From assembly GCA_037074765.1 (NCBI GenBank), contig JBAMDO010000220.1, positions 1-64,000 of the forward strand: a stretch of DNA of 64,000 nucleotides, read 5' to 3'. This document shows, in pieces, positions 1 to 64,000 of this stretch. Below the pieces are notes generated by a model. That model had not been told where the DNA came from and searched no databases. It saw nothing but the letters and a program-made list of their open reading frames with translations. This DNA comes from Mansonella perstans. Lineage: Eukaryota; Nematoda; Chromadorea; Rhabditida; Onchocercidae. A program made the translations under genes and the position numbers. Position 1 is the first letter of the stretch; each line of letters begins with the position of its first letter.

Positions 1-155
1 ATAGTAATAACAATAATAACGGCGATCACCATTACCATTATCATCATTGATGATTAGTAGTGATGATGCGATAAAGAATGAATAAGCTAGCAAAGGAATC
101 ATATTACTATTGTTTGTTTTAATACTGTCAGTAAGATTTTCTTTTAATCAATATT

Positions 156-789
156 TCATTTCATCACAATTTCTAACCAAAATATATCAAAATTTAAAAC
201 AGAAAATCCAATAATGGATTCTAAACGAATATTTCCTGAAATATCGGTGAACGATATTGATCGGTCGCATGGTCACTGTTAGTTTCTATCACATTTCATT
301 TTGATATCAAACATCCACAAACAATTGATGGTGAAATATAATGACAATCACTATTATAATTAACGACAATGATAATAATAAAATTACTTTAATGAGTTTC
401 GAAGTTTGCTTTTTATTGCCACTAATAATTTTGGTATCGGTCAAAAAGATCTTCTCAATTTCCTTTTTTTTAAACTTCCCCATCAAATCAGTTTTACTAT
501 ATTTTTGATGAACCGGAACTATTACTTTCGTCTTAAATATATTAAAATGCTTTTAATTAGGAAGTATCAGAAACCTGATTCTCTCATCTAATATTGTATT
601 TTCTCTTTATAACATATTTACAAAGATATGATCTAATATAGTTATTCTAGGATCGCTATTTTGTATTACTTACCTTTATTGCCAACGAAATCATCATCCG
701 CTAAAATATTCAGAAGTTCGAAATAAAGGTCAGAATTCCGGAACAGAGATCTGAAACTTGGCACAAAGGTCAATAAATCAAAAAATAAG
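156..789 (-). CDS. Two candidate exons of an unidentified gene at the left edge
   Basis: Product not recognised. Exon one (about 789-674) follows a good acceptor (CTTTTGCTTTGCAG), reads ...SLFRNSDLYFELLNILADDD... and ends at a consensus donor (AAAG|GTAAGT) in phase 1. A second exon (235-156) follows a TATTTCAG acceptor, enters in the matching phase and reads GNIRLESIIGFSVLNF... to a TGA stop. The matching phases and clean splice sites are the only support. No upstream exons could be joined. The opposite strand at 214-271 also has a short ATG reading (MDSKRIFPEISVND...), so strand is not certain. This may be the 3' end of a longer gene, or chance. Confidence 0.3.
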
Positions 790-1710
790 CTGCAAAGCAA
801 AAGTTCGATATCAACAAACTCTAACACTCTAAGTTGCAACCTTTTTTTCTGATTTTTTAAACATGAAAGAGATCATGAAAATTTCTTCACATTGTTAACT
901 GGTTAATTTTAGATCTTTTCATTAATTAATTAATGAGTAATAACTTAGGGTAATTAAAATTTTCCTGCGAAATTCTTGTGATCGCTAAATGTCATATATG
1001 GTAAGTGATAAGTAGAGTTCTCCTTTTAAAGTTCAATAGAATACGCAAAAACACAAAATTAACCAGATAGAAAAGGTTAATGTAGAATGACAGGTAGCAG
1101 GATGGGAAATTACAAGTAGCTATCAGTTTTTTTTAAAATATTCCTAGTTTTAAAAAAATATTTCACAAATAATCGAGCATTCTTTACAAGTGAATTCATC
1201 ATTAATTAAAATTGTTCCACTAAACTTAATTAGCTATAATTTTATTTTAATTTAAAAATTCTGAAAATTTTATAATAATTTATTGTTTTGCTGCAAACGT
1301 AGAACATTTTACTATGTCTATTATGTTTTATTGATTACTGGGCAAATTTTGGCTTGAATGTTTCATGTGACTAAGTGCAGTTACAAAAGCCAAGCTAGCA
1401 GAAGATGGCATACGATAATAGCAATATCCCAGTTCTAAAATATTTGGCATGTGTCGCGAATTTATAACGCGAAACTTCCACTAATGACATTATAAGCATT
1501 CAATCCTAAGATTGTGATCTAAAGTTATATCTTTTGAATTCATGTAAATTCTATTGTAATCCTCTATTGTGCGCCATAAATAATTCCCTCAATCATTTTT
1601 TCCCTCCTTTATCTGAAATTATATATATATATATAGGATGGTCAATCTTCTAAATTCATTTCACTCTTCACTTCTTCTATTATATCCTTATCCAATTCTT
1701 CCTCGTTAAG

Positions 1711-1846
1711 CCACGTTCGCATTTGTTAAGGTTAAGCCACGTTCGCATTTCTTAATGTTTTGGCCACGTTCGCATTTATTAAGGTTTTATTTACGCTCGC
1801 GTTTGTTAATGTTTTAATCACGTTCGCGTTTGTTAATATTGTTAAT
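1711..1846 (+). repeat. Five-copy 27-bp tandem repeat inside the LTR
   Basis: The unit core is CCACGTTCGCATTTGTTAA. Copies start near 1711, 1737, 1764, 1791 and 1818, spaced 26-27 bp, and grow more divergent toward the SL1 copy. It sits between the TATA-like run and the AATAAA/SL1 block, where U3 enhancer repeats of LTR elements commonly lie. Confidence 0.9.
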
Positions 1847-1872
1847 AAAAGGTTTAATTACCCAAGTTTGAG
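1844..1872 (+). promoter_or_regulatory. AATAAA signal abutting an exact SL1 spliced-leader copy
   Basis: AATAAA at 1844-1849 is followed after one base by the complete 22-nt nematode SL1 (GGTTTAATTACCC...TTTGAG, 1851-1872), with no mismatch to the canonical leader as I know it. The next bases are ATTGAG, not the GT donor that follows SL1 in SL RNA genes, so this is not an SL RNA gene. The SL1 end (TTTGAG) itself resembles a nematode 3' splice acceptor. Confidence 0.9.
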
Positions 1873-1984
1873 ATTGAGTTCTATCGCGCTACGAAACCCT
1901 ACACAATACAACGCCCTATAACGAATCCGCTGGTATATTGTTGGCCGATATCGACCTCTCATAAGAAAAATTCACGATAGCATG

Positions 1985-2750
1985 ATTTGAAATATTTTTT
2001 CAAAAAAGTATCAGCTCGATCAAAATTATCGTATTCTTCGATTACATTTATCTATTTTATCATTGGGGTTTATGATATATGGTTCATTTTGAATTCTTAA
2101 AGACGATTAAAAATAGTAAATTAAACAAAATTTAATTAAACAATAATTTTGAAGTTGAACAAAATTTAAATCTAAATTAAAGTTTTTTTACAACATTCCC
2201 TTCAGAAAATTTACATATCTGATGGGAAATTACACTATAAATAAATGAAAACAAAATTTTATTGTCAGTGCAATTTGCAGAACGGTGGTATCAATCAAAG
2301 AGTGCTTTACAATATGGACAATGAGTTGTTGAAACGTACCGAAGTACTTTTCCTAAATCATATATTCCCATATAGGTTGTATAAGAATAATAGCGTATTA
2401 TTTTGAATGGTTTTATTCTTTTACCAAAATTTTAAAATTAATTATTTCATGGAAGTGAGAGAAGGAGGGGAAAAAATGGATAACATGAAATTTACTTGAC
2501 AAATAAAATAAACAAAATTCATTTAAAAAATGCTATTATTGACTTTGTCGTATTCAACATGTCCGATATTATGCAAAAATAGTAAAATGTCTAAAATACA
2601 ATTTTTTTGAAAAACAGGAAATCGTTATTATTGAATTTTATCAATATGTTTATGATCACAAAGAATTAATTCATAGTTGAAGAAATAAAATTGATAACTG
2701 ATATGATAAAATAAACGTATAGTAGTATTTAGCCGAACAAAAAAGAACAG
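1985..2750. other. A+T-rich interval with an exon-like segment readable on both strands
   Basis: Mostly A+T-rich with no clear gene. The segment 2279-2376 is exon-like on plus (ATTTGCAG acceptor, NGGINQRVLYNMDNELLKRT..., donor ATAG|GTTGTA) and also on minus (GATTTAG acceptor near 2359, EKYFGTFQQLIVHIVKH...). I could not decide the strand or connect it in phase to either neighbouring gene model. Confidence 0.35.
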
Positions 2751-3080
2751 ATAAATTTGGAGGACAATGAAGAAGACGGAGATAAAACAAGTTCATGGGC
2801 AACGTTAGTTCGCAAATACTCTATCACTTTTGATCATAAACATCCTATCTTATCAATTCTGGTGATAAGTATCCATTACTTATCTTCTAGTAATCCAAAA
2901 AAAAAGATGCATACTAATTGCAAATATGTGCTACCTTTTAAATGATTTATTGCGTTGTAAATCTAAACTTATTTATCAAGTAATTAGTTCAATTGCTTAG
3001 AAGAAACTGAGAAGAATGCTTAATATTTGACAAGCATATATAGAGATATTTTTTCTCATATATCCTTATCAATCATATAT

Positions 3081-4894
3081 ATGATGACTATAGTAATCAT
3101 AACTATTATTATTGCAATATTGTATATTATCGTACTGAATGGATATTGTAGGACAATTGGTACGCGATCAACATTTAGTGTAAGCTTACCAACTGGTGAA
3201 GATGAAAAAAGTAGCACAGGTGAAAAAACTGCCATAAGCTACGATGATTGTTCCCTTACTAGCAACAATGATTACGGTGGAAGGTATTTTCTTATCATTT
3301 TGTAGAAAAAGAAAATATTTGAATGTGCAAAAAAAAAAGGCTTTTCAATTTTAGAAGGTTAAAATAAATAAAATGATAGTAATTGAAATTTAAAAACGAC
3401 ATTAGTACTTGTGATCATTTCAGATCGTGTACGTCAAGTATTGCTGCCTCGGATACATCTGCCGATTTTTCTTCACTTAAAAATTTAAGCGAACTATCCG
3501 AACATGAAACGATCCAGCCACGACCTGATGATCTCCGATGGATGATTGATGTCCGACGGTATCATGAAACCGAACCTGTTTTCCGTAAAAAACCCTTTGT
3601 ACGCATTCTTGTTTTACAGACATAAGAATCCTGAAAAGCTTTAAACATTACTCTTGAAACTAGAAATTTTACTGGAAAAAATTAGCAAAATGGAAATTCT
3701 CATCATCGATAATCATTCTCTTTTATCACTTTTTATTTTTCTCGTACTGTCTTTAACTTTTCTGTTTTTAACTTTTCCTACTGAAAAAACAAAAAACATT
3801 TATCAATATATCTCACCGTATCACTAATTATTAGTACTACCACAAAATATTATATATGTGATCAATAAATATCATTAAATATAACACTACTATAGTGGAT
3901 CAATATATCATAGTGGATTACTAAGTATGTGATATTATAAGATACGTGATATTGGTTCAATAACTCATCGGAAATTGCTCATTCTTTTTCTGAATATAAA
4001 AGTGCATAGGAACATCGTAAAATTTTTTAATATTTGAATATGATATACTATTGGAATTTCTTCAATAGGAAGGATCAAAAGGAAAATTTCAATACTTTAT
4101 CATCATTTCTTCCTCTCCACTTTTCTCTTTCATTTTAGAATAATTATTGCTACTATACTTAGTTAGAATTAACTATTATACTTAGTTAAATGAATATTTT
4201 AAAATAATTAAATTTTGCAGAAGGCAGCATTAAAGGTACGACCACGCCGTTTTCCACGATTAAAATGGCGTAATCTCTATCATCACTGGGCAATAAGGCA
4301 ACTTCCGGAAGCTTACAGTATATTATTATTTCTAAACTTTACTAACAATGACTTTTAGTAACAAAAACCGGAAGGTAAATAATAATCTGAAATCGTCATG
4401 TGACATCTTTTCTGACCATAAGACCAATGCAAACAACTTTATCGAAAAAAAAAAAAAAAAAAAAACACTGAAAATAATAATTAAAAAAAATATGAAAATA
4501 ATAAAAAACAATTTAAAATCAAATAATTCCAGCAAAAGATGTATTCAATCCATATATTACTGAAGCACTGGAAAAGTGATACTAAAATTCATACGATTTG
4601 GAAAGTGGCATATATGAAATCAATTACTAATGTAACTCAACGTATAAATATTCGCTAATTAACGTTTTCCAAAGACATGACAATTACTACCTAACGTACG
4701 AAGAATGCAATATGTACTGCACTGTAAATTTTGCGGGTGGCAATGAGGGCACAATGGCAATGGAAGAAGGCGATGAAACAATATTGTTAGAACGGGATGA
4801 AGGAGATGGTTGGACTCGAGTTAGGCATGTATCGTCGGCACGTGAGGGTTTCGTTCCTACATCTTACTTGCAGTGTAGGTGGTATCCTGATTAG
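3081..4894 (+). CDS. Membrane-anchored protein with C-terminal SH3 domain
   Basis: Five exons join in consistent phase: 3081-3283, 3424-3598, 4221-4317, 4533-4575 and 4675-4894 (stop TAG), giving 245 aa. The order is an N-terminal hydrophobic anchor (MMTIVIITIIIAILYIIVL, residues 1-19), a Ser/Thr/Asp-rich linker, a basic stretch (KVRPRRFPRLKWRN) and a C-terminal SH3 domain (about residues 185-245). The SH3 shows the ALYDY position as YCTVNF, then NEGT, the RT-loop acidic run, GDGWTRVR (conserved Trp) and GFVPTSYL. The NEGT and GDGWTRVR wording resembles the TOCA/CIP4/FBP17 SH3, but no F-BAR or HR1 domain is seen. Acidic upstream exons (2751-2803 joined to 3035) fit in phase and may extend the N-terminus (INLEDNEEDGDKTSSWA). 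AATAAA lies at about 4984. It could be a truncated TOCA relative or a distinct SH3 adaptor; the SH3 call is firm, the rest is inferred. Confidence 0.62.
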
Positions 4895-7295
4895 TGAACT
4901 CATTATGATGAGATACTACGGTTTTTTCTTTTTTCATTTGATCGTGGAATTGAACGATCTTAGATTGTTTTTTATCATTGCTAAATAAATAAAAGTGAAC
5001 TGTTAGGTCGTTTTCCTAAAAAAGAGCATTTCTATTGTTGTAACTGGATCTTGTCTTAGGTCGGTGAGTTTTTTAAATGGTGATATTAATTGGATAATAC
5101 TGACTTCCCTGTATTTATTTATTTAAGCACAGTTCAAAATATACTGTACACCAGTCCCGGTACTTTAGGTCAGCATTGCTACCAACAAAATTCATTGAGC
5201 TATATAGTATTTGATTAAATGACATTATGTTTACTCGATAAAATTTTAAGACAAAGCTCCAAGTTGTTAAAACCATTTGTTTAGTTCAGTTAAGATGTTG
5301 TCTTGTGCATATATTTTTACTTTTTAAGTTGGAATGCTCAATATTTAAACTTCTTGATTAAATATATTGTTTTTAATTAGCATGTTGAGTGCATGCTTAT
5401 TATCACTGAGCAGGAACAATCTTATTTTATGGTACTCGAAAACTATACTGTTTTTTACTAATTGGTTCGATTCATATGTTTATTTCAAGATCATATATAC
5501 TATTTGTTATGTATAAGTGGAGTTCGGGTCATTCCACTTTAATGCTTGCATAAATTGATGGAACTGTCGAGATATCGCTTTTTTTTTAAAAATAATTTGT
5601 CGTTGAGAATTTCGGAATGGTTTCTTTTTGGCTCAACCATCAATTTTAATACTACTGCTATAAAGTATTGCTGTTGATAGTTATTACTTTTCCTATGCTT
5701 ATTTTAAAACATTATTTACTTATTGCTGCCCAGTTTACCCTAATTAATAGCAATGTTTATTGTTCATATTAGGAAATGTGCTTACTGGTATTTGTCAACA
5801 AACACTTTTACCTTTCTTCCGTTACAACTCATATATATTTTGTTGGTGTAATCCGCTTTCAGAAAAATTCTTCATAAGCATATTTTCTTTGGAATTAAGG
5901 AAGAAAATTTCCAAGACGAAACGAGATGGATTCGGGAGATGATGAAGTAATGTTTGAAGACTGTGTCATCCTGCAGTTACATACTAATTAACTAAACCAC
6001 TCTTATAGGACTGAGGCGAAACATGACAAACGACTTGCTAGTAATTCGATAAATTGGAATTTAAAAAGATTTTAAATATCTTTTGATGGATTACATCCTT
6101 CTATAAATTTCTTCCACAATTACTAACTGATGTTAATTAAAATGTAACATACAGTGAATTTTACTGCTGTTTATGCACGGCTTGAGTTTAACTACCAAGT
6201 TGCCATGTTCAACTGCTTTTTACTCTTCCTTACTTTCTTCATTAAAATGTCTGTTTTTTATGTCAATTTTTTTTCTTTTTTTTTTTTTTTTTGATGTTAA
6301 AATGATGTTATTTTCATATGAGAATTATTAGCATAGAACTAAACCTACATGCATTTAAATGATATTGAAAAACGCATGCATACTGGAGCTGTCTCGAGAA
6401 ACAAATTTGATTATTTCCTTCAATTCTTAATCTTTCTTTTCAACTATTTATTGACTGGATTTGTTAAATTCATCATGAAATGTTCCTATTTTAAAAATAT
6501 ATTAGCGAAATAAACTACGATCCCTCGTTTTTTTATTTATCATCAAACAAATGACATAACAAATTATGATAATGACCGGAAGGCACATCATACATGCAAT
6601 TCTGACTATTTCAAAAAAAAACAAAACAAAAACAAAGACCTAAAGAACTGATATCATTTCCTTGACAACCGTATAAATTTCCAACATTAAAATTATAAAG
6701 AACATAGAATGACGCGTTCAGCAATTCTAATATTTCTACAGATGACATCTCCAAAGATCATCTAACTTAAGATGTATAGTTTCGCAAAATAAGATTCGAT
6801 CTTTTCCAGTAATCTATCAAATTAATCTAGAAATTATTAGGCTCCATGTTATCTTTTTATTGAAAATGTTATTGTCCAATGAATAAAATCCAATGTAATT
6901 TGAACTACTGCATAAAATTAACCCATTTTCAAGTAATGATAATGATGCTGAAGTTTTGATTTTTTGCCGATGCCATTTCTGTACCAGAGATCAGTCACAC
7001 AAATACCGGTTTATGATAATGACAAATAATAAGGGTAAAAATGAAAATTTGCATAAAACTTAGAGGAAAATATAACTATCTAATAGTAAGCTAGATAGCA
7101 AGCATCTAATTTCGCAAATGCTAATAATATCAATCAACATCCAGTAATAATGGAACGTTTGAAGTAAGAGGCATTAAATGCAAGCCAAACAAATAATAAT
7201 ACATAAACTAAATAGCTCCCGCAAACTTTCGATTCATTTCAAAAACAATTTTATAATAAAATATTATGCAAAAAAAAAAGCACTACAAATAAGTA
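4895..7295. other. Convergent intergenic region, no gene seen
   Basis: Lies between the 3' ends of the SH3 gene and NUP210. It holds 3' UTR-like A/T-rich sequence, an A-tract at 6615-6640 and a poly-T run near 6270-6292. The short ORF near 5760-5942 has no splice or family support. Confidence 0.5.
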
Positions 7296-10200
7296 CTACC
7301 AATGTCGCCTCCGTAAATGTGGTGACGTTAGCGATCGATCCGCAACACTCCAAAGAACCGGTTCTCCTGAACTTCCAGCTGAACGATTAGATCGATTGGA
7401 TAATAGTGGCATATCAGATGAATTCAGCAAATTTTCCCCGCTATAGTAACTATCGACCGGAAACTGTTCTGTAATTCTTCCTATATCTAGCACCACCTAT
7501 ACTTCTGGATTTTACAGAAATAAAATGTTCATTATTTTTTTGTCTCACACATTAATTTAATTTCATTTAAAAAAAAAGTATAAGTACGAGCTTACGCATT
7601 GCCTACGTTATAGGCAAAGATCAATTCAAAAAACAAAAAAAAAAAAAATTCTAACTTGGGTAATCGCTGGCAAACGATCCATATGTAGTATTAGAGTCAA
7701 AAGTGTAAAATGAGCTGAACAAATAAGATAAAAGATTGAATCCCTTGCAGTACGCTGCAAATATAATTATTTAATTCATACAACTACTGGAAATGAAAGA
7801 TCTAAACAATGAAAATTTATAAGAAGCGAATAATAAATAACTTGATATTTGAGAAAATACTTCTTTACCTAACCCATCTATAGTAAAAAAAACTCATCTA
7901 ATATTTAAGAATGTATTGAAATGTGAAGCAGGATCATACAACTTAGACCATACTCTTAATCAAACATGTTTAAAACGAAAATAGTGACCAAAAGTGTAAT
8001 ATCTAATAAAGTACCTATAAGAAAGATAAGAACTCCGGCGGTAATAAGTGATGCACAGACTTGAACAATTGTCGATTCCAAAAATGAACGCACGAGGCCC
8101 ATCAAATGATCAGAAGCTATAATAAATATTAGCTAACTAGTAGATGTAGTGACATTCATGGTACCGGTACGAAGAACTATAGAAACAAAACATATGAGGA
8201 ATAAAAGAAGAAATGATAATAGCACGTAATGTACCACGTAAAACAGTTTTTGAAGTATCGCCATGAAGGATAACGATTACCGGTACCACCTCAATCTGCC
8301 CCGTTATTGTATTCTTGATTGTGATATTGCATTTATCTAACAATTCCTGCCATAAAAGCACCGAATTTATGTCCAACTGAAATGACCTTTTCCTTGTGAC
8401 GCAACATAAAAAGGCGAAAACATAAGTTTCAATATGCAGTACAAAATGTCGTTTGTTTCTTTCTTCGGGTAACACTTTTATTGATTTTTTATCCTTAGAC
8501 AATTAATTTTTTAAATCAACTATTACTTTTAGAATAGAAAAACTACCTCGACATGATACCGTAACTCAGTCGGTGATTTCGATTTAATTTTGCTTATACG
8601 GAAAACACTTTCACTATCAACTTCAACTGATATCTTGTTAGCAACAGACGTGGATGACTGTATAACGAGATCAGCTTCCAATGCGTTGACGTTATTCAAA
8701 CGTATCTCACGCTGCATGGTTTCAAAACGTGGGTAAAAAGTAGCTATTACACTTGCTTCTTTTACCTAAAATATTCAAAGTCATTCTTTAACCTTCGATG
8801 TCAATAAAGCGATTCACTAATATTCCATTCTACTATAATTCACCCAAAAATAAGAAGTGAAAAAAAAAACATGCTGAATCGTACAAACCTTGCCAGCATG
8901 ATTCCAAATAGCCGAGATATTTAAATCAAGACTTTGATATTCGATCAAAGAAACTGGCTCCTCGAATGTCTGTTCCACCAGGATGCAACCATATCTACCT
9001 TAAGAAAACGAAATTTCAAAAAAACTCTGCAATCGATCCTTCACTCTTGCACGCTTACTGATAATGTATAGGCGGATAAACTAATGCGGAGCAGAGTTAT
9101 GGTGTTAGGTATCTTTATAATGTTAATATTAAGTACCATTATAATTTCTGCAAAATTCAAAAATTATTTAACTTATAAACTTGCTTGAGCAAAAAGAAAA
9201 AAGAGAAATTCATTATACTGATATTCAAGATTCACTATATTAAAAGTGCTTTATCTTAACTTATTCATTAGCAGTATCTTGTAGTACACATTTCAAGTGA
9301 CCACGGATGCAAACTTGAAAAATCGAATGAATTTCCTCACCCAATGCAGGGAAAAACGTTGAACGAGCAGCAAATAAGCTTGTTGCCAACACATTTACTT
9401 TCTCCACAAAACTGATAATACAATCAAAAGGTGCATCCAAAATCAATTTCTCCAATAGCGTAGACGAACAATCTGAAATCCATGAAATTGTTCATTGGTT
9501 GTTAGCGCAATATTTATGTTTTATTTGACATTTAAATGAATCAAATGAGAAAAAACACACTGCAGGAATAAGTCGATTTGTGCTATATTATTATTAATCT
9601 ATGGGAATACGTCTGTTTGTGCTATATTGTTGTGTTTTTACACGGATTACACTTTTACGGTTGCAGTTCTTCAGCAAAATATTTAGTTTCAAAGAAATTT
9701 CGAACTGTACATCTAAAAATATACATTACAGCATACTGTAATGTGAAAAGTAACGCAGTATCATGAAATTTTTCATTAAATAAAGAGATTGATTTAACAA
9801 ATGGTTATAATGATAAAAGATGATAATGAAAAAAAATACCATAAGTATTAGATGGGTTCTGTTCAATGCTGTCAACGATTACTGGAAATATGTATTTATG
9901 ATTTCTTATGTTCGACACAAACTGTGGTGCCGATGAAAAACGAAGCGATTTGGCGGGAAGAACTCTGCGCTGCAAAGAATCCAGATCCGCTTCAAAAATA
10001 AAAGATTTGCGAAACTTAAAAGAAAGAGAATTTAAACAAAATTAACATAAATAAAATGTACTTAAAACTATAAAAGAATTGAAAATCAAAACAATTTCGA
10101 ATCCATTAAATAATTCATAAATGCATAAAATATCGCTATTCAATTCATCATTAGAACAATGATTATTACAGGGTAAAGGAAAACTATAAGCTTATAGTTC

Positions 10201-13200
10201 ATGACTCTTCTGATTTACAAAAAAAAAAAAAACAAAAAAAAAACAAATACAATAAAAACTATTTTTAGAGCCTAGAAGAATATTATTATTTGTTAAGAAC
10301 TGGTAGCACTGACAGCAAGATACCTTAGTAAAGATGATTTGTTTCTGGGAGTCATACGAAGCAACAACAGTGTTACCCGTATCCTTTGCTACAGCAACGC
10401 CATTTCTTTCATCAATGAATTGAAAATGTCGCTTTCCATCTAATTCCTTCCATCCAGATATTCGTAGCGGTGAATTGAAGCAGATGATCTCGGAAAGAGC
10501 CACAGAAGGTACTGATGGTTTGATTACATCATCTACCGGTAGACGCAAGAATACACTGAGATACGGATTATTTCTGTCCCATACCTCAACACATCCCACA
10601 GTAATATTTCAAAACGATAACATTATAAAAAATATCGCAAAAATTTTTAGCTAAAGAAAAAAAGCAGTGTCAGGTTGCAAACAAATATTAAGCATGAAGG
10701 AATAAGATAAAATCAGAAGAATGTAGATCAAAATTTTTGGTCAAGAAAGAAAAAAAACTAGAAGAAAGGAAAGATTATTAACTCACCTTAAAAACAGTTT
10801 CACCAGAATCTTTCAGATGAATATCGAATGAACTATTAGCATTTCCAGCATGAATTTCTGTCAAATCAAAACTGCAGTAAAATATCAGTCGTTATGAAAA
10901 GCAATGATACAACAGGAAGGTAGGAGATCACAACAATTTAACCGAGTATGACTTATACAAAGTTTATTCTTTCTTAAAATTTTTGTTTCACTAAAAGTCT
11001 GTAAGCTGTGAATAAAAAGCTTCTTTATGATCATCATTACAGATAAAAATGAAGGAAACCGAAAACGTACACATATACATAAGTGTCCCCACTTTTTTCA
11101 GTCAGATTTTGAACTTAGGAACACTGATCAATTCTCTAACTCCCAGACCGTAAAAATATATGGAAAATTTTGAATGAATTTAAAATAGCACTCACCGATG
11201 AGGTCTGTAATTTAGTGAATGTTTTGCAGCATCGAATGGACGACCAAAGTGGTCTCGTGACTCAACATCGACGTGAAGACGGTAACCGAGAGGGAAAAAT
11301 TTCAATGGTTTTTCAAGCACTTCAGAACATTTCACCTTTAGATGGAGGGATACTACTGGAATAACCTGCAATTTTCATTTCCAAAAGTAAATGCTTCTAA
11401 TATTGCATAAATCAAAACGTAGCCAAGAATAAAAACACGTGTAGAAAATGCATTATGTCCAGAAGTTGAAAAATTTAGTTCACATTCATTAACTTCTAAT
11501 GGATATAGACTCATGTTCTGAATAATGATTTTTCCACTAAATAATACAACTGCACTATGCAAACTAATTTATATAACTCACGGAAACTGGTAAATATATA
11601 AGTTCCTTATGAGGATATTTTATTTCCTTCAATACCAAAGCTGCATCACCAACAGTGTGAGCTAGTAAAGTGCTGTTACTGTCACCGATAACTGATACAT
11701 ATGTCGAATGTTCAGGCAGTACCATAAATTGTACCGAGCTATCCTTTCTGAAAATATTAAATATGTTCACAACAGTGTCTTTTCTGTTTCTCCATTCATT
11801 TTATTATGAAAAGAAGAGCATAGTAAATGAAAGTTAGCGTGAACAATAAACAAATCAAAAGAAAACGTTTGAATTAGTGTCAAATAAATGATTTTGAACA
11901 ATGATCTGTAAATATTAGGGAAAAAATTGTATTACGCTCTGCACGATTAGCACATGTGGGTATATTTAATTAACAATGAGAACTGTGACCGCGAAATTAC
12001 CTGTTACTTTTCAAATCAAGTTCTGCATCCGGAGAGAGACGCAAGGCATGAGGATACCGTGCTGGAACTGCTAACTGCAAAGGTTCAACGACTGTTACTA
12101 TTAGCTGATCTTCAAAATGTTTGACATCCTCAAAGAATGCCTTCGAATTTTCAGAAGCAGTCACTAATACATGAATCACCGCTTGTCCAACTGCCAGTGC
12201 TTCCAGTTCTATTTGAAATCGATTTTCCGGTGATTCAACCACGAAAGCCTGCAAATAATGTTATCGTTAGAATTAAGATTAATTTGGCTAACGTTGGAAG
12301 ATAAAACATTTAAGATCTCTATGCGGCGTCTCCATAGGCACCCATTCAAGAAGTAGCAGTGAGCAGCAATTACTTACATCAACTGGTGATACGGCTTCAA
12401 TGATGCCTGGTGTAGCAATCCTCCACGAGATTTTTAATGGATATATTGCTCCACCGAATGAAAATGGTGTTTCATTTTCATTAAGACCATCAACGCGAGC
12501 CCAACCTTTCTGACCAACTTGAATCCGTGATGAAGAAAGCCGCATATGGATTCCGGTAAGCAAAACTGTTTTTACAACAACTTGATCCTATAATAATCGT
12601 CTGCATAAAGTATTTGCATTGCTAATATAACTCCGATCGTATTTATGAAAAAATTAGTCTGAAAGATGAAGATACTTCAATAGGTGGAACATTGTTGTCC
12701 AGATTAACAGAGCCTATGATTTTCGTATATCCAACTGCTTTGCTTGTTATCAGCCCATCTGATTCCACAACAGCTATTGACGTATCATTGAGATGATACC
12801 GCACAGATGGTAATGGCTGAGGTCCACCAGATATTTCTAACTGCAATGATGCCTCTCTTTTCAAACATTTGGCATTTACTAACAAAAATATTCCTAGAAG
12901 AAATGCTTGACTGTATTAAGTCTTCGCCTATATATATATATATATATGTATGTAAAATTGGCTTATTCCAAAAACTGAGTTCGCTCTTTCAAATTCCGAT
13001 ATTCATTAATTTTACGAATGAAATGAATGAAAAACAGTATTCACAGGTATAAAATGGATGAGTTTGTTTTGTTAAAAAATATTAGGCCAATATCAAGTAA
13101 ATAAATTGTGATACCTGGAAAACAGAATCAGGAATAAGAGTTATTAGTTTCGGTTGCAATTGCAACGGTGCATATACTTGAATGCTATGAGACTGACTTT

Positions 13201-16200
13201 GTAATATCCGTCCATTGGCACGTCGAGCGGAAGCGCGAAGTATTACAACACCAACAACATCACCACGCACAATGTAATGTAGAGCATCAATTCTTAAATA
13301 ATTGTTTCATGATAATTTAGAAATTTACACTCTTAACAGTGAGTAGCATGTGTAGTATATAACTCAAAAAAAAAAAAAAAAAAAAAAAAAGAAAAAAACT
13401 CTTTTCGAATGAAAAATGCAATAAAGCGGAGAAAAAAAGTAAAATACCTGGTTATTGCTAAAATATTGGATGATGCATTCAGCTGCACATTCATGATATC
13501 AGCATCATCCGTTACGAAGAAAAGACCTTCCATATCACGAACTTTAAGCTGCAGTTCTTGTTCAGTGTTCAACGCCATCTAAAACAGAATGTCCTATTAT
13601 AAAAATGATTTACGAATAAAAAGCAATACATTAGAAGAACAATTAATGGTGAGAACTGATATTTTGGTTGGCTAAAATCAGAAGATTCGGATCATTTCGC
13701 GAATTGCTTTAGAACTGGGAAAAAAAACGTAATTAAGGAGGAGAACAATGTTCTAAAAGTCTAAGAAATGGGGAATTTGGAAATAACGGAACTTACAAAT
13801 CCGGGTGCTTCGATTAAAATCTCTTCGACATCAGTGACCGAAATCGTAGCTGTGAAGTTTTGATTGAGACATAAATCCAAAAACTGGAGCATCGATTTAC
13901 CAACAAATAATGGATGCACCTTTAAAAGATGATACCATAAGATTATAGAAAGCGCAACGGTATGGTATAGCTGTGTTTAAAATAAAAGTGCTGCAATAGT
14001 ATTCAGTGGTAGTAACTACAATTACCAAATTAATCGAGCTCATGGATAATTTACTAACTTGTGTAACACCACTGGACATCTCAGCATCCACTACGCTGGA
14101 ATCATAAGCTATCAAAGCAAAATGTCCTGAACCATGTTCTAGCCGAATATCTTTTGAAGCACTCCTCTCGTTTAACAGTACGACCGCAGGTGGCACTGCT
14201 TCCGCATTTAGGACCAAGTCTGCTGGCATCTTAATTCGCAACTCTTGCGGTAAATGAAATTGTTTCCCTCCAACCTTATATTCACGCGTCCATGCAATAA
14301 TTTCCACTGTACCAACAACTCCACGTGGCCTTAGAATTCCACGTGCTAAACATCGGTTTAGAAGTGGTTTAGAAGTTATATACTTGAATATGAAGACAAG
14401 AAAAGAAAGAGATCATTCCTTGACTTATTGACTTGAATAAATCCCCTGATAGCTCTCGAAACTGTTAGCACTATTTAATGGCAGAAATAACATATTAATT
14501 ACAATTCTTCCACATCTTATCAAGTGCTAGTCAAAAATATTAATGGGATCCAGAAATACAGATGCATAAGTAAGTTTAGCAAGAACTACCTTCACTTAAT
14601 TCGTTTCCCTTATCTTCGTCCACATGCGCTAAATTTTTATTATTTACTTCCCAGTTCACTTTCAGAGAAGTTAATGAATCAAGCTGCTTCTCCAATCCCA
14701 TTGATGGTCCTGATTCACAGTGCCCAAAAGCTGACACTGTTAAAGTAGATGACTCACTGTAGCTAGCAGCACGCTACAATATATAAACTAAGTATAGAGA
14801 TTTTTCCTTACTCAACTTTCTTGAGCAAAAGAAGGAATATTTCCAGATACAGCAAATTAAGAACTCCAGGAAGAAAAACAATACTAAAAGAACACAAACC
14901 ACATTTTTTGGACATTTATTCTGACGAGGCCTTAACAAAGATAATGATAGCCGAGTAGGAACACCACAACAAATTCTTAATTTTGTTTCAGCCATAGCAG
15001 GTAATGGATTTGTGGAAGAAGCTTCATTACCAACAACAACGACAATAAGCTGAAAATTAAAGCTATATTTTATTCTAGAATAATAACTTTCTCCAACAAC
15101 ACCGATTCTTCCAACATTAACGATTACAATTAGCGAATGACCTTATATGTGCTTTACATCTTAAAAAAATTCTTTTACATTTTTGTAACCATTTATCAAA
15201 GATGAGCCAATGAATTATTGAACATATTTTGACTGGTATAATATAAAACTTACCATATCTCCTTTATTATTCTTACATGTGGCAATAATTTGTCCATCCT
15301 GAGAATAATAATCACTACTAACAATCAAATCTGATGAGTCACTGTAGATCACTGCAAAGTAACATTCGTTAAAATATGAAAATTGGGTCCAGAACTCATC
15401 ATAGTTATGTAAAGATGAATTAACAAATTACATTTTGAATAATATTTCGATGGGTCCAGAATCCATGGCCTTGGACCACCAGATGTACGGATAAAAAAAC
15501 TGCTGCCGAGCATAACAAATACTTCTGCTGGTGTTTCCAGCTAAAAAATTCGTTAAATTGGTCAATATGAAAACCACATGCACTTGAATACCTTACCTTT
15601 CCTCAGAACAAGCAATGAAAGGTGGTCGTTATTAGTATTGACATTCAAATCCAATAAAATAGTTCGAATACACGATATGCCTGAAGAACAAACCTTCAAC
15701 GATGAATAAGCAGAAATCTGAATCGATGCAGACATATTACCAAACTGAACGGTTGCAATGGTATCACCAGAAGCAACAGCAGTAAGTGCAAAGCCGCAAC
15801 AACCATCATCGTATGAAGGCATTCTTCTACAGTCACCTGAATATTTATATATTCGCACTGACATTCATACAAATTAAATACCTTTTTTTCAAATATCCAA
15901 ATATATCAAACCTGATTCCATCCGAAAAATGTCACCATCCTTTATTTTCATTGATAAATCCACACGACGACAATCGGATATAGTCACTTTTTTATCTTCT
16001 GAACGAGCGTAAAGAGAAATATACAGGATTAATTCATTACCAACCTGAAATATATCAACTGGACAAATCTGATCGTACATGTAATACAACTTTGTTTTTT
16101 GCAGTGTTACACAGTCTATTACTTTTCATGTCCAGAATATACTCATATCCTTAGTTGTTGCTTTAGTACATATTATATGTGTAAAACCTTTGCACTTTAA

Positions 16201-19200
16201 AGTAAACCATTAAGTGAATGAAATTTTGCTTGTTTGCAACGAAGGAAATTTTTATTATTCTGAACATTTGGAAATATTTAATTCATTTAATATACCTCAG
16301 CTTCTAAATGCGATTTGCCGAAAGCAATTCCGACTGGCTGTAAAACCTGAACAATTGCTTTTCCAAAATGAGCACTATTCTGTGCATCCTGTGCAGTCAC
16401 CTCTGTTTTGCCGAGATTTCCAGTCAGCAGAACTCCACTGGAATCTACTGAAGCAACTTCTGGATTTACACTTGTCCATGTAAACGTCCCGGTACCACCT
16501 CGTGCCTGAAATAAATTCTGTCATTTATGATAATGATAGCACTGGTGCTGAAATGATATCTGTAATATATTAATCGTAATATTTAAAATATATTGCAAGA
16601 AACAAACCAAAAGTTTTTTAGAATGAATCTTTTTAGCATCGATGTATGGAAAAACGACGAGTGGCGGTATTACTTCAACCGGCTCTGATATCACTGCAGT
16701 TACTTCATTCTTTACCGATGGCGATACTTTCAACTCTCCTTCCTGTAAGACAGAAAATTTCAGTACTTTAAAGATCTTTATGTTCGCCAGCACGTGGACG
16801 ATCTATAAATAAAGTGCAGTGAGATACGAATATGCATTGACTTCTTGATAAAAGCTACAGTCTTCCGCGTGATATTTGAAACTACCCGATAATATTAGAA
16901 AATCTAACCGAACTCATAACTGATATGAATGCTGCTCGCAATTTCGCAGTTCCACTCTTTATAGCTTTCACATTAAAATAGGATCCATTGCGTGATTTAC
17001 TAATCACTTTGAAGTATTCTTCGGGAATAAAACTTTCGAACATCGCATTCTGTAAGGTATATTACCAAAAGCTATATGCAGCAGAAAATAAAGAAAACAT
17101 CAGGAAAAAAAAAAAACAACGTTCTTTACGACAAAATACAAAAACTATAAAGAACCTCTGAGATATAAATGACATTACTATCAGCATCAGTCACAACAAA
17201 AAAAATGTCATAATTGTGTCCTCTTTGCAGATACCATAAATCACCGCTTATTTTGATATATAAACTAGATGGTTCAACAACATGAATGCGCGCAGATGGA
17301 GGTTTTACAGCATTCAATGATTTGACGTCTGAAAAATGAAGAAGCGATGTTTTTGCATCAGAGCCATAAATCAGAAAGCTCAAAATTTCAGAAAATAAAC
17401 TGAAAAGACCATCTTCAGACAACACATTTATATGCATTCCATATCATTCCTAGATCGGCAAAACAAAAAACCCAGATAAAATAGCAAATACAAATGTACC
17501 AAAGACTTATAAATGAACAAAAGACTAAGTTGAAAACTTGTTGTATGTGATAATGACAGTCGAAAAATGATAAGTGGCACAGATTTATTTTACATTAAAA
17601 AAAATCTAACTTTCGTCAATCAGCGATATTTCGGTTGTTCCATAACTTATGGCTGTAACCGTTGACGATAATGAATTCAATGAACAAATAGCTACATCCT
17701 TAATTGATAGCTGATATTGCCTTGATGGTAAGTGTACAGCTACAACATAAAAAATAGAAGTGTTGCAATAAAACAATATATTCGAATTCATAAAATAAAT
17801 GAGAGCGTATAAATGAAAAGCTGTAAATGAATAAGACATAAAATTCCTACCTTCCGTACCGCTTTGTTTAATTATTTCTGCAGTATAGTGTACACGTGAT
17901 CCAAGCGGAAGAAATAAATCTTGAGAAGGTAACAGCAAGAGATTCGCGACTACTGTGAAATCCACGCTTTGAGGCTTCACATCCTTGAAGAAATATAATT
18001 GGTCACTACATTAAGCGATAGCAAATACTGTACCTATTGATATAAGAAAAATAAATATCACAAAAGCAACGATAACTAACCTTAAAATGAGATTCAGCTA
18101 GCTTCACCTTCAGAACAGCAGCACCCGTAGATATACCCTCAACTAATATCACGTAGCCTGGAAATAGAAAACATCAGAAGACATCTATATTGGCGAACTT
18201 CTTATTTCTTCAGTAATATATTTTTTATTCTATCAGCATCTACAAATATGAAACATGGTTTGTGCATAAAGGTAAAAAAATAAAAATCCAGCACTGTCCA
18301 TATAATAACAGTATAAGTGAATTAATCCATATTTCTTGTATAATATCCTTTTTCCCAACTTGATAAATGAAAAAATAAATCTTGGACGAAATAAAAACCA
18401 ACCGCGTTTTTTATTTTCTTCCAAGAAACGCACGCCATCAGGTGCTTCATATTTTGACTGCGAAAATGGTACAATGCGAAGAGGTTTTTCAGATAAAGAA
18501 GATGATTCCAAATGCCATTCAAATGGAATTTTTCCAATACTGGTAAACATATCACCTATAAATTCTTCATTCAAATTTTCAACTGAATGTTTTATTTTTA
18601 AATGCTTCATTTTATTTAGGTTTCCACAACAACTTGCGAGAGAGTTGGCATTAAAATATCTGTAAAGAAAAAATTTTATTCGATGGTAATGCTCGCACGA
18701 TGTTCAAGCATATATCAAAACTAAAAAATAAAAGGCAGAAAATGAAGGGTAACCTCCAGCATTTAACTTCATTCTCTAAAACAAAGTCATTAGTATTACA
18801 AAAACATATCACCTCGAATTTCGCCTTCATAAGTTGCTACTTTCAAGAACACTATTACCCTATTCTAAAAATCCATAATACAATCACCGCTTGAAATTAA
18901 GGCAATATCACATCTATCAAGCACTAATTAGTAATCTAAGATCTTTTAGAGCAAAATTTAACCATTCTAATTATCAAAATATCTTATTGGAAGCGGTCAA
19001 GAATTTAATCACTAAAGGAAATACTAATCAAAGATCAGACAACATAATTTTTCTTCCTTTTTTCTAGCTTACTTATAATCAAAAATTTAGAAATAACAAG
19101 TAATTTTCAACCTTCAGCATTGAATGCATGCACAACAATTTTTGCTGGTGATGCATCTAGAAACAAAACTTTCGTAGTGGTTGCAACTGATATGCTTCGT

Positions 19201-20200
19201 ATAACATCAACTGTCACGCCACAGCTTAAAACTATACCAGCATCTGTAAAAAGAATCAAGTATTTGTAGCAAAGCTTTTGTGAAATCTCTTTTTCTCTCT
19301 TCTTGCAGATGAAACTGTAAATTCAGCAGATAACGCACTTTTATCAATATGAAGAATTCTTCTATATTAAAAGAAAGTTAACTGAATATTTTTTCTGAAA
19401 TTTCATTTTAATTGGTATGTTCAAAAACCAGAATAATAGTCCAGAAAAGCAACCAAAATCAACAAAAAACCTATAATATAATGACAAAGAGAATATGAGG
19501 CATAAGATCATCACTAAAATTAAAGAAATTCCTAACAACAACCAAATCTGGAAGACTGCAAGCATAAATCTCAAAACGCAAATATTACCGCAAGCAAAAT
19601 TTGAACTTTTCCTCAATTTTTGCATTTCTGAAATTTAGTTGACAAAGTGACTTAAATAAGTATAACCTTTATCTTCAGCAAAAACGACAGCCATCCGCTC
19701 TTCAGCATACTTCGAAGTTGCTGTAATCTGAGCTTTTGCTGAACATCCTTTCGTTCCTACTGGATTCACCGCTTTTACTGATATAATATCTGGTCGAGTT
19801 GATTTCCTAAAATGGTCACTTTTAACTATTCTGCGCTATCTACTAACCAAAATGTAGCATCGCTCATTCCGGATTTTAATCGTAAATTAAAGCAAATACC
19901 TTATTAAATTATGAGCAACTAATTTCTTTTTATATAAAATATTCGTTTTAGCCACTCATTTCTTTAACTAACCTAAAGAACTTAAACTCAATAATTTTGT
20001 AAAATATGTCATGATATATGCATATATACCTACCATATGAAGCAACCATTTGCTGGATCACTGACGATTAAGTCAAAGATCACTTGAGCACTGGGATGAT
20101 AAGGTAATAATACCCGTGGAACATTTAACCGATAACCGTCTATCAGCAATACTGAATACCATAATAATAACCAAAGCAATAAACGGTTAAACCCAAACAT
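7296..20200 (-). CDS. npp-12: Nuclear pore membrane glycoprotein 210 (gp210)
   Basis: Integral pore-membrane nucleoporin; most of it lies in the perinuclear lumen, with one C-terminal helix and a short pore-facing tail. About 1,810 aa (human NUP210 1,887). Exons: 20200-20034, 19806-19667, 19243-19112, 18555-18403, 18157-18081, 17983-17851, 17740-17611, 17328-17156, 17049-16909, 16742-16608, 16505-16296, 16044-15912, 15836-15694, 15540-15432, 15351-15254, 15049-14900, 14752-14590, 14345-14059, 13919-13797, 13578-13448, 13292-13115, 12840-12676, 12587-12378, 12248-12001, 11747-11582, 11365-11196, 10871-10787, about 10605-10324, 9969-9840, 9472-9341, 8998-8889, 8765-8547, 8376-8235, 8116-8015, about 7468-7296. 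Nearly all phases agree. Seen: signal peptide (residues 1-22), YRLNVPRVLLP, CFIWKSTRPDI, GGTGTFTWTS, GGPRPWILDPSKYY (about 640), SGGPQPLPS (about 1037), TM helix at about 1735-1756, tail ending HLRRRHW. All match gp210 in order. The exon near 10605 lacks an AG acceptor. Confidence 0.96.
20034..20200 (-). other. npp-12: First exon and signal peptide of NUP210
   Basis: ATG at 20200 opens MFGFNRLLLWLLLWYSVLL..., a classic hydrophobic signal peptide, followed at once by the start of the gp210 luminal domain (YRLNVPRVLLPYHPS). This fixes the start codon and shows the gene is complete at its 5' end. The donor is CATATG|GTAGGT. The upstream 20201-20930 stretch should contain the promoter; no TATA box or SL RNA sequence is obvious. 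Confidence 0.93.
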
Positions 20201-22150
20201 CTATCTGAAAAATATATATATGCACTATAAAATGTTACGCACACACTGACCTATTCTAATCGTTTGAAAGTGTCGATTAACGTGTCTTCATAACATTCCG
20301 AATCATTTAATGCCATCAAAATGTTGCACTTTCAACTAATTTCAACTAATACAATTCGAACTTTCAAATACCTTCAATAAACAAAAAAAAAAATTTTTGT
20401 AATACTTAACTGTTGTATGTTAATTACTTGTCAATTCGGACAATCAGTAAATTAACTGACAAGCAATTTGTTTTTTTCCTAAAGAATTAAATTAATCAAT
20501 TCAATATTATATGAACTATATAAAATTCAAAATGAACAAAATTTTGAAAGAAAAAAACTCTAAATTTGAGAATTAAACAGAGGAAATTTAACTCCAAAGT
20601 TGAAATGTTAAAATTACCAAGATTCTTAACTGGTAATGGAAGATCTAAATCTTAAAGAAATGAATGGATTTATGATATACATGAATTTAAAAGAAGGGTT
20701 CAGAACATGAAATGATACGTCAGTCAGTTAGAACAGAACATAAAATTAAAACCTCAGAAATTTGGATAAGACGCGCAACTGTAATTTGGAAATGGTACCT
20801 AATAAGTTCATAACCGGGCCGTGAAACACCGGAAAACCCTGATTTACTTGATGCATTGAGATAGTGAATGTACGTTTACATCGGGTGTTTCCTCCGTGAG
20901 TTTGGATTTTTGCAATCAAGATTTTTGGTATGGGAATTTATTCATGCAATATTCAGTATGCAGTAATCGCAGAATTAGGATTTCAGGATATAATTTGAAA
21001 TTTTTCATCAAAACGATATGTTTGCTTCACAATATTTCTCGCACATTATCATGATATATTTTTCTGTTTTTGTTTTTTTTTTTGCAATACTTCCATTTTT
21101 TTAGAAATTTAAATCTCTTTAGTAGTATCAATTAATCACCATGTTGCTCCAGTCTTGTGTCTATTACCAGATAATTTCATAAAAGAGATTTTGGTTTCCC
21201 TGACAATTGTTTGTGTTGAATGGAATTACTTTTTCAATAGAATTATTCTAAGAATTGATTTGAACTACCGTATTCTTTAACATGATTAAGTTACAAACTT
21301 AATTCTCACTTGGTAATTAATGTCTAAGGAAGTAATTGCATTACAAATTTGATGCAAATAAGCTTGTAATTTTCAATAACGTAAATATAATTAATATGAA
21401 AAGGTAATAATTAGTTTATTAGTTCTTTAACATTATGCATAGTACATATATACGATTCGTATGGAAAATTTTAACAGACAGTTCGATTCTAATAATTAAC
21501 ATTTTTTGGATTTAATCAATAAAGCAAAGTTTCTTTAATGCAAGTTGTAACTTATGATGTAGGTGGTACATAAAATTTTATTAAGTAATTATGTTGTTTA
21601 TCAAGGAAATTTGTTTTTTTTTTCCGAAGACTTTCAACACAATAAAGTAACCATTATGTGAATAATTTCACAGCAATATTTAAAAAATCAATTTACATAA
21701 ATTCATTCAACAAATTTATTCCATTTTATATGTTAAATTAATCTTGATTGTCAATTTCATAAACCATTTCTAATACTAAGCTAATTTATGTCGGTATATT
21801 GTAATCTTTGATCTTTAATATCCTATATGCCATTATCAAAAAAGTTGAAGCAATCATCCACCATTTGATGTTCAAAAATCATACTATGTCTAGAATGTTG
21901 TAAGCCAAACGTACACTTATCTGCACTACAAAAAAGTTAGATTTATCCAGAAGTGTATCATTTTTATCATTTTTATCATTATCATCATTACAGCGTAACT
22001 CGATTTTTATTCACGCTTTGGATTTATTTTCCATCTTTTTCTTATCATCATTGTTCTCGTATTAAATGTGCTTACTACAACGCTCAATTACATCCTGTAT
22101 TTGCGCATAAATATCTTAGAAAGACTAAAGCAAAACAAGCATTCTAATTG
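20201..22150. other. Upstream region of NUP210, no gene seen
   Basis: A+T-rich with one G+C-richer stretch at about 20700-20930 close to the NUP210 start, a plausible promoter region. (ATC)n-like imperfect repeats occur near 21957-21990. No exon chain could be supported. Confidence 0.4.
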
Positions 22151-25100
22151 TAAATCCTCCCATCAAAAATGAAGGGAGTGAGTTATGAAAAGATTTATGC
22201 CAACAGATATAACTCAATACGAGATTTTATCCGCGGAAGAAATCCACAACATATCCTGTACATAGGAAATTAAAGACATGAAAGGATTGCTGTCGATACT
22301 GCTTTCTGGCTAACTCCAACTTCGTATACAATATTCTCCTATTCTCCGAATCTTATTTTATATTAAAGTTTTTCTACCGTTATTGTTCATTTTGAGCGTG
22401 GGTCATTCAATTCTTATATCGGTAAACTGTACTGCTGTTTCTTTAAACCGGAATGCCATCTTATCATAACAAACGGAAAAACACGTAAGCTTACATTCCC
22501 TAAAATTAATATATCGAGTTTTCAAATTAACAAATCAAATCCAAATCCTTGTTCATAATCCAAAGGAAAGGATCTTTCACAACACATCGACTTATTGATG
22601 AAAGCGATGTTAAGAATCCGTGGCAGAATGCGTCAGGCATACTTTGACTTTTTTGAGCAACCATATTTAGGAGTTGAACTATGATTATGATCTAATGTGC
22701 ATTTGTTAACTTCTTAGTAGTTCAAACGAGTTTTTGTAACATATCATTTGTTATTGTGATATATCATGTGGCGTAGTTAAAATTTTTCAATTGAATAATG
22801 TGGAATATACCGGAAGTATGAACTTATGCCCTATTCGTAATCAGGGTTAAAGGAAGAAGATGTCTTGTTAAAATATCGCTTAAAAAATGTTAAAAATAAG
22901 TGCCGTTATAGTTTTCTCGGATCCATGCATTTCTCGGATTAAAGATGCGACGATATACCATCGGAAATGAAATTGCACCGAAGTGATTAGACTGCCAAAA
23001 CGAAATGCATCCAAATAATCGCAAATACTGTTGAATTAGTATATGAAAAAATATTATTCGAGAAAAATTCTTCCGTGGAAATGATACTGATCCCAAGTTT
23101 TTGGCAAATTTCATGTGCCTTACAATGTGAGTACAAATAAAAACTGAAAAAGTATAGGAAATCAGAGAGGGAAGAAGAAATTTAAGTTGAGGGGATTTGA
23201 ATTAATTTTTGTCGAATTCATTCGAGCTTATCAAGATAGCAAATGTTCCGTAGAACATCAGTTATTAAAAGAAAGCTTGCTGGCTAATATTTGTTAACCC
23301 TAAAAAATACAAGCAATGCTTGCACGTCAAATTATCTGTGCGTCATTGTTTGATAGTTAAGTAAGGACACATTAGGTAATTCTTCAAATCGGTAAATGCT
23401 AAAATTGCGTAAGACATTGGCAGTTTGAGCGTGAAATAGACATAAATTACGAATAGAATTCCGACTACGGTACCGCGATGATTTTTTGGGCAAGTAATTC
23501 ATGCAGTCTTAGCTGAAATGGGAAAATCTTCCAAAAGTTTTATCGCACAGTCGACTATTTGAGCAAATTTTATATATATCTGACAAAAAATTTGCGAAAC
23601 TGCAAATGTACTTCGCGGACTAAAAATATTCCAACTCATAATTTATTTCAGCTTTTTTGCTTAGCAACCAACAAGATTGCTTGATAAAATTAGCAGATTA
23701 TAATGATACAGGTATAGTGAATGTAAATACTAGCATCGGCATCAAGATGTGTTCGATTCCTCATTCTTCTTCATCAAATTTGAGATGAATTGAAATTCTA
23801 ATCTGTTTTTGATGCTATTAAAACAATTGGCTTAATTATTTAAATAATACAGAAAGATGATAATGCAGCCTTCTGCCAATGTATTCGTTATTGTTGAAGC
23901 TTCGTTCACTGAATTACCTCTGTAAAAATACTTAAGGAGGAAAAGTAATGTTGAGACGCTAAGATTCCTGATTAATTTTGTTAAAAGGGTGTGCAGAGCG
24001 AATAATTTAATAATTCAGTAGCAGCTGCGAAATTTTTCTCTCCCGTCGTATCAAGATGATGTCATAATTATTAAAGTAAAGAATTAAATTAAATATTTGC
24101 TGTGATATTTTGACTTTTCCTGGCAGTACTATTTTTCAAAAAGAAATTATGAAATCAACAAGTAAATTCTTATTTTAGCATATTTATTTACAAAAGAATA
24201 GGATAATAAAATTAACTTTTTTCACTGCTTCAGCAGATTTTGAGCTTCTAGTTGCTCTTGAAATAATATGAATACTTCGTTGACCTGAGAAACATGGACC
24301 ACTAACCAATACATCGAAATGTTTCTGTAAATATACCAAGAAATTTAGAGTCAAATATTTCCGTGCACTTTTTTGAGTTATAAATTTTATTTTTTTGCCA
24401 AATAATATAGATCGTTTTGCAATATTAATTCTTTTACTCAGGTCAGAAATAAGTGAAAGTCAGCCCTAGTTCACAATGTTTCTAGGAACTTTTTTGATAA
24501 ATATTTGATAATTATACATGTCGATAATTATATATCAGCATAATTAACCCCAACTGCAATTGCACTTTTGGCTACTTTAATGAACAGAACGAACTTTTGC
24601 TAATTGCTGGCTTGCCATCAGAGCTTGCTTATTTATGCTATTTTAGACGACAAGCAACATGCATGTACGCATTTACCAATTAGTCATAATTCTATATTTT
24701 TTGCTGCACTGAACAGTCCAAAAATTCAATCAGGCACAAATGTACATTTCAGCTGCCAAAAATTACTGAAATTTTGCGCATTCCTGAAATTTTTTTTTTT
24801 TTAATTTTTAAATTTTGAGACATAAGCTCCTCTCTCATTTGTCCATGCCCAACATTCCTTCCCTTCTACAATTTTTACTTGGACATTTTACCCTAGCAAT
24901 TCCTCCAACCTCCTCTCCGACTTCTCTAAGCAAGTTAGTATTTTCATGCTAAAAATTGTTGTTAATCAACGCATTATTCTTTCATGTTTGATATTTTTGC
25001 TTAAATTTAGCACACTCTGCTATCATTCTTGCAAAATTTTTCTTGCTGTAATTCACCATCAGCAATAAGCCTTTGAATTATTTATCAGAGAGAAATGCAA

Positions 25101-26100
25101 ATTATCTTCACTGCCGTTTGCATGGTTTGCGTGAATCTCTGCAATCCCTGTAATATATCAGTTTACTCTCCAAATGCTGCAAAACATCAAATATGTCGAG
25201 AAGTTCGGGCCTTCTTTGTTGATATCGAGTTGGAAAATCAATAAATATATTCACGGAGTAGAAATGGAGAAGTTAAATGGTAAAATGTAAGATGAATGTC
25301 CTAATTTACTTGAAAAAAGTCGTAACAACCATATCTATCTTATCTTGTTTATATTTATCCAATTTAGAGAATAACAGCAAACCAATTTTATAAATATACA
25401 TCGAAGAAATGAATGTATCCTTCCCAAATAATACTTCAAAAAAACCATTTCCGTATAAAAGGAAAAAATCAACATAATTATTCCACACTGATTTTTTATT
25501 TTAGTTTTTTTTGACTTACAGTATTTTGATGAGGAAGCAAAAATTGCTATCAAATGATTTAATTCCAGCTGAGTAGATTTGCTATGAATACCAATCATCA
25601 TGGAATTCGATTCTATCAAATTTATATTTTCATAACAATTTCACCAGTGCAAAATGCTCTATAATATTTTTGTTTCTCTTCTCTCACTCATTCTGGGCAT
25701 ACATAAAGTTTTATGATTTCAAAAAGATTCTCGAAATCGCAAAATAAATTCCTGATATTGCCAGGAAATTTACTTTGCGTGAATTCAAACAAAGAACTCT
25801 TTGTTGATCATAAATACATAGCTCTAAATTCAGAGCTTCTAAAAACTTCATATTCGTTTAATTCTTGTACACGGAAATGATTTAAGCAAATTTTTTTTTT
25901 TTATAGCAGAAAACTGGAATTCGATACGGAAATTTTTGAATCTGTGCTTCACATCAATAATATACGTGAAATATTTTCCCAATACTTATCATCTTATAAT
26001 TCCAAAAATTGTACTTCACATGTGATCATGTGATCCCACTTCCTTCTCCATGTCATTCTTTGCTATTTCGATCATTTTTATTAAAATATTGCCAACCTAC
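22150..26100 (-). pseudogene. Patchwork of exon-like or decayed coding segments, unassigned
   Basis: Function not recognised. Best segments: 24324-24217 minus (acceptor TTTACAG; KHFDVLVSGPCFSGQRSIHI... ends AAAAAA|GTTAAT, phase 0; the same frame is open upstream to about 24465); 25269-25108 minus (FIDFPTRYQQRRPELLDIFDV... ending CKRQ, TGA), where reading resumes in other frames downstream (IAEIHANHANGSEDNLHF, then LIADGELQQEKFCKND), as in a frame-shifted relic; 25620-25513 minus (MMIGIHSKSTQLELNHL... donor T|GTAAGTC); 25850-25775 minus (MKFLEALNLELCIYDQQ...); 23930-23850 minus. On plus, 22561-22680 reads KGKDLSQHIDLLMKAMLRIR.... The pieces do not join in phase. It could be a many-exon fast-evolving gene, a dead gene, or a decayed insertion (for example bacterial endosymbiont DNA, common in filarial genomes). 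Confidence 0.35.
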
Positions 26101-27323
26101 TTTGATTTATTAATGTGGCAGAAAACAATAATTTTTATAATTTTATTTCATTTGTTAGAATATGCAATTATCATTTGCAAAAAAAAAAATTGAATTGTAT
26201 GTTAAGAATCTTTAACAATTTTTACTCGCAATTATACTTTTTTCTGGAAAATTTATAAAAATTATTATTTCCTACCATACTAATAAAACTTGGAAAAGTT
26301 CAGAAAAATATGTAAATCAATGGTGTTTTTTTTTTTTTTTTTTTTTTTTTTAATGTAATTACTGGATGGATGTAATTAATGTAATTACTGTATCATTCGA
26401 GAAGTGTTTAACATTTGCATTCATTAATACCAGTATCCCACTGAAAGATGAAATTGACAATAAGAATTTCGTTTCATTTCATTTCACAAACATTTCAAAA
26501 TAGCAATATTTTTTATTGCAAATCCTGATCTATCCTAGCTCGAGGAATTTATCTAACGTATGATAAAAAAAATTTATCTAACGTACGATTCACCGGGAGT
26601 CGTCATGGAGGTTAAGCTGACCAATGGTATGATGCTTTTCTTGTCCATATTTGTGTTGTACCGAAACCCCTTTGTGACATTCATCACCATTGTTAGCTTA
26701 TATTCTCATTATTGCTTTTATTTTATTTACAAAATTTCATTAATCTGTCTTCGATTTATTTTAACAATTTTAATTCCGGTAAACCGAAATCGTATACAAA
26801 CATGTGAAGTAATATTTTACGAAAAAAACCGAAGATTTTCAAATATGCATGTAAAATCATGTTGTCATTAAATTTTTACAAAAAGCGATATAAATTTCTT
26901 AGAATTATCACTAATATATATATGCAAACATTTTAAATTTTATCCTCCATCATATATTACTGTAATGTTAAAATAGTTACATATAAATAATCCGTACAAT
27001 CGGCAAGATGTGGGGATTTTATTCAGTCCATAATTTCACCTGTCAATAATACAATATGAATCCAACATATTTAATTCAATTTATTTATTAAAAGAAGAGT
27101 GAAAATCATTGTCACGATAGTATAAACACAGTTATTATTGTACAATTTATCAATATGATATTCATTTGATGACAATGAAATTTTTATCATAAACGATAAA
27201 TTTTTTTTGAACAAAATAATGTTTAGGGCAAATAATTAAAAAATTATGATATATAATTTATACATTCGATGTACAGAGAAGAATCATAACTAAATGATAT
27301 ATTGAATTAAAAATGATATATTA
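26100..27323. other. Intergenic A+T-rich DNA
   Basis: Contains a poly-T run (26325-26350) next to short direct repeats of GTAATTACTG, and an isolated G+C-richer patch at 26575-26700 beside a near-duplicate of TTTATCTAACGTA. The plus ORF at 26560-26871 lacks any recognisable motif. Confidence 0.4.
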
Positions 27324-29554
27324 TCATACAAAAGTGGGTTTCGTTGTCAAACTACCACTCTTCACAAATGATATGAATTTTTTGTCGGTATTTTTCTGAT
27401 CCACTTGTCTTTTAAAATATTTGTAACCAGCATGTAAGATAGATCCTTCCAGCATCAATATTATTAAACATACTGTCATTGCAATACTTTGTAATCCCAA
27501 GTATGTTGATGCTGATAAACTTTCTGCAAAATATGAATTATTAAATTTTAAATAGTTCTATGAAAGATCTTTTTGAATTATTTGAGTATTCAAAATCATG
27601 GCGTTCCATTTCAAAGCTCAATTGCAAATGTTAGTTATCACAGTTCTATTTTCTTAACTTTGCACATTAAATAATCATTGGAGTGGTTCTTATCTTGTCA
27701 ATTTGAACAGTAATTATAAGGGAATTTAAAATTTTTAAGATTTAAGAATATTTTTTTTAAAAAATGAAAGCATTACTGATTGGACTTTCAAGATAAATGA
27801 GTGAAAATAATGACAGTGCAAATGAAATCCATGTTAAGATCGTTGCTGTGCCAACTATTAACATTGCTATAATCTGAAATTTTTGAAGTTTTTTTTTTGG
27901 TATAAAGAATGCTGCCAGTGATCTGATGATAATTTTCAGCCTTGATATATTGTTTTTGCTGCAAAATCATATAACTGAACAGCTCGTTCTCGACTACATT
28001 GCGTTCCAGAACCTTATTTTAGATCAGTTTGATTCAGGTGCATAAAGGAAATTTTCCTCATGTGAAATGATAAAAGCCTATCAGAGTTTCCAATTCTTTT
28101 AAACTTTGATCTGATCTGTTTTTATGTTTTTTTTTTTTTTGAATGTTTTTAAGTGTCAAACTAAACATTTATTTTTTGTTATGCCATTCTCTTAAGGGGC
28201 AGATGCTTACGAGCTGTCGTCATGATTTGGCTTCACGAACGAAGATTTGGAAGATTTCACCTATGCTGAATGAATCCATTGAACCTGCGCAGTGAATTTT
28301 AAAGTGAGGTGCAGAACTGTACCCACTCTTTACCCGGGAGGTTTATCTGCCAAGACTTCTTAGCAAGCTTGGGCAATGAAAGCGAGATTCCCAGGCCATA
28401 GGTTTTGATTAGAGATGCACGGCCTTGCACGACTGATCGAGCTCCATCTCCCCGGGTTTCGATTAAGAACTGTTTTCCTATGGTGGTTGCTCTAATGCTA
28501 ATGAACTCATTCTGCGTGTGGACGCACTTCGCCTAATTCTTCGGTTGAGACCTATCTGGCATGGGAAACCCTGACGGAGACATATGCCACCATCCGCATA
28601 GCTTACAACCTCAAAAGTGTACACAAGTTTTTTTCTCACGACAAATGCGATATTCGTAAAATGAATATATGGAGAGAAATTAAGCAACGAACCTTTATAT
28701 TGTCGCATGTATTATATTTCTTTCTATTAATTACTTTTTTTTTTTAGATTTTCATTAAATTTTGAAATATATAGATTTCAATAAGAATATGCAACAAGCA
28801 TACTTTAACAACTATCATCGGTATCATCAGCGTATCCGATTCTTTCACGATGCCAATATAAAATAGTATTGATAAGATCGCAAGTATCAGTTGAACAACA
28901 ACAAATGGTATAAAGATCATTTCAAATGTTGCTAATATGACGAGGAATCCACAAGTAAGCAAGTGAAAAAAAATGTCACCGATAACAACTAATTTACAAC
29001 AAATCTGTAATACATTTAACGAAATTATCATTATTATAGTGCAGCAAAGATTAATTTATATTAATATGCAAATGCAACATTTGCAATTATTTAGGTTTAG
29101 TTATCAAGCTTATTCATAGTTCTTATCAGGTTCTAATAGGTATGCGTCAGGAAATAGAACAAAAGATAGGTATATTTTCCTAAAAAGTAGTGCTGAAGAC
29201 AAGTATAGTTTGAAAAAGTATTTTAAATAGTAATGAATTGTATTTTGCAATATGTGCTGACTAATCGTAATTTCTTATAGTAATACGCAAAAATTAAATT
29301 GTTTATCTATAATTCTCAAAATGAATTTAAGTCATTCTGGCCTAGATCAATCTTAATCACACAAATGCTAAAAAAGCATTAGGAATTATGTAGGCTTCAG
29401 GCCGATTAATAGTTCTCATCACGTTTCATACTGTTAAAGATAATTATTAGGCATATTTTATCTGGCATGATAGAAATTAAAGTAATATTAATTTAAGACA
29501 TACCTGTAATGGTACTAATCGAAAACAACACCGTGATTCATAACCATAATCCAT
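27324..29554 (-). CDS. Four-helix membrane protein, LAPTM-like
   Basis: Four exons join in phase: 29554-29504, 29004-28804, 27873-27777 and 27523-27324, giving 182 aa. It starts MDYGYESRCCFRLVPLQ, a Cys-Cys N-terminus like nematode LAPTM-type proteins. Four hydrophobic helices follow, at about residues 20-45, 50-73, 85-112 and 122-143, then a basic cytosolic tail (GYKYFKRQVDQKNTDKK). The overall plan (short Cys-rich N-terminus, four helices, no large loop) fits the nematode lysosome-associated tetraspan families better than true tetraspanins, since no CCG-containing large extracellular loop is seen. Splice sites are canonical (TTACAG|GTATGT, AAA|GTATGC, ATCA|GTAATG). The family assignment is tentative. 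Intron 2 carries a G+C-richer insert. Confidence 0.72.
28190..28720. other. G+C-richer foreign-looking block within an intron
   Basis: About 500 bp of clearly higher G+C than the surrounding intron, bounded by poly-T runs (28128-28140 and 28736-28745). On minus it contains a 76-codon ORF (28708-28478) reading ...VSYADGGICLRQGFPCQIGL..., and further open pieces continue to about 28250 (IETRGDGARSVVQG, SLPKLAKKSWQINLPGKEWV). No family recognised. Possibly a decayed transposable element or another insertion. Confidence 0.45.
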
Positions 29555-30440
29555 TGGTGCAGTAAGAAAATATTTTTATAACGGATTCTGTTGTCCAAAA
29601 AAAAAAAAAAAAAGAGCGAATCAGATGAAAACAAATACTTTCTACGAGGTATTCGGATGAAAACTAGTGCTTTCTAAGAGGTAATCAATCAAGAAAAAAA
29701 AAGAGCAAGAAAAAAGTGGCATCATATTAATTTCCGCAATGCTTACTTTCGTAGTAAGCCAAGTTTAATGGATCAAAATGAGCTATAAATACTATTCGAT
29801 CAAGTCGTTTCTAGTTAATTGAAAATAAAATGGTATTATTAGCAATTCTATATGATGAAATTACGGGCTTAATTAAAAGTTAACCTGTTGTAAGAGTTAG
29901 AATTGAGATTTAACATTGTTAAAAACAAATCAAATCGTATGTTACTCACATCCAGTTATATAAAATTAGTTGTAAAAGTAACTATTTCTGAAAAGAAAAA
30001 CAAAAATTTGATTTAGTTTGAAATGAATAATACGACAATTAATAAAGGTATCTCTTTTAACAATAAAATAAAATGATGACTTTTTTTTTCTATTCGTTTC
30101 AGAACTTTACACAATGCTTAATCGAACTAACAGTTACTTAAAAATGAATTGAAAGTAAATTTTTAAAGGGTATAAAAGATACAATTAGCTACATCTCATC
30201 AAATTAATTGCGAAAGATTGATGGCATATTTTAAAAAAGAAATAAAAATTTGACAATTTTAAAAAATTGTTTGAAAATGATGAAAAACAGTTGTAGTTAA
30301 AAGCTTAGAAATGCAATTAAACTAATGTGAAAGTTCGAAAATTTTAAAGCTACATTTTTTAACGAATGATGGTTTGGTTGAAACGTGAAGAATGTACGTC
30401 TTCAAGGAAGATTTATTTGCGAAGGAAGGTTGTGTTCGTG

Positions 30441-30475
<35 letters not shown>

Positions 30476-33400
30476 AAATTGAAAAAAATAAGGATAAGAA
30501 CAAAAGTGAAAATGTTGCAAAAAAAGAAAAGTTTGTTTTGAAAATTAGTTAAAATTCAAATTTAAAGTTTGGGTTTACCATTAATTAATTGATGATAAAT
30601 GATTCCGAAATTCTTTTTCTAAAGATTGTACAGTAAACATTCTGTTCAGTAACAAACAAGAAATGTGGAAGAAGCTGATTGTTTTGTAAAATCTTTTTTA
30701 TTTTATAAAAAAAAAAAAAAAAAAAAACTCATTACAAAAAGTTAAATATAATTCTTACTATTATTGGCCAAAATCAGTATTTCAGTAAAAACAATTTCCA
30801 ATTTTTCCAGATGTTTTTTTGAGCATTCAAATAGCTAAATTTAGGATTAAATGGTTCATTCTGAAAAAGATTTGCTAAACATTATCGAATTATAAGAAAA
30901 ATAGGCTTTATTATGAAATAAACCAGATGAATCTGAGAAAATTCCATTATTGCAATTAGACACCATAACTAAATTAGCTCTTTCTACTGCTATTTCTGCT
31001 TACCCTAAAATATAAATCATTAAATTATTTACTTGCTATAACTATTTACGACAGGCAATGTTTAACTTTTTTGTTTATGTAGAAATTATTTCTTGATGAT
31101 TGTAAATTTAAAATTAGAGCAGACAAAAAAATTTTTCAAAAATTTAGAAATGAAAATGCATTTCTAAATTAGTTGATTGTCTCATCTATTTGCCGCATAT
31201 CTGTCCTTTAGTTCTCAACCGAATTATAAATTTAATTTCGATTATGAAATTGAAAAAAAAATGATTAAATCTGTTCTAGTTGCTTTGGCTGATCATCATG
31301 AGACAAGCAATAATATGTTATAGGCAAAAAAAAAAGATACTATGTGCAATTTTATAGCTAAATTTCATTGTGATAACTAGTAGTAAATTATCCCATAAAT
31401 TACCTAATTCAGCATGTTAGCTCAATAATTGGTATGTAAGTTACTGTATAATTTCCCTACTTAATAATTTTGATACAACATTTGTGTTCAGTATATTAGT
31501 CCACAGTCTTTCAGTTTTTATTTTCTGAGTGAGTATTTAAGTCGAAAGTGCTAGTAGTTGCCGCGAAAATAATTTTAATGCAGGAATGTCCGTGAGAATG
31601 AACAATTCTTAATGATGAAAATTGTTAACGGTGATAAAGTTTAAGATTCAGGAATAGTTTATCCGGAAAACAACAATATTAAATTTAAAAAATTCACTGA
31701 ATTGTCAGTATTCGCTCGTTTTAAATCTCTGTTATCAAAATGAATCTAAAGTGCTAAAATTAGTTAGTTTTGGCTTGGCCCCAACGGAGTTCATATGGAA
31801 AGAAATTCTGGATGCATTTTCAGCTTTGGCAGGCTTTATTTAGAATGAATTTGCAATAGGCCATCCTATTACATTTATAAAAATTCATTCTATCAATGTT
31901 ACTATTGCTTGTTTCACTGAATTTTATTTAATTAAATATAAAATAATCTGAAGCATAAGAATCTTAAGTATAAACAAATCTTAAGTATAAACAGCACTTG
32001 TATTACATTTAGCAACTCCTTTTTATAAAAACTGAAATGGGATTTAATAGATGTCTAAATTTGGCGGTATTTAAATTATACTATGCCAACTTTTCGATAT
32101 CTAGCTTATGCTTAATTTATTTGACTTTTCAGGATCCCAATTAAAAAAAAAGTCGTATGTAACGACAAATTTCGCAAATCTTTTTTCAAGCTTTCCATTT
32201 CAAGATATATTCTTTGAAGTTTGTAATTTTCGCCATATCAGTTTAATTTTTCAAGTGTTTTCAAATGGAAAAAAAGTTAGAATCTACTTACTGCATTTTT
32301 CATAGTCAGACAAAATTAAAAGACAGCTTAAAAATCAAAAGTGTAATAATTGTCGGCCACTTGTTATCATCATTGTTTCAATAACTTATTGCAGAATGAT
32401 CAAAACAATTTTAATATTTACTATTCCTGGCAATTTTAATTAAGGAAAAAATTCTGAGAGTATAAAAACTAACTAATGATGCTAAATTTTAATTTAAAAA
32501 TTGTGCAAAATTTTGAAACCTTATGAATTTTTCCGTTTTTTCTCATCGGTTACTTTTTGGAATTGCTTTTCTCAATATATCATATATAAAATGATTTATT
32601 TAAATCCCTTTTTCATTCTTGCTTTAACTTCAACTTTCTTATGTTTTCATTTGGTATCCAAAGTGAAAAAAGGGTTGAATGATTTAAATGGAACATTTTT
32701 AAAAATTTTTCACCAAAATTCTTTCACTTTCAAACTTCCAATTTTTTACTTTCTCATTTTTTTTTCTTTTTTTTAAATTATTTATTTATTTTTCTTATTT
32801 TTATTGGTCATTTTTTCTTTTCCAAGATGACAAATATATATATTTCAGATTTTTTATTGTTTATTCTTCATTTTGTCGGCTGATTTTATTACATTCATTT
32901 TACTTGATAATAACACCCATCAAATTTCAATCCTTTTTTAGTAGCCATTCAGTCAGTTTACTTTCATTTCAAATGATATAAAATGAAGCATACATATCCT
33001 AAAAGGTGCTAGAATTTTTTGTTCAACAGCTTTATCTGCTTTTTAAATGCCAACTATTAGCTAACCTTCTAATGACATAAATTATATTATGAGTAAAATA
33101 ACTAATTGATTAATGATTTGATTATTGATTAATAACGTACGTAAATTTTGCTTGGAATTCTTATGACGGCCATATTTTTAGCTTTTAATAACAAAATAAT
33201 ATATAAATAAATAATATCATAAAATGGTACATTTAGATGCATGCAACAGAATGCATTTAACATTGTACATGACATATGTGATGTTACGTACGTTATTAGA
33301 TGTAAGTAGAATTACTGGATTTGACGCATATATTCACTTGCTCATTTTTGCACAAACACTCCTAATACATAAATTAAAAATTGAATTCAAGTAATCAATA

Positions 33401-34142
33401 TATTTTGTAACTTTAATTCTAAATGAAAAATTACACATGCATTAGATTACAAAATATTTAAAATATATCTGTTAGCAATAGCATCATTTAAATAATGATT
33501 ACTAATTAATTTAAAATATTATTTAACAGTTGCGTTTCAAATTACTGTAAAGTTTATTTTCTCCTATCCTTTTTTTCCATCGTGACAGATATGACAACGA
33601 GGGAATGAAATGAATTGATAACAATCATCACTTGCGATGATTTAATTGGTATGTAGCCAAATGTTTTGTTTTTTTTAGTAAAAAATAACGAGAATACTGT
33701 AATAAAAGAATAGCTTCAAATATATCAGACGAAAAAGAAAATTAAAAAAACAAAGTAAAAGAACGGAATCAAAATTTTTTGAATAACACATAACTAAACA
33801 GTAATTAAGCATTATTCAAATGAATTTCTCGCATCCTTCTTTTAATACTGTCTAATTAGTCTTAATTCCTTTTTAATTAAAATTCTCTTCATTCATATTC
33901 AAAATGATTTACACCAGCAATTACTCATAATTCACAAATATATTTGGATTATATGCACAACAAAAGTATTGTGATGAAGGAATAGTTTTAAATATTGTCA
34001 ACTTTTTTATTTCTCTTTTTTTAAATTGATAAGTGATTCGAAGCATTTGTTGGAAAAAATTTCTGCAAATATAAAACAATTTTGACATAATTAAATAGTT
34101 TCAATTAATGCTATTTCACGTCTAAAAATGAAATGCGTTTAT

Positions 34143-34390
34143 TTTCTTGTATTTATTCGCTGATTCATTCATTTTGTTCATTCGTTTGTTTCGATCATTC
34201 ACTCATTTCATTCATCCATTCATTTCATTAGTTAACTCACTTATTCTGTCTACTGATTCAATCTCTTCATTCAAAAACTAGGTGAAGAAAAATTATAATT
34301 CATAAATTTCAAAAAAAAGCTGGCTATTTTAGGATTACAAACAATCACACAAACTTTTATAATTTTTTCATTCATTCATTCATTCACTTA
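34143..34390 (+). repeat. Imperfect (ATTC)n tetranucleotide array, two clusters
   Basis: Interrupted CATT/ATTC repeats at about 34150-34275 and 34364-34390. Low-complexity sequence. Confidence 0.85.
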
Positions 34391-36539
34391 TTTTGGTCCA
34401 ATAATTAATATTCAATATGTAAATTAGCATATATTTCCTCGCTTGAGTATTTCAGTGCAGTTATTAGTATCAAATATGTAGGTTACTGCATAATTTCCCT
34501 ATTTGAGTATTTTGATATAATGATTGCTGTTCGATATTCAAGTCAGCGCATAATCTTAACTCAGTTTTATGACTGGTGTTCAGTATGTGTGTTATTGTAT
34601 AATTTCCCCATTCGAATATTTTATAACAATAATTAATACTCGGTACGCAAATTAATAGATAGTTTTTCTATTTCAGTGTTTCAGTACAATTATCAACATT
34701 TAGAATGTAGCTTTATTTGGGTTCTTCAGTACAATTAATAATATTTAGAATGCAGTTTTATTTGGGTATTTCAATAATATTTAGTAAATAGCTTTACTGC
34801 AAATTTCTTTTTTTTGAGTACTCTGACATTAAGGAAAATTTTGAAAATATAAAGAAGGAACTTATTGTCATTTGAAATAGATTATATAGAATGTTCTTTT
34901 ATAACTGACTTTTTTAAAATTTTGAAATTCTTCATTTCCAAATTGAATAGTGATAGTGAATGGTGATAGTTCTTCAAATTTTAAATTTGCAACTTAATGC
35001 TTAATATTTACCGTTCTCTCATATTTAACCATATTACTAGTAGTTACAAGATATTTCTTTGCCGATTTATTGATGAATAATTTTGTTATTTGAGAATCAC
35101 AGAATTGAAACGGAGAAAATTATTCTCGATTTTTGTATTATTAGGTATACTCATACTAATTCATTGGTATCCTATTTTTGCTAAAAAATAATATCAATTG
35201 AAAAATGAAAAAATTAGGATAACCAATGAATGGACTAAAATTTTCAAATTTATATCGTTGAGTCAAACAATGCTATGATAAGTTCTTTAGCTTATCAAGC
35301 CATATAAATGATGCTAATCGAAATTTTACCATTTGTCACTTTGAATGTGAGAATAGCAAACAATTGGTATAAAAGTTACACGAAAAAGTTATTTTAGAGA
35401 GTTATTGAGATCCAAAGAAAATAGCTCAGATTTTTTTTGTAGTCGTTTCGTATACTTTCGCAAAATTTAAATTTTTGGTTAGTTGAATTTACTTAGTTGA
35501 AGTTTTTGCTTGAAATAAAAAGCAGTATAATTTTTCCAATGAAAGGGTATTTCTTTAATAGTAATTGCATTATTTTGATTGCTGATTGGATTTTTGGATT
35601 TGAAATTATCCTTATTTCAGAAATGGCAGGAAAATGAAAAATTTACGTGAATTGACAGCAATCTAACGCATCGATGCAATACCATTTGAAATATTTTATA
35701 TTTTGCCACGAACAATCCACAGAGAAATTTACTTTTTTTTATTTCGGAAAAAAATCACTTTAAAACGATAACTAAGACTAATCCTTTAAATTCATTTATT
35801 AAGGATTATAAAGAGACTAAGCCTTTAAATGCTTTAAATTCACTAACTCTTGAAATTCGTTCATTAAGGAATTAAAAAAAGAGCATAATTATTTTAAAAC
35901 AATAATTAAAAGCAATCCTCTAAATTCATTCATTAAAAACTTGAAAAGGGGCAAAGAGACAAACGTAACCAATCAATCATTATTTTAATACAAAAAAAAA
36001 AAAAAAAAAAAAAAAACATTTTATTTTGCAAAGAATTACAAAAATATTTTTTCATGCAATAATTATTTATTTCCTTTTGAATTTACATTTTGTTTTTTTG
36101 TCTTTTTTAAAAATATTTTCACTTTTGTTTTTGCAAATAGGTGTTAAAGTATGTTTGACAAAATGATCTAACAAACAAGAAATGTGAAAGTAATTTTATC
36201 CGAAAAATTTGATTCCATCATTTAATTAACGGATATAATAATAGCAACAATTATTATACTTTGCCATTTCAATAAGTGTCAATCTTTTGACGACAACATA
36301 TCAGATAACATATTACTTGGGGTTTTAACTATTGAAAATTTAATAAATGATTAATTTTAGTTAAACCAATTATTTGCGATAAGGAAGTAATTACTACACC
36401 ATCTGATCTAGATTTAGTTTTTATAATTTCCTCGATACTAATTATCATTATTATTACACATACATGTTTCCTATTATCGCAATTAGAATACCTGATACTA
36501 CAGTAATGCATAAGGCTGCGTTGGGAATTTCATTTACTA

Positions 36540-36836
36540 ATTCATTCGTTCCGTTTGTTCACTCATTCTATTCATCCATTCATTCTTTCATTCTTTCTTT
36601 GTTCACTCATTAATCTTATTATTTCGCTCATTCATTTCAGCTATTCATTCATTCATTCATTCATTAACTTATTTATTTATTCGTCCTTTCGTTTATTCAT
36701 TCATATTTTCATTCCATTTACTCATTCATTTTCATTCATTTATTCCTTATTCATTTATACATTTCATTTTTTAACTCATTCATTCAGTTTATTAATTCAT
36801 TCTATTCATTCATTCATTCATTTCATTCATTCATAA
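36540..36836 (+). repeat. Imperfect (ATTC)n tetranucleotide array, about 300 bp
   Basis: A long run of TTCATTCA/TTTATTCA variants. The 93-codon open frame across it (36555-36836, Phe/Ser/Ile/His-rich) is a by-product of the repeat and not a gene. Confidence 0.9.
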
Positions 36837-38085
36837 ATATGAAAATAAAAATAAAAAGAAATTATAATGCATAAATTTTAAAGAAAATTTAGTTTAGGAT
36901 AATTTAAAATAACGCTATCTATAATAGGCAGCGGAAAATTAAATTTTATTCTTGGAAATAATTTATCGCATTTAAATACAAGGGGATTTCAAATATTTGA
37001 CAAAATAAGTTTGAAATTTGTATTCGATAAAGAAAGAATAGTTAAAAATATAAATGTAAGATAATTGTCTAATAAGTTTGTCCTCAATTTTTGAAAAATT
37101 CAATCAAAATTTTAACCAAAAAACTTCAACGCAATTTTATTGTAAAATAAAAAGCTTTCTTATGTTGCTGCATTATTTTTCCATACATACTTTAAAATGT
37201 TAAAAAATTTGGAAACAAAAATTGTTATATACCTTTATTTAGTATTATCAAATTTGATTTGTTGACTTTTATTACTCATATAATTATTTGTATATAACAT
37301 GTGAGTATTGGGAAAGATTTTCGTAAATGACGTTTGCTCCGAGAAAGAACAAGCGATTCAATCTTAATTTTTTTTTCACTTCTTGACTTTACCTTAATCT
37401 AGCAATTAAGATAATTGCAATGATGTCAAACGATTGTACTGTATAATACACCTCATTTATTAAAAAACGTCATTAAAATAAGTACAAATTTTATATAAAT
37501 AATTTATCCACATATATCATTTGCAAAACAAATATTAAATTTTTTCAGTAAATAGGTAGTATAATGAATAATTAAAAGTAAAACTTTGTTTTCAGAAAGC
37601 AGTGATTGTTAACAACAAAAATCCCACTAAACATTCGTAAGCGAATGCTAACTTTATATGAAATTGAAAATATGTTATTTAAGTTTTATAAGTATAAAAA
37701 TTTCAAATTAAATTTTACAACAAATTTAATAATAGTCATTTGGGTACTGCTAAAATATACAAGAAATTATAAGAAATTCTACGAATTTCGAAAGTCGTAT
37801 ATCGGAATCATATAAGCCTCTTTTCACATTCTGTTATCGAAAGCCAAAAATGCATTGCCAAGAAAAAAATTATTCTAGGAACAGCTGAAACAGTAATTTT
37901 AGCTTAAAGCAATTTTGGTTTTCCTTTATGGCTTAAATTTATGAATTTAAATTGTATCAAGCAATTTTGTAGTGAAATGAAACTTAAGGATTAATTTGAT
38001 TTCTACTAAAGAAATATTTTATAAATGACTAAATCAAACAAAAAAGTCTTAATTATGCACTGATTTGGTTTACTACAGAGGATTC

Positions 38086-38810
38086 TATGAAGTTCTGGAA
38101 ACAATGTTTAGACCCGCATATTAAACTCAAAGTCTTCTACTCAGGGCAGATGGTCATTTCCTTCTCAGAGATGAAACCTCCGTCCTAAACCGATGGTCTC
38201 AATGCTTCCAAACTCTCTTAAACGCCAATCATGTAGTCAAAAGCTCAGGAATTCTGCAAATCGCTTAACATAGGATAAAAATAGAACTGGATACAGCCTC
38301 TATGCTGCAGAAGACTCTTACGGAACTATAAAGCAGGTGAAAACGGAGAAGGCAGCTGGGATTCATGGAATTCCACCTGTTCAAATCTGGAAGCATGAAG
38401 GCCAAACATTTCTATGCTACCCTTTACAAGAAAAGAGGAGGCAAATCCGACTGCTCAAACTATTTAGATATAAGTCTTCTCTTCATCACTGAGAAAATCC
38501 TCGCAAGAGCACTTCTAAACAAGTTGATTTTACTATTACCGAAGACCTGAAAGTTAATATGGCTTCAGAGCTAATAGGAGTAGATAAGAGGTATCCGTTC
38601 TAGACATTTACAAAGGAAGTGTAGAACACAAAGCAAAAAATTCTATGCATTCGTTAACTTATCAAAGCTTTTCTTTTGACACTGTAAACAGAAAGGGCTT
38701 GTAGCAGATCTTGGGACGATCAGGATTCCCTTCAAATTCGTCAAAATGGTCATTCTGTTACGTGAGAATCAACGTGGTCAAGTAGATATATCTATAACGG
38801 CGACGTATGT
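38086..38810 (+). mobile_element. Decayed RTE-type LINE reverse transcriptase fragment
   Basis: A G+C-richer stretch with broken frames that read as the RT region of RTE/BovB-class non-LTR elements. ADGHFLLRDETSVLNRWSQC begins near 38151. Next come KTEKAAGIHGIPPVQIWK (near 38344), a decayed GGKSDCSNYLDISLL block, and a FDTVNRKGL motif near 38675, the expected RT motif with the first catalytic-region Asp. After it a TAG replaces the usual Trp and a frameshift precedes KFVKMVILLRENQRGQV. Multiple stops and frame changes show it is inactive, and no endonuclease or 3' end is present. Confidence 0.8.
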
Positions 38811-38961
38811 GTGTATGTTGGTAATAATTGCTTGTATGTAAGTGTGTTGGTATGATTGTATATATGCGTATTGTAAGTTTGCTATATATCTACCGTGTTT
38901 ATTGTTTATATAAATATATCGTGTATATATTCATATATATATGTATTTATGTATATGTATA

Positions 38962-39012
<51 letters not shown>

Positions 39013-39130
39013 CAGTTTGCCTATATATGTTGCATTTATGTGCGCATTTGCATATAGCGTGAACGTGTATGTGAGTGTATATGTATACACGTGTGTGTGC
39101 AGATCTGTTTGTGTGTGTACGTGAGTGTTA
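38811..39130 (+). repeat. (TG)n / (TATG)n microsatellite
   Basis: A pure TG run lies at about 38965-39010, flanked by GTGTATATG-type variants to about 39125. The 98-codon Val/Cys/Tyr ORF over it is a repeat artefact. Confidence 0.95.
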
Positions 39131-39555
39131 ACTTTGTGTGATTTACCGTGATTTACCGTAGCTTTCGAGAACTTCCGATACTATAATCTTGGCCTTATTC
39201 AAGCCTTAACTAGTATTTTCAAGTTTTTGAAGTTGTTTAAATCTTTACGAATAATTGCCATTTAATATCAATAATATCATATCATAAATGACTTTTTCCC
39301 CCGCTTTGCTTAAATTTTTACTTGAGTAATTTGTTTTTTTTTTTTTTATAACAATTCATAAAGTAATTAAAATAACTGTGTGATCTTATTTAATACTAAT
39401 CATATGACTAAATAGGTTTGTAATTCCTGCTTAAAAATCATTTCTTGACACTGCTATTTGTCTTCGTCTTTTCGTTTATGAGTTTACTTTAAAAACTTTT
39501 TTGAAAAAAAATTGGATACGCTTGTTTTATGATTTTCGCAATACTTTGAAATCTC

Positions 39556-39588
<33 letters not shown>

Positions 39589-40025
39589 CAATTTTTTGGA
39601 GAATGTTGAATGATTGAATTGCAATACAAATCTTTTTTTATTATTAATTAATTATAAATGATAATGATTTCACCTCGTGATCTCTATTACTTCATAATTC
39701 CTACTTTCTTATTTTAAATTATTTCTAAAACGAATCTGTATTTTAGATACACTGTGAAATAACGCTCTTTATTAAATTTGATAAAAGAAAATGAAAAATA
39801 ATTTTAAAGTTTGAAAATAAAATTAATTGTGGTAATCTTTTTTTCGTAAAAATTCAAATGAATAATTATATTTACTTTAAATTCTAACTTTTTCCTTTTT
39901 TCTATTATGATTTGAATTTGTTTTTCGCCGTATTAAATGAATAAATACGATTGTAATTATTTCAGCTTGTAATTAAATGTCATAAAAGGGTAATGGTAAC
40001 AAGTAATATAAACAATAACACAGAA
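39131..40025. other. Upstream region of the neuropeptide gene
   Basis: A+T-rich, with a 38-bp-class poly-T run at 39559-39588. Presumed to hold the promoter of the downstream pdf-2-like gene. No motif stands out. Confidence 0.4.
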
Positions 40026-40666
40026 ATGAGATACATTCTCTGCATTCTATTTTTCCTTCCAATGTTTTATTGTCTCAACATCGCTGAAAACAAAAGATTC
40101 CTTATGGTATATAATTTTTTTTTTTAAACAAAATAAATTTTTAAAAAAATTGCTCTAGGGTTTTATTAATTGTAAGATGTAAGCATATTTGGTAAATTTT
40201 TTTTTAAATAATGGTTTGATTATTGCATATCGGCTACTTAAACATGTGTAGATATAGTAATATTAGTTAATGAATAAATCGAAATAATTTATTTATAATC
40301 ATTTAAAGCAAATAATGTTTCTTATTCCAGTTTTACCCAAGAGATCAAGTACTGGAGCGATTATTGGAACGTTTACCGAAAAAAGCTGATGAACAACAAG
40401 TAAACGTATGCTATTAATCGATAAAGTTTTCTTTTATTAATAAAAATGAAAAATAAATTTGAAAATGAAATAATTAAGAGAGAGAAAATGATTGGCTAAA
40501 ATTTTTTCTTGAGATTTAAGAAAAACAAGCACTAAAAAAAAGACTTTAGATACTGGATGATAAAATATACGGATCATCTTTTGTACGTAAGAGAAATAAC
40601 GCCGAACTGGTGAATCATATACTGAAAAATCTGAATGGAGTCGACCTTCTTGGTGAAGTGGGATGA
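40026..40666 (+). CDS. pdf-2: PDF-2-type neuropeptide precursor (pigment-dispersing factor family)
   Basis: Three exons, all phase 0: 40026-40106, 40331-40399 and 40550-40666 (TGA), giving 88 aa. Signal peptide at about residues 1-17 (MRYILCILFFLPMFYCL). A KR site at 23-24 precedes a propeptide (FYPRDQVLERLLERLPKKA). A VRKR convertase site at 62-65 releases a 22-residue peptide, residues 66-87, beginning NNAELVNHILKN and ending LLGEV. Gly88, the last residue, is the amide donor. From memory of C. elegans PDF-2 (NNAEVVNHILKN... LGDV-amide), 15 of 22 positions match with equal length; PDF-1 peptides begin SNAELINGL and fit less well. In nematodes PDF peptides act through the GPCR PDFR-1 on locomotion, roaming and male mate searching. 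ACACAG two bases before the ATG could be a trans-splice acceptor. It is tail-to-tail with CstF-64. Confidence 0.93.
40580..40666 (+). other. pdf-2: Mature amidated PDF-2-like peptide with dibasic cleavage site
   Basis: Exon 3 encodes FVRKR followed by the 22-residue peptide and a terminal Gly directly before the stop codon. This is the layout expected for KR cleavage, carboxypeptidase trimming and Gly-directed C-terminal amidation. A single peptide copy is encoded. Confidence 0.9.
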
Positions 40667-41118
40667 TCACTAATAGAGCAGATGTATGGTGTAATCAAAA
40701 AAAAAGTGATTGCATCTCACATATAATGGTATTTGTGATCAGCATAAATACTGTGATCATTTCTATTATTTAGGATGAACACCGAGAAATCTCCGGATTG
40801 TTAAGTATTCAAATAAAACTTTCAAAAAATAAGCAAAGCTACTGCAAAAAATAATAGACTTCTACCTGCAAAAAAATAGCAATACTTGAAATACCACATT
40901 TATCCAAATCGTTGAAAATATTAGATAAAAAATATCGTATAATCATTACTACTCATTACGATTACAGTAACTTAACACGTATTTATCTATCATTATCTTG
41001 TTGGCAATGGCTTCAGATTTTTTATCAATGCAATATATTTGACGTGATTACACATCAAAGAAATCGTTTATTTCAGTTACAAGTAACAACATAATTTAGA
41101 GTTTGTTGAAAACAAGTG

Positions 41119-44100
41119 CTAGACGCTTGAACGCAACTGATTCCGCAATTCGATTACTTTACGCCGGTCATCCGGAGGCAGTAATGCGATCTGCTCTTCG
41201 CTTAATTGTAACACCTAAAAAATTTCACGAAAAAAAAATTTATCAGGATTATCGATCTATAGGGTAGACTTACTTAGCCTGTAAGAATAAAAGTAAAGAA
41301 AAGAATTTCTCCGTATGCATATCATTCATTATTTTCAATTATTAGTAGTATTGCTGAAGGTTTTCCAAAAAAAAAAATTCAAGCACAAGAAAACTTACTA
41401 AATTTTTAAAAAAAAAAAAACGAAGGGAAAAACATACTTGCATCAACAGCTGGGCTTGCTGCTGATCGTCAGGGCTAAGATCAGAATCAGTTCCTTGTGG
41501 AGAAGGGGCACGAGTAACTGTCGCTCCTGCGGGAGTTCTAGTAAAGCTAGTTGGAACTGATGAAATTGTTGAGGGCGCCATCTGAGGCATTCCTCCAGGG
41601 AAAATTGGTTGTGGCATGTTGGGCACTGCCGACATCGATACTGGCACCGATGCATCTTTAAATTTGTAATCATAAATTTCATGTACCTTGAAAAGAAAAG
41701 AAAACAAAGAACAGCTTTAACCTGGATATGCCTGCTGTTGTTGTTGCTGGTGAAACGGCTGTGAAATCGCAGGCGTTTCACGATGAAGCATTGCAACAGC
41801 TACTTGTGGATCAATAATTCGCATAACCACTTGTGCCTAAAAGATCAAAACTTTATAAGTCATCCAAAGTAGTTCTGAGAAAGGCATGCTTTAATTTTAA
41901 ACGTGCTAAAATGACAAGCATTACAAGTTGTTTCCAGCGTAGATGTAAGGTCACGAATGAAATGCCGTATATTATGAAAACAAAAATTGCGCAATCAAAG
42001 TATTAAAATGTAATACTGACTTTTTTATTTTTCATAAAGACTATCGAAACATACAAAACAGTAAGTATTATTAGAATATTTCCGGAAAAAAGTTTCATAT
42101 TTTGAAAGAGGATCATAATCTCAGCCTTAACAGCTTAATTAACCTATTCGTTAGATACAAGTAGTTACCAACTCCTTGTTTTTGATTTTTTCAAGCATTC
42201 TTTGCATAATAAGAACTTTGCGATGGAATAAATATTATACATGCCAGAAAGTTAGTTTCTAACATAACAATAATCGTGAAAACCTGTAGAAGAGCATATG
42301 CAAGTTGTGGATTATTCATGAGCAAATTTTTAGCTTCATTTGGATTGTTATGAACACACTGCTTCATTTGCTTCATTAATTCAAACATTTGTTCCGGTGG
42401 TAAAGATGCTACCGATCGCGAAATAGCTTCCGGTGCTTTCTCAGCCTCAGTCTCTGGACCATATGGACTTTCTTGTGCTTGCTGCTGCAAATACTGAAAC
42501 AACTGTAGAGCTATGCCTAAGAAAATGTGTCTCAAGAAATCTGAACCATAATAAATGAATTACTGAAATCCTCTCCGATAATTTGTAAGCGCCATTCAAA
42601 TAACCACTTTTGTTTTCCTAATGAGGTGAAATGACATGTAAACATGAATGCAACCTCCTGCTGTTGAGCAGCAAACGCTGCTTGTAGTTGTTGAACTTCA
42701 TCAGCACTACGATCACCACCAGCTGCTGAATCAACTCGCAGCGGACGTCCGTTAAGTTCAAAGCCATTGAGATTCCTAAATCAAAAAGTTGCTTAAGCAA
42801 GTGGATATAATGTGCATTCAAAATCTTCATCGAAGCTTAATGTGTTTGCATTTTGCACTATTTATCGCAGCTAGCTGCGTTCTTCATCGATCCATGAGCC
42901 AAGTGATCCATCATTTTGCAAACTTTCCTTTAATGCAATGTTCACAATATTATTGAATATGAGCTGAGACAGAGCTCACAGCCAACTGTATACAAAAGTT
43001 ATTCTTCGGAAAATATCAATCCAGAAAAGGGCCTATGTTGAGATACTTATCCAAAGGGATTTATTGCAGATTTCAAATAAAAATAATAAATATAAAAAAA
43101 CTTCGAATGGAAAATGACTTATAAGATAGAAATCAATTTCATTTTGACTTTCATGCTAATAAGATACCTCAGATTCTTTATTGCTAAAATTTCCGGAAAC
43201 GTTCTAATTAAAATTACAATACCTGATTGCACTTTCGGCTGTTTGAGCGTCATTATATTCGCAAAATCCATAACCCTTTGGCTTACCCGTATCACGGTCA
43301 TGAACTAGTCGAAGGTGAACAACTGGTCCAACCTGCAAAATAAAGCAGTATGAAATGAGGACAGTTAACTTGAATAAAATAATTTCCAATTTTTTTCACG
43401 ATGAATTCCTGTTGCATGTTCTGTCAGTGTACTGAATATCAAGACCGCTTGGAAATCCAAAATGATTACGTAACAGAAAAGATTATGTACGGTACATTGA
43501 AAATGACTTATAATGCCAACAGTCAATATCATTCAGTTCAAACTTACTAAAATGTTCATAGCTAATGCTTAGGAAAGTAAGAAGAAGAAGGAGCCACAGA
43601 GTCATCAAAAATACATATACTAGTTCAGCCAAATAAAACAAATAAATTGAAATTACAAACTAAGTGTAATAAAGTACCAAAAATATAAGATGCACAATCG
43701 ACAAATTTAAAAACATGACACACATTTTACCTACATATAAAATAAGATAGTAAATGTGCAAATAATAAAGAATTATTACTACTAACCTGAGAAAACACCT
43801 GTTTTAGTTGTTCTTCGCCCACTTCATAAGAAATATTACCAACTAAAAAATGATGAACATTTTGATATCATTAAAAAGTAACAAAGTGTTTTCCAGCAAA
43901 TTCACATTAATTTCGTCCAATATTTTATTTATTCAGCAACTAAACGATAGCTTGAGGTTATGTAACGAATAAATGAATTGTGAAAAACTTTTCCTCTACC
44001 ACTTTATAAAATTACAGAAATCAAAAAAAAAAAGAACTGGTACGATTTATTTCGGAAAATTTTAATGAAAAAGTACAAACCAAAAACAGATCTAGCTGAT

Positions 44101-44168
44101 CGATCAGTTGCAGAAGGTGCTGTTTTCGTTGTGTTTGTTACAGTGTTTTCACGTTCGCGATATGCCAT
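41119..44168 (-). CDS. cpf-2: Cleavage stimulation factor 64 kDa subunit (CstF-64)
   Basis: RNA-binding subunit of CstF, which recognises the U/GU-rich element downstream of poly(A) sites. Eight exons in perfect phase: 44168-44081, 43842-43787, 43332-43223, 42775-42655, 42493-42284, 41836-41722, 41655-41438 and 41214-41119; 337 aa, about the size of C. elegans CPF-2. An RRM spans residues about 29-105: RNP2 VFVGNI, RNP1 KGYGFCEY, and [20 protein letters not shown] between them. The hinge, which binds CstF-77/symplekin, is [20 protein letters not shown]...[18 protein letters not shown] Gln/Pro-rich linker follows. The C-terminal helical domain ([30 protein letters not shown]...) is the Pcf11-contact module. 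The MEARA repeats of vertebrate CstF-64 are absent, as expected in nematodes. Confidence 0.97.
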
Positions 44169-44841
44169 CAAATAAAATAATGATTAGTAAATAAATGAAT
44201 GCCACAGATATGAAAACACAACCAATGATAGTTTAGGAAAAAGATACTGGAAATAAGCAAATATGATTAGCTGTTGTCAATTAAATTAAAAAAAAAAAAA
44301 GCCTTATTCATAAAGGTAATGATATTAACGAATCAAAACCAAATCAAATCAAACAATACTGTATGACTGTTGAATAACGAGTATTAAAGGTCATAATGAA
44401 ATGTTTTAATTATAGAAAAATTTCAAAGAACTCATAGCTTAATTTAATAAATAGATTAATGCGAATGATTTCTTAGTGATAACTTAAATCTTTATTTAAC
44501 AAATCTTCGGCAGAAACCCGAAATATATATGTATGATAAAAATTCTGAAAACAAAAATTCTCAGGAATTCAGCAAATTTCATTTTTTTTTTTCAGGATTT
44601 TATTATCAAGATTTGATTTTCACCGCTACACATTTTAGTATTTCATTTTTGTTATTAATTAACGATATCGATTTCAGCATCAGAATCTACTGTTATTTTT
44701 TTTTTTTTGACACAAAAAACCTTGCAAATAAGAATAGCGCTTTATAATCTCAAACAGAATAATGTGTAATATTAGCCCAACTTGCCAAGTAAGTTACTCA
44801 CATTTACTCACATTATCCAATTATTCACAATTATTCACATA
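44169..44841. other. cpf-2: Upstream region of CstF-64
   Basis: A+T-rich, with T-runs at 44583-44593 and 44697-44709. The 72-codon plus ORF (44529-44747) is Phe/Ile-rich, without splice or family support, and is regarded as non-coding. Confidence 0.45.
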
Positions 44842-45027
44842 ACTTAGCAGGTTGCACTTGACGTTATTCATTACTTAGCAGGTTGCACTCGACGTTACTC
44901 ATTACTTAGCAGGTTGCACTTGACGTTACTCATTATTTAGCAGGTTGCACTCGACGTTACTCATTACTTAGCAGGTTGCACTCGACGTTACTCATTACTT
45001 AGCAGGTTGCACTCGACGTTACTCACA
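44842..45027 (+). repeat. 31-bp minisatellite, six copies
   Basis: Unit ACTTAGCAGGTTGCACT(C/T)G...TCATT, repeating every 31 bp from 44842, six copies with one to three substitutions each. Each copy contains (C/T)GACGTTA, close to a CRE/ATF-type core. It is much richer in G+C than its surroundings and lies between the heads of two divergently transcribed genes (CstF-64 and the GATAD1-like gene). Confidence 0.95.
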
Positions 45028-45260
45028 CTGTCCGCTTGCTCCCACCATGCGTTTACATTACGCTCGACCTCAACCGCACCACCCGGTTTTACCTTCCCGC
45101 ATAAACTCGGTACTGCAAATACTTAGTGAAACTAGGACGGACCAGTATTTGCTCATTTGCAGTAAAATCCGGAATATATTGCTAAGCAATTCTAGTGCAG
45201 CATATAAACTAGCTGGTGAGGGAGAGTATGCGAACTTTCCCGCTGAGTAGTTGGATTGAA
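45028..45260 (+). other. G+C-richer orphan ORF after the minisatellite
   Basis: An open frame of 67 codons (45047-45250) begins with ATG right after the minisatellite and reads MRLHYARPQPHHPVLPSRIN... to a TAG. No family, signal peptide or splice context recognised. It may be a promoter-type G+C-rich stretch that happens to be open. Confidence 0.2.
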
Positions 45261-45991
45261 CTTTGACCTCTATTCATGGCTTGAATTTGAAGCTTTGAGG
45301 AAACTAATTCTCATGGTAACAACTTTAGGAAAGCGTACTGTATGAAAGTTTAAATCAGTATAATCGCTTGTGTAGAAAATCAACGGTTATTTCAGTTGTG
45401 ATCTTTGAATCAGATTCAAACATCTGGTAAAGTAAGAGTAAAAAGTAGACGTTCTAAGAACTGAATTTTCCAGGATTGTTGAAGACTGTTGAAAATTACA
45501 GGTTGTCTTTCTCATTTTTCTTTTTTTTCACTTCCATAGAAATGAAATTTATATTCCATCTCAAAAAGATTCATTCTTTTTTTTGCTTGGATATGTAAAG
45601 AATTAGGTTTCTTTTTTTTGTTATCATCTTATTTAAAACTTAAAACTCATTATTTATTTAAAATTAAAATTGAAAAAAAATAGTTAATGCAAAGAAAGTT
45701 GATGATGCATTGGTAAAAAAAGGAAAAATTAATGAAGCAAAATTTTTGAGTAAATAGTATTTGGAAAAATAAAAGCCAATAATAACTACAAATTTAGTGA
45801 ATGTCCGTACGTGTTATGTTCGTATAGATGAAGTTCAGTGTTTGCAACGTATCATTTTTCGTTATATAATGCATTCATTTTATTTGTTATACATTTAAAA
45901 GTGTTTATTTAATGAATGTTTACAGATTATTTACAATTAATTTCAGGTGAAAAGGATCAAATAACTTTGCATCTTATGAGGCAACTAAATG

Positions 45992-46530
45992 TCAACTTTT
46001 GATCGGAACTTTTGTGTAAGATACTTTGCTGAAGTGTTCCCGAAAGTTATCCGGCTCCATTTGCTGTTTTTCCTCCGGTTTTCTAACAATCCAACTGGTA
46101 TTAGTATATTCATCTTGAAAATTAAGCCTGTATGACATCTTTTTAGTTATGCAGCAAAATTTGGTTCGTTGTATGATAATACCTCGCTGAGCTGATAGAA
46201 TTGTTCTGGAGAATTTCTGGTTCCGTTCATTTCCTGTGTATTTCAAATATTTCAAATAATAAGTTGATTTCCGAAATTTTCTAATTTTGCATTTTGCATC
46301 TTATGAACGAAATCATGTACTGTGTTCTCAATAAATCGAATGATTTGAGTCAAAAAAACTGGAGAATCTTTTCATTTAATTGATGATTCCTGATTTATGT
46401 ACCTTCATAGTGAAGTATTCATTTGAGATGATTAAAGTTTTCATTCCAGAAATCTTTTGGAATTTCTGGTCATGTAATTCGTTAATTTCCAGATTGTGGA
46501 TTTTTGCTGTTGTTTCCAATTTAAGTAGTC
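45992..46530 (-). CDS. Possible small unidentified gene
   Basis: Not recognised. Minus-strand coding-like pieces: about 46525-46407 (LKLETTAKIHNLEINELHDQ... ending before a GTACAT donor), about 46228-46181 (after an ACACAG acceptor, GEMNGTRNSPEQFYQLSE-like reading), and 46141-45995 beginning MSYRLNFQDEYTNTSWIVR and ending in a TGA. The last piece reads most like real protein (charged, low bias). The joins are uncertain and the acceptor of the last piece (CTAAAAAG) is poor. Confidence 0.25.
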
Positions 46531-46854
46531 TAGTTGAATCAATTCAGTTCTGAAATTAACGAAATTTTTTGCTGTTCTCTTTTTTTTTTTTAAGAAGATT
46601 GTCTTATACTTAAAAAATATATATCACGCATTATTGTTGATACAGACGAAAAGACATCTTGTTTTTCTAATTTAGGCTCAGAAATATAAAAAGATTTAAA
46701 TAATTCAAACTAAAAATTAGTAATCGAAATTGATGGTTTTATTTAAATCTTATGGTGAGGCTAAATTAGAAAAACAGGAAAAAAAAACAATTATTATGTG
46801 CTAAATAATAACTATTTTATGGTGGCCTTTAGGCAACGTTAGTGAAAACGTGTG

Positions 46855-49543
46855 ATGGGTTCGTCTTCTAATGGTAGTAGTGGTATTTTGAAGCGAAAAC
46901 AGATAACAAGAGCTCGGAAACGTGATGATGTGAGATTTAATTGGATTGTCTTATAATAAAGTTCGTCACGAAGTTCTTTTTTTAGGAAGAACATTAATTT
47001 TTATTTTTTTTAATTCTGAATATTGAATAACGCTTGTTAGACAATGTTCCATTTTATGTCGTTTTTATTGATCAATCATTCTTCTGACTTTTGGTTCTGC
47101 GTTCTATTATTCATGATGTCAGTTCAGTTACGTTATTTCTCATATTGCTATTTTTACTAATTTCTAATGTTATTACAGCTACCCTCTATTGGTATTGTCG
47201 CAAGACGAGCAGCTGCTCGATATGGCTTATCACGACAAAGCAAAAACGCTACAGTCAGGTATGCATATACTTCTGGATCCAGTGTTTGACTTCCAGAAGT
47301 GTTTTATTTTTTAACCATATCGAGCAGTTGGATGGTATAAAATATTTTGTTCATCATTAAATCTGAATTTAGGACAAATTAGATAAGCTAAAATTTCGGT
47401 TCAAGGAAAATGGCGGAATGTGCATGTTTTTCAAAAGATGATTGCTAGAAGTTAAAAAACTAAAATATAACAAATTACCATATTCTCCCAAAATTTTTTG
47501 GAAAAATGTTTCCGGTGAAAAATCATTGTTTGTAAATTTTAAGCGGTCGACGAATCGGTGTAAATATGCCAGTGAACAAATATGCCAATAGAAGGACATC
47601 TTTTTTCAAATCGATTCGTCCACAAAAAGCAACAAGTCAAAAGGCAGGATTGCGTTGTTATGATGCATTGTGGGATAAGGTATGTTAAAGATTTTGTCAT
47701 TTGAACGGGTTTATTTATTACGATAGCAAAATGGGTTTGAAAAATAGTGACTTATAGGTTGCTGTTGAGTTTGTGCATCTAGTAGAAAATTGTTATTGCT
47801 AGGATGCTGAACTTAAAAATACGCGTCAGAGTTTTGAGAAGATTTGTTTATTTGTTTGGTAAACGATAGATTTTATCTAAACAATAGAATTTAATATAGT
47901 GTCACTTTAATACTTTAACACTTTAATATTTTACACAGTTTAACATAGTATACTTTGTTTTAATTTCACATATATCATAACACAGTACGTCATCTTTCAT
48001 TCACAAATAAACACTGGAATAAAATTTTTCACTGTTAAAAAAACCAGAAAATAAAATGGTTTAATATCTTCGGTGCTAATGACTGTTGTTTTTTACAGTT
48101 TGAACGTCTATTTCGAACAGGCGATATAGTTTCAGTGACGGATAAGGATGATGGTTTGCATTATTTTGCACAGATTCGAGCTCTGTTATCTGATGAATTT
48201 GGCAAGCGCTTTGCTGCTCTCACTTGGTAGCGTATTATTTGTATTATGTTTTTTTTTTAAAAGCAGATACAGAATAATTGAGGATGTTGTGACCATTTTG
48301 AAGATGCAGTTTGTTCAGTTAATGAGACTTTTCCCGAATGATGTTTATAACTTGGCAATTTCTGATTTTAAACAGTTTATTGTGAACATCCTTTACAAAA
48401 GTGTGATGTTTTGGGATCTTTTGAACAAGAAAAAAATTATTTAGGTTAGTTCCCACTGAATCAGCTGATGAAGCTCACCAGTTTGATGCGGAGCATTTCG
48501 TGCATGTACTATCTGACTCGACAATGTACCCTTTGGAGGTAGTTGTTTTTTCTTTCAATGTAGACTTTTATTTATCATGTAGGTTCAAGTCTGATGGTGT
48601 TTAGCTATGATAGAATAATCATGGAGTGAGATTCATTTGCGATCTTTTTTTACAGATATAAAAATTGCTCCATGTGATATGTAAGCTCAAGCTATGTAGA
48701 GAGAGATATGACGTCAAGTAATGCTTGCAATGCACTTTTGATTTTTCTTTTTGTTTTAATGTTTATATTCCGATAGAATTTAGATATTACTTTTAATCAA
48801 ACACCAAATCTAGTCAGTCTTATATCGAGTTTATAGGAGGAAGGGGATGGAGATTGCAGACGTATTACGATAGTTGAATAGAACTGTGCCAATTAGAGCA
48901 AGATCAGGTAGCTGTAGGGGAGCACCTTGAGTTCTTCTTTTTTTCGAAGGAAGTTTGTAATCCAAGCCGGTAAAAAGTTAGGCAGCATATCCTTTATCAG
49001 TGTTTAGAAGTCTGAACTAGTTAAATTGATTTCAGATTTGTACATTTGTGCAGCACGCTGCATTACTTCCGGCTTATTGTCACGAATGGAAACCGCGCTC
49101 ATTAGTGGCGAAGAAATTACACGAACAACTCGAGGAAAGAGTACGTTCTATAAACACAATATCAACTAACTTAATTGCATTTGATGAAAAAATTCCACCA
49201 TCTAAATCGAAATGAACTTGAAAGTAATACTGATGATGTGACGGCACGACGTTTACTCGAAACGGTTCACTTTAATCAATTTAACTGCTTAAATCCATGT
49301 CTTGATCTTAAAATGTATGTTATTGCTTAAATTTTTTTTTTCCATATTACAACTAATGGAATGTTGAACATTTTCCTGAAAACATTGTTTTTTCGTATTT
49401 GACTCATTTTTGTATTTTTCCGAAATTGAAAACGATTACTTGGTGAATTTGGCAATTTATGAGTAAAAATTGCTTATGCAATATCAGATGATTTAAAAAT
49501 CTTCATTATTTTACATTGCAGCGGTTACCGACGAAATCGTTGA
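46855..49543 (+). CDS. GATAD1-like chromatin-associated protein (GATA finger not seen)
   Basis: Exons: 46855-46929, 47179-47258, 47544-47679, 48099-48226, 48445-48538, 49036-49140, about 49184-49314 and 49522-49543; about 257 aa. N-terminus MGSSSNGSSGILKRKQ, then a basic region (IVARRAAARYGLSRQSKN; SFFKSIRPQKATSQK). The diagnostic central part is FERLFRTGDIVSVTDKDD..., then HYFAQIRALLSDEFGKRFAALTWLVPT, QFDAEHFVHVL and a TFVQHA segment. This matches the GDVVSV...YYAQIRGF...KSAALTWLIPT...FDPASYIIGPEED...FVCHAP block of vertebrate GATAD1, which binds H3K4me3-associated Sin3/EMSY-type complexes. The Cys4 GATA finger found at the N-terminus of GATAD1 is missing here. Exons 1-6 and the 49314/49522 junction agree in phase, but exon 6 to 7 does not have a usable AG. 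Confidence 0.72.
49141..49215 (+). other. Frame or splice anomaly in the GATAD1-like gene
   Basis: After ...EQLEER a good donor (GTACGT) starts at 49141, yet no AG occurs before 49225. Read through, the frame continues VRSINTISTNLIAFDEKIPPSKSK to a TGA at 49213. The next clearly coding stretch (NELESNTDDVTARRLLETV...) is one frame away and continuous with an A6 run at 49187-49192. Removing one A would merge both frames. So either a homopolymer error, a true short alternative C-terminus, or an AG-less intron. Confidence 0.6.
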
Positions 49544-49870
49544 CGTCGCTAAGGTAACTAAATGCGTCATAACTTGTTTTTCCGTCATTCTTATGTTTGA
49601 CATAATCTTGAAATCTCGAATATCTTTATTGAATTCTTAGCATAAAAGAATAAATTTGAAGTTGTTTGTTGCTGTTGAATATGAAAGCCTAAAGAGAAAA
49701 AAAATTCGAGAAGTAAATTAGAAGTAACGAATTGTTTGCAGTGATATCAGTTCAATAACACATGAAATTATTGTGTATACATGATGATGAAAGTTAATGT
49801 AATCTTTAGAAATCGGGAAAATGTCATTTCGTTTAAAATCTCATGAGGATATGTGAGCTAATCTTCAGAA
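49544..49870. other. 3' region of the GATAD1-like gene
   Basis: A+T-rich 3' UTR-like sequence, including ATAAAAGAATAAA-type poly(A) signals around 49641-49652. It grades into the minisatellite, whose first diverged copies (CATGAGGATATGTGAGCTAATC) appear near 49841. Confidence 0.5.
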
Positions 49871-50410
49871 ATATCATGAAGACATAAGTTAATCTTTAAA
49901 AATATCATGAAGACATAAGTTAATCTTTAAAAATATCATGAAGACATAAGTTAATCTTTAAAAATATCATGAAGACATAAGTTAATCTTTAAAAATATCA
50001 TGAAGACATAAGTTAATCTTTAAAAATATCATGAAGACATAAGTTAATCTTTAAAAATATCATGAAGACATAATTTAATCTTTAAAAATATCATGAAGAC
50101 ATAAGTTAATCTTTAAAAATATCATGAAGACATAAGTTAATCTTTAAAAAAAAAAAAAAAAATATCATGAAGACATAAGTTAATCTTTAAAAATATCATG
50201 AAGACATAAGTTAATCTTTAAAAATATCATGAAGAATAATTAAAAAAAAATAAAAATTAATCTTTAAAAATATCATGAAGACATAAGTTAATCTTTAAAA
50301 ATATCATGAAGACATAAGTTAATCTTTAAAAATATCATGAAGACATAAGTTAATCTTTAAAAATATCATGAAGACATAAGTTAATCTTTAAAAATATCAT
50401 GAAGATTGAG
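49871..50410 (+). repeat. 31-bp minisatellite, about 17 copies
   Basis: Unit ATATCATGAAGACATAAG...CTTTAAAA, strict 31-bp period from 49871. Most copies are identical. Two interruptions: an A-rich expansion at about 50149-50162 and a decayed copy at about 50233-50258. The near-identity implies recent amplification. The array lies just downstream of the GATAD1-like gene. Confidence 0.97.
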
Positions 50411-51538
50411 TTAGTTGTTAAAAATAAAAACATATCTTAATCATCATCAATCATCACAGTATGCAAGCTTTTTTTAGTCATTTATTTCAAATTATTCTTT
50501 TAAATCATTTTTAATATGTAACTTAGATGGTGGTACATATTAGAAATATTATCACTAATTTATCAACAATAAATTACGAAATTAAAATTATATTTGGATA
50601 AATAGAGATGAAAGTAGAATTAATTGTTTCTGATATGATTATAATGATTATGATCAAACTGTTTTAGTTTGGAAGATTTTAATAATAGAGATTAAGAGTG
50701 TAGAGTATATCCGAACAATGAATATGGAGTATAAACAGATTTTGACCGGATACTAGGTTGCTCGTTGTAATTTTCCAATTGTGAAAATTTTTATCCTTAA
50801 ATTCATCTCATCCTTTGTCTCTCTCCCTCCCTCTCTCTCTCTCACTTCCTCTCTGTATAAATACAATAATATATAGATGTAGAGAGAACTATAAATAAAC
50901 AATACATTCTACTGTACTAATCTGTATACGTCAACATTTCTCTAATGATAATAGCTTTAGACTGAGCTCATTTCATATTTACAGTTTATTAGCCTTTTGT
51001 ACGAAATTTTTATTTTAATTTAAAATGAATATATGTATTTGACAGTTAATTAGTTTAAATTTTTCATCGCAACAGTTAATTTACCATGATTGTTTAATGA
51101 ATGAATGAAACAAGTAATTAATCAATAATTGATTAAATGACTTAGAAATTAATTGAAATTCGATAATTGAATTAAATTTTCAGCAAGTAAAGATATGAAT
51201 GAATGATTGATTGATTGATTGATTGATTGGTCGATTGATTAAATGTATATAAAAGTAGAAAAAAATTCGAAATGATCAAAAATTTGATAAATGAATTGCA
51301 TTTTAGCATGCACGATTATGAATGAATGATTGATTGATTGGTTGATTGATTAAATAAGTGAGCAGGGAAAAGCTAGAGAATTAATTGTAATTGGACAAAT
51401 GAATTCAATTTTTAGTATGCATAATTTAATTAAATTATTATTTGTTTTCGAATATTACAAATTAATCGGAAAATTGAAAAAAAAAGTTTTTTAATGAGAA
51501 TTGCAAATTTTTTGAATTTCTTTATTTGATTTGCAGCG
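50411..51538. other. A+T-rich spacer with (ATTG)n repeats
   Basis: Contains a CT-rich run (50817-50845), and a roughly 120-bp unit repeated two to three times around 51170-51430 that carries GAATGAATGATTGATTGATT cores at 51199 and 51321. No gene seen. Confidence 0.6.
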
Positions 51539-52720
51539 ATGTTAACAATGTATCATCGCTTATTAAAAGTATTCTTCATGCAAATTGCAATTTTTCGAAT
51601 TTGTTCATTTGAAATTGTTAAACAGAATGAATCAACAAAGGTTTTTTTCATATTATTATTCCTCTTTTTCCGGTAAATTTCACTGGTAAATCTTATAATT
51701 CTTCTGCTCTGTAATAAAAATAAAATGAATGCTTGGAAAATTTAATTTTTCTTTCCATATTGTAAAACTATTATAATGCGAAAAATTTGTAGTCCAAAAT
51801 TTGCAATGTAATGAAATTTTTGAACTGTTTGAAGAGAAGCGAGCGACGAAGTAATATAAATCGTTTTTCAAAAACAGAAATTCTGAAAGTTTTCGAAGTA
51901 TTTTTTTTTACCTTTTTCAAAAATAAAATTTTTTGATTTCCTTATTATCTTTTTATACCTTCAAAATCTGATGGATTTATTTAGGAAATGAGTAATGGAA
52001 TTGGTGGTGAAAACGCGATTGACATATGGACACATTTTCGAATGTTTTTAATTACCAAAATTAAGGTAGGGAATTGTGTTATTATCGGAATGACATGTGC
52101 ATTATTTGGTATCAGGAGTGGTAATGGTGATAGTAACAATATAATGATAGCAATAATGATGTAATAATCGTAATAATAATGATAGTGGCGACCAAATAAT
52201 GACCGTTGTTATTATTACTGTTATTATTATTACTATTATTATTATTATTAATTATTATTATTATTATTTGTCGTTACTATTGTTATTACTATCACTATCA
52301 TCATTGCATCTGATATTTGATATTTTTTTAAAATTCGTTTCATAATTTTCGTTGGTTTCCACTACATGATTTAAAAATGATATAACCTAGCTCTGCCTAT
52401 CCTAAACTTTAATTAAGGTATTTCATTGCATGTAATTACTTTGTTGATTGTAATATCAATGTGAATTATTCATTTGAATTTAATTGAAATAGATCTTTTA
52501 CATTTTAGTATTGCATATGAAAAATTTTTAGGTAATTCAATGCAAAATGACAAAATATACGAGCGATGAGTATTTCAAAGTTTTTCTAATTGTTTTCTTT
52601 CTCGTTGTACTTTTTTTCACGATCTGTTTATATTCCGCTTTTATTACCTATAAACTTCTCCCGTGCTTCCATCATCTCTATGTTAAATTTTCATGTCAAA
52701 TTAATGAAAGAAAAAAATAG
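51539..52720 (+). CDS. Small predicted single-pass membrane protein
   Basis: Not recognised. Three exons join in phase 0: 51539-51640, 51985-52065 and 52532-52720 (TAG), giving 123 aa. ATG lies two bases after TTTGCAG, an ideal SL1 trans-splice acceptor. A hydrophobic N-terminus (MLTMYHRLLKVFFMQIAIF...) may be a signal peptide, followed by a candidate N-glycosylation site (NES, residues 31-33). A charged central part (EMSNGIGGENAIDIWTHF) leads to a strong transmembrane helix (VFLIVFFLVVLFFTICLYSAF, about residues 78-98) and a Cys/Lys-containing cytosolic tail ending INERKK. Splice sites are TTTAG|GAA, AAG|GTAGGG and TTTTTAG|GTA. No paralogue or domain could be named. Confidence 0.5.
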
Positions 52721-55700
52721 AAATTCTTAAAATAAATTGAAGTATAAAAAATGCAAAATGCATAAAAGCATAGTATTAGTGGACTAAATAAAATAGATTA
52801 AATTTTTTTTGATAAATATTTAACTAGTAATATTAATTAATGTATTTAATTAATAGTTTTGTTTAATTGGAAATATTAGATATGTTTTCCATTTTAACGG
52901 CCCGCCAATATTTAATAAATTTTCTAATGAAAAGCAAAGAAAGGTTAAACGGTCAGCAGGTACATAATTACAATTAATAATACCATGATTACAATTAATG
53001 ATTATAATTAACAGTGATTATAATTAATAATACCACCATGATACGTGGTATCAGATGATGGTGTCATGTAAATTTTTAAATGGTATTAAACTTGCTTTAG
53101 CAATTTAAATTAATTATCTTTGTTATTTATCATCTTTAGCGTAGTAGTATCAATCTGCACATATATTCCGCAAAATAGTACATACGTTTCTTCGATCCGA
53201 TCATCAATAAAGCATCTTCTGAATCCGAAAAGAAAAAAACATCGTTGTAGATGTTATGAATGATGATAGTTTATGGTATGCGTATGAAGAAAGCTATATA
53301 TTTAATTAGTTTATCAATAAGAAGACAGATGTTTTTGTTTATTCCGATTGCAATAATGTACTCACATCACAATATTACTAGTTCATAACAGTAAGCGATA
53401 GAAAAAGCATGAAATTCCTGATAAATTAGTAAGTAGTAAAGAAAAAAATTAGTTGTACAACGGACAAGTAAACTGGGTTAATTATCGGTTTGTTAATTAA
53501 TTTTGTATGAACTGAAATATCAGAAGTCATCCTTCGTTGAGCTAGATTGTGCTTGTGGAAAGGTATTAGATATAAGAAATGGATGAGAATAGAGGACTGT
53601 ATGATACATGCTTTCTTGTAAAAAAACTAATACTGTACGCTTTTTGTCATATATATCCAGAACTAAAAGCGGCAGCTTTCATAAGCAACTGTGAAAGTTA
53701 AGTTAAGCTGACCTATAGATCAACTTTGTGATTTTCTTTTCTGCAGCTATACATAAACACTGAAATCTCCGTGATATCCATGTGCTGTTGCTTCTCATCT
53801 TTGAGGTTTTTCGATTTATTTTAATGTAACTTTAATTCTGACAAACGGAGAGTACGTAAGAATGTATGTATGTATGTATGCGTGTATGTATGCATGTAGG
53901 TATGTTTGTATGTGTGTATGTATTATGTATGTATGCTATTAGATGTATAAGAATGCGGCGGTGCTGTTGTTTTTGTTTAAAGTTTAACAATTCTCTATAA
54001 CAGTTCGAAAAGGTTGACAACTTTGTGCCCTTTCTTCCTTTCTATCATTTTCCCGACATTTTTACGTTCACTTCAAAATAGATCATTTCATCTTTCCATT
54101 TTCTTTTACTCTGCAATGTCTACTATACATATTTTAATTAATTAAAATGTTGTTTTTAAAAATTTTTATTAAATTAAATGCTCCCATAAATTGTATTATT
54201 TTTTTTTCCTTTAATTTAATTTAATTACTTGGAAAAATTTTTTTCTTTTCATTGATTTTATCCATATTTTTTTGCCAGTTAATTAGAAATATAAAAGTAG
54301 GGTCGTTTTTTTTTGATGATTGAATTATTTGTTTTACATTGAAATTATCACAAAGGTCAAACGAACCAATTCGATATGCTTTGATCAAATCTCCTTATTT
54401 CAGGTTGTTTCATTTGAAATCTTTTTATATTTTTGTTAAACGTAACACAGCTATACCTTTCTCATCGTACAATATCTCTCATATTGTAATCCAATGAAAA
54501 TGTGAATTTTTATCTCCGTAATCTTTCCGATCAGTGTTTCATACTATACAGCTTCCATTTTCATAATGATAATTCAAAATAAATAAAATTGCATTTTCAT
54601 TTTCAAATCAAATTTGATTTTTGTGTGACAAAATATTTCCTTTCATTAAATTTATTTCAGAAAATTTGATGGAAAAAATGAATTTTTTTCCGAGTTTTCA
54701 AAAAAATTTTAACACATCTCAGATAATGACAATTAATATTAATAATAATAATAATGATGATAATAACAATACAAAAATAGTAGTGAACAATAGTAATTAA
54801 TAATAATGATAACAATAAATATTATTGTACAACAACTAAAGCTAACATTACACACTGTCATAAAAATATGCGTGAAACTTTGCTTATATTGATTAATATA
54901 CATTATTTATCTTTATTTATCATCTTAACAGCGACTATTATTATGTAAACAGCGAAAGTTAACGTAATGTATTATAACCAAAGCTATTCATTGTTGTTTT
55001 GTTTCGCTGTGTTTTATTTAGCATTTATCTAGTTTTTCTGTTTTATTTGTCTGGTTAAATTTTATTATAATTACATTTCATAAAATACACCACTGCAATT
55101 AATAATTGAATCTCTGAGCAGGTGGATAAATTTTACCAATGAATTAAAATTAATAATTTTTCATTTTTTTTTTTGAAGACGGAATACGTAATGTTGAATT
55201 TGAAAGATAATTGTTATCACATATCATTGATAATATATGATCCATATGTTGTAAATAGAATATTTATTGATGATGATGAAAGTAGAAATCGGAAAAAATT
55301 ATTTATGAAAAAAGAAAAATTATAATTATTGAATTTTAGGTCAAATGACTGATATCGTTTGAACTAACAACAATGTTTTAGGAATGAGTGAATGAATGAT
55401 CTTTTTGATTTAATTTAAAGAAAAAAAGTACATACACATACACATAAACACACACACATACCCACACAAAATGGATGTGTCAAGGAATTAAAAAAAAAAA
55501 AAAAAAATTAAAAAACTAAATTTGAAAAGAAAAGACCAACAAAATGAAAGGTTAAAAATGTTCGTATAAGAATTATTTTAAAAAATTGCAAAATTGAAGA
55601 ACGAAGAGAAAAAAAGCAAAAAAAAATAATTCAAAAGAAATTAGTAAAATTAAAATACAAGTTGAAGAATGATTTATAAGAGTCAATAAATTATTTCAAA

Positions 55701-58700
55701 GTGATTTTGTGAATAAAATTCACTATAAGAAAGTTTTTGTCCAATTTAATAAATTCATCGCCATCCATGAAAATTTATAAAAGTGATTTATGATGATAAA
55801 AAGTGCTTGGGACTTATTTATCAAAAAAAATTCGAAATTACGACAACGAAACGAGAAAATTTGTTGAAATCATTGTGGTAAGAAAAAAAATGCTCTTTTT
55901 TCCTGAAATTAAACTTCCTGTTCAGTTCAAAAAAGAATGCTGTTGATATGATGCATGATTTGATATGTTATCAGTAGCACTGTTGCTGCGTTCAGATCAG
56001 CACTTCTGAGATACCGTAATACATATCTGTCAGCTTTTTTTCTTGACAGTTTTAAAATAATTTCAAACTGTGAATTCAAAATTTTCTTTTAAAAAATTTA
56101 CTTTCAAATTAAGAAATTCAATTTTAATTGAAAAAATTTCACTTTCATATGATTTACTTTATTTATTTATATAAAATATCAATTTAATTATCAAAAATTC
56201 CATTTTCTTTCGTTGAAATATTTTGGTTTGTTTATTGTTCATATAGTAATCATTTTTTTTTTTAAATGAATACTGAAAGAGGAGGGAAAAAGTGAGAAAG
56301 AGAGAGAGAGAGAGGAGATAGAAAGGGGAACAGGAAGTGAAGATGAAATAGAAAGAGTGAGTTGATGAAAAAAAAAAATGAAAAAGTTTTGCCAAATTTC
56401 ATCGAATCATTCAGCGAAATTTCTTCATTTAAAAAATTCAACATTCAACATTCATCTCAATCTTTTCTTTCCTTCCTTTCTTACTCTTTTATTGCCATTT
56501 CTAATTTTACCAATGGCTATTACTTTTAAATCTCAAATGTCAAATTGTTTAAAATTTCGAATAAATTTAAAAAAAATCGTCCAATTAAAATCAGCAAAAA
56601 ATTAGACTAATTTTTCAAATTGAGCTAAATTCATTCAATTTGTTTAGACAAAATTAGATTAATTGTGATTTATGCTTATAATTTCTTGAGTTGAATGATT
56701 TTCCATTTTATAGTATACGAATTGTTTAATATATGGTGATTTCAGTTATAATATTATCATAAGATGAATTTTGAAATGAAATTAAATTAAATGTTATGAA
56801 AGCAATTTAAAAATTTATTTTACACTAAAGAATAATTTTTTTTTTTTTCAAATCATTTTCTCCACTTTTTTTCTTCTCTTTTATACATTTACGTTTAATT
56901 ATTGGTAAAAATAACTTTGAAAAAAGTTAGTTTATTATGTTTGAACGAAAATTGAAAAAAACGAATTTTTTTTTCAATTTCAAGAATTTTGTCAATAATT
57001 TTTTACCAACGATATATGTCTGTAGTGACAATAATTTATCTTTAACTTTTAAATCATCGTACATTTTATTTTTGGTTTCTTTTTTCCCAATGACTTTGAA
57101 AAAAAAATTTAGGACAAAATAATTTGAAGAAAAAAAAAAAAAAGAAACGAATTGCTATTATTATGATAAATGTCGCAGGAATAGAATTTTAAAAAAAAAA
57201 AAAAAATCAAAAGGAACTTAAACTTCTCTTTTTTTTTATCCTTCTTTCGCTCTCTCCCTTTCTTTCCCTCTTTACTACCATAAATTCCTTTTTTACACAA
57301 AAGTTTATTCGGTTATTTTAGCAAATATATGCATAATGAACATAATTACAAATAATTTCGATGAAGAAATATATAGTGAGCCTAAGAAATCCATTATTTG
57401 ATACTTTGCCATGAAATTTTTTTTTTTTTTTTTTAAATTAAATTTACTTTTAAATATTTTAGCGAAATAAATTTTTTATGCTTTCTCTTATTAGGTTATT
57501 AAAAAAAGAAATTTTAAATTCAGTGATAAATGTTAAAATTTTTTTTTCGAATTCATTTAAAAAAATTATTTCTCTTGTTATCGTTGAAAATGATCGATGT
57601 GCATGAAATAGATGACCTTGATGAAACGTTGTAAAATGAATACACTTATTTTTATTTTTTTTTTTTTTTTTAATTCCATTGACGTCATTTGTCCTCTTTG
57701 TTGAAATTTCCAATTTTTTTTTTTTTTCATGAAAAAAAAAGCAAGAGATTAGAATTGAATGATGAAAACGGAAAAGTAGAAAAAAAAATTACTTAATAAA
57801 GATATTAAGAATTTCAAACTTTATTCTCTCTTACTTTCTCACACTCTCTCGCTCTTTCTCTCTTTGATCATTCCTTTGTTTCCTCTCTCTCTCTCTCTCT
57901 CCACTTCTTTTCTCTTATTTCATTTTATTGTAAGTTTGAAAAATTTTTGATAAAATTTAGTAAAAAGAAGAAATTGTGGAAAAAAAATTTTTTTAAAAAA
58001 GAAATAAAAATTGTTGAAGACTTTCTTTCAATAATTATGCAAATAATTAATTTCACATTTAGATTGAATAAATCAAAAACAGCATTTTATTACTACTTTT
58101 GAAATTTAGCATTTAAGTAATTATTAATTTATGAGCAGCTAAATTTGTCATTGGCATTTTATTATGCAGAATGAAAGGAAAAGTTAAGAATACTCAAAAA
58201 AATTTAATGATTTACGTTTTTTTTTATTTTTTTATTTTTTTTTCTTCATAACAAAATGCTAATTATTGAGATAATCATTTTTGTGAATCATAAGTAAACC
58301 AGTCGGAGAATTAATATTTGCAGGGCGATAATTAAACATTAAACCACTTCATTTATCAATTTTATTAGACAAATATTTTAATCTATTTGTCCTACATCAC
58401 CAAATACTAATATAATCTCTTGATTCTTAATTATCAATCAAGACATTTCGATCGATCTGTTCTGAAATTAAATTACTGTGAATCTATTCCATTGTAATAA
58501 GCAAAATTTGATTTAAACTATTATTAATTAACAAATATTTTGATCTACTTATTCTTAGTCACTATCATTTTCATCTACTTGTTCTTAGTAAGCAATTTAA
58601 AAAATGATTTGATCTATATATTTTTCATTTGGATAATTAAAAAGTTTCGATCTTTCTTTGCATAATTATTCAATCAGTAAATTCATAAATAGAATAATAA

Positions 58701-58860
58701 TACAAATATAATTTTGTTCATTTTATGTAAAAAATTAAAAAAAAAAAGCAATTTTGAAATGAGCCATATCTTCTTCCAATGAAAATGTTCTTAAAATTTC
58801 ATCAAATTTCATTTTCGTTTTTTATTTTCAAAAAATTTCCATTTTAGTTTAGCTTCTTAA
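52721..58860. other. A+T-rich intergenic DNA with low-complexity tracts
   Basis: Holds (TATG)n at 53862-53935, scattered ATA/ATG trinucleotides (54735-54830), AC-rich 55430-55465, GA/CT runs (56295-56320, 57840-57900) and many A/T homopolymers. One exon-like segment, 53140-53259 plus (after a CTTTAG acceptor: VVSICTYIPQNSTYVSSIRS... then a basic tail KRKKHRCRCYE and TGA), could be an alternative last exon of the preceding gene but does not fit its phase. Confidence 0.4.
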
Positions 58861-60916
58861 AATTTCTATTCGATATGTAAAATCACTTTAACGGTCGGTT
58901 ATTACGAAGTTGCATACACGTATGTATGTTAATGTATGTATATGTATGTCACTTATCGTATGTGTGTGTCTGTGTATGTATGTCCGTTTGGGCGTGTATG
59001 CGTGTATGAGTGTGTATGTATACGCGCGTGTATGTATGTCAGTTAATATGTATCGGCGTGGGGGATGGGTGTGTCTGTATGTACTTGTATCGATTAATAT
59101 CGCGGAGAGAATAGAGGTTTGCAATGAAGCGAAATTTGTTGTCGTCCTCTCTCACTACGAATTAATTGAATGTGGTCGGGCAGTAGAATACGTATAAATG
59201 TGGTAAAATGAGGTTGACGTGAAACGTGAAATTTTTCACTTATAGCAATTTATTGGATAAAAAGATTTTCCGTACAAGCAATTGTATGATATGCTTGGAT
59301 CTTTGGTTAAACCAATGAGTTAATAGGTATTGGATAAGTAATAATAATAATAATTTGTAATTTGAGTATTTTAATAAATCAGTAATTTAGTCATTTCGAT
59401 TAATAAAATAATTGAAACTTTTTTTTTTTCTTTTATTATTTGTATAATCTTACAACATTCACGTATACCTTAAAAAACATTCACGCATATTTTTGCAATA
59501 TTCACGTGTATCTTTTAAAGTTTCAAATTTAAACATATTTATATATATGTTAATATTTTCATCAGTGTTTGCATAATTATGTTTTAATTAACAAATATTA
59601 TTAATTATTAAGTCATTCCATATGTTATCCGCAATGTACGAAAGTATAGTGTATCATGTGTGAATATTTTCACTGAACTGTGAAATATTCCTACAAAATT
59701 TTGGTGTATTCAGGGTTTTTCCGGGTTTTTTTTTTCTCGTGACAACCAATCAGCAAACTTTTATATATAAATATTTCATCCAAATTAATTTTTGTAATTT
59801 TATTAAATCTTCTTGGCCATTAATAGCAGTAATAATATGTGCTCTTAAGATTGAATCTCGGATGAGATGCATTAAGATTGATCAAAAATCAATAAATTAA
59901 AATTCAAAATATATCCGATAAATTTGTGATAATCAGTTCTGGTTTTATTTGATGTTCCCATCATTAGAATACATGACATTACTCTAAATCTAAATCAGAT
60001 CATCATCTATTCCGTATTATTGTAAACTATTTCTTCTTTTTTCTTTTGTGTTTGCCATATGGTTTATTTATTTGCCGGAAATTTTCAGGATATGATTAAT
60101 ACATTCATCAATCTGTGCGACATTATATTGAAGTTTTAATGAGTCAACATAAGGAGGAATTTTTCAAATAAATCTAACTTTATCAAATTAGTATTAACCT
60201 TTTTGGAAAGTGCAAATTTGTAGTTTTTTTTTTTTTTTAACAAACAAGTAAAGCAAAATTTTGAAATGAGAATTTTTATCAACATAAATTATCTTTTTCC
60301 TAAAATGTAAACTTTTTTTTTTTTTTCAACTGTAATATAGAAGAAATTGATCTTAAAAAAAATGCTAAATATTTCAGTCTTTCCAGGTTATTTCTTCCGT
60401 TTAACAAAAAAAAAAAAAAAAAAAAGAAAAAAAAAGGAAATGAATCAAAATTTAAAATTGTTCGAAAAAAGTTGCAAAATTTATATTTAAAAAATAATCA
60501 ATGAATTTTTCAAAAATTTTATGGTAATAAAAGAATATAAAAATTAATGCAATTGTACAATTGCAAAATTTATGGAAGTTTAAAAGATTGGTTAAATTTA
60601 TTTTGCTCAGCTATTTAGTATCATCACCATCATCAGTTTGATGTTTCAGATGAATTTCAGATGAACTCTCTCACATTTTTTCTCTTCATCTCCCCTTCTC
60701 TCTCTCTCCCTCTCTCTCTGATGGTCTCTGTCTTGATGAAGAAATTCATTATTTATAGTAAATACTCTGCCATGCAACTTCCAACTATCACTTTTAAATC
60801 TTCACTACAATTTTATAAACAAATCGATAGAGCTACACTTATCTACATCATTTAATGTTTGTTTACGTTAATAAATTTGTCAATTTTTATGAATTGTTAT
60901 TAACATACTTACACTA

Positions 60917-60920
<4 letters not shown>

Positions 60921-60999
<79 letters not shown>

Positions 61000-61030
61000 C
61001 ACACACATACATACAGACACACACACACAC
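60921..61030 (+). repeat. (AC)n microsatellite
   Basis: Almost pure AC for about 90 bp, then ACATACATACAGAC variants to about 61070. The 60-codon minus-strand ORF over it is a repeat artefact. Confidence 0.97.
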
Positions 61031-61774
61031 ATACATACAGACAGACACGTACATGTACACATACACGTACAACGTAGAATTATTCTTATAACTGTTTTTA
61101 CTTATTTATTGATTTTCTTGAAATTGAATTAATTTAATATATAGCACTACATTTATTATTTAATCATATTACTTTAAAATTTTCTTTTTATAATATTTAC
61201 ATATTTTTCATATTTCAGAATTTTATAATATTTAAAATATTTCTTTACCCTCTTTTCATAGCTATAAGTAGATCAGCATTAATTTTACAAATTACTTAAG
61301 TTTTTTTCTCAACTTTTTTCTTTGTTAAAAAGAAAGTAGTAGAGAAATATTTGTGGTATTTAATGGTTAACAGTTGTTAATACACATACACACACACACC
61401 TGCTGTCTCTGTTGAGAATATTTCAACATTAATAATCTGTTTTTTCTTTCCCACATAATTTAATTTCATAATGTATTTTTCATTGCTACGTATCAATTAT
61501 TGAAAAAATAAAATTTGAAAAAAAAAAGTATGACAAGAATGAACGAAAATTTTATTTGTGACTTTTTTTTTTTGAAAAATTGTATAATTGAGGAATTTTT
61601 TTAAATTTCACGGTATATTCTAATGGATTAAAAAAAAAAAAAATTCCATCAATTAAATTTACTACGAGAAAAAAATTGTCATGTTTCATCGTTTGGTAAT
61701 TAATTACATGATACAGAAAATTATTTAAATTTAATCCATCTCTGTATTATATAACATTTTTATAATATCAATAT

Positions 61775-61862
61775 TTTGAATTCCAAATTTTCTGAAGAAT
61801 AAATGGTTAAATGAATTGTTTGAATTCCAAATTTTCTGAAGAATAAATGGTTAAATGAATTG
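61775..61862 (+). repeat. 44-bp perfect tandem duplication
   Basis: The segment beginning TTTGAATTCCAAATTTTC and ending AAATGAATTG occurs twice in direct tandem without difference, indicating a recent duplication. Confidence 0.95.
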
Positions 61863-63365
61863 TATCTTAAATTCATCTAATTATCATTAAATTTTCTTCA
61901 CGAATTTTACTATTAATCATAACGTTTTATATATGCTAACGCATTTTCAAAGTTAGGTTATTTTTAAATAATTAAATCATTTTAATTGAATTATTTTTAA
62001 TTATATAATATAGAAAATCGTTAAATCTAATGACATTTTTGCATCATCGCTGTCTTGAATTTCAACTTTTTATTTTTGCAAGTAAATAATGTTTTGTATA
62101 TTTCAATGTAATCATTTGTTTAATTTACAAAGCATAAAATCTGAGAAATTCATTTTTAATTTTGAAATTTGCATGTATTTTTAATTTTCCGAAATTATTT
62201 AGGACTGGTTGGTATTTTACGTGAATCTTTTTTCATTTTTCCTCTCATTTCTAACGTTACGTTTAAAATTTCATCTGACAAAACAGCAACTATTTTGCTT
62301 CAATCTTTAATAAAAAGGTATGAATAATAATTTGGTTTTTGATTTTCGAATTAATTCAGATTAGCAAATAATTGCTATATTACGATACACATTGCAGTCG
62401 AAAAGACCAAAAAATTTTGTTTAAAATTTTGGGATTTTTTTCCAAGAAAATAGATGTAATCCAATGATAAATAAATGCTCAGTTGTTGTAACTGGACATA
62501 TTTCATGTTCGAAATGATTCATAAATTTTAGAGCTTGAAATAGATATGTCTTTTAATTTCCCTTAGGATTTAAAAAAATCTTACAGAAAAAAAGCGAGAG
62601 ATAATAATTTAAATCATCAATGATTATTCTTTCTACCGATTAGTGTTAACATATTAATCATAATTTGTTGATAGAATCGCATTTCCAAAACTAATCATTA
62701 TTTGAATTAGAGATTATAAAATTGAGTGATATCAAAAGAATATGAAGATAATCAAATTATTATAAAAAATAATTAGACATTAAGTTTGTCTATCAAATAC
62801 CTTTTTTGAATTATCACTTAGAATTTTACATTTTTTTCTCATCATTTTTTCAAGCAGAGAATAAGATTTGAAATTTTTCTTGAAGAATGGAATTTTTTTC
62901 CCATCGTATCTGATGCAAACATTTATTTTCTTCATTAGTTTAAATTAGTTAAATTCGTTGGAAGAAAAAATGGACCGTACATTTTTTAAAAAAAAAAACA
63001 TTTTTGACAAATTGTTTGCTAATGTTTTTAAACGTCGGCAGTGATGAGTTTGTTTGCCTTTTTTTAAAGAAAGACTTTGTCGTTTTAAAGAAAATGTAAG
63101 GATTATATTTAAATTTTTGCTTGCAAGTACTTTCAATAATTTTCCGCATATTGCAGATTTTTTTTGTAATTTCAATCGTTTTCTTTGTTATTATGCTAAT
63201 AACTTTCATCAGTCATCAGAGATGTATTATAAAATTTATCAAATTTTTCGATTTACAAATTTCTAATTTTTTTCAGAGTTGCCACATTGTTGTTAATAGT
63301 TTTATATTCTCATCAATAAATCACATCATTTATATACTGCATACATTACAGTAGACACTTTAATA

Positions 63366-63608
63366 AGAACTGATTAGCAGCCATTAGCACATGTATCTGT
63401 GTCATGCAGTTTAACAAAACTTTGCAAAAATAACTAATTAGCAAAGCTATCAGCACATATATACTGTATTATACAGTTCGGTAGAGTTTTACAGAAGTAA
63501 TTAATTAGAAACTATCAGCATACACGTGCCGTAGTATACAATCGAATTAGCTGCATCATCACGTGTGTGTAGTTTGGTAGCTTATAGAATTAACTAATTA
63601 TCAATTAT
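63366..63608 (+). repeat. Degenerate 70-90-bp repeat, three copies
   Basis: Three diverged units, each with AACTAATTAGCA-like, CTATCAGCACATATA-like and GTATTATACAGTT-like blocks, starting near 63368, 63432 and 63500. Old compared with the minisatellites. Function not apparent. Confidence 0.7.
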
Positions 63609-64000
63609 GTTTTTATGCGGAAAAAAGCAAATAGTTTGAAATTTGTCGGTTTCTTTTGTGTTTTGAAAGAATTGAATAATTTAATGAATTTTGTGAATTT
63701 AATGAATTCGTTGTTAATTTCTTGCAAAAAAAAGAATATTCTATCCGAATGATTGGATAAAAATTTTCCATTTATATTACTATTTAATTTTATCTGATAT
63801 TTTCTTTGTCCTTCACTATCACTGATAATAATAATAATCAAATGTTTATACCGGCAAATCTTGTTTCTTTTCCATCCCCGAGTACTTAATCTTAGGAACA
63901 AAGAGTTTTAATAAACAACCAGCGATATTTGCTTTTAATTTCCATCTCTTTTGGTATCATTACTTTTCATTTATTATTCTTATCACTTATTACTTTCATA

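Follow-up and report, generated by a model that had tools for sequence, protein, structure and literature searches.

Host spliced leader SL1 as a probable R region of BEL/Pao long terminal repeats in Mansonella perstans

The closest described system is that of Brugia malayi, in which an estimated 70% of the genes are trans-spliced and for which Foster et al. (2020; PMC7181701) reported 120 integral SL1s, of which 60 had a PAO element within 1 kb. These authors inferred that copies of trans-spliced PAO RNA had become integrated, and the SL1-sequencing data PRJNA525735 are named in the same paper. The B. malayi case corrects one claim of the original prediction made for the locus studied here, namely, that no nematode long terminal repeat (LTR) with SL1 had been described. 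The SL1s of B. malayi lie beside PAO on the same strand and sometimes on both sides, and the same arrangement was found in relatives of the present element, which is itself a solo LTR. In the available excerpts of that paper, however, SL1 is described as flanking the elements, whereas the position within the LTR, the abutting poly(A) signal, and a role as R region are particular to the elements reported here, as are splice scars, the shuffling of U3 and U5, and the capture of a host mRNA.

Likenesses to several other systems can be drawn. (i) The dinoflagellate DinoRL are genomic spliced leader (SL) relics derived, as proposed here, from reverse-transcribed trans-spliced RNA (PMC12014239). There, the first seven nucleotides of an existing SL are exchanged for a new SL and the remainder persists as a truncated relic, which is the logic of the SL1-TTTGAG scar described below. 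Yet DinoRL are retrocopies of host genes, and the excerpts of that report describe no LTR, R region, or strand transfer at the SL. (ii) RNA of the Caenorhabditis elegans LTR element Cer1 likewise gains SL1 by trans-splicing; according to the excerpted text, a 2.4-kb spliced mRNA occurs with and without SL1, and the 8-kb mRNA is not trans-spliced at that site (PMC3315495). (iii) In Schistosoma mansoni, six SL-bearing genes are transposable or retrotransposable elements; in the part of the report available, they are mentioned in passing as possible assembly chimeras, with no structure given (PMC5832876). (iv) With BEL/Pao elements in general, the present elements share the A17 peptidase, reverse transcriptase (RT), and integrase found in relatives, LTRs of the form TGT...ACA, and a 5-bp target duplication; in contrast, their proposed R consists of the host spliced leader and does not vary between different LTR families. 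Among the matches listed for the open-access PMC literature, the excerpts, which also covered Echinococcus TRIM elements, contained no R-region role, LTR splice scars, U3/U5 shuffling, or mRNA capture of this kind. As far as these partial texts go, SL1 beside PAO elements is already known, and the R role, scars, shuffling, and mRNA capture are apparently new.

The window analyzed here is a stretch of 64,000 nucleotides of M. perstans DNA (contig JBAMDO010000220.1), and its features are listed in Table 1 together with SL1 arrays located elsewhere in the genome. The original prediction had placed in it a solo LTR bounded by a GCATG duplication and carrying an exact SL1 that could not be ascribed to chance, and both statements were borne out. 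The LTR starts with TGTCGCGAAT and finishes with ATTCACGATA. Its last letters are ATA, and those of relatives on C4, C309, and C35 are ACA; by eye, 5-bp target duplications also surround these three relatives. The TG start and the 5-bp duplication of the window LTR are those of BEL/Pao elements. Divergence among its copies peaks at LTR positions 265 to 352. At up to 3 mismatches, SL1 had a single match in the 64 kb, on the plus strand, and none in 100 shuffles, and the reversed pattern had no match on either strand of the genome; a chance origin of the window SL1 was rejected on these grounds. If the TATA-like stretch is the promoter, an outron of roughly 190 nt would possibly remain, and the ATTGAG with which U5 starts is possibly a decayed, older TTTGAG splice scar.

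Table 1. Coordinates of the solo LTR and its parts in the window and of SL1 arrays elsewhere in the genome
Feature	Position	Strand	Remark
Target site duplication, 5' copy	1447..1451	.	GCATG, 5 bp
Solo LTR, 528 bp	1452..1979	+	Defined by borders and target duplication; at least 45 genome matches (40 of 161 candidates scored)
U3 (LTR part 5' of SL1, presumed)	1452..1850	+	
TATA-like stretch, possible core promoter	1620..1635	+	About 215 to 230 nt 5' of SL1
Degenerate tandem repeat, unit resembling CCACGTTCGCATTTGTTAA	1708..1834	+	By eye; in the LTR region of highest variability
AATAAA poly(A) signal	1844..1849	+	Ends 1 nt 5' of SL1
SL1, exact, 22 nt; proposed R region	1851..1872	+	
U5 (presumed)	1873..1979	+	Starts ATTGAG
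Target site duplication, 3' copy	1980..1984	.	GCATG
SL1 arrays	C178:12712-13154, C215:93306-97124, C248:3256-3580		Up to about 10 SL1-like units

The suggestion that the element belongs to BEL/Pao was supported by full-length relatives, in which A17 peptidase, RT, and integrase lie between SL1-bearing LTRs; comparison with these sequences supports the assignment of the window LTR to the BEL/Pao families as a solo LTR. Named relatives of one pol fragment in Onchocerca, Brugia, Loa, Acanthocheilonema, Dracunculus, and Ascaris share 35 to 74% identity with it, the filarial ones being the best (71% identity over 79% for the best B. malayi match); filarial proteins annotated as Pao, RNase H, or integrase make up most of them. 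The family PF05380 (A17 peptidase of BEL/Pao) had 106 matches in the genome. Among the 50 strongest, 13 were located between same-strand SL1s, 16 had an SL1 on one side, and 21 had none. Conversely, 42 of the 198 SL1s without a donor site (see below) lay within 6 kb of one of these 50 matches on the same strand, and 3 lay on the opposite strand. No exact same-strand SL1 was found within 6 kb of the Pao elements at C61:14717, C309:16346, and C333:28881, which have open frames of about 2,400 amino acids. Since 21 of the 50 strong A17 matches lack an exact same-strand SL1 within 6 kb, SL1 is apparently not needed by all Pao elements of this genome. Its use may be restricted to part of the Pao superfamily, and the elements at C61, C309:16346, and C333 perhaps form a related, SL1-free family.

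Exact SL1 occurred 266 times in the genome (75.7 Mb, 539 contigs), against 0 for the reversed control; all counts in this study come from this one genome. The GTAA continuation of the SL RNA donor was present at 68 of these sites and absent at 198, where the next bases were A, C, or T (79 sites), GC (2), GTG (98), and GTT or GTC (19). We read the surroundings of 135 of the 198 sites and grouped them into 110 LTR blocks. Exclusion of a pseudogene (C181:393377) and of two array-internal copies (C129:80350 and C444:3376) left 107 LTRs.

To follow SL1 through copies of the window LTR, we took 37 loci from the match list, which gave 32 distinct alignments spanning the SL1 site. SL1 was exact in 28, intact and followed by a 6-nt TTTGAG in 1, and altered by 1 or 2 mismatches in 3. 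Copies without SL1, the outcome that the original prediction had named against itself, were thus not among them, SL1 being intact in 29 of the 32. The comparison with the flanking LTR that it had proposed gave a divergence of 0.6% for the SL1 window and of 8.7% and 7.7% for the adjacent 22 nt on either side. Only 4 of 507 LTR windows were as conserved as SL1, namely, SL1 itself and those at positions 46, 47, and 51 near the U3 end; since these three equal or exceed SL1, conservation alone proves little. A query made of the head of U5, with SL1 left out and at most 1 mismatch allowed, found 22 places (2 for the reversed control), and SL1 was ahead in all 22. It was exact and direct in 16, exact with a 6-nt insert in 3, exact with the 12-nt insert TTTGAGTCTGAG in 1, and direct with 1 or 2 mismatches in 2. 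Three 3' LTRs (C515:905, C408:18048, and C206:73628) end inside U3, in or near the tandem repeat, and therefore lack SL1 and U5, and no SL1-like site at up to 5 substitutions was found in the DNA read there; we treated them as truncated and left them out of the count of SL1 retention.

The position of SL1 in the LTR is tied to the poly(A) signal. In 97 of the 107 LTRs, AATAAA ends 0 to 2 nt 5' of SL1 (41 at 0, 55 at 1, and 1 at 2), whereas a control with slid anchors gave a mean of 0.1% and a maximum of 1.9%. Eight of the other ten LTRs have near variants, GATAAA, AACAAA, and AGTAAA among them, and two have none. The junction is present in 10 of the 12 U3 clusters described below, and the pattern AATAAA-N0-2-SL1 had no match in IMG/VR viral contigs. 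Poly(A) signals direct cleavage a short way 3' of AATAAA, which would place the 3' end of the RNA about one SL1 length past the signal. At loci L059, L049, and L105, sequences resembling primer-binding sites follow 5' LTRs with the SL1 junction, and they are of at least three kinds (TGGTGCCCGAGG, TGGTGCAGCGAGG, and TGGTGCCACGAG).

Several LTRs carry traces of trans-splicing. Sibling U5s read SL1-GTGTTTCC...TTTATCGAAG and then AATATTGGC, and at C426:13324, SL1 is directly followed by AATATTGGC. The sequence 3' of SL1 at C426 (AATATTGGCTAAG...) matched the sibling U5s by blastn at 67 of 67 bases, and this identity extends into the probable primer-binding site; in the siblings, the same stretch is preceded by SL1 and 52 nt ending in GAAG. 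The perfect identity past the junction indicates that SL1 was joined exactly after an AG within U5. Relative to C474, the U3 of C426 has 3 substitutions and 4 gap columns over 350.

We searched directly after the 135 exact SL1s for repeats of an SL1 suffix and found only two lengths: 6 nt (TTTGAG) at 8 sites and 21 nt at 2, the latter being SL1 without its first base and inexact (2 and 4 mismatches). At the thresholds used, no other length from 4 to 22 nt was found. These are the cuts predicted from the AGs in CCCAAG/TTTGAG and A-G/GTTT, the second acceptor consisting of the preceding A and the first G of SL1; splicing at the final TTTGAG leaves no trace. Both CCCAAG and TTTGAG inside SL1 are weak acceptors compared with the consensus TTTTCAG. 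Scars of the TTTGAG type accompany two U3 clusters; in the pairs at C4, C31, C384, and C410, just one of the two LTRs has such a scar. The C4 pair has no substitution in 350 positions of U3 and 95 of U5, and one TTTGAG is its sole difference, although single duplications such as this one could possibly be explained by slippage. The number of TTTGAG duplications is also inflated by shared descent. A control for 6-nt tandem duplications gave 88 exact boundaries across the 107 LTRs and about 360 offsets, with six each at offsets 20 to 22 (one event in three phases) and twelve at offset 23 (SL1-ATTGAGA); the end of SL1 is thus a duplication hotspot at which relatedness inflates the counts. At C410:15085, SL1 is followed by TTTGAG, TCTGAG, and ATTGAG, which resembles a ladder of successive splice scars with the youngest nearest to SL1.

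An element on the minus strand of C35 joins a U3 to a host gene. It reads U3-SL1-GTGCAAAACA-ATG, followed by 87 codons, the first part of which is the N terminus of ribosomal protein eL6 (Pfam PF03868, E = 4.6e-10; 24 PDB sequences matched, named L6 or eL6). Pao RT sequence begins about 260 nt after SL1 and is followed by integrase and a full U3-SL1-U5 3' LTR, the pol domains being RVT_1 and Integrase_H2C2 in Pfam. ACCAC is found at both outer ends, which suggests that the chimera was integrated as a single unit. The eL6 gene of the host, located at C539, is 96% identical to the C35 segment over residues 1 to 75, and there TTGTAG immediately precedes GTGCAAAACAATGTCG, a sequence in common with C35; the SL1 boundary at C35 is thus the splice acceptor of the eL6 mRNA. 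The simplest account is that cDNA synthesis ran up to the SL1 of an eL6 mRNA and then switched to that of an element RNA, so that a U3 was gained. Comparison of the U3s at the two ends shows 13 substitutions and 16 gap columns over 380, so two template RNAs may have served, although age is also a possible cause. This was the one host capture recognized among the 107 LTRs.

As read from the DNA, the junctions at C426 and C35 and the spectrum of suffix duplications establish that the addition of SL1 at splice acceptors preceded reverse transcription and that U3 was joined precisely to SL1. We propose that the BEL/Pao LTRs bearing SL1 have the order U3-AATAAA-SL1-U5 with host SL1 as the R region, and we consider this reading as a whole probable. 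Its parts differ in strength. The derivation of SL1 from trans-spliced RNA by reverse transcription is almost certain, and its action as R in strand transfer is highly probable. Our leaning is slight in favor of the view that SL RNA supplies a fresh SL1 in ordinary cycles, and there is a similarly narrow balance for the statement that the 22-nt R of each cycle is taken from host SL1 RNA, so that families and host mRNAs share one strand-transfer sequence. In the proposed cycle, transcription would start in U3, probably about 120 to 200 nt 5' of SL1 to judge by TATA-like sites, and trans-splicing of SL1 would take off the outron and leave SL1 as the 5' end of the RNA. Cleavage about one SL1 length past AATAAA would make U3-SL1 the 3' end, and minus-strand strong-stop DNA, ending in the complement of SL1, would transfer to the 3'-terminal SL1 of an element RNA. 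As this R is common to all trans-spliced RNAs, such DNA could jump to the RNAs of other families, which would shuffle U3 and U5, and host mRNA cDNA could be joined to a U3, as in the eL6 capture.

The rival that survives best, although we regard it as unlikely, is that SL1 is a passive relic of trans-spliced copies integrated by one or a few ancestral elements, since inherited as a templated R without renewal, and that the shuffling is ordinary homologous recombination between copies. Descent within a family could indeed explain most of the SL1s, and in the excerpts of their paper, Foster et al. (2020; PMC7181701) infer integration "at some point." Inheritance alone is hard to reconcile with C426, where SL1 was newly added at a U5 acceptor behind a U3 about 99% identical to that of its sibling, and with C35, where the junction is the SL1 of a host mRNA. 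Also against it are the TTTGAG scars, which accompany two U3 clusters and single members of four LTR pairs, and the presence of SL1 directly behind AATAAA in most U3 clusters.

Two origins had been offered in the original prediction. The first, a reverse-transcribed trans-spliced RNA, is upheld and can be sharpened to the R region; the second, mimicry of the leader, is not supported, given the exact joining of SL1 at acceptors in C426 and C35. The second would have GGTTTAATTACC... as the transcription start of the element, selected for translation or export in the manner of a trans-spliced mRNA. The near-perfect retention of the 22-mer and the coincidence of its start with the expected U3/R border fit this idea, but it cannot yield the exact acceptor junctions in the C426 U5 and in the C35 eL6, and the arrangement of TATA-like sites also opposes it. 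TATAWAWR occurs in 89 of the 107 LTRs, and 103 of its 143 matches lie 150 to 249 nt 5' of SL1 (shuffled mean, 6.8; maximum, 18), not at 25 to 49 nt, where there are 2 (shuffled mean, 1.7). We therefore hold mimicry to be very improbable, and the distance of 150 to 249 nt suggests an outron.

LTR halves are shuffled at SL1. We clustered U3s and U5s by end-anchored global alignment (80 nt of U3 and 60 nt of U5) with average linkage at a distance of 0.32; loose single-linkage clustering was discarded because it merged nearly all sequences, since the U5s share CAACTCAAC repeats. The 107 LTRs represent 35 combinations of 12 U3 clusters with 26 U5 clusters. Seven U5 clusters pair with more than one U3 cluster, one of them with four, and seven U3 clusters pair with more than one U5 cluster; one complete four-way set was found (U3 #0 and #3 with U5 #0 and #1). 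At the extremes, U5s of 95% identity accompany U3s of 55 to 57%, and U3s of 97 to 100% accompany U5s of about 50%, against medians of 61% and 53% over all pairs; many of the contrasting pairs with like U3s and unlike U5s include C426, C35, or array copies.

In some elements, the two LTRs agree on one side of SL1 only. From 19 candidate pairs, we used 15, as C515, C206, and C408 did not align over SL1 and C144 represents overlapping loci. Substitutions were present in 12 of the 15, and U3 and U5 differed at a nominal P of <0.02 in C131 (0/350 in U3 versus 3/97 in U5), C410 (19/243 versus 1/106), C424 (11/325 versus 0/170), and C384 (2/348 versus 5/78); after correction for 12 tests, only C384 (P = 0.0028) remains significant. 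Such one-sided differences are unexpected under textbook reverse transcription and could be yielded by two SL1 jumps per cycle, but gene conversion or mistaken pairing could also be their source.

Because the shuffling sits exactly at a shared word and repeats are hard to assemble, the assembler might have joined unrelated U3s and U5s at the common 22-mer, and a similar worry was raised by the S. mansoni authors in the available part of their report (PMC5832876). This artefact is in our judgment highly unlikely, because matching 5-bp target duplications enclose the window LTR and the elements at C4, C309, and C35; scars, the U5 splice deletion, and arrays with 60-nt units are not products of joining at a 22-mer; and the combination of U3 #3 with U5 #0 recurs at separate places (C40 twice and C370).

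More than one SL1-like unit was present in 27 of the 110 blocks (21 with 2 units, 3 with 3, and one each with 8, 9, and 10). Units are often 60 nt apart, that is, SL1 plus a 38-nt spacer, with few-base differences between copies. The arrays of the C215 LTR pair are unequal in length, and its U3s show no substitution. Under the proposed cycle, arrays would grow whenever transfer between SL1 copies went out of register and shrink whenever an inner SL1 was spliced to; the mechanism gives no account of the first inner SL1 in the arrays of SL1 plus 38 nt. Two unusual loci were also observed. At C535:691400-692600, two U3-SL1 ends point toward one another across about 190 nt that contain a short open stretch, an inverted primer-binding site, and U5, perhaps an aberrant product of reverse transcription; the short peptide after SL1 there had no Pfam match. 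In the LTR at C116:45571, U5 stops after about 30 nt and is followed by TPR-repeat coding sequence on the other strand (Pfam TPR_1), which represents an insertion in, or a fusion with, a host gene.

The SL RNA genes of this genome are distinct from the LTR sites. A combination of exon, GT donor, and SL RNA structure defines an SL1 RNA gene, and the window SL1 lacks it: because its next base is A (ATTGAG) and SL RNA genes continue with GTAA, it is not an SL RNA gene. Rfam family RF00198 called an SL1 RNA in all six copies tested on C191 and C518; calls were obtained at C191, C518, and C181 but not in the stretch with the window LTR. C518:7301-28027 holds 67 tandem SL1 RNA genes with a spacing of mostly 307 bp, and no 5S rRNA was found in the 3-kb stretch read at this array. 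The single SL1 RNA copy on C191 has the start of a 5S gene about 250 bp upstream, and C181:393377 is an isolated SL1 RNA pseudogene whose donor GT has become AT (Rfam SL1, 86.3 bits). A reading of the LTR sites as SL RNA genes or pseudogenes was rejected. That SL RNA gene copies or cDNA were put into LTRs, with only the 22-nt exon left, is barely conceivable: this pseudogene does exist, but GTAA-continued SL1s are confined to C518 (67) and C191 (1), the LTR sites stop exactly at the exon end, and the eL6 capture needs a mature trans-spliced mRNA.

In LTR retroelements, the first strand transfer uses the R repeat present at both RNA ends, and trans-splicing, which cuts off the 5' end, should abolish this repeat. 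Given the pervasive trans-splicing in these worms, the survival of LTR elements there is a real question, and the answer suggested here is that the leader itself has been made the repeat. If this is true, one universal R common to host mRNAs would allow a modular evolution of LTRs, in which halves are exchanged freely between families, and would open a route to chimeric genes, in which host mRNAs with their 5' ends are captured behind an LTR promoter.
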